This document shows, in pieces, positions 1-38,381 of a stretch of 38,381 bases of DNA. The DNA lies in the IMG/VR virus record IMGVR_UViG_3300044953_000566, positions 1 through 38,381 of that record. One strand, 5' to 3'. Within the stretch, counting starts at the first letter, position 1. Every line of letters starts with the position of its first letter. The notes under the pieces are model-generated. The model worked only from the letters and a program-made list of their open reading frames with translations. It made no database searches and was not told where the DNA came from. The position numbers were made by a program, and so were the translations under genes. This stretch comes from a virus.

Positions 1-645
1 GGTCAGGTATGGGCTGCTGGCATAAACAGTTATAGTCAGCTAGGTGATGGTACTGGTACTCAGCGGAACTCGTTTGTGCGGGTATTGAGTGGTCCAGGTG
101 CACCGATCGGTGGTGTGAGTCGAGTAATATTAACTGCTGATAATGAATATTATGGTTCTGCATTTTTCTTAACTACTAATAAAGACCTATTTGCTTGTGG
201 TTATAATGGTTATGGTCAACTAGGTACTGGAGATACAGCAACAAAATCTTACGCTACAAAAGTAGCAAATAATGTTGACAATGTAAAATGTGGTGGTATT
301 CAACCACAAACCGTAACTGCAATACTTTGTGGTGGTTCAATATACACCAGTGGTTGGCACAACGGCCCCCATGGGTTACATGGGCGAGGTAATCTTGATA
401 TATACCCCAGTACACTCAGTTGGGCTAGATGTATACAACCACAAAATGTGAAATGGACTCAGTTTAACATGTTTAATGTGGGTGTAGCAGATTATAGGAT
501 GGCTACGATGATGGCTATAGACCAGAACCAAAATATATGGACATGGGGAGCATATCACTATGGTTTAGGCGGAAACGGTGTATTTTCCTCCGGGGCACAA
601 TATGGTTGGTCTGCGGTACCACGTAGAGTTTTCATCACACCTTAA
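1..645 (+). CDS. RCC1-repeat protein, 5'-truncated (probable fibre or tail protein)
   Basis: The reading frame is open from base 1, so the start lies outside the window; an internal GTG at 76 is not a convincing start. About 214 residues are visible. They contain repeats of the RCC1 beta-propeller type: a Gly-rich W/G-x-N-x-Y-x-Q-L-G-x-G unit at the very start, a second (CGYNGYGQLGTGD) near residues 55-67, and weaker copies around IYTSGW and IWTWGAYHYG. RCC1 blades occur in tail-fibre and receptor-binding proteins of large phages, so a virion surface role is inferred. No catalytic motif is seen. The gene ends four bases into the converging gene on the other strand. Confidence 0.7.
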   Translation, partial: GQVWAAGINSYSQLGDGTGTQRNSFVRVLSGPGAPIGGVSRVILTADNEYYGSAFFLTTNKDLFACGYNGYGQLGTGDTATKSYATKVANNVDNVKCGGIQPQTVTAILCGGSIYTSGWHNGPHGLHGRGNLDIYPSTLSWARCIQPQNVKWTQFNMFNVGVADYRMATMMAIDQNQNIWTWGAYHYGLGGNGVFSSGAQYGWSAVPRRVFITP

Positions 646-899
646 GTAAGTAGACCCATATCATACTCAACAGTTACGTCATGCTTCATGCTATGGAACC
701 GTTCATCAATATATTTTTGAAGTGCAACTGGTTTAACCCAATCAATCTCTTCAATATTCTTACCCCATTCTTCACATTTCTTGTCGATAAAGTCAATTGC
801 TTCAATCAAGCATAACCAGCGAGAATATTGATCGATTGACATATTAACTATGCTATCTTTAGTATTAACCGTAACATAACGGTTTGATTTATTTTTCAT
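642..899 (-). CDS. Hypothetical protein, 85 aa
   Basis: A short charged protein with no family I recognise. It begins with a basic stretch (MKNKSNRY) and contains several Trp and acidic residues (EEWGKNIEEIDW), suggesting a small soluble helical protein. It has no signal peptide or membrane segment. Its 3' end overlaps the end of the RCC1-like gene by four bases, tail to tail. It probably forms the distal gene of the small minus-strand group that starts near 1665. Confidence 0.55.
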   Translation of the reverse strand: MKNKSNRYVTVNTKDSIVNMSIDQYSRWLCLIEAIDFIDKKCEEWGKNIEEIDWVKPVALQKYIDERFHSMKHDVTVEYDMGLLT

Positions 900-911
900 A
901 AACCAATTATA

Positions 912-1337
912 TTACATTTCCTCTGAAATATCTAGTTCTTTTATCTTTTCTAGAGTATTTTGAATATCTATAATTTTTGTAACAACTATCGGGGTAAGGG
1001 TTATATCAACTTTAATTTGTTGTTGGCATTGCGGGCACTCAAATACATTATTATCATTACTAACATAAACAATTTCTTCAAATACATTTTTACTGCAAGG
1101 GCAATCAAACTTTACAAGATTACGTGAAAGAATATCTAGTCGTTCGTTTAGGATTTGTTCTTGTTCATTATTGGTTCGTCTAATTTTGTAATCATTATAG
1201 AACCAGTTACCAATAAGCTGCATAATAAGTACTAATAAACAACTTTGCGTAAAACCTAAAATGGGTGCAAGTGCGAACCCAGCACCAATGCTTATTAAAG
1301 TGGTGATTACAACGCTAATAATTAGTTTACGTGCCAT
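912..1337 (-). CDS. Small membrane protein with C-terminal zinc-ribbon-like cysteines
   Basis: I chose the ATG at 1337 (protein begins MARKLIISVV) because it avoids overlap with the stop of the preceding gene at 1339; an in-frame start six codons upstream is possible. Residues about 4-45 form two hydrophobic helices separated by a short loop, a hairpin membrane anchor. A charged, probably coiled-coil segment follows. Then come CPC and, about 25 residues later, CPQC, a spacing compatible with a zinc ribbon. Function unknown; the topology suggests an inner-membrane protein with a cytoplasmic metal-binding tail. Confidence 0.6.
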   Translation of the reverse strand: MARKLIISVVITTLISIGAGFALAPILGFTQSCLLVLIMQLIGNWFYNDYKIRRTNNEQEQILNERLDILSRNLVKFDCPCSKNVFEEIVYVSNDNNVFECPQCQQQIKVDITLTPIVVTKIIDIQNTLEKIKELDISEEM

Positions 1338-1338
1338 C

Positions 1339-1665
1339 TTATAATTTAAGATCATAAATCGAATTATTCAACTCCAAAAGGGAGTCAATAATACCGGATA
1401 TCTGGTCTATTTGATGATCAACACGTTTCGTCTTGAATAAATCGGCTGTACTTGCAGCTTGCAAAATATCTCTCATTTCAAACAAACCTGTCAATATATT
1501 GCCAAGTCTTTGTGGAAAGGAATTAATTTCATAGGGTAATTCAGGTGATGCCTGAGCAGCTTTTTCTTGATCTTGTTTAATAACACCATACACCGCAGAA
1601 TAATCACTACCACCTATCGGGGTTGGAGGTTGATCTACGCTTATAGGATTTCCTGTGTTTTTCAT
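1339..1665 (-). CDS. Hypothetical protein, 108 aa, with late-promoter-like upstream motif
   Basis: A soluble, mainly helical protein with a Pro/Gly-rich N terminus and an amphipathic C-terminal helix (IDSLLELNNSIYDL). I do not recognise the family. The octamer GATAAATA lies six bases upstream of the ATG, as for other presumed late genes here, so it is probably expressed late. It heads a minus-strand group with the membrane protein (912-1337) and the gene at 642-899. Confidence 0.6.
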   Translation of the reverse strand: MKNTGNPISVDQPPTPIGGSDYSAVYGVIKQDQEKAAQASPELPYEINSFPQRLGNILTGLFEMRDILQAASTADLFKTKRVDHQIDQISGIIDSLLELNNSIYDLKL

Positions 1666-1671
1666 TAAATA

Positions 1672-1679
1672 TATTTATC
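1672..1679 (-). promoter_or_regulatory. Late-promoter-like octamer GATAAATA
   Basis: On the minus strand GATAAATA is followed by six bases and then the ATG at 1665. It matches the T4 late promoter consensus TATAAATA at seven of eight positions. Confidence 0.45.
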
Positions 1680-1686
1680 ATCTTTG

Positions 1687-1694
1687 AATAAATA
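1687..1694 (+). promoter_or_regulatory. Late-promoter-like octamer AATAAATA, 5 nt before ATG
   Basis: AATAAATA, then ATATT, then the ATG at 1700. Seven of eight positions match the T4 late consensus. Initiation at the usual distance would place the mRNA 5' end at or next to the AUG. Confidence 0.5.
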
Positions 1695-1699
1695 ATATT

Positions 1700-2107
1700 A
1701 TGAGTAAATTCGGTAAAAAGTTTTTAACATTTTTAGAACAAGACGACCAGCCCTCTGATGAAGCAGCAATGGCAACTACACTTGAAGGTGAGGTAGCTCC
1801 AGCTGACTTAGGTGCAGATGTTGATGTGCAAGCTGCTACTGCAATCGCACAACAACAGCAACAGATGATTCAAGTAATCCAGAGTTGGATTACAAAGCTT
1901 GACGAGTTTGTAAAGTATCTTAATTCGCCGACTAGTGAGTCAATCCAGATAACTCTTAAGAATGCTACCCCTGATACAATTCTTGATAAGATTAGAGCTA
2001 CCGAAACAAAGAAAATTGCTCGGTGTGCAATGGACTTAGCAGCTCTTTCACAGGTATTACAAGGTTATCTTGCTACTGCACGTGATCCGAGGTATAGGAA
2101 CGTCTAA
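1700..2107 (+). CDS. Small acidic late protein with capsid-targeting-like N terminus
   Basis: A 135-residue protein starting MSKFGKKFLTFLEQDD. A basic/aromatic helix followed by an acidic, Ala-rich linker is the layout shared with several plus-strand late genes (see 32442-32813 and 35273-35923). The middle has a polyglutamine run (IAQQQQQM) and the C-terminal half looks helical. The start is fixed by the late-promoter-like octamer five bases upstream. The N terminus resembles the T4 internal-protein capsid-targeting peptide in general character, but no exact I/L-x-E cleavage site is present. Probably a late internal or structural protein; function inferred only from context. Confidence 0.6.
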   Translation: MSKFGKKFLTFLEQDDQPSDEAAMATTLEGEVAPADLGADVDVQAATAIAQQQQQMIQVIQSWITKLDEFVKYLNSPTSESIQITLKNATPDTILDKIRATETKKIARCAMDLAALSQVLQGYLATARDPRYRNV

Positions 2108-2132
2108 TCCAGACTGCTACATCATTTACCAG

Positions 2133-2164
2133 ATAAAGGCGCATAACTAGTTATGCGCCTTTAT
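2133..2164. terminator. Bidirectional hairpin terminator between convergent genes
   Basis: A perfect 16-bp inverted repeat (arms 2133-2148 and 2149-2164; core AAAGGCGCATAACT) with A-rich and T-rich flanks. It serves the plus gene ending at 2107 and the primase gene ending at 2147. The last primase codons and its TAG stop lie inside the hairpin. Confidence 0.8.
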
Positions 2165-3184
2165 TATTTGTGAAAGCAATACCATACCCTGTAAATGAGT
2201 ATAACTATTTGAGATAATAAAGTCTGGTGTTACTTCATGTAAATTATACATTATACAAATATCATTAAAGTCTTTTAGCTTTTTACCATATTTTTCCGGC
2301 CAAATAAAGACTCGTTCACCTTGTTCTAAAAGTTTTCTCGTTTTTACCAGTGATGTTTTATCAATCCATTGAGAATCTAATACCCAAATGCGATTCATCA
2401 ATGGGTATCGTTTGAGTTGTTGCTGTTGTAGTGGTGTAAAATTGTGATTACCTTTTGAAATACCCGCAACTGCAAGTCCATTTTGGGTAAACATAGCATT
2501 AATAGGGCCTTCAAACAAAAACAAATAGTTTAGATCTGTGTTTATACTATTAATACCATAAAGAGCTTTATCGCTCCCTACTTTAGATATATACTTTGGT
2601 CTAATTCCAAGATCTTGTTGTAAAACCGTTCTAGTTTGGTAAAATACAATCTCATTTCTTTCATCAACAAATGGTATAACTAAACGATTCTTATGTGTTT
2701 TGTCTTTTAATGATACATATAATGCTTTTGGCCTATTTACAGCTGTAAATAATCGACGAGATTTCATTAGCTCGATACATTCCTTTACAATTTTATTATC
2801 TTTATAAAAAGATAATTGTTGCCTATCAAATAAATTGATGCTATCATCAGGTAATGTTGGCGCTACATATTCTTTTTTAATTTCTACGTTTTTGAACGAA
2901 ACTTCTTTACTGTAATCAAATTTTGAAACTTCATTCAATATTTGCTGATCATCTAACCCTGAAACCTTTTTAATCCAATTATATGGGGTTGAGCTCCAAC
3001 CGCAGTTATGACAGAATATATTATTGTTCTTTGGTATAAAGAAACAACGACGCTTTGAACCAAAAGATTTACCCTCTCTGCAAATAGGACAACCACATTG
3101 ATATGTTTTGTTATACCTATTATGCTTTGGTTGGTAACCAAATGTATAGAACTTTTCTATAATATACTCTTCAGGTAAGATCAT
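2147..3184 (-). CDS. 61: DNA primase, T4 gp61-like
   Basis: A 345-residue protein, close to the 342 aa of T4 gp61. It synthesises RNA primers for the lagging strand together with helicase gp41. The N-terminal zinc-binding domain has paired cysteines: CGCPIC near residues 30-35 and CHNC near 58-61. A TOPRIM-type core follows, with the Glu motif FLFEGPINAMF and a later VLDSQ segment. It overlaps the preceding RNase H gene by four bases (ATGA type), indicating translational coupling. The C terminus runs into the hairpin terminator. Confidence 0.85.
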   Translation of the reverse strand: MILPEEYIIEKFYTFGYQPKHNRYNKTYQCGCPICREGKSFGSKRRCFFIPKNNNIFCHNCGWSSTPYNWIKKVSGLDDQQILNEVSKFDYSKEVSFKNVEIKKEYVAPTLPDDSINLFDRQQLSFYKDNKIVKECIELMKSRRLFTAVNRPKALYVSLKDKTHKNRLVIPFVDERNEIVFYQTRTVLQQDLGIRPKYISKVGSDKALYGINSINTDLNYLFLFEGPINAMFTQNGLAVAGISKGNHNFTPLQQQQLKRYPLMNRIWVLDSQWIDKTSLVKTRKLLEQGERVFIWPEKYGKKLKDFNDICIMYNLHEVTPDFIISNSYTHLQGMVLLSQIIKAHN

Positions 3185-4047
3185 TTTAACAAATTCAATA
3201 TATACCCATTAAAGTCTTTTCCAAAACAAAATGCATTATACCATGTGCTTTCGTTTGAAAGAATAGAACTCAGGTTCATTTCTTCACAATATCGTTTAAA
3301 CAGCTTGAAATCATGAGGTTGTTCAATTTTGAGCTGTTCTTTATACCAGCTCAATTCATCTGTGGTTGATGAATATTTATCTAATCGAAAAAGTTCATAA
3401 TTACGCTTAAACTGATCATTTTGTTCAGTGGTTGTCTGATATTTACCATTAAAATATTTTTCAATTTTTTTAGACCCCATACCAATTACACCAGGGACGT
3501 TATCAGACTTATCACCCCTAAAGCATTTATCAATTAAAAATCGAGTTAAAGGCACTTTAACAATTTCTTCAAAGTTTTTAACGTTGACTTCACGTTTGCG
3601 AATAGGATCATATACCTTGACATGTTCATTAATGCATTGATACATGTCTCGATCAACAGTAACGATGACTTTTTTACCTGGGCTTTCTTTCGATAAGAAA
3701 GCCATACAGTCATCAGCTTCTAAACGCAGCGGAAAGAAGTTTTTTACACCGAGTGAATCAAGAAGTTTCTTAATATAAGAGTTTTTTGCATGAACTTCAT
3801 CACTATACACTTTATCACGATTACCTTTGTAATCAGCAAACTGCTCTTTACGAACATTGGTGTTATTTTCGTGTTTTTCATCCCAGCAGCAAAAAATTTT
3901 ATCAGGTTTATATTTCTCTACATATGATTTAATCGCATTAATAAACATAAACACATGCAAAAAACTATTTTCTTGTGTTTTTGTTTGATTTGCTGCCCAA
4001 TAACAGCGATGCACTAGGTTATTACCATCTATAATAAGAGTTACCAT
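3181..4047 (-). CDS. rnh: 5'-3' exonuclease / RNase H, T4 Rnh-like (FEN family)
   Basis: At 288 residues it is near the 305 aa of T4 RNase H, which removes RNA primers and 5' flaps. FEN/PIN-domain metal ligands are visible: IIDGNN near the N terminus, RLEADD about residue 110, VTVDRDMYQ about residue 130, and GDKSDNVPG followed by GMGSKKI, the DNA-binding helix-hairpin-helix. It lies directly upstream of primase with a four-base overlap, so primer synthesis and removal are co-expressed. The start is the ATG at 4047, preceded by an AAGGG Shine-Dalgarno-like stretch. Confidence 0.88.
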   Translation of the reverse strand: MVTLIIDGNNLVHRCYWAANQTKTQENSFLHVFMFINAIKSYVEKYKPDKIFCCWDEKHENNTNVRKEQFADYKGNRDKVYSDEVHAKNSYIKKLLDSLGVKNFFPLRLEADDCMAFLSKESPGKKVIVTVDRDMYQCINEHVKVYDPIRKREVNVKNFEEIVKVPLTRFLIDKCFRGDKSDNVPGVIGMGSKKIEKYFNGKYQTTTEQNDQFKRNYELFRLDKYSSTTDELSWYKEQLKIEQPHDFKLFKRYCEEMNLSSILSNESTWYNAFCFGKDFNGYILNLLK

Positions 4048-4077
4048 ACCCTTATTATAGATGATCTAATTAAACAA

Positions 4078-5313
4078 TCAAGCTAAAAGTTGTTGCACAG
4101 GTTTACCTTTATCTGCAATCTTAAATGGTCTACCTTCAGGTGATATTACAACCTCATCCACTGGTAACCCTGCTGCAGCTGCAATAGTAGCATTAAAATC
4201 AGCTGGGCTTACAGGTGATTCAACTGCTCTCATACCCTTTTCATCAGATTTACCATATACTTGACCGCCTTTGATGCCAGCACCAATGAGAACACCACTA
4301 AATGCACCTGGGTGGTGGTCTCGACCGTTATTGATATTGATATTTGGTGTTCTACCGAAATCTGTTGCAATTACGATGAGTGTTTTTTCAAGAAGACCAG
4401 AAGATTTAAGATCTTCAATAAGGGCATTAACAGCTTGATCGAGAATTTTGAGTTTATTCTCAAGAGCTTCGAAGTTATTTACGTGTGTATCCCAACCACC
4501 ATCAGATACTTCGATAAACTTACAACCACCTTCTTGGATAAGACGTTTTGCTAAGCAAACACCCTGACCAAAACGGTTATTACCATATTTTTCTTTTGTT
4601 GCTTGATCTACCTTAGAAAGATCGAACATATCAAGATCTTTTGAGTTAAGAAGACGAATAGTTTGATCGTAAAACTCAGTGTATGACCGTTGAGCTGGGT
4701 TAATAATTTTATTTGCATTTCTTTCAAGCTTATCCAAGATCGTAATTCTCTTAGAGAACTTAGCAGCATCTTTAAGCTTGGTATTATCAAGCCCTCTCAT
4801 TGGATCCACAACTGGAATTGGAGAATATTTTTTTGGCATCCAACCAGAACCAGGGTGATCTGCACCACCACTGATTAATACGTTTTGTGGAATGACTTTT
4901 GGTTTGTTATCTTCGGTAAAATGACACATCCAAGCTCCCATATTAGGGTGAATAATTGTACCAATCTTCTTGAATGATGTTCTCTGTAAATACTGCGCGC
5001 CTGCATGATCACCTGTTGTAACCATCATAGAACGAACAACTGCCATCTTATCACCATGTTTAGCCATTAAAGGTAAGTGTTCGGAAATGTGATAATCTGC
5101 ATTTGTAGCAATGGAATTGAATTCACCTTTAACTTCAGCGTTAGTTTTTGGATCGAACGTATCTAAATGACTCATACCACCGTTCATAAATAGATAGATA
5201 ATATGTTCTGCTTTCTTACTAGCCGGTGCAGCTATAACATGTGGTAAAACGGTCACACCTAACCCAGTAGAAGCTAGGTTAAGTACAAAATTACGGCGGG
5301 TTAGTGTATTCAT
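4078..5313 (-). CDS. DUF1501 family exported protein (first copy)
   Basis: A DUF1501 protein, about 411 aa from the ATG at 5313 (MNTLTRRNF). I prefer this start because a twin-arginine signal (TRRNF plus a hydrophobic stretch ending near VIAAPA) is then N-terminal, and an AATAAATA octamer lies exactly five bases upstream. Family features include FMNGGMSHLDTFDPK, EVSDGGWDTHVNN, TDFGRTPNININNGRDHHP and GVLIGAGIKGGQVYG. DUF1501 belongs to the alkaline-phosphatase/sulfatase-like superfamily, but its substrate is unknown. It lies immediately downstream of the PSD1 gene, the arrangement usual in Planctomycetes and Verrucomicrobia. It is unexpected between phage replication genes. Confidence 0.88.
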   Translation of the reverse strand: MNTLTRRNFVLNLASTGLGVTVLPHVIAAPASKKAEHIIYLFMNGGMSHLDTFDPKTNAEVKGEFNSIATNADYHISEHLPLMAKHGDKMAVVRSMMVTTGDHAGAQYLQRTSFKKIGTIIHPNMGAWMCHFTEDNKPKVIPQNVLISGGADHPGSGWMPKKYSPIPVVDPMRGLDNTKLKDAAKFSKRITILDKLERNANKIINPAQRSYTEFYDQTIRLLNSKDLDMFDLSKVDQATKEKYGNNRFGQGVCLAKRLIQEGGCKFIEVSDGGWDTHVNNFEALENKLKILDQAVNALIEDLKSSGLLEKTLIVIATDFGRTPNININNGRDHHPGAFSGVLIGAGIKGGQVYGKSDEKGMRAVESPVSPADFNATIAAAAGLPVDEVVISPEGRPFKIADKGKPVQQLLA

Positions 5314-5317
5314 ATTG

Positions 5318-7102
5318 TTATTTATTAAATTTAAATTCAGAACTATTGATAAGAGCCCAGATGATATCATCATCTTGCACACTAACAAATGTGGCTTTTT
5401 CACCTATTGTTGAGGTTCTTGATAAAACCGACTTGAAAATAATCTCAATAGTATCACCGGGTGATTTACCAGCAATGTTTTTAGCGAGATATGTGTCTTT
5501 ATTAACAGCTATTTCAGCTAGCTGACCGTTCATGAATGAAATAATTTGAGTTACTGAACCTTCTCTTGAAGACGTATCAATAAGTTCACGATTACCACGG
5601 CCAAGTTGTTCTAGAATTGTATTAACTGGTCCATTATCGTTCACTTCAGATGCCCTAACTAGTGGGTAATTATGATATTTTGGCGCTGTTTCATATTTTG
5701 AACGCATGATTTTTTGATATTCTTCGTTTTTTGTTTTTAAACGATCAATAGTAAGATCTTCAATAGTATATTTCATTACTTTTACATACTCGTCTTGGAA
5801 TGTGAGTTTAAATGAATCAGGGCCATCAACTGCAATAGCTATAACTGAATCCCATATTTGTTCTGCTGTTAATCTTTGCTTCACAGGTCCAATAAAGACA
5901 AATTTATCAGAGCTAGAGTGCATACCATCATAAAGCTCGCGTTGGAAAAGCTTTGTATTCAGAAGCACATAAAGGAATTGTCTATTATCATAACCAACAC
6001 TAATCATAATCTTAGCGAGGGTGTTTATAAGCTCACTATCTAACTTATCACTATTATAAATGTTATCATAGTCATCAATGATATATTTACCAAAAACCCA
6101 TTTCCAGTAACGATTAACTATGTTTTTGGTAAATGTCGGGTGTTCTGGATTAACCAACCAAGCAACAACATCTTTTCTCATGTCGTCTTTGTTTTTGATT
6201 TCAGTCTTACCAGAAAGCACAGCAGGTATAACTGTATCAAAAGGCTTTGCATCTGTATACTGGTAGTCGTGAGGTAGTTTTAATTCACGCTTTTCATCTA
6301 TCTCAAGATTAGCTCTCATAGCAGCGATAAAGTTATTAATTGTGTTGTTCAAGCCACGATTCTTCATTGGATCAGCTTTAATCAAAGCATCAATTTCTTC
6401 TCTCAATGCTTTTTGACGAGCTGCAACCGCGGGGTCTTTGTCTTTACCACGACCTCTAAGTTCTACCTGATAAAACATAGCAGCCATCTTATAGAACTGC
6501 ATTTGCGTGAAGTCTTGGAATGGATCATCATGGCATTGTGCACATCCGATATCAGTACCCATAAACACTTTACCAGTACCAATGAGATTATCTAAAGGCA
6601 TTCCTAAATCACGGTAGAAATAACCGGTAGCTGGATTGTCATAATAAGATCTTGTTGATGTTAAAAGATCAGTTACAAATTTATTATATGGTTTGTTTGC
6701 AGCAATAGAATCTTTAATATAATCAATATAAGGGCCACCAGAAAAATTATTGATATCGGTTAATCTATCTCTTAATCTTAATGATTCAGCCCAAAAATTA
6801 AACATATGCGAGACATGCCCTGGGTGCTTTAATAAAAACTGAATTAATCCTTGTCTTTTATTCGGATCACTTACATTGGTAAACATTCTATACTCTTCAT
6901 ACGTTGGGTTGCGACCAACAATAGTAAGATATGCTCTACGAACAAATGTATCATCATTAACTCGATTCAAAGGTGCGATGTTTATAGCAGCATATTGCTT
7001 TTCTAATACCGAATCTACCCAACTACTATAATTATTGAGTTGCTCAACAGTAGCAGCAACAGTGGTTACCGCAAACAGTAGGATAAAAAATAACGTTTTC
7101 AT
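5318..7102 (-). CDS. DUF1549/DUF1553 (PSCyt2/PSD1) secreted protein
   Basis: A 594-residue protein with a clear N-terminal Sec signal (MKTLFFILLFAVTTVAA). The DUF1549 region follows (RRAYLTIVGRNPTYEEY, about residues 55-71), and then CAQCHDDPF at 187-195, a CxxCH heme-c-like motif. The C-terminal half matches DUF1553: NIVNRYWKWVFG, a PxL-type helix region, and the RLTAEQIWDSVIAIA segment. These families pair with DUF1501 in Planctomycetes and relatives; the biochemical function is not established. It is shorter than many bacterial homologues, with no N-terminal PSCyt1 domain. Upstream are ATTAAATA and an AAGGG ribosome site. Confidence 0.85.
   Translation of the reverse strand: MKTLFFILLFAVTTVAATVEQLNNYSSWVDSVLEKQYAAINIAPLNRVNDDTFVRRAYLTIVGRNPTYEEYRMFTNVSDPNKRQGLIQFLLKHPGHVSHMFNFWAESLRLRDRLTDINNFSGGPYIDYIKDSIAANKPYNKFVTDLLTSTRSYYDNPATGYFYRDLGMPLDNLIGTGKVFMGTDIGCAQCHDDPFQDFTQMQFYKMAAMFYQVELRGRGKDKDPAVAARQKALREEIDALIKADPMKNRGLNNTINNFIAAMRANLEIDEKRELKLPHDYQYTDAKPFDTVIPAVLSGKTEIKNKDDMRKDVVAWLVNPEHPTFTKNIVNRYWKWVFGKYIIDDYDNIYNSDKLDSELINTLAKIMISVGYDNRQFLYVLLNTKLFQRELYDGMHSSSDKFVFIGPVKQRLTAEQIWDSVIAIAVDGPDSFKLTFQDEYVKVMKYTIEDLTIDRLKTKNEEYQKIMRSKYETAPKYHNYPLVRASEVNDNGPVNTILEQLGRGNRELIDTSSREGSVTQIISFMNGQLAEIAVNKDTYLAKNIAGKSPGDTIEIIFKSVLSRTSTIGEKATFVSVQDDDIIWALINSSEFKFNK
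5319..5326 (-). promoter_or_regulatory. Late-promoter-like octamer AATAAATA, 5 nt before DUF1501 ATG
   Basis: On the minus strand AATAAATA is followed by ACAAT and the ATG at 5313. It overlaps the stop codon of the upstream PSD1 gene, so the DUF1501 gene may be transcribed independently late in infection. Confidence 0.5.
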
Positions 7103-7115
7103 ATGACCCTTATAT

Positions 7116-7123
7116 TATTTAAT
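7116..7123 (-). promoter_or_regulatory. Possible late-promoter octamer ATTAAATA upstream of PSD1 gene
   Basis: On the minus strand ATTAAATA is followed by 13 bases containing AAGGG before the ATG at 7102. Unlike most genes here, this one has a leader with a Shine-Dalgarno-like site. Confidence 0.3.
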
Positions 7124-7378
7124 TTAATCTTGCGTTTTTTTATTATACATGTACTGTGCATGTAATATGCGATATACGTTATCAGGTATAACATCAACCA
7201 TATCTAGTATTTCTTTGTCAATACCAAATTTAAATTTTTCCTTTGGTATAATTCTATTAATATTTTTGGGTATTGAAATAAAACCGTAGTTTTCTGCAAC
7301 GGTTTCAATCCAAATGAGCATTTCACCTAAATAGGTACCACGAGTAACCGCGTATGCTTTATATTTTTCTGGAACCAT
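7124..7378 (-). CDS. Hypothetical protein, about 84 aa
   Basis: A small soluble protein, unrecognised. The ATG at 7378 (MVPEKYKAYAV) does not overlap the preceding stop at 7383; a GTG at 7396 would add six residues. It has alternating charged and aromatic residues and no membrane segment. It is the last gene of the clamp-proximal minus-strand operon, where T4 has clamp-loader genes and regA, but it resembles neither in size or motif. Confidence 0.55.
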   Translation of the reverse strand: MVPEKYKAYAVTRGTYLGEMLIWIETVAENYGFISIPKNINRIIPKEKFKFGIDKEILDMVDVIPDNVYRILHAQYMYNKKTQD

Positions 7379-7382
7379 AACA

Positions 7383-7760
7383 TTATTCAAGTTCACTTAT
7401 CAACCCATCTTGATTTTTCAACATATTAATTGTAAAAAACTTTTGCAATAATGTTTGCAAAGCGTCTTTTTCCATAAAATTATTTGATTTTGTAATCGCT
7501 ATAGGTGTACCTTCATTGGTAAATCCTATAATCATAAAACAGTTTAAGAATTCACTGATTGTGTTCACCAACGCAGTATTTGTATTTTCTACATTACGGT
7601 GAAATATAACTTGTTGGGTACGCTGCTGAATTAACTCATTAATCAACTGCCGAACATTAACAGTATCTTGCTCATCAATAGCATTATCAGGTGTGGTTTG
7701 CTTTGATATAGTATTTTTAAGTGATGATTTTTTGATCTTTTTTGGTTTTTCATCACTCAT
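7383..7760 (-). CDS. Hypothetical protein, 125 aa, basic N terminus
   Basis: The start at 7760 (MSDEKPKKIKKSS) follows the upstream stop at 7765 by a few bases. An in-frame ATG further upstream would overlap that gene by 50 bases. The first 25 residues are Lys/Ser-rich and probably disordered. The remainder looks helical (VRQLINELIQQRTQQ) with a hydrophobic core (FLNCFMIIGF). Family not recognised. It probably belongs to the operon that includes gp32 and the clamp. Confidence 0.55.
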   Translation of the reverse strand: MSDEKPKKIKKSSLKNTISKQTTPDNAIDEQDTVNVRQLINELIQQRTQQVIFHRNVENTNTALVNTISEFLNCFMIIGFTNEGTPIAITKSNNFMEKDALQTLLQKFFTINMLKNQDGLISELE

Positions 7761-7764
7761 ATAA

Positions 7765-8115
7765 CTATTTAGTTTTGAAGAATGGGTTTGTTTCATCGTG
7801 TTGCGAAATACCATTGTTTAGTAAATGCTCAACAATAATTTCAATTGAATGTGTTTTGATGAAAAAGTTTTTAGCAAATCTATTACCACCGTCATCAAAT
7901 TCAAACATAACTTCGTTCAAATTATTTTTATTTTGGTAACAGGTAATATAAATTGACATATTACCAGGATCAACTAGCACGGTCCACTTACGAGGGTCAA
8001 TTACACTATACTTTTGAAACACCCTCAACGTAATGATGCCATTATCTTTTAGTCTTTTGATAAAGTAACCAGGTGTTTTGAGTTTATTTTTGTCTTGGAA
8101 TGTTAGCTGTTGCAT
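7765..8115 (-). CDS. Hypothetical protein, 116 aa, downstream of the clamp
   Basis: A compact alpha/beta protein beginning MQQLTFQDKNKLKTPGYFIKRL. Features include a Lys-rich helix, a VFQKYSVIDPRKWTVLVDPG segment and a short acidic turn (EFDDGG). I checked it against RegA, which occupies a similar place in T4, and saw no convincing match. It starts one base after the clamp stop, so it is almost certainly co-transcribed with it. A DNA-replication accessory role is possible but inferred only from position. Confidence 0.6.
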   Translation of the reverse strand: MQQLTFQDKNKLKTPGYFIKRLKDNGIITLRVFQKYSVIDPRKWTVLVDPGNMSIYITCYQNKNNLNEVMFEFDDGGNRFAKNFFIKTHSIEIIVEHLLNNGISQHDETNPFFKTK

Positions 8116-8116
8116 A

Positions 8117-8827
8117 TTATTGTGTAAGTGATGATAATATATATCTTAATTTAAGGTTGTCTTGAGTAAGATCAAATATTAAAACACCAAACTTGTTATT
8201 CACAGATACTTTTACATTTTCAGCGTTAATAAGTTTAAAATTATCAAAACTAACTGGTAGAATTTTTAGTTCATCACCTTGACAATTTTTACCAACAGTC
8301 AATTGAAACGAGTCAGTATTATGCCTCGCTTTATCAGTTAACTCACACTTAACCACACCATCTTCCTGATAGAAATAAATCTTATTTGTTTCAGTTGTAA
8401 ATGTAGATGCTTTGTTAATTTTTGCAAAATCATCTTTTGTTAGTTCAAAAGAGAAAGATGTTTCAAACCCGTTTATTTTTTCAGGCTTAATGGGAGATGG
8501 TACAAGAAAATCATCTTCGAATAGATGATATTTAAATTTAATTGCAGGTGATTTATACTCTAAGTAGTTTGGACCAACATTTAAGTTAAAATCATCTGAT
8601 TCAATACAATCAAGTACCCGGTTCAGCTTTTTTAAGTCGGGTATATTTAACGATCTTTCGAATTCATTCGAAAGGTTTAGTATAGAGTATAGGATCAGGG
8701 TGTTGTCCGTCGATGTTACTATTGTTGACAACCGGTCCTTCTCCACCTTCATGATGCACTGATCGTTTATCTTCGAGATTGAGTTTAGAAATTTTTCGAT
8801 TTGATTTTTTTTGAACTTTAATGTCAT
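8117..8827 (-). CDS. 45: Sliding clamp, T4 gp45-like
   Basis: About 236 aa from the ATG at 8827 (MTLKFKKNQIEKF), near the 228 aa of T4 gp45; an upstream in-frame ATG at 8845 is the alternative. The order of beta strands and the ending (KFGVLIFDLTQDNLKLRYILSSL) are those of phage clamps, which form a trimeric ring around DNA, tether the polymerase and activate late transcription with gp55. No single catalytic motif exists, so the call rests on overall pattern, size and position next to gp32. The 5' end overlaps the upstream gene by about 160 bases in another frame. Confidence 0.8.
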   Translation of the reverse strand: MTLKFKKNQIEKFLNSISKINDQCIMKVEKDRLSTIVTSTDNTLILYSILNLSNEFERSLNIPDLKKLNRVLDCIESDDFNLNVGPNYLEYKSPAIKFKYHLFEDDFLVPSPIKPEKINGFETSFSFELTKDDFAKINKASTFTTETNKIYFYQEDGVVKCELTDKARHNTDSFQLTVGKNCQGDELKILPVSFDNFKLINAENVKVSVNNKFGVLIFDLTQDNLKLRYILSSLTQ

Positions 8828-9188
8828 ATGCTGTAAATATTTCAACTAACTTACTAAGGTTTGATTCTATACCTTTTAATGTGGCTACCAATTCATTAGA
8901 ATCAACCAAGTTTACCTGACCACTTTGTTGTTGTGGTGATGATGGCGGTGGCATCGGTGATGGTGGTGGTATAACATAAGGTAAATTAGCCGCATTATCT
9001 GGGTGAGGTTGGTGGGGAGGGAGTTGAGGACCTCTCAACTCCCTCTCAAACAAGTTCTTTACATGGTTACTAGTAGGCTGTAAATTAGTTGAAATACCAA
9101 CTAAATTTTGATCTAATTTTTTTGTTTCACCATAAACGGCACCTAACAGCCCCAATAAAGCGTTACGTTGTTCGATCTCCTGGTTCAT
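8664..9188 (-). CDS. Hypothetical proline-rich protein overlapping the clamp gene
   Basis: A 174-residue protein lying between gp32 and the clamp. The N-terminal 50 residues are helical (ALLGLLGAVYGETKKLDQNL). Residues about 55-88 are a Pro/Ser/Gln linker (IPPPSPMPPPSSPQQQ), followed by a helical segment (LVATLKGIESNLSKLVEIF) and a charged His/Asp-rich tail. The last roughly 55 codons overlap the start of the clamp gene out of frame, a long overlap for a phage. It starts three bases before the gp32 stop boundary, so it belongs to that operon. Family unknown. Confidence 0.55.
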   Translation of the reverse strand: MNQEIEQRNALLGLLGAVYGETKKLDQNLVGISTNLQPTSNHVKNLFERELRGPQLPPHQPHPDNAANLPYVIPPPSPMPPPSSPQQQSGQVNLVDSNELVATLKGIESNLSKLVEIFTAYDIKVQKKSNRKISKLNLEDKRSVHHEGGEGPVVNNSNIDGQHPDPILYTKPFE

Positions 9189-9190
9189 AT

Positions 9191-10039
9191 TTACAGCTGG
9201 CTCAAGATATCGTCAATACTAGTGTCATTAGTTGTAAAAGCACCACTATGAACAGCTTTTGCACCGCTCAATTCTGCAATTGCTTCATCTGCAGCTGGAA
9301 GAGATGTAACAGCTGGTTTTGCAACCTCGTTAACATTTTTGCAATAGAAATGCTCATCAAGCATTTGTTTAAGTTCGTCTGCAGACTTACATCTAAACAC
9401 CGTTTCAAGATCGAAAACACCTTCGTAGATATTTTTTTGTTTTTCAGCTGACAACCCCAAATCACGACCAGCTGTTGTAAACCTACTAGAAGTATAAACT
9501 GTGTAATCACCTTGCTTTTCAACTTTAATCTTGAAACTGATACCTTCCTTACCAAGATCAAAGATACGTGGTCCGTATTCTTCGGAATCCTCACCACTAA
9601 TTGCACTATTAATAATAGTGTTCAATTGTTTACCGTAACGGTGAATTTTGTTTTTACCGTTATTTTCTGGATTAGTAGGATCATCTACAACATATACATT
9701 AACCATCCATTGCTCTGAACGACGGACAATTTTCATACGTTCCTTTTCTTCTTCGGTACCAGTACGCAACACACGGTAGCGTTCTTCTGCAATTGGATCA
9801 CGTTCACCGAACGTGGTTGGTGACATTGCACTTACATACTTGCCTGTTGCAAGAGAGTTCCAACCATGACTGTAATAGTGGAAAAATGTCTTCTTAGGAT
9901 CTTTAACGTTTGGTAGTAACCTTACAGTATAGGTATGACCAGGTTTAAGTTGAAGAATATCACCGACACCGGTATTTGACTTAGTGTCAGTTAATGCTTG
10001 TTTAATCGATTCGAACATTGATAGATTGAAGGTACTCAT
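9191..10039 (-). CDS. 32: Single-stranded DNA-binding protein, T4 gp32-like
   Basis: A 282-residue protein near the 301 aa of T4 gp32, which coats single-stranded DNA during replication and recombination. Recognisable segments are the N-terminal cooperativity region (FESIKQAL), LKPGHTYTVRLLPNVKDPKKTFFHYYSHGW, and NVYVVDDPTNPENNGK followed by HRYGKQL, the gp32 core signature. The C-terminal tail is acidic (TNDTSIDDILSQL), as needed for contacts with partner proteins. I do not see the His-Cys3 zinc ligand set of T4 gp32; several non-coliform T4-like phages also lack it. It follows the probable gp59 gene, as in T4. Confidence 0.88.
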   Translation of the reverse strand: MSTFNLSMFESIKQALTDTKSNTGVGDILQLKPGHTYTVRLLPNVKDPKKTFFHYYSHGWNSLATGKYVSAMSPTTFGERDPIAEERYRVLRTGTEEEKERMKIVRRSEQWMVNVYVVDDPTNPENNGKNKIHRYGKQLNTIINSAISGEDSEEYGPRIFDLGKEGISFKIKVEKQGDYTVYTSSRFTTAGRDLGLSAEKQKNIYEGVFDLETVFRCKSADELKQMLDEHFYCKNVNEVAKPAVTSLPAADEAIAELSGAKAVHSGAFTTNDTSIDDILSQL

Positions 10040-10048
10040 AGTATATTA

Positions 10049-10744
10049 TTATAATGGCTTGGTTTTGGTTAAAATCAACAATTTTGTTTGTATTATTTCA
10101 AGTGCTTTTCTGATTGTGTGTTTGAGTTTAGTGGATGTGATGTATTTGGTTCGTGTTTTATGATATATGTCATAAAAATCTTTGCAATAAAAATCTAATA
10201 GTTCTGGTTCAATTCGTTTAATTTGTTGTTCAATGGATAAGCTGTGTAAAATATAAAAATTAATTTTATGTTCTTTTAAATGTAGAAGAAAAATAGGTAT
10301 CGATGCACTGTTTAATTCTTTATACTCATTTAGAGTAATATTTTGCTCAACGCAAAATGAGTATATGTTTTTTAACCCAGCTTTACAATCATTAATACAT
10401 ACTTCACTATCTGTATCTTGCGTTTCTTTTTGTCTCAAATATTGAGTATATGCAATAATCGCTTTTCGGGTATTATAAAAACTTAAATCAAAATATTCAT
10501 CCTTTGAATAAATCTCATATGGTGCCCAAAAGAAGTCATTTAGAGAAATATTTTTGTTATTTTTAAAAAATGCTCCTAACTTTTTAAGAGTTATATAAAT
10601 TTCATCATTTAATTTAGAAAAATCTTGACGTAATTTAAATGGTTTGTTTTTAGATTTTTTTGACGTCACCAAAAATGTGTTGTATATATTTTTTTCCTCT
10701 TGGGTTATAACATTTTTTGAGAGAATTGATATATTTTGTGACAT
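10049..10744 (-). CDS. 59: Probable helicase loader, T4 gp59-like
   Basis: A 231-residue, helix-rich, basic protein. From residue about 125 the pattern LKNIYSFCVEQNITLNEYKE, then IPIFLLHLKEHKINFYILHSL, parallels the IRNIYYF..FKEIF..YIFKLLQSNIISFETFILLDSF stretch of T4 gp59. Length (217 aa in T4) and position directly upstream of gp32 also agree. gp59 loads gp41 helicase onto gp32-coated forks. The first 32 codons overlap the preceding gene in another frame, so a later start is possible. The resemblance was found by eye and is moderate. Confidence 0.5.
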   Translation of the reverse strand: MSQNISILSKNVITQEEKNIYNTFLVTSKKSKNKPFKLRQDFSKLNDEIYITLKKLGAFFKNNKNISLNDFFWAPYEIYSKDEYFDLSFYNTRKAIIAYTQYLRQKETQDTDSEVCINDCKAGLKNIYSFCVEQNITLNEYKELNSASIPIFLLHLKEHKINFYILHSLSIEQQIKRIEPELLDFYCKDFYDIYHKTRTKYITSTKLKHTIRKALEIIQTKLLILTKTKPL

Positions 10745-10997
10745 ATTTTGATTTAGTAATAGTGTTATCGTAGTCGATAAACATTTTCACGATTTCATAA
10801 TCTGAATCTGCATCTAATAACTGTTTTAATATAACTTTAAACTTTGGATCTTTCAACACTAAAAGAAATATATTTTGAAAGGATAATTTTTTACCAATTA
10901 ATAAAGTACAAAATGTGCAAAATGAAAGAAGCGTATGCTCAGTTTCATCTTCGATTATTGCACTTGATGGCATTATCGGTATGGTGGTAGTTATCAT
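10650..10997 (-). CDS. Hypothetical protein, 115 aa
   Basis: An unrecognised protein in the slot where T4 has gp33 or dsbA relative to gp59. Two Cys pairs (SFCTFCTLL) lie near the N terminus, and the C-terminal half is basic (SLKKCYNPRGKKYIQHIFGDVKK). Its start overlaps the previous stop by four bases (ATGA), giving tight coupling. Its 3' 95 bases overlap the gp59-like gene. I could not match it to gp33. Confidence 0.5.
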   Translation of the reverse strand: MITTTIPIMPSSAIIEDETEHTLLSFCTFCTLLIGKKLSFQNIFLLVLKDPKFKVILKQLLDADSDYEIVKMFIDYDNTITKSKYVTKYINSLKKCYNPRGKKYIQHIFGDVKKI

Positions 10998-11320
10998 AGA
11001 GGTTTAAAATGTTTTGTTAGCCCCAAAAATTCATTCGTAAATTTGAATATATTACCAGTACCTTTACCAAAAATCTTTTTAGTTATGCTGCTGTAATCAA
11101 TCGCTGATGTTGGATTTTTGTGTATAGCTACTTCTTTAGTAGTAGTATTAACAACAAATATAATATCACATTTGAATTTTTTAAATATAATCGTCAACAA
11201 TTCAGCAGGTGGTACAGATGTATCAAAAAAACTAATAAAATAAGCATTATTAGTTTTCAAATCGAAAAACTGTGTCGTTGTAAATTTTTCTTTTAAAAAA
11301 TTTGCAAAATATTGATTCAC
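10994..11320 (-). CDS. Hypothetical protein, 108 aa
   Basis: A small alpha/beta protein (CDIIFVVNTTTKEVAIHKNP) with a Gly/Lys-rich loop (KKIFGKGTGNIFKF) that is not a P-loop. Family unknown. It lies 28 bases downstream of the C-terminal helicase gene and is coupled by ATGA overlap to the next gene, so it links the helicase piece to the gp59-gp32 operon. Confidence 0.5.
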   Translation of the reverse strand: MNQYFANFLKEKFTTTQFFDLKTNNAYFISFFDTSVPPAELLTIIFKKFKCDIIFVVNTTTKEVAIHKNPTSAIDYSSITKKIFGKGTGNIFKFTNEFLGLTKHFKPL

Positions 11321-11348
11321 CCATATATTTAAGATATTTGATGAATAA

Positions 11349-11870
11349 TCAACTTGCGAACATTGAAAGATTACTCAAAGACTGACTATCAACTCCGATA
11401 TTTTCAGCGTCATCCGATTGTGTAATTGTCAATGTTGAATAATCAATCTTCATTGCTGTTGTGGTGCCTCGTGCTCCGAATCGGTTTTTCATCATACCCA
11501 TTCGAATAAGTTCAAGCTCACGATCTTCATCATTTTGAAAGATTGATACAATAACATCAGCCGTAGCGGCTAGTCCAATTGAATTTTTAGTTAAAATATC
11601 ATTACAATAAAATAAATTATCACCTGTAACGCTAATATCTATTGTTTCTAGCTCACCGAGCTCTTCTATAGAAGATATTTCATCATTATAATCTATCTGT
11701 CTGTCTGTAATTATATTTTTATCTTCTTGCTCTTTGATAATTTTCTTGATAGTATTAACATACTCATCAACTGTCAATTGATTATCAACTAACCCTAAAG
11801 TTGACATCAGTTCAACTTTTCTCTTAATAAAATTTGTAAGATTTGATTCTCTATCGGTCTGCATTTTCAT
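11349..11870 (-). CDS. 41: Replicative helicase gp41, C-terminal piece with N-terminal split-intein half (IntC)
   Basis: A 173-residue protein in two parts. Residues 1-96 end in an intein C-terminal domain (SVTGDNLFYCNDILTKN, block F/G), with catalytic Asn96 and Ser97 as the +1 residue. Residues 97-173 continue gp41: SIGLAATADVIVSIFQ, then MGMMKNRFGARGTT, the DnaB-like C-terminal motif with arginine finger. The complementary N-terminal piece with IntN lies upstream at 12009-13412. The penultimate intein residue is Lys, not the usual His. Residues 1 to about 55 precede the recognisable IntC and resemble nothing known to me. Confidence 0.85.
   Translation of the reverse strand: MKMQTDRESNLTNFIKRKVELMSTLGLVDNQLTVDEYVNTIKKIIKEQEDKNIITDRQIDYNDEISSIEELGELETIDISVTGDNLFYCNDILTKNSIGLAATADVIVSIFQNDEDRELELIRMGMMKNRFGARGTTTAMKIDYSTLTITQSDDAENIGVDSQSLSNLSMFAS
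11583..11870 (-). other. Split intein C-half (IntC) of gp41
   Basis: Codons 1-96 of the C-terminal helicase ORF. The core beginning near EISSIEELGE resembles the published phage gp41-type split IntC halves. It ends in Lys-Asn before Ser+1. Confidence 0.8.
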
Positions 11871-12008
11871 AAATTTGTTTGATTAACTCAGTTGGAGTTG
11901 ATTACACATATATAACTTTATCTGTTTGTTTTTTTACCTCACCTCTTGAAAAAAAATATCAAACTCCCCTTTTTATACACTGTACATATGCTCGTTTACT
12001 CTGGTTTG
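11871..12008 (-). other. 138-nt spacer between the two gp41 cistrons
   Basis: Non-coding spacer containing a purine-rich stretch (AAGAGGTGAGG on the minus strand) and several T-runs, with stops in all relevant frames. No endonuclease ORF or clear terminator is present. Confidence 0.6.
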
Positions 12009-13412
12009 TCATACACTAGATTTTAGTGTGGGGTTTGCAGATACAGTAGATGTTCTTACATTTAATTTGTCTGCAACAGATAACCCGTCTGTGATAGATA
12101 GCCTACCACGATTAGTTGGAAACTTATGATCACCACTAACCACAATTTGCTTACCTGTTTTGGTTGTAATTTTATAACATTTTTTGATGTTTTTGTGGTG
12201 GACTTGTCGTACGGTTTTATAACCATCATTAGCTATAATTTGATCACCGGGTTTGATATCTTTCATTTTTACAAAACTACCATCAACTAACTGTACTAGT
12301 TGATTAACTTCAATACACTCACTAATCGTGTTTAGATCTGGATTAGCAATATCGAACCCAGATCTGTTTAATTGGGTTGCGCTTATGACAGGGCAGTTAA
12401 AAATATACGACATTGCACGTATCTGTTCTGTGACATGCTTAATTCGTTCATAGCTATTATTACCAATTGGTGAGTGTAATAGATTCAGATAGTCTAGTAC
12501 AATAGCGTCAATCTTCAGGCCTTTATCTTCTATTTTCTTAATAAACGCTTGAATCTGCCTTGGTGTAACAGTTGCTGGTGGAAACTCTTTAATTAGGATT
12601 TTACTCGTTGGTGTGTTCTTTTTGATTTCATCAATTGCGTGTTTTAGAGCTTTGGTCTCCAAATGAAGCGTTTTCATCGGTATTTTACTAACATTTGTAC
12701 AAATACGCTTAGCATATAAAATTTCTGGCATTTCTAACGTTATAAGCAATACCGTTTTACCTTGGTTAGCTATGTTAGCAGCAATATTGCCCAAAAATAT
12801 AGATTTACCAATGTTAGTCTCACCAGCAAACACATACAATGCTCGACCATCTCGTTGAAACCCACCACCAATATAATCATCCAACCAAGGCCATTCACTA
12901 GGTATTGTTTCTTGAACAAAAAGGATATCTTTAATAACATCGTCAATCTTGTCATACAGGTCTAACCCCATGTCAGTCTGCAATGAAATATTGCAACTCT
13001 TTTCAAACTTATCTAAAATGACCGATGTATCAGCGTTACCTTTTGAAACTTCCGAAGCAATATCCAATAACGTGTTAAACACAGCTTTCTCTTTAAGAAA
13101 CTGCTCTGTGTTGGTATATAGTTCATCATTGTTGTAGTTAGTATCTAGCGTTTTAAACATCACTAGTACATTTTTGAACGAATCTTTGATTATATCATTA
13201 ACACAATATTGCTTTATCTCAGTTAGGTTAGGTAGTTCATTGCGCGCATCGTAAAACTGCTTAATGATGCTAAAAATTTGCTTGTTATCTTTGTTCTTAA
13301 AATATACATCCTTGGTAAAATCGATAACACTTGCAAGATACACCTTGTCTGTGCAACACTTATATAAAAAGATGTTTTCGAAAAAGTCTAGATCAAGTTT
13401 CAACATTAACAT
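12009..13412 (-). CDS. 41: Replicative helicase gp41, N-terminal piece with C-terminal split-intein half (IntN)
   Basis: A 467-residue ORF. Residues 1-365 are a T4 gp41/DnaB-type helicase: Walker A AGETNIGKS (196-204), Walker B IDAIVLDYLNLL (301-312) and SATQLNRSGFD. At DLNTISE|C the helicase stops and a 102-residue IntN begins with Cys366. It contains block A, then KPGDQII, and a block B with SGDH (position 61-64 of the intein). The two exteins sum to about 442 residues against 475 in T4. The fork helicase can be complete only if the halves trans-splice with the product of 11349-11870. Confidence 0.9.
   Translation of the reverse strand: MLMLKLDLDFFENIFLYKCCTDKVYLASVIDFTKDVYFKNKDNKQIFSIIKQFYDARNELPNLTEIKQYCVNDIIKDSFKNVLVMFKTLDTNYNNDELYTNTEQFLKEKAVFNTLLDIASEVSKGNADTSVILDKFEKSCNISLQTDMGLDLYDKIDDVIKDILFVQETIPSEWPWLDDYIGGGFQRDGRALYVFAGETNIGKSIFLGNIAANIANQGKTVLLITLEMPEILYAKRICTNVSKIPMKTLHLETKALKHAIDEIKKNTPTSKILIKEFPPATVTPRQIQAFIKKIEDKGLKIDAIVLDYLNLLHSPIGNNSYERIKHVTEQIRAMSYIFNCPVISATQLNRSGFDIANPDLNTISECIEVNQLVQLVDGSFVKMKDIKPGDQIIANDGYKTVRQVHHKNIKKCYKITTKTGKQIVVSGDHKFPTNRGRLSITDGLSVADKLNVRTSTVSANPTLKSSV
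12012..12317 (-). other. Split intein N-half (IntN) of gp41
   Basis: 102 residues from nucleophile Cys to the stop codon, with block A (CIEVNQLVQL), KPGDQII and block B SGDHKFPT. It is the size of known split IntN halves and has no endonuclease domain. Confidence 0.85.
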
Positions 13413-13480
13413 AAGATAGGTTATATTGGGGCAATATCAAGCTAGAATTTGAAAAGTTAGTTGTTAGATATGTGGTGAAG

Positions 13481-13488
13481 ACTAAATA
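13481..13488 (+). promoter_or_regulatory. Late-promoter-like octamer ACTAAATA, 5 nt before DUF1501 ATG
   Basis: ACTAAATA, then CATGC, then the ATG at 13494. The same octamer and spacing occur before the gene at 37585. Confidence 0.45.
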
Positions 13489-13493
13489 CATGC

Positions 13494-14753
13494 ATGTATA
13501 ACAGACGCGATGCATTAAAAGTCGGTGTAACTAGTTGGATCACACTACATCAAATGCTGAGATCACAGGAGAATGACAAACCAAAAGCTAATTCCGTTGT
13601 ACAAATCTATTTACCTGGTGGGATGGCTCATCAAGAATCGTGGGATTATAAGATAAACGGATCACCCGAATATAGAGGTCCTTTTGGGGGTATTAAAACT
13701 AAAATCGACGGTGTGTATTTTGGAGAACTTCTTAAAGAAACTGCTAAGATTGCTGATAATCTTACTGTGATTCGCTCTGTAACGCATGGTGAAGCTGCTC
13801 ATGAGAGAGGCACACACAACATGTTAACAGGCTACAGGCCATCACCAGCACTATCTTACCCATCATTTGGTAGTGTTATTAGTCATGAATTAGGAAATCG
13901 TAACAATTTACCATCATATGTGTTAGTTCCCAATCAATTTGCACCAGAAAACGGCACTGGTTATTTATCTACTAAATATGGTCCGTTTGCTTTAGGTGCA
14001 AACCCAGAAGACCCCGGGTTTGTTGTTAAAGATCTCAATACCCCAAAGGATATTTCCGATAAACAATTTGATAGACGCAAAACTCTTCTTGGTGCTGTTG
14101 ATGATTTATTCAAATTGAGAGAATCTAACGTTGATGGTATTAAAGCAATGGACTCTTTCTATGATCAAGCATACGCAATGATTTCATCTAAAGAAGCTCG
14201 TGAAGCTTTTGATTTATCCAAAGAACCAAATAGTGTGCGTGATGCATATGGTCGTAATGCAGCTGGTCAACGGTTACTTTTAGCACGTAGATTAATTGAA
14301 GCAGGTGTTAGAATGGTAACGGTGACATATGGTGGGTGGGATCACCATTCGAATATTAAGCAAGCTTTTGAATCTAATATGGTAAACTTTGATAAAGCTT
14401 ATGCATACTTCATTACAGACTTAAAACAACGTGGATTATTGTCATCTACCCTTGTGATGGTTTCGTCTGAGTTTGGCCGTACACCAAAAATTAACGCTAC
14501 CAATGGTAGAGATCACTGGCCTCGTGTATTTTCTACCGTTTTAGCGGGAGGTGGTATTAAAGCTGGGTTTGCTTACGGTACTTCTGATGCTTTAGCAGCT
14601 GAACCTGATGAAAACCCAGTAAGTCCTGGTGAAATAGCTGCCACTCTTTATCATTTAATTGGTATATCACCAAGAAAGAAGCTTATGACATCAGATTTAA
14701 GACCAGTTGAGGTGGTTTACGAAGCAGATCCGATAGAAAAGATCTTAGCATAA
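13494..14753 (+). CDS. DUF1501 family exported protein (second copy)
   Basis: A 419-residue DUF1501 protein on the opposite strand from the first copy and clearly diverged from it. It begins MYNRRDALKVGVTSW, a twin-arginine signal, then YLPGGMAHQESWDYK. Later family blocks are TYGGWDHHSN, SSEFGRTPKINATNGRDHWP and FSTVLAGGGIKAGFAYG. The signal implies export by Tat and the conserved His/Asp blocks suggest an intact active site, though substrates of this family are unknown. It has no partner PSD1 gene here. It is flanked by the gp41 operon and a bidirectional terminator, and a late-promoter-like octamer precedes it. Confidence 0.88.
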   Translation: MYNRRDALKVGVTSWITLHQMLRSQENDKPKANSVVQIYLPGGMAHQESWDYKINGSPEYRGPFGGIKTKIDGVYFGELLKETAKIADNLTVIRSVTHGEAAHERGTHNMLTGYRPSPALSYPSFGSVISHELGNRNNLPSYVLVPNQFAPENGTGYLSTKYGPFALGANPEDPGFVVKDLNTPKDISDKQFDRRKTLLGAVDDLFKLRESNVDGIKAMDSFYDQAYAMISSKEAREAFDLSKEPNSVRDAYGRNAAGQRLLLARRLIEAGVRMVTVTYGGWDHHSNIKQAFESNMVNFDKAYAYFITDLKQRGLLSSTLVMVSSEFGRTPKINATNGRDHWPRVFSTVLAGGGIKAGFAYGTSDALAAEPDENPVSPGEIAATLYHLIGISPRKKLMTSDLRPVEVVYEADPIEKILA

Positions 14754-14777
14754 AAAAAAAGGCAGCAGCCTTTTTTT
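14754..14777. terminator. Bidirectional rho-independent terminator
   Basis: A-run, GGC-AGCA-GCC hairpin and T-run immediately after the DUF1501 stop. It reads equally as a terminator for the minus-strand glycosyltransferase gene ending at 14776. Confidence 0.75.
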
Positions 14778-15429
14778 ATTTTGATTTCCATTTTTTAAGG
14801 AACCACTCTTGACCTTTCTTCCATTCATCAGTAAAGCTTCTCAACCCTGGTGATGCATGAGTAATTATTATATCACCTACTCCGACTTTCACACCAGCTT
14901 TATGACAAGCCATTGAAAAGTCTAAGTCGTAAAAGTGAAAGCCAGCTGGATTGGTTGTATCAAATCTAACCTTGTTGAATACTTCTGTTTTTACAGCCAT
15001 AAACACACCATCAATTAATATAACCCGGTCGGGATAGCTACCAAAACTAGTCATAAACTTCTTACTAGTTGTATCGCTTAAATGAGCTACAGCACCTCTA
15101 TGCTGTGATCTGTCACCCATCAAATGCCATAATGCTGGCTCTTGTAATTTGACCTCTCTTGTACCTGCACATCCAACGACGTCGAAGTCACGTCCCAATG
15201 TATCAAGTTGACGTTTTAATGCTTCAGGCGCTTCAATTATTACGTCATCGTGAACAAAAACAAGCCAGTCGTTTGAATCTTTAAAAACATTAATTGCATT
15301 GTTATAAACAACATGCAATGGGTCTGTATTATGTTTGAAAAAAGCTACTGTATGTACATCATTAACACCGCTGTTATATAATAGCGTTGTTTGTGAATCA
15401 CCTTTAGTCGCTGATATTAATTGGATCAT
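14776..15429 (-). CDS. Glycosyltransferase, GT-A fold
   Basis: A 217-residue protein with a GT2-like layout. The nucleotide-sugar half includes NNAINVFKDSNDWLVFVHDD; the HDD at about residues 60-62 serves as the DxD metal site. A variable acceptor region and a DLDFSMACHKAGVKVGV segment (the ED-like region) follow. No signal or membrane segment is present, so it acts in the cytoplasm, possibly modifying DNA or a host or virion glycan. It overlaps the amidotransferase gene by four bases (ATGA), so the two are co-translated and may act in one pathway. Confidence 0.75.
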   Translation of the reverse strand: MIQLISATKGDSQTTLLYNSGVNDVHTVAFFKHNTDPLHVVYNNAINVFKDSNDWLVFVHDDVIIEAPEALKRQLDTLGRDFDVVGCAGTREVKLQEPALWHLMGDRSQHRGAVAHLSDTTSKKFMTSFGSYPDRVILIDGVFMAVKTEVFNKVRFDTTNPAGFHFYDLDFSMACHKAGVKVGVGDIIITHASPGLRSFTDEWKKGQEWFLKKWKSK

Positions 15430-16142
15430 ACGATTAAAAATGGGGATTTAGATTTAAATTTACCAACTTCTTTAAATTTAAACACGCTGTTAAGTTTAAA
15501 CACCTTACCTTCTGGCACTTCTTCCATGGTTTTACCTTGAATAGAAGAATAGTTACCGTTGTCGTCATAATAGAGTGTACTACCTTGTCTTACTAGATAA
15601 ACATTTAAAGTGGTGGTGTTAATAATTGCAAGAGCAAAAGTACCTTCTAGTCGATTACAAATTTTTTCAATAATATTAACTTCTTCTGAAGAAGCAACTT
15701 CTTCTGAAGAAGTTGCTTTCTTTTTATATTTTAAACTTACCCATTCTTCTTGCAACATCGAAGCAATTACTGATGTATCTACTCTATTTTCATTCCAGCT
15801 ACAGTACTTTTCATTTAACGTTTCATGGTTTGTTAAAACCCCGTTATGAAATACCATCCAATCTTCTTGTTCAAATGGATGCGAGGTATCGTAATTAAAC
15901 TTACGAACTGCAGATGTCGGTGCTTGAACATGGCCAATATAGTATGCATGTCCTTTTTCTTTCAATTTAAGTTTATCAATGTTAATATACCCCTCTTGTT
16001 TAATAATACTAACATCATCAACGATACCAGCAGGGGATTTCATTAGCGTTACTAGTGATGAAGCAAACGTACCACGAGTTTTATTTGCGTCGTATAAAAC
16101 TTCAAACATTGATAGATTTGGAGAACCATAGATAGCACAAAT
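15426..16142 (-). CDS. Class II glutamine amidotransferase, probable AUU start
   Basis: A class II (Ntn-hydrolase) glutaminase domain. The first ATG, at 16109, would remove the catalytic cysteine. The frame continues upstream as ATT-Cys-Ala-Ile-Tyr-Gly-Ser, matching the MCGIxG start of the family. An ATT codon at 16142 therefore probably initiates, leaving Cys as residue 1 after Met removal. GGGGAGGGG at 16154-16162 lies 11 bases upstream. Other family features are GHVQAPTSA, HNGVLTNHE and RVDTSVIA. It would supply ammonia to an acceptor enzyme; the coupled glycosyltransferase and the QueC-like protein at 17464 are candidates. A duplicated SSEEVA insert lies in the middle. Confidence 0.75.
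   Translation of the reverse strand: MCAIYGSPNLSMFEVLYDANKTRGTFASSLVTLMKSPAGIVDDVSIIKQEGYINIDKLKLKEKGHAYYIGHVQAPTSAVRKFNYDTSHPFEQEDWMVFHNGVLTNHETLNEKYCSWNENRVDTSVIASMLQEEWVSLKYKKKATSSEEVASSEEVNIIEKICNRLEGTFALAIINTTTLNVYLVRQGSTLYYDDNGNYSSIQGKTMEEVPEGKVFKLNSVFKFKEVGKFKSKSPFLIV
15678..15713 (-). repeat. Two tandem 18-bp near-palindromic units inside the amidotransferase gene
   Basis: Two copies of AACTTCTTCTGAAGAAGC/T in tandem, encoding the repeated SSEEVA peptide. Each copy is almost a perfect inverted repeat. Confidence 0.85.
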
Positions 16143-16411
16143 AACGTTAAAATCCCCTCCCCTGGGTGTAAATATTATTGTTCATATAATCTATTATAGA
16201 TACAAAATAACAAATATCAACAATCAAAAAAGTATATGTAGGTTTACACCAAACAAATTATGGTATGAAAGCTCCTGATGCAGTTTGAAAAATGAGCTAA
16301 AGTAGAAAAAATAGTTTGAAACTGCACATCTGGATAAAATTCAGCAGTAAAAAAAACTACTACTTAGTATAGAGTATATAACAAAGTAGTGTTATATGAA
16401 TAAATAATTCT
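16143..16411. promoter_or_regulatory. Divergent intergenic region with inverted repeat
   Basis: Spacer of 269 bases between divergent genes. It contains the G-rich ribosome-site candidate of the amidotransferase (16154-16162), an inverted repeat TGCAGTTT (16279-16286) / AAACTGCA (16319-16326), and the late octamer at 16399. No tRNA or ORF is apparent. Confidence 0.45.
16399..16406 (+). promoter_or_regulatory. Late-promoter-like octamer AATAAATA, 5 nt before ATG
   Basis: AATAAATA, then ATTCT, then the ATG at 16412. Confidence 0.5.
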
Positions 16412-17473
16412 ATGAATTTTAATTCGCTGTATAATAAACTTGAAATTATCGAAGAAGCAAGAGCTAGTCGCTTTGAAACCCTTTTTCAAACAGGCTATCT
16501 TAAAAAAGCTATGATAGATAAAGGTGTTGGTGTGCCGAGACCTCTTGTATTCCAGTTTATTATGGATTTCTTAGAAAGTAAAGGTCTTGTACCTGAAGGA
16601 ACAGCTTTTAAGGGGTCAAGATATGCAGCTGAAGCTGGTGAATTCATTAAAAAACTTGTTGATGACGGCATAATTAAAGACGAGATTGCTGATGAGTTTA
16701 AAGAATATACAAAAAATAATTTAGGAGAATTTATTGGCCGTAAATTTCAAACTACAAAACACAGAACTGGTGAGTTTGCTAAAAAACAACAAATGGAAGG
16801 TGGTGAAGAAAGAGGTAAAGTTGCAGGTGAATTACGTAAGATAAAATCAGCTGAAGAATTAGCAGCAGAAAGACAAGCAAAGAAAGAAGCTGAACAAGCT
16901 CGTGCTGAAGATATTTCACCAACATCTCCTTATGAATTTAAAGATTATCAGGTATATATCGAAACAAAAAATGAAGTATCTTTAGAATTAGTAAAAATTA
17001 AGAAAATTTTCACCGCTCTTGCTAAAGGTACCCCTGTTGAGGTTGATATCGATAGTACACCTACAAATATATCTGTATCCATGGATCCAGAGTCACCGGT
17101 AGCAAAGGGTGTTATTAAGTTTGGTGAAGAAAAAATTAATAGTGAATTAGTTAATCTGTTAGCTAAACAGTTTCGTGTTGATCCAGAAGATATAATGGTA
17201 AATATTAGCCCCCCGCATATAATGGATATTGACAAAGACCTCGGTGTTAATAAAACTAAAGCTCAACAAACCGGTGTTGATACAGATGGATATAGTATGG
17301 GTACTATAGCTGGTGATGACTCTGCACGTCGTCTTGCTAACCCATTTGAAGATGAGGAAGAACCTGTTACAAAAGCCGCAAAACCAAAAGTACAGTTTAT
17401 CTCAAACAAAGATCGATTCCAACCTAAGACTATCTGGCAAAAGATTGCACAGCAGGAACTGTATTATAAATAA
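16412..17473 (+). CDS. Late charged protein, 353 aa, possibly head-internal
   Basis: I do not recognise the family. The N terminus MNFNSLYNKLEIIEEARA resembles the T4 capsid-targeting peptide, which ends in an I-x-E-A motif. The next 100 residues look like a helical DNA-binding region (RPLVFQFIMDFLESKG). Residues about 120-170 are a highly charged coiled coil (EERGKVAGELRKIKSAEELAAERQAKKEAEQ). A beta-rich segment and an acidic C-terminal region follow. It is preceded by the AATAAATA octamer and overlaps the converging QueC gene by ten bases. A late internal or virion-associated protein is the best inference. Confidence 0.6.
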   Translation: MNFNSLYNKLEIIEEARASRFETLFQTGYLKKAMIDKGVGVPRPLVFQFIMDFLESKGLVPEGTAFKGSRYAAEAGEFIKKLVDDGIIKDEIADEFKEYTKNNLGEFIGRKFQTTKHRTGEFAKKQQMEGGEERGKVAGELRKIKSAEELAAERQAKKEAEQARAEDISPTSPYEFKDYQVYIETKNEVSLELVKIKKIFTALAKGTPVEVDIDSTPTNISVSMDPESPVAKGVIKFGEEKINSELVNLLAKQFRVDPEDIMVNISPPHIMDIDKDLGVNKTKAQQTGVDTDGYSMGTIAGDDSARRLANPFEDEEEPVTKAAKPKVQFISNKDRFQPKTIWQKIAQQELYYK

Positions 17474-18219
17474 GTATCGTAAGGTATTTTCTTGCAATTA
17501 TTCTTTTCCCAAACATTAAATAAATTCTGTTTGTATGGAATCGGATCAATATATCCAGCTTCAACAAATCCTTGTAATCGCAAACTAGAAGATGGTGAAT
17601 ATGCATCTGCTTTGTCTTCACCAGCATAACAAGTCCAAGTATCACTAAATTTAACCCCAAGTCTAATACCTTCTAAGATAATATCCTTCTTGGACATAGT
17701 TAAAAGAGGAGCTTCAACAACAATGCGATGCTCCCTATTTAATTCAGCTACATCATTGATCTTTTTCAAGAATTCTGGGCTTCCATCCCAGTAGCCGGCT
17801 AACGAGTCAACCTGAGCTGCACCATACCAAACTGTATCAGCCCCGATACCTTCTGCATATGATAGAAGATATGAAATAAACAACATATTTCGAAATGCTA
17901 CATAGCTCTTAGGTTGAGCTTCACCTCTCATCTCTCTTACATCTGGTGTATCAATATCTGGATTAGTAAGAGAAGAAGTTGGAGCAAGAAGATTTAATGG
18001 TGTATCAATAACTAACATCTCAACCTTTTTCTTCAGACTCTTCAGCTGCTTTTGTGCGCAATCTAATTCTTTCTTATGTCTTTGACCATAATCAAAGAAC
18101 AAACAGTACACTTCATCAAACTTTTCAGCTGCTATGTGAAGCAAGACTGAAGAGTCAGCACCACCGGAGAATGCTAATACAACTTTTGTTTTTTTGGGAC
18201 CCATAGTTTTAGTATCCAT
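17464..18219 (-). CDS. queC: QueC-like 7-cyano-7-deazaguanine synthase, zinc cysteines lost
   Basis: A 251-residue QueC homologue. QueC converts 7-carboxy-7-deazaguanine to preQ0 in an ATP-dependent reaction. The ATP pyrophosphatase P-loop is intact (LAFSGGADSSVLL, about residues 14-26), as are FFDYGQRHKKEL, YVAFRNMLFISYLLSYAE and TVWYGAAQVDS. The family normally ends in TWSCY followed by a CGxCxxC zinc site. Here TWTCYAGEDKADAYSPSSS keeps only the first Cys. Either the zinc site is dispensable or the substrate has changed. Phages use such enzymes to make deazaguanine-modified DNA, but no QueD, QueE, FolE or DpdA gene is in this window. Confidence 0.82.
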   Translation of the reverse strand: MDTKTMGPKKTKVVLAFSGGADSSVLLHIAAEKFDEVYCLFFDYGQRHKKELDCAQKQLKSLKKKVEMLVIDTPLNLLAPTSSLTNPDIDTPDVREMRGEAQPKSYVAFRNMLFISYLLSYAEGIGADTVWYGAAQVDSLAGYWDGSPEFLKKINDVAELNREHRIVVEAPLLTMSKKDIILEGIRLGVKFSDTWTCYAGEDKADAYSPSSSLRLQGFVEAGYIDPIPYKQNLFNVWEKNNCKKIPYDTYL

Positions 18220-18222
18220 TAC

Positions 18223-18234
18223 AACTATATTATA
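18223..18234 (-). promoter_or_regulatory. TATAATATAGTT element upstream of queC
   Basis: A 12-mer containing a TATAAT -10-like core, three bases before the queC ATG. The identical 12-mer precedes the gp55 gene. Confidence 0.4.
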
Positions 18235-18271
18235 ACATGGAATAAAAATTATTCCACCAGATTTGACATAA

Positions 18272-18541
18272 TTAGATTTTAGCTTCGTCTACGAGATATT
18301 CAATATACGAAATACTTTTCACACCAGAAAAGCGAGATACTTCTTTGTCATTTTTAAAAATGATGCATGTAGGTACAGCGTTAATACTGTATTGTTTACT
18401 AATATCTTCATTATCTTCGATGTTGATAATTTGAACATCACAATCAGTTTGTTTTTGTTTAAACTGCTCAATTACAGGTTTAAACATTCTACATGGACCA
18501 CACCATGGCGCGCTAAAATATAGTAGTTTGATGTATTTTAT
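18272..18541 (-). CDS. Thioredoxin/glutaredoxin-like protein, probable AUA start
   Basis: A small thioredoxin fold of about 89 residues. The active site WCGPC and the cis-proline loop (AVPTCIIF) are present. The first ATG (18487) falls just after the active site, so it cannot be the true start. Reading upstream in frame gives YIKLLYFSAPWCGPCR, open back only to an ATA codon at 18541, which overlaps the UvsX stop (ATAA). No ATG, GTG or TTG precedes the CxxC motif. Initiation at ATA, coupled to termination of UvsX, is the simplest reading. It probably reduces ribonucleotide reductase or another phage enzyme. Confidence 0.75.
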   Translation of the reverse strand: MKYIKLLYFSAPWCGPCRMFKPVIEQFKQKQTDCDVQIINIEDNEDISKQYSINAVPTCIIFKNDKEVSRFSGVKSISYIEYLVDEAKI

Positions 18542-19671
18542 TCGTTATTTTCAAACTCATTGGGTTCATCGGGTTCACCAAGTTCGTCTAATTCATCAAC
18601 GTCTTCTGCAAGAGCTTCCCCTTCACTATAAGACCAATTCTTAGTAATTTCAACCTGCAATTTAGGTAAAATCTGATCCCATACGTCAGAGTCTTTCCGC
18701 CAAGATTTGTAATAACCGAGCTTAGTTCCATCTGGTAAAGCATAAGTTGAACCATTTTGAATAACTGCACCCATACCCACTGCAAGGTCGAGAAGACCGT
18801 AGTATTTGTCTAATCCTGTTGAAAAACTTAAGTACATCTCAGCTTCAAGGTACTGTTTAATGAAACGATTCTTACGTGTGAGAGCGCGAATAATCACACC
18901 AGAGTAATTCTTCTGACCAGCAACCATATTGCTATCAAAAGCTTTACCCCCGTCATCTTTCATAGGTTTACGAGCTAACTGTACAGATACCGACGGAAGG
19001 TATGTCACAGCTTTACCACCAGGCATGTGTTTTTCAAGAGAGGGGAACATTGCAGATGGGTCATCGTACACATGATTCGTACAGAGAATGGTAGTTCTGG
19101 TAAGTGCACCCATATTGTTGCAAGTCTTAAGTAGAGACTTCATTGCACGAGCTGCACTACCCATATCAGCTGATGTGCTTTCTTTCTCCATTCTATTCAT
19201 TTCTTGCTGGGATTGAAGGTTACCCAACGAATCAACTGCAATAATAAACTTACCTTCAAGACCCTTTGCTTTCACGTTAGTCAAGAATTTGAAAATTGCA
19301 TTTCGAGTTTCTTCAATCGTTATAGATGGTACGTATTTTACCTTTGAAACATCAAGTCCCAAGCGAGTTGCACCTTCTGGGTCGATACTATTTTCAGTAT
19401 CAAAAATAACCGGAGTTAAACCTTGGCGTTGAGCTCGAGCAAGAATCTTTTGCACGAAAAGAGACTTACCAGTCATCGATTCTCCAGCTAAAAGTGTAAC
19501 CCGACCCTTTGGAATACCACCATCCAATTTGCCAGAGATGAGAGCGTTCAACACCATCGAACCTGTATCAATCCAACCATCTACCAGACTAAGAGAGTTC
19601 TTATCAAGGTATGTTGCATACGGGTTAATTTCATCAATACTATCTAAGGCTGCTTTTAGTTCTTTATCCAT
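18538..19671 (-). CDS. uvsX: RecA-like recombinase, T4 UvsX
   Basis: A 377-residue protein (T4 UvsX is 391). Walker A GESMTGKS lies at residues 63-70 and Walker B is FIIAVDSLGNL; ILCTNHVYDDP and MPGGKAVTYLPSVSVQL are the UvsX/RecA L1-L2 region. The C-terminal tail is strongly acidic (EDVDELDELGEPDEPNEFE), as in RecA proteins. UvsX forms filaments on gp32-coated DNA, with UvsY as mediator (30407-30802 here), for recombination-dependent replication. It is not interrupted, unlike the other large replication enzymes nearby. The gene is read on from the downstream side of the terminator at 19708. Confidence 0.92.
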   Translation of the reverse strand: MDKELKAALDSIDEINPYATYLDKNSLSLVDGWIDTGSMVLNALISGKLDGGIPKGRVTLLAGESMTGKSLFVQKILARAQRQGLTPVIFDTENSIDPEGATRLGLDVSKVKYVPSITIEETRNAIFKFLTNVKAKGLEGKFIIAVDSLGNLQSQQEMNRMEKESTSADMGSAARAMKSLLKTCNNMGALTRTTILCTNHVYDDPSAMFPSLEKHMPGGKAVTYLPSVSVQLARKPMKDDGGKAFDSNMVAGQKNYSGVIIRALTRKNRFIKQYLEAEMYLSFSTGLDKYYGLLDLAVGMGAVIQNGSTYALPDGTKLGYYKSWRKDSDVWDQILPKLQVEITKNWSYSEGEALAEDVDELDELGEPDEPNEFENNE

Positions 19672-19707
19672 ACGTTTAATATATACCTAAATAAATTAAA
19701 TCAACAA

Positions 19708-19735
19708 AAACCCCACCAATATATTGGTGGGGTTT
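19708..19735 (-). terminator. Strong rho-independent terminator
   Basis: A 13-bp perfect stem (AAACCCCACCAAT / ATTGGTGGGGTTT) with a two-base loop, followed on the minus strand by TTTTTGTTGATTT. It ends the operon whose last gene stops at 19762, just before uvsX. Confidence 0.85.
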
Positions 19736-19761
19736 AAAACTATTATAATAGTTAACTATTT

Positions 19762-20097
19762 TTAATCTTCAAAAAGTTTTACCACTTCTGGTTCTTCTTG
19801 TACAATTGGAGTTGGATTACACATCGATTCGTATTGCTGTAACAAACGGTCGTCTAAAGTTACATCACTAATTGCAATTGATTCTTTATGGTAAGTCCAA
19901 ACATTTGTTTCTTTATCACCTAAAAATTCATTGAATAGAAGTGGTAAGGTTTGAACTTGTAACTGACCAGTTTGGCTTGGCTGCACATGTAGAATGATAG
20001 GTTTGCGCAAGCGCAAAAAAGTATCGGATTCAGATGCAACAGTACCAATAATAAAACGACCAATATGGTCAATAATAAGTTTAACTTGTGGTTTCAT
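19762..20097 (-). CDS. Hypothetical protein, 111 aa, between polymerase and UvsX
   Basis: A small beta-rich protein beginning MKPQVKLIIDHIGRFIIGTV. The alternation of short strands and the RLRKPIILHVQ segment loosely recall an Sm-like barrel, but I cannot assign a family. The C terminus is acidic (VQEEPEVVKLFED), like a partner-binding tail. It lies 31 bases downstream of the polymerase C-terminal gene and is followed by a strong terminator, so it is the last gene of the polymerase operon. Confidence 0.6.
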   Translation of the reverse strand: MKPQVKLIIDHIGRFIIGTVASESDTFLRLRKPIILHVQPSQTGQLQVQTLPLLFNEFLGDKETNVWTYHKESIAISDVTLDDRLLQQYESMCNPTPIVQEEPEVVKLFED

Positions 20098-20128
20098 ACT
20101 TTATATATTAATCTCTTTACCAATAGAA

Positions 20129-21094
20129 TCAACCAAATAAATCAAACAATTCTGTTTGCACATTATCTTTTGGTTTTCTAATTCGCCAATTTACTGCTTC
20201 ATAAAAACGTTCAATTGCTTGGAATAAAATCTTATCAAACATTGTATCATAGTCGATTTTAAAATACTGATTAAACTCTTCAGGGAATTTATTTTTAAAA
20301 GCTATAGATTCAATCATATATTTGTTTGGTGTTTCAACATATAGATATCTTACCTTGTCACCTGAAGAAAGCTTTTCGTATTTCTTATCGAGCTTCAATT
20401 TATCTAATAGTAGATTATGGTAATAACTTGATTTGACATGCAATGGCATGGACTTTGTTGTGTCGAAGTCACTACATTTAACTGCATACTTTTCATACCC
20501 TTTCAATCCCATAACAAATGCGACATCTTGAATCGGAAGTCCTTTGAAAATATCATACGTCTCATTCAGTACTTTATTTGTTTCAGCTTGAGATTTTGTT
20601 AACAACATCGTCTCAATTATTTTTTTTGCATATGGCTTAATTGCATTAGGCATTGTTGTTCTTACAACTTCAACACCTGTATACTTGAATTTATCACATG
20701 CAATACCTTCATCATCTAAAACATGCAACACATATCGTTTTTTCTGCAAAAATAGACCAACATCACCGATACTTTCACGTTTGAAAACAAATCTACAATC
20801 TTTAGAATTTAAAGTTTTTGCACCCCAGACTTTAATCTTTGAATTAAGATAGTTTTCAATATTTTGTACGATTTCAAGAGTATCTTTAGTCAGCTTACCA
20901 GCATCATCTGTGAATAACGTCTTATTATCTTTATACAAAGACTTGATAGAAACGTAAGAGCTATTATGTACAAGAATGTTATTAGCGTAAAACCATGGCT
21001 GATCCTGATCTTCCATTTCCATGTCATACACATATTCATCTTCAAATGGATCTATTTCTTCAACTGTAAATTCTTCAAACTTATTTTTTATCAT
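20129..21094 (-). CDS. 43: DNA polymerase gp43, C-terminal piece with IntC
   Basis: A 321-residue protein. Residues 1-44 are a split-intein C-half (EYVYDMEMEDQDQPWFYANNILVHN) with catalytic His43-Asn44 and Ser45 at +1. The extein begins SSYVSIKSL, exactly what should follow the motif C sequence YNDTD at the end of the N-extein in 21272-22215. It goes on through the palm and thumb: FVFKRESIGDVGLFLQKKRYVLHV (the KKRY motif), TGVEVVRTTMPN, a helical thumb region, and a C-terminal NVQTELFDLFG, which fits a clamp-binding peptide. Without trans-splicing, neither piece has both catalytic aspartates in a complete palm. Confidence 0.9.
   Translation of the reverse strand: MIKNKFEEFTVEEIDPFEDEYVYDMEMEDQDQPWFYANNILVHNSSYVSIKSLYKDNKTLFTDDAGKLTKDTLEIVQNIENYLNSKIKVWGAKTLNSKDCRFVFKRESIGDVGLFLQKKRYVLHVLDDEGIACDKFKYTGVEVVRTTMPNAIKPYAKKIIETMLLTKSQAETNKVLNETYDIFKGLPIQDVAFVMGLKGYEKYAVKCSDFDTTKSMPLHVKSSYYHNLLLDKLKLDKKYEKLSSGDKVRYLYVETPNKYMIESIAFKNKFPEEFNQYFKIDYDTMFDKILFQAIERFYEAVNWRIRKPKDNVQTELFDLFG
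20963..21094 (-). other. Split intein C-half (IntC) of gp43
   Basis: 44 residues with block F and G ending LVHN before Ser+1. The canonical penultimate His is present, unlike in the other two split inteins here. Confidence 0.85.
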
Positions 21095-21271
21095 ATAAAA
21101 ATCTTTTACACTGTTCGACTACTGACTCTGGGTTATTATCAAAATCACTTTCTTAAATCACCAACACACTATATCCCCGTTCTCTAATTATACACTCTTG
21201 GTTTTGAATATCAACCTTCCAAATCTGTTCAGCTGTTAGTGTGTTTTACCATATTGATTCGAGTTATCATG
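21095..21271 (-). other. 177-nt spacer between gp43 IntN and IntC cistrons
   Basis: An AT-rich spacer with stops in the relevant frames. I see no ORF or clear structured element in it. Confidence 0.5.
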
Positions 21272-22215
21272 CTAGCAATCACCATGCAACTCTACACATT
21301 TACCGGTTGGTGATGCTGCATCTAACGTCTTTATAAGAATTTTATCACCTGGTTTATATTCTTTAGGTGAAATTCTTATAACAGTGTCGTTTCGAAGTAC
21401 CATCAACCCATGATCTTCTGTCATAATAACCTCATCACCATTGCTTGTTTTAATCTTAAACCGCCGCTTAGTAACTCGATGACGGATTAATCTTTTAACC
21501 GGTGATTCAACTACACATCTAGTGTTAGTATTATATGTTGATGTTCTAATATTCTTAATATCTATTGTCTCATGACCATGTTTAGATGTTACGATATTAT
21601 CATTTGCATACCTATTATATAAATCACCGATAGCAATATCCACACCATTTATACAGACTGTCGTATCATACGGGACCGAATCTGTATCATTATAAATGAT
21701 TGCTTCTTCAAGTTCTTTGTCTGTAATGTTTGGTAACTTTTCTTTTAAATATTCCTTAATAAGTGTGTTTGATTCTTTAATCACCGCTTGACCTGTCAAT
21801 GTTACAGATGATGCAATATCATCATCACCAATAGGTGCTTGCTTGTTACCAAAATCATTTATCTTCGTTTCAACTCGTTTAGATTAAAACCGCTTTCGCT
21901 GCTATATATTTCTATATAGATGAGACTATATCATCACCACTCAAGGTGTCTCCCGTTTCGATACACTTGTATCTACTCGCTTTCGCGATAGTCGTTGAAC
22001 GTTCTCTTTTCAGAGCTTCGCTGCTGATTGCCATTTTAAAGGTTTTCCAGCAATTAGAGAGATTTTTCAACACCAATTACTTGATGAAGGGACCGTTAGG
22101 TTAATCCGTAGCAACTATTGATTAATACCTTAACACACATTTGATGTGCATTAAGCTGATCAACTTTATCTTTAAGTTCCTTTCTCCTAAATTCTAGTTC
22201 TTGTAGTCTTGTCAT
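21272..22215 (-). CDS. 43: DNA polymerase gp43, middle piece (43B), two exons, with IntN
   Basis: Exon 1 is 22104-22215 and exon 2 is 21272-21855; splicing out 248 nt gives an unbroken 231-residue frame. Residues 1-37 carry the fingers helix and motif B, VKVLINSCYG. After the junction the protein reads YFGNKQAPIGDDDIASSVTLTGQ, collinear with T4 gp43 around NSLYGALGN and FGQ. Motif C YNDTD is at residues 93-97. Ser98 then opens a 134-residue IntN with block A (SVPYDTTVCIN) and block B (MTEDHGLMV). The ATG at 22215 is preceded by an in-frame TAG, so this is a separate cistron from 43A, not readthrough. Confidence 0.85.
21275..21676 (-). other. Split intein N-half (IntN) of gp43, inserted at motif C
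   Basis: 134 residues beginning with nucleophile Ser immediately after YNDTD, the Pol-c insertion site used by several polymerase inteins. Block B TEDH and KEYKPGDKILI are visible. No endonuclease domain is recognised. Confidence 0.85.
21856..22103 (-). ncRNA. Group I intron in the DNA polymerase gene, 248 nt, ORF-less
   Basis: All four conserved core elements are visible on the minus strand: P AATTGCTGGAAAACC (22041-22055), Q CAATCAGCAGCGAAGC (22015-22030), R GTTCAACGACTATC (21987-22000) and S GATGATATAGTCTC (21922-21935). The GACTAT of R pairs with ATAGTC of S to form P7. The 5' site is placed after GGAU, which can pair with GUCC in the intron start to give the required U-G wobble of P1. 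The 3' site is after the G at 21856. These borders restore the frame through motif B. AT-rich and GAAA-loop hairpins near the 3' end fit P9 stems. Confidence 0.9.
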
Positions 22216-22310
22216 ATGCTATATAATAGTGTTGTTTTTTCAAAAACCAACCAAAATAACCATAAATACCAATCTTATAAACGTCTAAAAAATTTATTAC
22301 ATAATCTTAA
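22216..22310 (-). other. Gap between polymerase pieces 43A and 43B
   Basis: A 95-base AT-rich region with stops in frame, too short for a group I intron, joining two halves of the fingers domain. It may carry a ribosome site for 43B. Confidence 0.6.
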
Positions 22311-23993
22311 TTATACATTAGGGTAAGATTGCTCTCGCTTCAATTTTTTAATTTCATTTTCAATTTCACTCAACTTCACTTTATATTTTTGAAGTTCTTT
22401 CTTAATTTCAACACGCTTGTTATAAAAGTGATCAACAAATAACGGTACGACCCCTTTAAACTTTTGAGTGAATAAGAAGTTAGCTTTTGTTATCGCTAGC
22501 TCTTCAGCTTTAATTAACTCACCAAAACGTTCCTTGGTAAAGTTGAGAGTTTTACCACTTACATGTCTAATTGTAAACGTACCATCATCGTTTTTAATAA
22601 ACTTACCAACTTTTGTTTCAGGTGACAAATTGAGTGAAATCATCACATTTGGGTACAGTGAATTAGCGTCAAAAGAAATTACTTTCTCTTGAAACCCACT
22701 ACGGGGTTCAGCAACATATGCACCTGGGTTTGTACTATCTGGATCATTACGAACGAACGTCGAAATAATCTTACCACCCTCACGAGACTTAATACATAAA
22801 GCTCCATTGATAACAGATAAAGTACCCATTGCTTGTTCAAATGTACACAATCCTGCATAAGATAACATCCTCAATAGATTTACATATTGCAACTTTTCTT
22901 CAAGTCGAACAACAATGTTAACGTCTTGAATGTTATAATCAATAAATGTATCCCAGTCTGTATCGGTCAATTGAGCTAATGACATACCATTCAACTCGAC
23001 TTTCTTTTCACCAAGCTCAATTTCACCAATATTATCAAGCTTATAGCTGTCACGTTCTTTAAAACAAAATCGCTTGTAGATATCTAAGTAATCAAGAATA
23101 GAAATACCATCGATGTAATAACGACGTTGTTGTTTACCAAATTTACCGATAATGTCTCTGTAATGCACATTACCAAGTGGTGACATTTCTTTAGTATATT
23201 CTTCACCTAAGATTCGTGAGCAACGATTAATAATATAAGGAATATCAAAAAATTCTGAGTTCCACCCTGACATAATATCAGGATAATCTTTCTTGAGATA
23301 ATCAATAAACTTTATAAACAACTCCTTTTCATTTTTACAATGAACGTATTTTACTGATTTATTAGAACCAGTGTAAGGGTTAACTCCAAAAGTATTAAAG
23401 CTTTTAGTTAAACTATCATAACATGTAATAATAGTCACTTCATGAGTTGGGTCTTCTGGATTCGGGAACGATGTATGTTGTGAGTAACACGACTGGTTAT
23501 AATTACACCATAGTTGTTTTTCTTCATCCCATACTTCATAATCAGCAGACATTTTATTATTTCTGAATGTTTTAAAGTCTACAATTTGTTCTTCGGTTGC
23601 CTTTTTTCTAATTTTTATTTTATGGTCACCTTTATAATAAAGTGTATCTGTTTCAATATCTAAAAAACAAATCTTAATCGGATGCTGAGTAAATTCTACA
23701 GTTTCATTTTCTTTCCAAAATGTATCTAAAAGATATTGCTGAACAGGTGGTAGGTTTTCAAATACTCGACGAATACCCCCATCACGTAAAAATTTATTCC
23801 GCTCATAACTATTTCGGAATACTTTCTTCTTTAATTTTGTATTGTAAATTGAGGTATACTCACCTTTTGAATCTTCTAGATACAAATATGGATCATGAGA
23901 TACAGTATACCTCACTCGGTTACCATCTTTATCCCATGTAAAGAGTTCTACACACCTGTTAATATTGTTATAATAACAATTACGATACGACAT
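22311..23993 (-). CDS. 43: DNA polymerase gp43, N-terminal piece (43A)
   Basis: A 560-residue family B polymerase N-terminal and exonuclease region. Exo I is FLDIETD (catalytic 112-114), Exo II is SGWNSEFFDIPYI and Exo III is DYNIQDVNIV. The first palm motif, SFDANSLYPNVM, has its metal-binding Asp at residue 442. The ORF stops in the fingers (KLSEIENEIKKLKREQ), before motif B. Motif B and motif C are in the next two cistrons. Aeromonas T4-like phages have a comparable two-part gp43 (43A/43B). Here the fingers break adds to an intron and a split intein. Confidence 0.92.
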   Translation of the reverse strand: MSYRNCYYNNINRCVELFTWDKDGNRVRYTVSHDPYLYLEDSKGEYTSIYNTKLKKKVFRNSYERNKFLRDGGIRRVFENLPPVQQYLLDTFWKENETVEFTQHPIKICFLDIETDTLYYKGDHKIKIRKKATEEQIVDFKTFRNNKMSADYEVWDEEKQLWCNYNQSCYSQHTSFPNPEDPTHEVTIITCYDSLTKSFNTFGVNPYTGSNKSVKYVHCKNEKELFIKFIDYLKKDYPDIMSGWNSEFFDIPYIINRCSRILGEEYTKEMSPLGNVHYRDIIGKFGKQQRRYYIDGISILDYLDIYKRFCFKERDSYKLDNIGEIELGEKKVELNGMSLAQLTDTDWDTFIDYNIQDVNIVVRLEEKLQYVNLLRMLSYAGLCTFEQAMGTLSVINGALCIKSREGGKIISTFVRNDPDSTNPGAYVAEPRSGFQEKVISFDANSLYPNVMISLNLSPETKVGKFIKNDDGTFTIRHVSGKTLNFTKERFGELIKAEELAITKANFLFTQKFKGVVPLFVDHFYNKRVEIKKELQKYKVKLSEIENEIKKLKREQSYPNV

Positions 23994-24011
23994 AATATGG
24001 AATTATATACA

Positions 24012-25214
24012 CTAATTCCATTTTTTCAAATATTTTCGTTCAGGACTATTATATGGTGTTGTATAAGACTCGTATATACAACCAACATTTTCAGCATTTT
24101 CCAAGAAACGTGTTTCGCCAATCTTTCTCATTTCAGTGGACATTACACGATACTTTGGTTTATTTTTGAGAGTGGACGCAATTTTTTCTAGTAATTCTTC
24201 ACCACTATTGAACTTTAACATTGCATCCTTATATGTGCAAATATCTTGACAAATTACAGGTATACCTAAAATACACGCTTCAATATATTTGATATCTGAT
24301 TTAGCTCTATTAAATGGGTTATCTTGTAACGGGGCAATCATCAAATTAATATTCAAATCGTAAATCTTTTTAGGATATGCATATAAAGGTTGCCATGGGT
24401 AAAATTCAATTTCACCTGATTGAACATAAGGCAAAAGAGGTGGTGGGAATGCACCCATAAACACCCACTGATAATTGCGACGTGTGTCAATAATAGCTTT
24501 TAATACATGCTCAAAGTCGTCTTTACCCCCTGTTTTATTGTCAACATCATAATGAGCACCTGAACCTGTATAAAGAATACGAGGCTTTTTATAATGTTTA
24601 TCTAAGTTATTACAAATACGTGCATGATTAAACAAATACCCTATCCAGAAAAATGGAGGGAAGTTTGGAATAACCGTAATTTCTTGCTTACCTGTTTTTT
24701 CTCTATACAGGTCTCTCATATAATCACATGTAACTGTAACTTCATCAACCATATTGATGATATCAATACAGTTCTGTCTTACTTCATCGGTATCAAACGC
24801 AAATTTAAATCGATTATAATCGGGAATACATTCTTTAAAAACTACATCATCAACTTCGTAAATAAGTTTAAATTTATGCTGCTTTTGAATTGATTTTAAA
24901 TGTTCAATAAATTGTTTTTGTACAGATGTAGCTTGACGTTGAATTTTAACTGCTTTAACGTTTTCATACCATCTTGGATCAAACACCATGCATGTATTTG
25001 ACTGCGATACCATTTGCTGATTTGCATTTAAAATCTGTTCAGGCCAAATAACACGCCAATGACCACACCCGGAATAGTCTGCAAGATAATTAACAACACG
25101 TGGTAATGATAATTCTCGAGGCTGTTCTGGCTGCGGCTTTGATTGAGCTGATACCACAAATGGTGTGTTATTAAACGGACTTACAAACGGGCTAGTCACG
25201 AAAGGCGAAGACAT
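24012..25214 (-). CDS. Glycosyltransferase, GT-B fold (GT4-like)
   Basis: About 400 residues. The N-terminal Rossmann half includes YLADYSGCGHWRVIWPEQ and LIYEVDDVVF. The C-terminal half has RILYTGSGAHYD, WVFMGAFPPPLLPY, LMIAPLQDNPFNRAKSDIKYIEACILGIPVICQD, which is the GT4 donor-binding signature with the Lys/Glu pair. It is cytoplasmic, with a Pro/Ser-rich N-terminal tail. It could glucosylate modified DNA bases, as T4 transferases do, or a surface glycan. It is transcribed from the gp46 side into 43A. The start is at 25214 (MSSPF) or two codons earlier. Confidence 0.8.
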   Translation of the reverse strand: MSSPFVTSPFVSPFNNTPFVVSAQSKPQPEQPRELSLPRVVNYLADYSGCGHWRVIWPEQILNANQQMVSQSNTCMVFDPRWYENVKAVKIQRQATSVQKQFIEHLKSIQKQHKFKLIYEVDDVVFKECIPDYNRFKFAFDTDEVRQNCIDIINMVDEVTVTCDYMRDLYREKTGKQEITVIPNFPPFFWIGYLFNHARICNNLDKHYKKPRILYTGSGAHYDVDNKTGGKDDFEHVLKAIIDTRRNYQWVFMGAFPPPLLPYVQSGEIEFYPWQPLYAYPKKIYDLNINLMIAPLQDNPFNRAKSDIKYIEACILGIPVICQDICTYKDAMLKFNSGEELLEKIASTLKNKPKYRVMSTEMRKIGETRFLENAENVGCIYESYTTPYNSPERKYLKKWN

Positions 25215-25235
25215 AAACATATACTGGATTTAGGT

Positions 25236-27041
25236 TTATTCGTTTATAAAATCAACACGCTTCGTAATACCTGATTGTTTTTCAAGATATATAACCTCAC
25301 CGGTAACAGCTTTTAATGATTCCGGTCTGTGCGAGATTACATAGATACATTCTTTAAATTGTTCGGAACGTTCTTTAAGTAACTCCACAATAAGTTCAAT
25401 ACCTTTATCATCAAAAGATGAATCAAACAATTCATCATAAAATGCAATATTATACTGCACACCGCCTTGCATACGTCTCAAGTCTGAAAATGTAAATAAA
25501 CAAGCTAAGTCCACACTCTTGCGTTCAGCACCCGAAAAGTTAAAATAAGAACAGATCTTATTCTTTTCATTTACAATTTCTTCTTCAAAAAATTCATTGA
25601 AATAACAAACTGCATTGCTGTCTAACTTTTTGAGATAAAACATTAATTTACCATTTAACAATTCAAGTAACTTATTAACGATATAAGATTTCACACCCTC
25701 TTCGCTAATAATATATTTTACAACTTCCAGTTTTTGTAATTGCTGTCTTTTACTTGTGATAATTTTATCTAATTCATCACAACGTAATTCAGTTTTAGCA
25801 ATTAATTCATCAAATTCAGTTGTAGTTGTTTCAACTTGCTTTATATCTTCAATTAATGAAGTTTGCCACTTTGTTAACTGCTCAATTTTATCTTGAATAT
25901 TACGTTCTTCTTGAACAAGTAGTTTATTTTTTGATAATTTATCTTCTTCTTCTTTTAATTTTATAGCTAGTAAATTCCTCTTATGTTGATATTCAATCAA
26001 ATTAGATTGCAATTCACTTTGCTGCAAAGTAAGGTTACTAATTTCGTCTTTAATTCTATTTTTTTCTGTCTCAATATACACACTATCATGTTCTTTAATA
26101 GAACGCAAACAAACCGGACACTTGTCTTCATTTGTACCAATTTTTGAAAATGTATTGTTGCATGTTTTGATTTTTGATACCAATTCGCCTGTTTTTAAAG
26201 TCAGGTCATTAATATTGGTGTCGCATTTTTTAATACCAGTATCAATTTTTTCAATAGTTTCTGTTACAACCTGCTCATCCCAAAACACCATTGTATCGCG
26301 TTTTTGTTCTAGCTTTGCAATATTGCTTTCGTTTTCTTCTTGACGTTGCACATAGGTAGCATGTTTATTCTTACGATGCTCTATTATCTTCTCTTTTTGC
26401 TTTTGGTAGTTAGATATAGATCTAACTACTTCATCGAATTTAGTTTGTTCAATTTCGTTTTCTTTTGTTACATGATTGATTTCATTTCTAAGTTCAGAAA
26501 TCATTTTACTAAAAATTTCTAAACCAAAAATATCTTCGATAAATTTTCGTTTTTCAACTTTATTTTTTGCCATGAATGGAATTGCACCATTAACAGTCAT
26601 AATAACACAGTTTTGAAAAACTGCAGGTGTTGCACTTAATATATCACAAATATATTTGTTTGTATTAGCAATAGTATCACGAGTTACATCAACATTATCT
26701 TTTGAAATGGTAACCTTTGATGGGTTATTTTTTCTACAAATTGTATATGTGTGTTCACTTGTAGGTGTTTTTACATCAAATTGCAACTCAATTACAGTTG
26801 TACCACCTGTAATATTATTAACAATAAGGTCTTTCTTAATTTCACGCAATGATTCACCAAATATTGCGAAATATAATCCATCAGCAATAGTGGATTTACC
26901 GATTGCATTACGTCTATCTGGCTTATCTTTGTTTTGACCTGTAATTAAATTAATACCTTCTTTGAAGTATATACACACAGGGTCGTTACCAATAGATAAA
27001 AAGTTTTGAATCTTTAGACTTTTAAATTTAACTGACTTCAT
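25236..27041 (-). CDS. 46: Recombination endonuclease subunit, T4 gp46-like (SbcC/Rad50 family)
   Basis: About 601 aa from the ATG at 27041 (MKSVKFKSLKIQNF), which removes an improbable Cys-rich leader; T4 gp46 is 560 aa. The P-loop is expanded, GQNKDKPDRRNAIGKS. Long coiled coils flank a zinc hook, KCPVCLRS. The C-terminal ABC signature (FSGAERKSVDLACLF) and Walker B (YNIAFYDELFD) follow, then VISHR. With gp47 it resects double-strand ends for recombination-dependent replication. It overlaps gp47 by four bases. Confidence 0.92.
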   Translation of the reverse strand: MKSVKFKSLKIQNFLSIGNDPVCIYFKEGINLITGQNKDKPDRRNAIGKSTIADGLYFAIFGESLREIKKDLIVNNITGGTTVIELQFDVKTPTSEHTYTICRKNNPSKVTISKDNVDVTRDTIANTNKYICDILSATPAVFQNCVIMTVNGAIPFMAKNKVEKRKFIEDIFGLEIFSKMISELRNEINHVTKENEIEQTKFDEVVRSISNYQKQKEKIIEHRKNKHATYVQRQEENESNIAKLEQKRDTMVFWDEQVVTETIEKIDTGIKKCDTNINDLTLKTGELVSKIKTCNNTFSKIGTNEDKCPVCLRSIKEHDSVYIETEKNRIKDEISNLTLQQSELQSNLIEYQHKRNLLAIKLKEEEDKLSKNKLLVQEERNIQDKIEQLTKWQTSLIEDIKQVETTTTEFDELIAKTELRCDELDKIITSKRQQLQKLEVVKYIISEEGVKSYIVNKLLELLNGKLMFYLKKLDSNAVCYFNEFFEEEIVNEKNKICSYFNFSGAERKSVDLACLFTFSDLRRMQGGVQYNIAFYDELFDSSFDDKGIELIVELLKERSEQFKECIYVISHRPESLKAVTGEVIYLEKQSGITKRVDFINE

Positions 27042-28084
27042 ACAAGTGCACACTTACTGTAAAGGTTAAGTGTGTGTTCTAATATAGATTTTTTATCATC
27101 TATATCAAGTAAATTTACAAACTCTTCAATAGCTTGCGTAATATCAATACCGGAAAAATCGTATGATGTGGTATCTGTAATAATTTTATTGCAGTTAATA
27201 TCATAATCAACAATCAAAGTATTAGGTTTGAGTTGATTTAAAACTGTCTGTAAAACAGTAATATCATCTTGACTAATATTTCTATCGATTTTTAGTTTGA
27301 CAAAGTTATTAGTAATACACGTTTTAAAATAATCTGAAATGGTTCCAGCTTGTACAAGATCACTAAGAGTAATTTTTTTATAACGAGGTGATAAATTGTT
27401 TTGATAGAACGTGTAAGTTGAATCATTTATATCAAGAATGTAATAACCTTTACTGGTATCACAATCACCAAAGTCCATTTCAAAAGGATTACCTACATAT
27501 AATATTGTACCAGCACCGAATTGACGTTCATGTCTAGTATGAAAATGACCAGATATAACAAGATTAAACTTCTTCAAAAGATCACTTGCTTTCATTCCAT
27601 CTTCACACATTTTCATCGAATTCATTTTAAATGATTCAATTTCAAGGTGACCAAAACAAATGTCACTATCAGGTAATTCTGTATGTGAAAACCCCCAAGG
27701 TAAGAATGATAGAGTTTTATTAAACCGATCAAGCGTAAATGGCTTATCAATTACGTTTACGCTTTGTTTACCCTTTATAATATTCAAAGAGTGAACATCT
27801 GTGCGATGTTTAAAATATTGATCATGGTTACCTGTTATAATTGTTAAGTTGAATTCACTTAACAATTCAAATATTTCTGCTGACACTGTTAGTGTATTTA
27901 CAGATATTTCACTACGGTTATGGTACCAATCACCACAAAAAATTATATCTTTAATATTTTGCTGTTTGAGATCTTTGACAAACCAGCGACACCAGTCTAA
28001 TGCAATGGTGTGCCACTGACCTGAATCATTATGAACACCTAAATGTAAATCAGAAAATATTGCAACCTTTGAATTGTTAATCAT
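27038..28084 (-). CDS. 47: Recombination nuclease subunit, T4 gp47-like (SbcD/Mre11 family)
   Basis: About 348 aa (T4 gp47 is 339). The ATG at 28084 (MINNSKVAIFSDLHLG) is chosen because it places the first metallophosphoesterase motif at the N terminus. The motifs are SDLHLG, FCGDWYHNRSE, ITGNHDQ and ISGHFHTRH, all with the expected Asp/His/Asn residues. It pairs with gp46 as the nuclease half. The start overlaps the gp55 gene by eight bases, so late-sigma and recombination functions share a transcript. Confidence 0.93.
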   Translation of the reverse strand: MINNSKVAIFSDLHLGVHNDSGQWHTIALDWCRWFVKDLKQQNIKDIIFCGDWYHNRSEISVNTLTVSAEIFELLSEFNLTIITGNHDQYFKHRTDVHSLNIIKGKQSVNVIDKPFTLDRFNKTLSFLPWGFSHTELPDSDICFGHLEIESFKMNSMKMCEDGMKASDLLKKFNLVISGHFHTRHERQFGAGTILYVGNPFEMDFGDCDTSKGYYILDINDSTYTFYQNNLSPRYKKITLSDLVQAGTISDYFKTCITNNFVKLKIDRNISQDDITVLQTVLNQLKPNTLIVDYDINCNKIITDTTSYDFSGIDITQAIEEFVNLLDIDDKKSILEHTLNLYSKCALV

Positions 28085-28535
28085 AGTTCTGATTATAACT
28101 ATTGACCTCATCCTCATCATCGTCTTCAGGTTTTACATAGATACATGAGCTCATTTTTGGGTCGGTCATCATAGATTGATACATTTGAGACTTATATTCA
28201 TGTATCGTATCATGGTGTTTCTTTTCTTTTTTAATGCGATTAATAAAAGCATGAAATGCAATTGTAGTAAAATATGAGAAAGGATTGGATCCCGTACTAA
28301 AATCATACTTTTTTTTCTGTATTGCATTGTACATCTTTACTAATGCATCACCAATCATATCTTCTTTATAGGTATAATTGATAAACGATGGTAAAAAACT
28401 CAATCCTGTTGCAATTTTTTTAATATACACACCAAGATCTTCTGTAATGATATCAGTGTCATAATACTTTTTAAGAGCTAACTTAAACTCTTCAGGATTG
28501 ACATAGTATTGAGCTTTATTTTCTTGCTTTGCCAT
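28077..28535 (-). CDS. 55: Late-transcription sigma factor, T4 gp55-like
   Basis: A 152-residue protein, somewhat shorter than T4 gp55 (185 aa). The region-2-like core is GDALVKMYNAIQKKKYDF, then FSYFTTIAFHAFINRIKKEKK, the segment that recognises the TATAAATA late promoter. Late-promoter-like octamers are abundant in this window, supporting an active gp55 system. The C terminus is acidic (EDDDEDEVNSYNQNYD). It is preceded by the TATAATATAGTT element. Gene order gp55-47-46 on one strand is also seen in other T4-like phages. Confidence 0.85.
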   Translation of the reverse strand: MAKQENKAQYYVNPEEFKLALKKYYDTDIITEDLGVYIKKIATGLSFLPSFINYTYKEDMIGDALVKMYNAIQKKKYDFSTGSNPFSYFTTIAFHAFINRIKKEKKHHDTIHEYKSQMYQSMMTDPKMSSCIYVKPEDDDEDEVNSYNQNYD

Positions 28536-28539
28536 AATG

Positions 28540-28551
28540 AACTATATTATA
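28540..28551 (-). promoter_or_regulatory. TATAATATAGTT element upstream of gp55
   Basis: A 12-mer identical to that before queC, four bases from the ATG. The TATAAT core suggests a host-type -10 box for earlier transcription. Confidence 0.4.
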
Positions 28552-28564
28552 ATAATCAGATTAA

Positions 28565-29410
28565 TCAACATTCTCTTATATTTTTTTCAGAAAATTGTAT
28601 TTTTTCGCGTTGGTAAATGTTTTTTCTAGCGTCACCGTGTTCATTCCCGTATCGTAAATTGTCAACCAAGTCGAAAATATATAGTTTTGATTTGGAGGGA
28701 TGTAATCTCAGCCCACGTCCAATAGATTGCACGGTACGAATAAAGGCCTTACCACCAGCTGCAAACATGATTAGGTGTAAATTTTTGATATTTACACCTG
28801 TTGAAAATATAGAACTTAACGCAATACATACGACATTGTTGTTTTTTTCTATGATTTCCTTGATCTTTTCCCGCTCCTCCACCTCAACTTTTCCTTGAAT
28901 AAAGAAAACCTTTTTGGAAATACCTTTGAGATGTTCCATTAAAATTTCCCCATGTCGTATATGGTTGATCAAAATGAGGATATTGTTAGGAAATTTTTGA
29001 GATATTTCCTTAATTGCATTGTTCCTAAAATTTGATTCGTAGAGGAAATTAAGTTCATCACGGTAGTTCATTTTAGGAACAGGCTTGTAATTGATGTTAA
29101 TACACTTAACTTCTGCGTTTGTAAGGTAGTTTTCCTGTCGTAATTCGTAAGAACTCTTTTCATATATAACAGGTCCAAGCTTTCCTAAAACAGACCAACG
29201 GTCTCCATTTTTATCAGGAATAGTTCCTGTAAATCCATATTTGTGTGAGGTTAGTATTTTGGAAATAAGTTTTCCTGATACATCTGCTTTCATTTTATGG
29301 CAGTTAGAAGCAACTATATTACCACTAACAATATAGTTGTGGTCCGTTTCAATGTGGAGATTATAAACAATCTCCGGTTTATCTATTTCCGTTTTTGTTA
29401 TTAATCTCAT
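28565..29410 (-). CDS. uvsW: UvsW helicase, C-terminal piece with IntC
   Basis: A 281-residue protein. The first 36 residues are an intein C-half (VYNLHIETDHNYIVSGNIVASN) with catalytic Asn36 and Cys37 at +1. The penultimate residue is Ser instead of His. The extein resumes as CHKMKADVSGK, completing the DExH motif II, then YGFTGTIPD (motif III-like), ILILINHIRHGE, and the C-terminal helicase motifs FSTGVNI and QSIGRGLRLHP. With the N-terminal piece it makes about 471 residues, close to the 503 aa of T4 UvsW, a branch-migration helicase. Confidence 0.9.
   Translation of the reverse strand: MRLITKTEIDKPEIVYNLHIETDHNYIVSGNIVASNCHKMKADVSGKLISKILTSHKYGFTGTIPDKNGDRWSVLGKLGPVIYEKSSYELRQENYLTNAEVKCININYKPVPKMNYRDELNFLYESNFRNNAIKEISQKFPNNILILINHIRHGEILMEHLKGISKKVFFIQGKVEVEEREKIKEIIEKNNNVVCIALSSIFSTGVNIKNLHLIMFAAGGKAFIRTVQSIGRGLRLHPSKSKLYIFDLVDNLRYGNEHGDARKNIYQREKIQFSEKNIREC
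29303..29410 (-). other. Split intein C-half (IntC) of UvsW
   Basis: 36 residues ending Ala-Ser-Asn before Cys+1. The HNYIV segment is block F. It begins only seven bases after the stop of the IntN ORF. Confidence 0.8.
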
Positions 29411-29417
29411 AATATTA

Positions 29418-30410
29418 TTATTTGTGCTTCACGGTTGTGGTATTAGGTGATATAATATTATCATCCTTGGTTATTTCATCTGCTCTTACCCAACCTCTAT
29501 CGGTCAATAGTTTGTGGTTACCTGTTAGTTTGAGTATTGTACCGTCATCAAATACCATTTCATACATTTTTTCACTTTTACTGTTGGTTAAGTTTTTGAA
29601 AACATTAACGACCACATCTTCCTTAACCTCGTTAGTTTTTTCATCGTAATTGAGAACAATATCCCCAATTTTGATGTTTTGTATCTGACGCCAACCTGTT
29701 GGTGTTAAAACATCTGTTTCACCATCAAAACACTCATCTACAACAAGCAAATCAATATATTTTAACCACTCATTTTCCTCAAATTTTCGTTGTAATATAC
29801 CAATGTTGACTACAAAAACATTGGATGTTAAATCTGGTTCATGTTTTCCTGTCCATTTTGTTGGTTTAAACGTCACACCATATGAAAGGAAATCATTATA
29901 TGTTTGTGTGACTAGCCCTAAGTCTGGTACAATCACCAGACATTTGAATGTTGTCTTTTTGGTAGAATTTAAGTAATAATTTTCTATTAAAGTTGCGGTT
30001 GTAATAGTTTTACCTGCTCCTGTACCCATCAAACATATACCACGTCCAGTTTTAAGAGCCAACTTTACGACATCTTCTTGATATTCTCTTAACACGTTAC
30101 CATTAGCTTTAAGATTGTTGTAATATGTAAAGTCATACTGTTTTGTTAGGTAATTTGAAAGTACGGGTGTAACAGAAGTTGAAGGAACAACAATATTACA
30201 CTCATGAAGGTATTTGTTAATTTCCCAATACATACCTACCTCACACTGACCTGTAGGTGTTATGACATATTTTCTGCTAGGAATAAATTTATTCCTTCGC
30301 TTCATAAAAGAATGACCTTCATATGGATAACTAAAGTGTTCTCTTACTTGTTTAAACAATTCAGGTTCACATTGAAATATTAGTTTGTTATTTTTTAAAT
30401 CAAAAATCAT
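29418..30410 (-). CDS. uvsW: UvsW helicase, N-terminal piece with IntN
   Basis: 330 residues. The helicase N-extein (1-226) includes LREYQEDVVKLAL, Walker A MGTGAGKTI (128-136), CLVIVPDLGLVTQTYNDF and ends at LLVVDE in motif II. The intein starts with Cys227 (CFDGETDVLTP) exactly between DE and CH of the DExH box. It is a 104-residue IntN with GDIVLNYDE and block B TGNHKLL. The stop codon is separated from the IntC ATG by seven bases and the two ORFs are in different frames. Together the intein halves total about 140 residues, a complete mini-intein without endonuclease. Confidence 0.9.
   Translation of the reverse strand: MIFDLKNNKLIFQCEPELFKQVREHFSYPYEGHSFMKRRNKFIPSRKYVITPTGQCEVGMYWEINKYLHECNIVVPSTSVTPVLSNYLTKQYDFTYYNNLKANGNVLREYQEDVVKLALKTGRGICLMGTGAGKTITTATLIENYYLNSTKKTTFKCLVIVPDLGLVTQTYNDFLSYGVTFKPTKWTGKHEPDLTSNVFVVNIGILQRKFEENEWLKYIDLLVVDECFDGETDVLTPTGWRQIQNIKIGDIVLNYDEKTNEVKEDVVVNVFKNLTNSKSEKMYEMVFDDGTILKLTGNHKLLTDRGWVRADEITKDDNIISPNTTTVKHK
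29421..29732 (-). other. Split intein N-half (IntN) of UvsW, inserted in the DExH box
   Basis: 104 residues from Cys to the stop codon, with blocks A and B (GNHK). Inserted between the DE and CH codons of motif II. Confidence 0.85.
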
Positions 30411-30802
30411 AACGTCTCAAGTTTACCTAAATCTACAATGTTCTTGATCTCCCAATGCATACTACCGAATATTTTTTCTACCTTTTCTAAATATTCCACC
30501 ACGTTAGCTAAATCTCTTTTTTTTTCTTTGATTACAACAAACTCTTCTTGTTCTTCGATAAGGTTTAAAACAGTTTTATCTGATAAGGTAACAGGTGATT
30601 GTTCTTTTATTTTTATAGATAAAATTTTAGTTATCTTTTTTTCTTTATCGGTTAACTCTTGTAGCTCACGTTTTGCTTCAATTAACCTGGCAACCCAGAA
30701 ATGTTTTTTTGCTGGTAGTCTTAGTTGTGTTTCTTTAATATTAAAGTCATTTAATACGAGGTCTTGTTCGACATCTTTTATATATTTACTAAGTAGACTC
30801 AT
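30407..30802 (-). CDS. uvsY: Recombination mediator, T4 UvsY-like
   Basis: 131 residues from the ATG at 30802 (MSLLSKYIKDVEQDL), against 137 in T4. It is highly helical and charged, with the pattern of UvsY: a Lys-rich middle (REMQ-like REL..EKKITKIL) and a C-terminal helix GSMHWEIKNIVDLGKLE, comparable to RGFAIKHIQDMRAFE of T4 UvsY. UvsY helps UvsX displace gp32. It overlaps UvsW by four bases, matching the T4 neighbourhood of these genes. Assignment rests on by-eye similarity and context. Confidence 0.65.
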   Translation of the reverse strand: MSLLSKYIKDVEQDLVLNDFNIKETQLRLPAKKHFWVARLIEAKRELQELTDKEKKITKILSIKIKEQSPVTLSDKTVLNLIEEQEEFVVIKEKKRDLANVVEYLEKVEKIFGSMHWEIKNIVDLGKLETL

Positions 30803-30809
30803 AGTAAAT

Positions 30810-30817
30810 GATAAATA
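30810..30817 (+). promoter_or_regulatory. Late-promoter-like octamer GATAAATA
   Basis: GATAAATA lies eight bases upstream of the preferred ATG at 30826, in the short divergent spacer after uvsY. Confidence 0.4.
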
Positions 30818-30825
30818 CTGATAAC

Positions 30826-31086
30826 ATGAAATCAACTTTTAAAGCTCACTTTTTACAACTACTTGATGAAGAAAATGTTGCAGGTGGTGCAGCATCTGTA
30901 TTTGGAGCAGGTGTAGTTGCAGATGATGGTATATACGATCCAAATGCTAGTAGATTTACCTCAAATGATTCTATATATGCTCCTGGTGACGCAAGATTAC
31001 CTAAAGCTTTGAGTGGTGTGCAACGCAGAGCTGGTATAAGTAAAAAGCGACACAAATTTAAAAAACGCCACCGTAATAAATTATGA
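30826..31086 (+). CDS. Small late protein with capsid-targeting-like N terminus and basic tail
   Basis: 86 residues from the ATG at 30826 (MKSTFKAHFLQLLDEENVAGG); an ATG at 30808 adds six. The opening follows the pattern of T4 internal-protein targeting peptides, with LDE matching the I/L-x-E prohead-protease site. The middle is Gly/Ala/Ser-rich and the last 20 residues are very basic (KKRHKFKKRHRN), suited to binding packaged DNA. Its end overlaps the GIY-YIG gene by four bases. A head-internal DNA-associated protein is the most likely role. Confidence 0.6.
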   Translation: MKSTFKAHFLQLLDEENVAGGAASVFGAGVVADDGIYDPNASRFTSNDSIYAPGDARLPKALSGVQRRAGISKKRHKFKKRHRNKL

Positions 31087-31499
31087 CAGATTTTGGACAT
31101 TGGATTAGTGCTGCATCATTACCTGAAACACCATATGGTTTCATTTATAAAATAACTAATCTCATATCAAATAAATGTTATATTGGTAAGAAGCAAATGG
31201 TATCGGTTAAAAAGATGCTACCACTTAAAGGTCGTAAAAACAAAAGACATAAAGAAGTAGAAACAGATTGGCGTGTATATACTGGTTCGTCAAACGAATT
31301 AAACGCAGATATTGAAAAACACGGCAAAAAAAATTTCAAGTTTGAAATTCTCAGGTTTTGTAATAGTAAGTGGGAACTTGCTTATTATGAAACAAAAATT
31401 CAATTTGAATCAGATGTATTAGTATCTGAAAACTTTTACAACGGTATTATTAACTGTCGTATTGGAAAAGCGCCAAAAAGTCATATAATACAAGAATGA
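31083..31499 (+). CDS. GIY-YIG family endonuclease
   Basis: 138 residues. The GIY-YIG core is YGFIYKITN followed by CYIGKK, then WRVYTGSSNELNADIEKHGKKNF, with a catalytic Glu candidate in the later ELAYYETKIQFE segment. Phage relatives are free-standing homing endonucleases or Seg-like nucleases. It overlaps the genes on both sides by four bases, so it has been fixed into the operon rather than sitting as a mobile insertion. No DNA-binding tail is seen. Confidence 0.8.
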   Translation: MTDFGHWISAASLPETPYGFIYKITNLISNKCYIGKKQMVSVKKMLPLKGRKNKRHKEVETDWRVYTGSSNELNADIEKHGKKNFKFEILRFCNSKWELAYYETKIQFESDVLVSENFYNGIINCRIGKAPKSHIIQE

Positions 31500-32029
31500 C
31501 GTGTAAAATAGCACATAAAGGTGTTTTGTTTGTTGATTTTTTACAATTTGTGCGAGATAATTGCTGCAAAACTTATACCCAAACTTTACAAACATACAAT
31601 CTACCGAATGATATAACTAACAAAGATGTTACATCTATCTTTTATCATACAATATTACAATGCATTATATCATATTTTACATCTCTAAAAACTCATGATA
31701 AAAAGATATTTTATGTAAATAAAACTAAATTACAAAAATGCTGCCTTGTTGGTGATAATGATTTGATTGTATTCTTGCAGTTTTTTGTCAAATTTATTAA
31801 AACCATAAAAACAAAGCTAAACTTAATTGTTATTTGTGAAAACTATTCACTCAAAAAATATGTTAGCCTTTTAGATATGGATGTCAATGTTAATGAAAGT
31901 TTTCATAAAGCTCTCATGGTAAAGGAGATATCAGCTGAAAAGATATACAAATTCCTCGAAAAATGTGGGTTAAAACAGCTATCAAAAACATATAAGCAAG
32001 ATGTCAATGTAAAATTCTGGCTTAAATAA
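31496..32029 (+). CDS. Hypothetical protein, 177 aa
   Basis: An unrecognised, helix-rich and Lys/Cys-rich protein (MTCKIAHKGVLFVDFLQFV). It overlaps the GIY-YIG gene by four bases (ATGA). Two hydrophobic helices (LIVFLQFFVKFI and KLNLIVICENY) are not long or apolar enough for confident membrane segments. Its role is unknown; its place among the endonuclease and late genes suggests co-expression. Confidence 0.55.
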   Translation: MTCKIAHKGVLFVDFLQFVRDNCCKTYTQTLQTYNLPNDITNKDVTSIFYHTILQCIISYFTSLKTHDKKIFYVNKTKLQKCCLVGDNDLIVFLQFFVKFIKTIKTKLNLIVICENYSLKKYVSLLDMDVNVNESFHKALMVKEISAEKIYKFLEKCGLKQLSKTYKQDVNVKFWLK

Positions 32030-32035
32030 TAAATA
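32028..32035 (+). promoter_or_regulatory. Late-promoter-like octamer AATAAATA, 5 nt before ATG
   Basis: AATAAATA, then ATTTT, then the ATG at 32041. It overlaps the stop of the preceding gene. Confidence 0.5.
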
Positions 32036-32040
32036 ATTTT

Positions 32041-32445
32041 ATGTCAAAATTTTTAGATTTGGTGAATGAGTTTTCGCGTTCAGTATCAGCTACACCCGCA
32101 GAACCAACATGTGGTTTGACGAGGTTATTCGTTAAACTATGTGATACACTGCAAATTGGTTACGAACAAACTAGTGATGGGTTTTTAATAAAAATACCTG
32201 CAGAAGAAGAAAACCAAGATTTATCTAAATATACAGCAACAGCTGCTATTGATAGTAATGTTGAAGGGTTAGCTAGCAAAGCTAATATTGCGTCTCGTAT
32301 ATTTGGTACCACGGCTGGAAAAGCAAAGGCAGCTGTAAAAGATAGAGCTAATTTGGCACCACTACTAGTAACAGCATATCAAGATCTTACTAACCAGATT
32401 AAAACCGCATTAATGAATGTAAAGAAACCTTCTACACCAAAATGA
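32041..32445 (+). CDS. Small late protein, 134 aa
   Basis: Starts MSKFLDLVNEFSRSV, again an aromatic/charged helix. It continues with a Cys-containing domain and a Lys/Ala-rich helical C terminus (GTTAGKAKAAVKDRANL). Family unknown. The late octamer precedes it at the standard five-base distance. It overlaps the next gene by four bases. Likely a virion or head-internal component of the operon extending to 36302. Confidence 0.55.
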   Translation: MSKFLDLVNEFSRSVSATPAEPTCGLTRLFVKLCDTLQIGYEQTSDGFLIKIPAEEENQDLSKYTATAAIDSNVEGLASKANIASRIFGTTAGKAKAAVKDRANLAPLLVTAYQDLTNQIKTALMNVKKPSTPK

Positions 32446-32813
32446 AAAAGACTTTACAAATAATCGAACAGACTTATCAATTACTTGAACAAGATGCACT
32501 ATCAGCTGATACTGCAGCTCCTCAACCTGACCCAACTATGCCAGCAGAAGCTCCATCAGCTGAAGGCCAGCCAGAAGTTGCACCACTAACATCAGAGGGT
32601 GAAGTTTCTCTTATCAAAAAATTAGTTACTTTAATTAAGTCTGTTGTTGCAACAACCCCAGATGACAATACCCGTACAAAAATTGCTAACTTTAATGTTG
32701 ATAGTGTAACACCCAAAAACGCACGCGATATGCTTGCAAAATTTGAAAATATGCTTATTACAAACAAAAGTGATTTTGAGACATCTCAAATAGATAATCA
32801 GTATGGATTATAA
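32442..32813 (+). CDS. Small acidic protein, similar in layout to 1700-2107
   Basis: 123 residues. MKKTLQIIEQTYQLLEQD is followed by an Ala/Pro/Glu-rich linker (AAPQPDPTMPAEAPSAEG) and a helical C-terminal half. The LLEQD sequence and the linker parallel the protein at 1700, which reads FLEQDD plus an acidic Ala linker, so they may be paralogues. LLE fits the I/L-x-E form of the T4 prohead protease site. Overlaps the neighbours on both sides by 4-11 bases. Confidence 0.55.
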   Translation: MKKTLQIIEQTYQLLEQDALSADTAAPQPDPTMPAEAPSAEGQPEVAPLTSEGEVSLIKKLVTLIKSVVATTPDDNTRTKIANFNVDSVTPKNARDMLAKFENMLITNKSDFETSQIDNQYGL

Positions 32814-34221
32814 TCTAACAAAACTTTACGAAAAAGTTTATGATCGAAAAGATTATAAACCACAACCAACATTGCGTGATAAATATAATATTGTAAAAGA
32901 AAATGCTCAACTCACAGTATCAAAAAATGATGAAATTATTATTAATGAACCCATTACAGATGATTTTGTAAAAAAAGTAAAAAGAGATATTAATGTAAAT
33001 AAACAATTTGAAGGTAGAGAAAGTGGTTCTTTTGAAGCTGTAGTTGATGGTATTTTACAAGCTAAGGGGTGGGCTAACGGTAATTCTGCTTATGTAGCAG
33101 ATGTGTTAAACCCTGTAATGTTTATTTTTAAATCATATGATTTAAACATTACAAATGAAACAATTTCAAAATTTAAAAAATTGCAAGTTTCGCCAAATAC
33201 ACCATTTCGCACTATGTTAATGTCAAGTGGTATAAAAAGTTGGTACAATGTATTACCAGAAGAGTTTGTAAATCTATTTGAAGTAGCAGAAGATGCAAAA
33301 GATGCGTTTGAAAAATTATACAATATTAAATTTCTTGTCAATACGGTTAGTGTGGGTAAGGGAGAACTAATCAGCACAATAATATCAGATGCTAAAAAAG
33401 GTGATGTTGGTGATTTGGATTTTCCAGGGTTTGGTGAGTATGAAATTAAAGGCACAGGCGCTAGGTTAGGTGGTGATGGGTACACATTACAAACATCAAA
33501 AAAGCTGGAAGAAATTTTAAGTACAAAATCTGCAGATTTAGGTGCAAAGAGTCTTAAAGTAATCAAACAAAAAGTTTTAACTTCTATTAGTAACGTTGTT
33601 GGTAAACTTAGATGGGCCGCACATGGTGTTAAAATTTCAAAGTCAATTGAAGATACAGATAATATAGAAGAAATAAAAAACATTACTGATTCAATTGTTT
33701 TTGATCCCGACCCTGCTAAAGATCAAAAACTTAAACAAAGTGTAATAAAAACTATTGAAACGAGCTATAATAAAGTTTCAAAAATTAAGGGTAAAAATAT
33801 GTCATTTTCTACCAGTATAGCTACTTTCTTTATGAAAGATAATAATCTTTCTTATGATGATGTTATATCTGGATTAGTTAATACAAGAAATTATAAAAGT
33901 GTAAATATTGACGATTTAGTAACCGGTATTAAAGCTATTGTTACCCCTAACAATTTTGAAAGCTTTTTAGATCCAACATCCACAAATATAAGACCGCTAA
34001 TTGCTGCAATTCATTTAGCATGCTATCGTAATGATAAATTATTTAACGGTATTGTATTTACAAATGATGACATTAAGAGATTTCATCCTGTAATATTTTC
34101 CGGTGAAAGTAATTTAAGTAATGAAATTCCTAAGTTTTTCGAAATGTTTAGTAAGGGGTTTGTTTTTAATATGTCAATAGATCCAACGAGAACAAGTTTA
34201 GGTATAACCCTCAATCAATAA
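32803..34221 (+). CDS. Putative PD-(D/E)xK-type nuclease, 472 aa
   Basis: A long soluble protein. The central segment GKGELIST (Glu188), KGDVGDLDF (Asp204), EYEIKGTGARLGG (Glu214-Ile-Lys216) fits the spacing of a PD-(D/E)xK nuclease fold, as in type II restriction enzymes. The remainder is helical with no domain I recognise. It overlaps the upstream gene by 11 bases and is followed after two bases by the ligase-like gene. The nuclease call is a motif-level inference. A virion-delivered nuclease would fit the surrounding late enzyme set. Confidence 0.5.
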   Translation: MDYNLTKLYEKVYDRKDYKPQPTLRDKYNIVKENAQLTVSKNDEIIINEPITDDFVKKVKRDINVNKQFEGRESGSFEAVVDGILQAKGWANGNSAYVADVLNPVMFIFKSYDLNITNETISKFKKLQVSPNTPFRTMLMSSGIKSWYNVLPEEFVNLFEVAEDAKDAFEKLYNIKFLVNTVSVGKGELISTIISDAKKGDVGDLDFPGFGEYEIKGTGARLGGDGYTLQTSKKLEEILSTKSADLGAKSLKVIKQKVLTSISNVVGKLRWAAHGVKISKSIEDTDNIEEIKNITDSIVFDPDPAKDQKLKQSVIKTIETSYNKVSKIKGKNMSFSTSIATFFMKDNNLSYDDVISGLVNTRNYKSVNIDDLVTGIKAIVTPNNFESFLDPTSTNIRPLIAAIHLACYRNDKLFNGIVFTNDDIKRFHPVIFSGESNLSNEIPKFFEMFSKGFVFNMSIDPTRTSLGITLNQ

Positions 34222-34223
34222 AC

Positions 34224-35276
34224 ATGACAACATTTAAAGAATTTTATCAATTAATTTCAGAAGGTGGTGCAGCTGGCCATATGGCTCACCCATTTGATAT
34301 ACCTTCTATTACAACTGGTACACAATTAATTAACGCCTTTGATAAAATTTGGAAGAGTGTATCCCAAACACCTGCATCTGTTAAAATCGATGGTGTAAAT
34401 GTATCTTTCAAAGTAGTTGGTAATCAGTTTGCTCTTGATAGGGGTTCAATGAAACCAATTGATGTTAACGGTATAACTATCGATCGAATCGGTGAGCGAT
34501 TCCCAGAAGGACATGGTATGATAGATGCAGCAACTACAATGTTGTCATTTTTAAATGAAGCTTTACCTAGTTGTTTGCCGGAATTAAAAACACTAGGATT
34601 ACTCAAAGATCCTACAAAGTTTATTAATTCAGAATATGTGAGTGGTGGTAAAACCAATGTAATGCAGTATGATAAAAACTTTTTAGCATTTCACGGTATT
34701 AATAAATTTCAACAAATAACACCAACAAGAAGAGAATCAAGTGAAGTACCATTTAATCGCACAGCTTTAAATAAACTAGCTAAAAAAATAAAACCCTATG
34801 CAGCAAAGTATGGATTTGATATCGTCACTTCAGTCCCCACAGAAGTAAAAGGGGAGCCTAATTTTAGTAACGTGTTACAGCAACCATTTACTGTTAACTA
34901 TAGTGATAACAACACGGTTACAAAACCGTTAGGGGAATGGCTCAAACAAGCAAAAAATCCATTTGGTTATATGATAAAAACGACCGATAATAAAAAAATT
35001 GGTGCATTATCAAAACAGGTATACATGACCCTATTAAATGGTACACCATTAGATCAATTTATAGCTGATAAAATTAATTTTAAGCCAGCAATTAACGGGG
35101 CTGTGTTTTATCACACAACAAGAGTTCTCGGTAATGAAATTCTTAATAACCTTACATCAGAAATGGGTGATATTACCGATCACGAAGGTGTGGTGGTAAG
35201 AGGTGTATTCTCAAGACCGGTTAAAATTACCGGTGAGTTTATAGTAAGAGGTTTAGAAAGTGCATTTAAAAAATGA
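34224..35276 (+). CDS. Nucleotidyltransferase/ligase-like protein with KxDG motif
   Basis: 350 residues. Motif I of the covalent nucleotidyltransferase superfamily is SVKIDGVNVSF, with Lys54 the candidate adenylated residue. Motif IIIa-like LAFHGINKF, then motif IV HEGVVVRG (Glu321) and a motif V Lys at 334, are in the right order. The start MTTFKEFYQLISEGG closely follows the T4 capsid-targeting peptide, with ISE matching the I-x-E cleavage site. Related proteins are common in marine T4-like phages. It could seal nicks or attach nucleotides. It overlaps the next gene by four bases. Confidence 0.7.
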   Translation: MTTFKEFYQLISEGGAAGHMAHPFDIPSITTGTQLINAFDKIWKSVSQTPASVKIDGVNVSFKVVGNQFALDRGSMKPIDVNGITIDRIGERFPEGHGMIDAATTMLSFLNEALPSCLPELKTLGLLKDPTKFINSEYVSGGKTNVMQYDKNFLAFHGINKFQQITPTRRESSEVPFNRTALNKLAKKIKPYAAKYGFDIVTSVPTEVKGEPNFSNVLQQPFTVNYSDNNTVTKPLGEWLKQAKNPFGYMIKTTDNKKIGALSKQVYMTLLNGTPLDQFIADKINFKPAINGAVFYHTTRVLGNEILNNLTSEMGDITDHEGVVVRGVFSRPVKITGEFIVRGLESAFKK

Positions 35277-35923
35277 AATCATTTAAACTATTTTTTGAGC
35301 AAGATCAAAGACCACGTACAATTGCAGTATATGCAGGAAGATTTCACCCGTTTCATATTGGACATACCGGTATATTTAAACAATTAGTAGATCGTTTTGG
35401 TTCTGAAAATGTATATATCACAACAAGTGATAAAGTTGATCCCCCTAAAAGCCCGTTCACATTTCAAGATAAAACAGTTATGATGAAAGCAGCTGGTATA
35501 CCTGAAGATCATATCGTTAAAGAAGAATCACCATATATGCCTAAAAATTTAGCTAATCAGCTAAATTTAGATCCAAACCGTGATTTTATTGTTTTTGGTA
35601 TTGGTCGTAAAGATATGGCAGAAGATCCAAGATTTAGTTTTAAGCCATTGAAGTCAGGAGCACCTAGTTATTTTCAATCATACGATTCAAAAAACTACGA
35701 ACCTTTAGGTAAACATGGTTATATTTTTCCTGTTAATGATATTAACTTCAAAGTAAATGGTGAAAGCATGAAAGGAGCAACTCAAATTCGTGCTAAATAT
35801 ATTCAATCAACAGATAACGAACGAAAAAATATAATCAAGACATTATACCCAGATGCAAATGATATGCTTATATCTGTAATTAAAAATATTTTTGACTCTA
35901 AACTCAAACAGTATGAAACATAA
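35273..35923 (+). CDS. Cytidylyltransferase-like nucleotidyltransferase (HxGH)
   Basis: 216 residues. After MKSFKLFFEQDQRPRT comes AVYAGRFHPFHIGHTG, the nucleotidyltransferase HxGH motif at 28-31. The second signature, GATQIRAKYI, stands in for the ISSTxxR motif. Family members include NMN/nicotinate adenylyltransferases and cytidylyltransferases; the substrate cannot be told from sequence. The N-terminal leader precedes the fold by about 15 residues, consistent with a removable targeting peptide, though FFE lacks the usual I/L. It is translationally coupled to the ligase-like gene by ATGA overlap, implying joint action. Confidence 0.78.
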   Translation: MKSFKLFFEQDQRPRTIAVYAGRFHPFHIGHTGIFKQLVDRFGSENVYITTSDKVDPPKSPFTFQDKTVMMKAAGIPEDHIVKEESPYMPKNLANQLNLDPNRDFIVFGIGRKDMAEDPRFSFKPLKSGAPSYFQSYDSKNYEPLGKHGYIFPVNDINFKVNGESMKGATQIRAKYIQSTDNERKNIIKTLYPDANDMLISVIKNIFDSKLKQYET

Positions 35924-36302
35924 AGACTTACTAGAACTACAATCTCTTTACGAAAACGCTATTTTTGTAGCGAGAGCTATTGATTTATCACCAGAGACTC
36001 ACCAACCAGATATGGCTAGTGATACAGAAAGTCACAACGTGGAAGAAAAAGATCCAAGTGAGATTCATATGGTAAAAGCTGAACTTAAAAAGCTTGCAGA
36101 ATATTCTCACAAATTATATGATATGATTGATAACGTACCTGAATTAGAAGGCTGGGTGGTATCTAAAATCACCAAAGCATCTAACCACATTTCATCAGTA
36201 TATCATTGGTTAGAATACGGACAAGATGTGCATGCTTTATTAACAAATCCTAGTAGTTCGCGAAGAGCTGAAAGTATTAAGTGTTGTAAAAGTTTTAGAT
36301 AA
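35913..36302 (+). CDS. Hypothetical phage protein, 129 aa
   Basis: The start at 35913 (MKHKDLLELQSLYENA) overlaps the preceding gene by 11 bases. The C-terminal half (ELKKLAEYSHKLYDMID, then WVVSKITKASNHISSVYHWLEY) resembles a small helical protein family frequent in T4-like marine phages, with no known function. An acidic region lies between. It ends the plus-strand operon that began near 30826. Confidence 0.6.
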   Translation: MKHKDLLELQSLYENAIFVARAIDLSPETHQPDMASDTESHNVEEKDPSEIHMVKAELKKLAEYSHKLYDMIDNVPELEGWVVSKITKASNHISSVYHWLEYGQDVHALLTNPSSSRRAESIKCCKSFR

Positions 36303-36384
36303 TATGTGATTAACACCTCTATTAAAGCTGGGTATCAAGAGCATAAATAATATTATGAACAAATCCCAAGATAAATCTTGCGGT

Positions 36385-36392
36385 TATAAATA
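36385..36392 (+). promoter_or_regulatory. Consensus T4 late promoter TATAAATA
   Basis: An exact match to the T4 late consensus, four bases (ATAT) before the ATG at 36397. It is the only perfect match noted at a start codon here. Confidence 0.65.
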
Positions 36393-36396
36393 ATAT

Positions 36397-36843
36397 ATGA
36401 TTAAATTTAAACAATACTTTTATGAAAAAGCCGTTGTTGGTCTCATCGAGACTATTTTTATAACCGGTATTGGTGAAGTTGAAGCTAAAATTGATTCTGG
36501 TAATGGTGGGTATAATGTATTACACGGTGTTGATATTGAGACTAATGGTGAAATGGTTTCACTTACAACAATTAATAATAAAAAGATTGTAAAGCCTATA
36601 GCTGAACACGTTACAATCAATGTTGGTGCGGGTAATTTTGAAGATAGACCAGTTGTATTATTTGATATTAAAATAGGGGAACAAAACTTTGATAATGTTA
36701 AATTCTCTATTGGTAACAGATCTAACAACGAGTATAGTGTGTTGATCGGTAAAGATTTTATTAGAAATGATCTAAATGCACTTATTGACGTCAATGGTAA
36801 AAACATGTTTGCAAAACATATTGATGTAGATTATGAATGCTGA
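36397..36843 (+). CDS. Retropepsin-like aspartic protease
   Basis: 148 residues. MIKFKQYFYEKAVVG is another targeting-type N terminus. The active-site sequence EAKIDSGNGGYN (Asp33-Ser-Gly) matches the D-S/T-G motif of retropepsin-like and bacterial RimK-type proteases. A later VLIGKDFIRNDLNALID is the ILxGxDxL-like flap or hydrophobic element. A single-domain enzyme of this size would act as a dimer. Possible roles are prohead maturation or degradation of a host protein after injection. Confidence 0.7.
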   Translation: MIKFKQYFYEKAVVGLIETIFITGIGEVEAKIDSGNGGYNVLHGVDIETNGEMVSLTTINNKKIVKPIAEHVTINVGAGNFEDRPVVLFDIKIGEQNFDNVKFSIGNRSNNEYSVLIGKDFIRNDLNALIDVNGKNMFAKHIDVDYEC

Positions 36844-36881
36844 CGATATTTCTTTTAGTCTTATCTTAGCTCCATTTCTGT

Positions 36882-36902
36882 AATCGTCAGTTCCTGACGA
36901 TT
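36882..36902. terminator. Hairpin after protease gene
   Basis: Perfect 9-bp stem with a three-base loop (AATCGTCAG / CTGACGATT), 38 bases after the protease stop. Without a strong U-tract it is a weak terminator or an RNA-processing element. Confidence 0.5.
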
Positions 36903-37045
36903 GTATGGCTAATGCTCTCTTTAAAATGTCTTTTTATACCATTGCGCTTTATACTGTGTGTCTTTTTCCACATAATTATTGATCTCAAACGATGTTATTT
37001 TTTGACTTTTTCTAAAAAATTTAGAATACCCGTATCGTTCTACCC

Positions 37046-37069
37046 GATTGACTGAAGATCAATCAGTTT
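37046..37069 (+). terminator. Terminator-like hairpin with T-run
   Basis: GATTGA / TCAATC stem followed by AGTTTTTAT, just before the converging metalloprotease gene ends. It may stop plus-strand transcripts. Confidence 0.45.
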
Positions 37070-37549
37070 TTATAACACATTTTTTATAAAGAATTCCCGA
37101 TAACACTTTATTTCATCATCATATAATTTGATATTTTCATTATAGTCTGAGAACATGATGAAGCTTTTATCCAAAGAATGGGGTATTTGTATCACATGTC
37201 CGAATTCATGCAAAGCTGTAGATCTCAAATCATTACCAACACCAAGAACTCGGCGCCAACCCCCAACATTCCATGAATCTCTTACATCAAAAGAAACTTC
37301 CCATCTTCGAGGATTACTATATTGACGGCATTCCCCTATCCGTGTTGGGTTGGTTGATTTGTTGATTTTCAAATCAAAGGAAAACCGAATTTGGAGATCA
37401 CCCGTTCCTTCTTGGAAATATACCAATCCTTCGAAAGCTTTATTCCATTCATTTGCAGCATGTTTGATGCTATTATGAATCTGCGCATGGGACAAATTCT
37501 TGGGTTTATTTACAGGTAAATATCTCCAACATATTAATTCCGACTTCAT
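37070..37549 (-). CDS. Matrixin-like metalloprotease (metzincin)
   Basis: 159 residues. The zinc motif HEFGHVIQIPH has His114, Glu115, His118 and His124. A Met-turn (FIMFSDYN, Met132) follows at the spacing typical of metzincins. The upstream IHNSIKHAANEWNKAF helix and the LQIRFSF strand match the matrixin N-terminal fold. No signal peptide is seen. The protein is the size of a bare catalytic domain, so it may be released on lysis or carried on the virion. It is alone on the minus strand between late plus-strand genes. Confidence 0.85.
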   Translation of the reverse strand: MKSELICWRYLPVNKPKNLSHAQIHNSIKHAANEWNKAFEGLVYFQEGTGDLQIRFSFDLKINKSTNPTRIGECRQYSNPRRWEVSFDVRDSWNVGGWRRVLGVGNDLRSTALHEFGHVIQIPHSLDKSFIMFSDYNENIKLYDDEIKCYREFFIKNVL

Positions 37550-37571
37550 ATTGAATAATTATTAACAATAT

Positions 37572-37579
37572 ACTAAATA
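37572..37579 (+). promoter_or_regulatory. Late-promoter-like octamer ACTAAATA, 5 nt before ATG
   Basis: ACTAAATA, then TTAAT, then the ATG at 37585. Confidence 0.45.
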
Positions 37580-37584
37580 TTAAT

Positions 37585-37884
37585 ATGGCATTTCAAAATA
37601 TAAATACTTGCAGATCTTTTCAATTATCATGCAACACAAATTTGGTATCATTGACTTCACAGCCTTGTTCTGAAGTTATCATCTATAATAGAACTGGTAA
37701 TATTTTGGAAGTTTATGACCAAGGATATACAGCATCCGATAATGCTTTCTTACTTTCTGCAGGTGATAGCTTTGTAGTAAGAGGTGTTACAGATAGTAAT
37801 CAGATTAGTGCCAAATGCACGTCTGGTGATGGTATTTTTTGTTATAGAACACAGTTCTTTTCGAATTTTTCTCACAGTAATTAG
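37585..37884 (+). CDS. Small beta-rich, Cys-containing protein, 99 aa (possible virion decoration)
   Basis: A beta-strand-rich protein without a signal peptide. Cysteines are spread through it (NTCRSFQLSCN, SQPCSE, AKCTSG, IFCYRT). The strands and turns (VIIYNRTGNILEVYDQGY, LLSAGDSFVVRGV) are reminiscent of small phage capsid-decoration or fibre-tip folds. The late octamer precedes it at the standard distance. Function inferred only. Confidence 0.55.
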   Translation: MAFQNINTCRSFQLSCNTNLVSLTSQPCSEVIIYNRTGNILEVYDQGYTASDNAFLLSAGDSFVVRGVTDSNQISAKCTSGDGIFCYRTQFFSNFSHSN

Positions 37885-37924
37885 AAAAATATACTATTAT
37901 CATTTGAATGAATATTGGTGATAT

Positions 37925-38302
37925 ATGATCAAATACATCCCAGCATCTGCCGCAAAAGAACTAAGCAAAGCCCTTTGGCTTTTGGCAAATCCTAATACTG
38001 ACAACAGAGTAACTTCTGAGATGTTCCCTATTGAAGTTGATAAGAATGGAGCTGTCTGGCTTGTGGTGAATGACGAGTTTCAAATCATTGTGCATCCTGA
38101 CGCGAAGCTGGGTCGTATCGCCGACATCTTGCAGCCGTGGGTTGACTCTGGCCATCTGCCTGCTGACACGATTCCGAATCTGGCGGCGCTGGTGTCGAGC
38201 TTGGCAGGCAAGCCATTGGTGGTTTATTCGGCCTTTCCCCAGCTCTTCAAGGACATGAGCAAGAGCGAAGAAGAGCTTGCTGCGGAGGGGCTGATTGAAT
38301 GA
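37925..38302 (+). CDS. Hypothetical protein, 125 aa, with compositional shift inside
   Basis: A mixed alpha/beta protein, MIKYIPASAAKELSKALWLLAN..., with no family I recognise. The first third uses the AT-rich codons of the window. From about 38090 onward the codons become GC-rich, and the G+C content rises to well over half. It overlaps the next ORF by four bases (ATGA), so it is probably in a lysis or tail-end module. Either recent recombination with a GC-rich donor or a joined assembly could produce the shift. Confidence 0.55.
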   Translation: MIKYIPASAAKELSKALWLLANPNTDNRVTSEMFPIEVDKNGAVWLVVNDEFQIIVHPDAKLGRIADILQPWVDSGHLPADTIPNLAALVSSLAGKPLVVYSAFPQLFKDMSKSEEELAAEGLIE

Positions 38303-38381
38303 AAATCGGCGCGGATCATTGGCTTGATAGCGTGATTCGCAGACCGATTGAAGGCGGCTCGGCAACGCCGTCAAACTTAAA
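38299..38381 (+). CDS. Probable endolysin (amidase), N-terminal fragment
   Basis: Only 27 residues are in the window, starting MKIGADHWLDSVIRRPIEGG. This opening resembles the N terminus of phage and bacterial N-acetylmuramoyl-L-alanine amidases, in which a conserved RxPxxGG-type segment precedes the catalytic domain. It has a true Shine-Dalgarno sequence (GGAGG, ten bases from the ATG), which most other genes here lack. The 3' end lies outside the window. Confidence 0.5.
   Translation, partial: MKIGADHWLDSVIRRPIEGGSATPSNL

Follow-up and report, generated by a model that had tools for sequence, protein, structure and literature searches.

Division of the T4-type DNA polymerase gp43 into two chains is known from Aeromonas phage 25, whose 43A and 43B proteins co-purify with polymerase activity (PMC2988022). 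Split inteins have been described in PolB (Aes, CP21 PolB1, LCGC14, GOM-OPS-1 and that of phage MIJ3), with an N-half of 115-120 aa and a C-half of 39-46 aa (PMC12707363, PMC6892783), and those of T4-like phages are characterised, active tools for protein trans-splicing (PMC12707363). An intron together with an intein in one gene is found in the ribonucleotide reductase of SPbeta and in the terminase of Campylobacter phage IBB_35 (PMC3322345); however, these are other genes and lack an additional two-chain break. A search of annotated phages with the N-intein of the locus studied here led to the Aeromonas phages Aes508 (JN377894) and Aes516 (JN377905), both Tulanevirus, the records of which annotate gp43A, gp43B1 with a group I intron and an N-intein, and gp43B2 with a C-intein, the intron being confirmed by Rfam. 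Both phages carry the same full set as our locus, i.e., 43A/43B break, intron and split intein, and the full combination also occurs on a second metagenomic contig (L093). A sequence-only reading of the DNA analysed here had called this triple combination unusual, and no paper discussing break, intron and split intein together was found in the literature searched. However, because the Aes508 and Aes516 records already annotate it, the combination is not new, its description as unusual is only partly upheld, and the view that it was undescribed had to be abandoned.

The stretch of DNA analysed (hereafter the window) is a viral metagenome record of 38,381 bases, a 38-kb fragment whose minus strand carries genes in a T4-like order: UvsW, gp47, gp46, a glycosyltransferase-like gene, 43A, 43B, 43C, a 111-aa ORF and UvsX. 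Its gp43 consists of three separately translated pieces, all on the minus strand (Table 1). Exonuclease and polymerase domains as well as the motifs DANSLYP, KVLINSCYG and YNDTDS were all found, an intact homologue matched RB69 gp43 at 3e-66, and megablast against phage records gave no near match. Judged by these domains and motifs, the locus is a T4-type family B DNA polymerase (gp43). All elements of the sequence-only reading were recovered at the coordinates it had given: exonuclease and motif A in 43A, as indicated by the Pfam and PHROG matches and DANSLYP, motifs B and C in 43B, with KVLINSCYG in exon 1 and YNDTD at the end of exon 2, and the remaining palm and thumb in the third ORF, as indicated by its PF00136 and phrog_262 matches.

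Table 1. Features of the gp43 locus in the window.
Feature	Position	Strand	Supporting match
43A, 560 aa, exonuclease and motif A	22311..23993	-	PF03104 1.1e-16; PF00136 7.7e-12; phrog_262 DNA polymerase 5e-114
Intergenic gap 43A/43B (stop to start), 95 nt	22216..22310	-	
43B exon 1: ATG start, second fingers helix, motif B KVLINSCYG	22104..22215	-	residues LNAHQMCVKVLINSCYG identical in intact relatives
Group I intron (predicted self-splicing), 248 nt, no ORF	21856..22103	-	RF00028 98.6 bits
43B exon 2 extein, ending in motif C YNDTD	21680..21855	-	98% identity to uninterrupted L006 gene
Split pol-c intein (predicted trans-splicing), N-half and stop codon, Ser1 to TEDH block B	21272..21679	-	PF14890 1.5e-9
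Homing endonuclease relic, EDxHD/Vsr-like, C-terminal end	21087..21242	-	own HMM E=2.4e-12; phrog_22677
Split intein C-half, block F YVYDMEME, block G FYANNILVHN	20963..21094	-	PDB intein 9hth aligns across both halves
43C extein: remaining palm and thumb, Ser+1 start	20129..20962	-	PF00136 3e-6; phrog_262 2e-48

Scanning viral contigs with 43A returned 74 loci. In the closest relatives (L004-L006, L011 and L070), which are 90-98% identical to the window in parts, gp43 is an uninterrupted single ORF, as it is in more than 80 distinct genes, and about a dozen more are interrupted by an intein only. The close intact relatives contain NSCYGYFGNK and YNDTDSSYVS exactly and within one ORF, and this uninterrupted text fixes both the intron joint and the intein joint exactly. 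All three interruption sites are empty in intact relatives, at the predicted joints.

The 248-nt element in 43B scored above the RF00028 gathering threshold of 50 bits (E 1.7e-24). Translated from the ATG at 22215, the 43B frame runs at once into a stop within the element, and joining U22104 to A21855 yields KVLINSCYG-YFGNKQAPIG in frame. The P1 helix places a U.G pair at the 5' splice site, with the IGS GUCC, and the terminal base is G; the P1 U.G and the terminal G were also present in all seven other intron homologues checked, and 25 of the 61 predicted pairs showed compensatory changes in an alignment of eight homologues. By these features the element is a group I intron, for which self-splicing is predicted. 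The earlier identification as a group I intron thus stood, but not its position immediately after motif B, as the intron lies within the codon following the motif B 'YG' and not past the whole motif. The Aes508 intron is only distantly similar and, judged by where its exons end, is displaced downstream by one codon relative to the window site. L009, L076 and L077 (the latter two near-identical) have an intron of the same family in their glycosyltransferase-like gene, in each case preceded immediately upstream by a gene of the DUF7487 endonuclease-like family; about a hundred loci without the glycosyltransferase intron, several of them overlapping contigs, were also without the DUF7487 gene. 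The gp43 intron of the window is 86% identical to the L009 copy, compared to 74-80% for other gp43 introns, so the intron moves between genes as well.

The break separating 43A from 43B lies between motifs A and B, at the fingers tip, with a helix on either side. An AlphaFold model of an intact relative was poor overall (mean pLDDT 57) with a locally confident helical hairpin at the break, and the fingers placement therefore rests on the alignment and this hairpin; a fold search with the model was dropped as the model was too weak. Intact genes have a short linker at the site and the window has extra residues on both pieces, which indicates that no conserved polymerase segment is missing. The alignment places the break of Aeromonas phage 44RR2.8t at the same position, with separate starts for the two chains, in agreement with the earlier statement that T4-like phages of Aeromonas have a two-piece gp43; however, 44RR2.8t has neither intron nor intein, and its 43B contains both motif B and motif C without interruption. 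The 43A/43B break of phage 25 was likened to that of the window from its published description. In Aes508 the gap between 43A and 43B is occupied by a GIY-YIG endonuclease and the intein by a Vsr-like one, whereas the window has neither, only a relic; across the intein region, Aes508 and the window share about 30% identity. Six-frame translation revealed no endonuclease relic in the 43A/43B gaps of the window (95 nt) and L093, an open antisense frame in the L093 gap had no convincing match, and the Seg endonuclease of Aes508 did not match the 43A/43B gap. A supposed insert between 43A and 43B in L156 was rejected, the gene being a single ORF with a fused intein.

The third ORF opens with an intein C-half, VHN followed by SSYVS. 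Across the two ORFs, blocks A, B, F and G, Ser1, the TxxH motif (TEDH), the C-terminal His-Asn and Ser+1 are all present; the N-half has homologues in L058, L061 and L067, a divergent C-terminal tail and cysteines. The halves flanked by YNDTD and SSYVS are, by these blocks, a split pol-c intein with predicted trans-splicing. The proposal of an intein half directly after YNDTD is borne out by the PF14890 match and the uninterrupted YNDTD-SSYVS of relatives, and the remark that split Pol inteins exist elsewhere agrees with the literature on split PolB inteins (PMC12707363). The window intein resembles these in residing in PolB, in the lengths of its halves and in its Ser1/Ser+1, and differs in the cysteines of its N-half and in an endonuclease reduced to a relic (PMC12707363, PMC6892783).

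This relic, which the sequence-only reading had missed, lies in the 177-nt stretch that separates the intein halves and comprises the last 52 codons of an endonuclease gene, in which an in-frame stop replaces the Trp of relatives. A profile HMM of eight intact endonucleases gave the relic as its only significant match in the window, and phrog_22677 aligned to the relic and to the intact gene over identical C-terminal positions (302-350 of 353); plain tblastn with one endonuclease did not find it, so that a profile search was needed. A conserved D-Y-W-H region forms the end of the intact endonucleases, whose phage homologues are annotated as Vsr endonucleases. In L067 the polymerase with the N-intein is followed by a free-standing endonuclease of 341 aa and by the C-intein with the rest of the polymerase; the same order was found in L142, L144, L145, L151, L153, L164, L167 and L203 (the sequence of L203 ends inside the endonuclease), i.e., in about ten loci. 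Fractured genes with a free-standing endonuclease were reportedly described by Dassa et al. in 2009. L067 and about nine other loci share with this class N-intein, endonuclease and C-intein, whereas the window has lost the endonuclease and holds a relic with a stop and no intact gene. Tenacibaculum phage PTm1 likewise has a 43A piece, 43B with an N-intein, a Vsr endonuclease, and a C-intein with 43C; however, its 43B piece has no intron, and its 43A/43B gap holds two other ORFs, one of them DUF7487 endonuclease-like. L093 retains a longer endonuclease relic, 95% identical to L067, the intein halves of L141 almost abut, and the intein is fused in cis to a mini-intein in L058/L059/L061, L152 and L156. 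Set against these intact copies and the longer-relic, abutting and fused states, the window is by its sequence a late stage of endonuclease loss in which the split intein was kept.

Comparison of the window with L006 gave dN 0.042, dS 0.89 and dN/dS 0.047 for 43A, dS 1.06 and dN/dS 0.007 for exon 2, and dN 0.031, dS 0.28 and dN/dS 0.11 for 43C, values which average over time including the time before the gene was broken. These ratios show strong purifying selection on all three coding parts. Compared to 43A and exon 2, 43C has a lower dS, which suggests recent recombination near the intein. No acceleration on the window branch was seen in exon 2 and 43C and no clear acceleration in 43A, which had 19 unique amino-acid changes in the window versus 11 in L006, and 20 versus 15 at fourfold sites.

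The locus might be a decaying, non-functional gene in a phage that uses another polymerase, which would fit with three interruptions in one essential gene, with the adjoining degraded endonuclease relic and with the window being a fragment, the rest of the genome unseen. However, purifying selection on all three parts shows no branch excess, the polymerase and splicing residues, catalytic ones included, are all retained, and the same architecture occurs on the independent contig L093 and in the cultured phages Aes508 and Aes516. In addition, no intact gp43 came to light elsewhere: a single family B polymerase gene was counted in each of the related, near-complete contigs (155-197 kb), the window itself being a 38-kb fragment. 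We therefore regard decay as improbable. An assembly error joining unrelated pieces, conceivable for a metagenomic contig, hardly deserves credence, as the junctions are exact insertions relative to intact relatives and the order repeats on independent contigs from other samples and in isolates.

Alternatively, 43A and 43B could be joined in translation by bypass or frameshift instead of acting as paired chains. The break lies inside what is modelled as a continuous helical hairpin, and 43B has no Shine-Dalgarno sequence, both of which would suit such a mechanism. However, other window genes also lack a Shine-Dalgarno sequence and have an AT-rich leader in common with 43B, extra residues occur on both sides of the break, and 44RR and phage 25 share the break with separate starts. 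The gap, 95 nt in the window, is 4 nt in L086/L124, 16 nt in L058/L059/L061 and 227 nt in L093, and the frame relations differ among these homologous loci; because of this variation in length and frame we reject translational bypass as very unlikely.

Mobile elements have thus very probably broken the single gp43 of a T4-like phage in three places and left it functional. Empty sites, motifs, selection and recurrence lend good support to the earlier view that assembly would need RNA splicing, protein trans-splicing and non-covalent association of 43A with 43B. We infer each splicing step and the assembly for the window phage, which would proceed as follows. 43A would be translated by itself. 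The intron would excise itself from the 43B RNA, joining NSCYG to YFGNKQ, and the spliced 43B would give a short protein with the intein N-half at its end, 43C being translated with the intein C-half in front. The intein halves would then come together and, by trans-splicing, link YNDTD to SSYVS, which would make motif C complete again. The C-terminal polymerase half formed in this way would bind 43A non-covalently, with contact through both fingers helices, as has been reported for phage 25 of Aeromonas. As to origin, an endonuclease gene very probably inserted into the intein and split it, later decaying to the 52-codon relic. Intron and 43A/43B break would most likely have arrived in a single cassette, the gap between 43A and 43B having at one time housed an endonuclease.

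In a set of 103 distinct gp43 loci, 7 of 7 with the intron and 0 of 96 without it had the 43A/43B break (Fisher p = 5e-11, a value that ignores relatedness). In an extein tree, genes with intron and break fell on at least three lineages, each beside relatives without intron or break, and, given the starred branches, the window/L093 state has to be placed separately at least twice. The final ten residues of the window 43A tail scored BLOSUM 23-30 against other broken genes and 3 against intact L006, and the intron lies about 110 nt downstream of the break. However, 44RR has the break without the intron, so the break is not strictly tied to it. Horizontal spread of intron and break as one cassette is put forward as a hypothesis because the 95-nt gap of the window holds no endonuclease relic. 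We consider only tentatively that break and intron may form one mobile cassette, which an endonuclease sited at the break would have carried, through collaborative homing, between T4-like phages distant from each other; if true, the two-chain polymerase would be a lasting footprint of intron mobility and not an independent accident. A stronger form, in which the break itself was selected as it allows 43A to be made from unspliced RNA, is also conceivable.

New here are the recurrent intron-break link and the endonuclease decay series. The loci form a graded natural series in one essential enzyme, from intact genes through intein with endonuclease, decaying endonuclease and naked split intein to the fused mini-intein, and the series also runs with or without intron and two-chain break. 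It allows direct tests of how splicing elements are lost from, or persist in, a replicative polymerase, and the locus family supplies new natural split inteins. In addition, the association of the intron with the break points to a possible cause of the division of gp43 into two chains.

Besides the DNA polymerase gp43, the UvsW-like helicase gene of the window is split by an intein, inserted at DE|CH. The N and C pieces are separated by 7 nt with no endonuclease between them, and the corresponding site is empty in close relatives, among them the viral contigs L076 and L077, near-identical to each other (at 96-97% identity). A match similar to the SegE-type GIY-YIG endonuclease also occurs upstream of UvsW in several relatives. 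The gp41-like DnaB helicase appears to be a third fractured gene: its N ORF (13412..12009) carries a terminal intein N-half (ISE|CIEV), and the ORF 11870..11349 looks like its C-half (CNDILTKN|SIGL).

Features of the window and related contigs
Feature	Sequence	Position	Strand	Remark
UvsW-like helicase gene	window	28565-30410	minus	intein-split
UvsW-like N piece	window	30410..29418	minus	
UvsW-like C piece	window	29410..28565	minus	
SegE-type GIY-YIG endonuclease gene	window	31083-31499	plus	just upstream of UvsW gene
gp41-like DnaB helicase	window	11349-13412	minus	putative fractured gene
~58-aa insert, 43A exonuclease domain	window	about 23660-23480	minus	after FLDIET
DUF1501 and PSCyt2/PSD1 (DUF1549/DUF1553) genes	window	4078-7102; 13494-14753	minus; plus	inside T4-like phage
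Same-family group I intron	L009	6721-6974		in glycosyltransferase-like gene
Same-family group I intron	L076 and L077	about 8660-8905		in glycosyltransferase-like gene
43A/43B gap, 227 nt	L093	3663-3889	reverse complement	

Introns of the family found in 43B also interrupt a glycosyltransferase-like gene (NYLA|DYSGCG) of the related contigs L009, L076 and L077, in all of which a DUF7487 endonuclease-like gene lies directly upstream; in the window this site is empty. The insert in the 43A piece of gp43 is missing from close relatives, e.g., L006, and resembles one in the distant L156. Within the 43A/43B gap of L093, a second metagenomic contig with break, intron and split intein together, an antisense frame of about 67 codons is open, for which PHROGs and phage records gave no convincing match.

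No clear Shine-Dalgarno sequence precedes most genes (starts of 43A, 43B, the 111-aa ORF, UvsX and QueC), and many gene starts in the window follow an AT-rich, TATATA-like stretch.

The DUF1501 and PSCyt2/PSD1 families are associated with Planctomycetes. As long relatives also keep DUF1501, it is unlikely that the window is a chimera, and these genes may point to the phage host.
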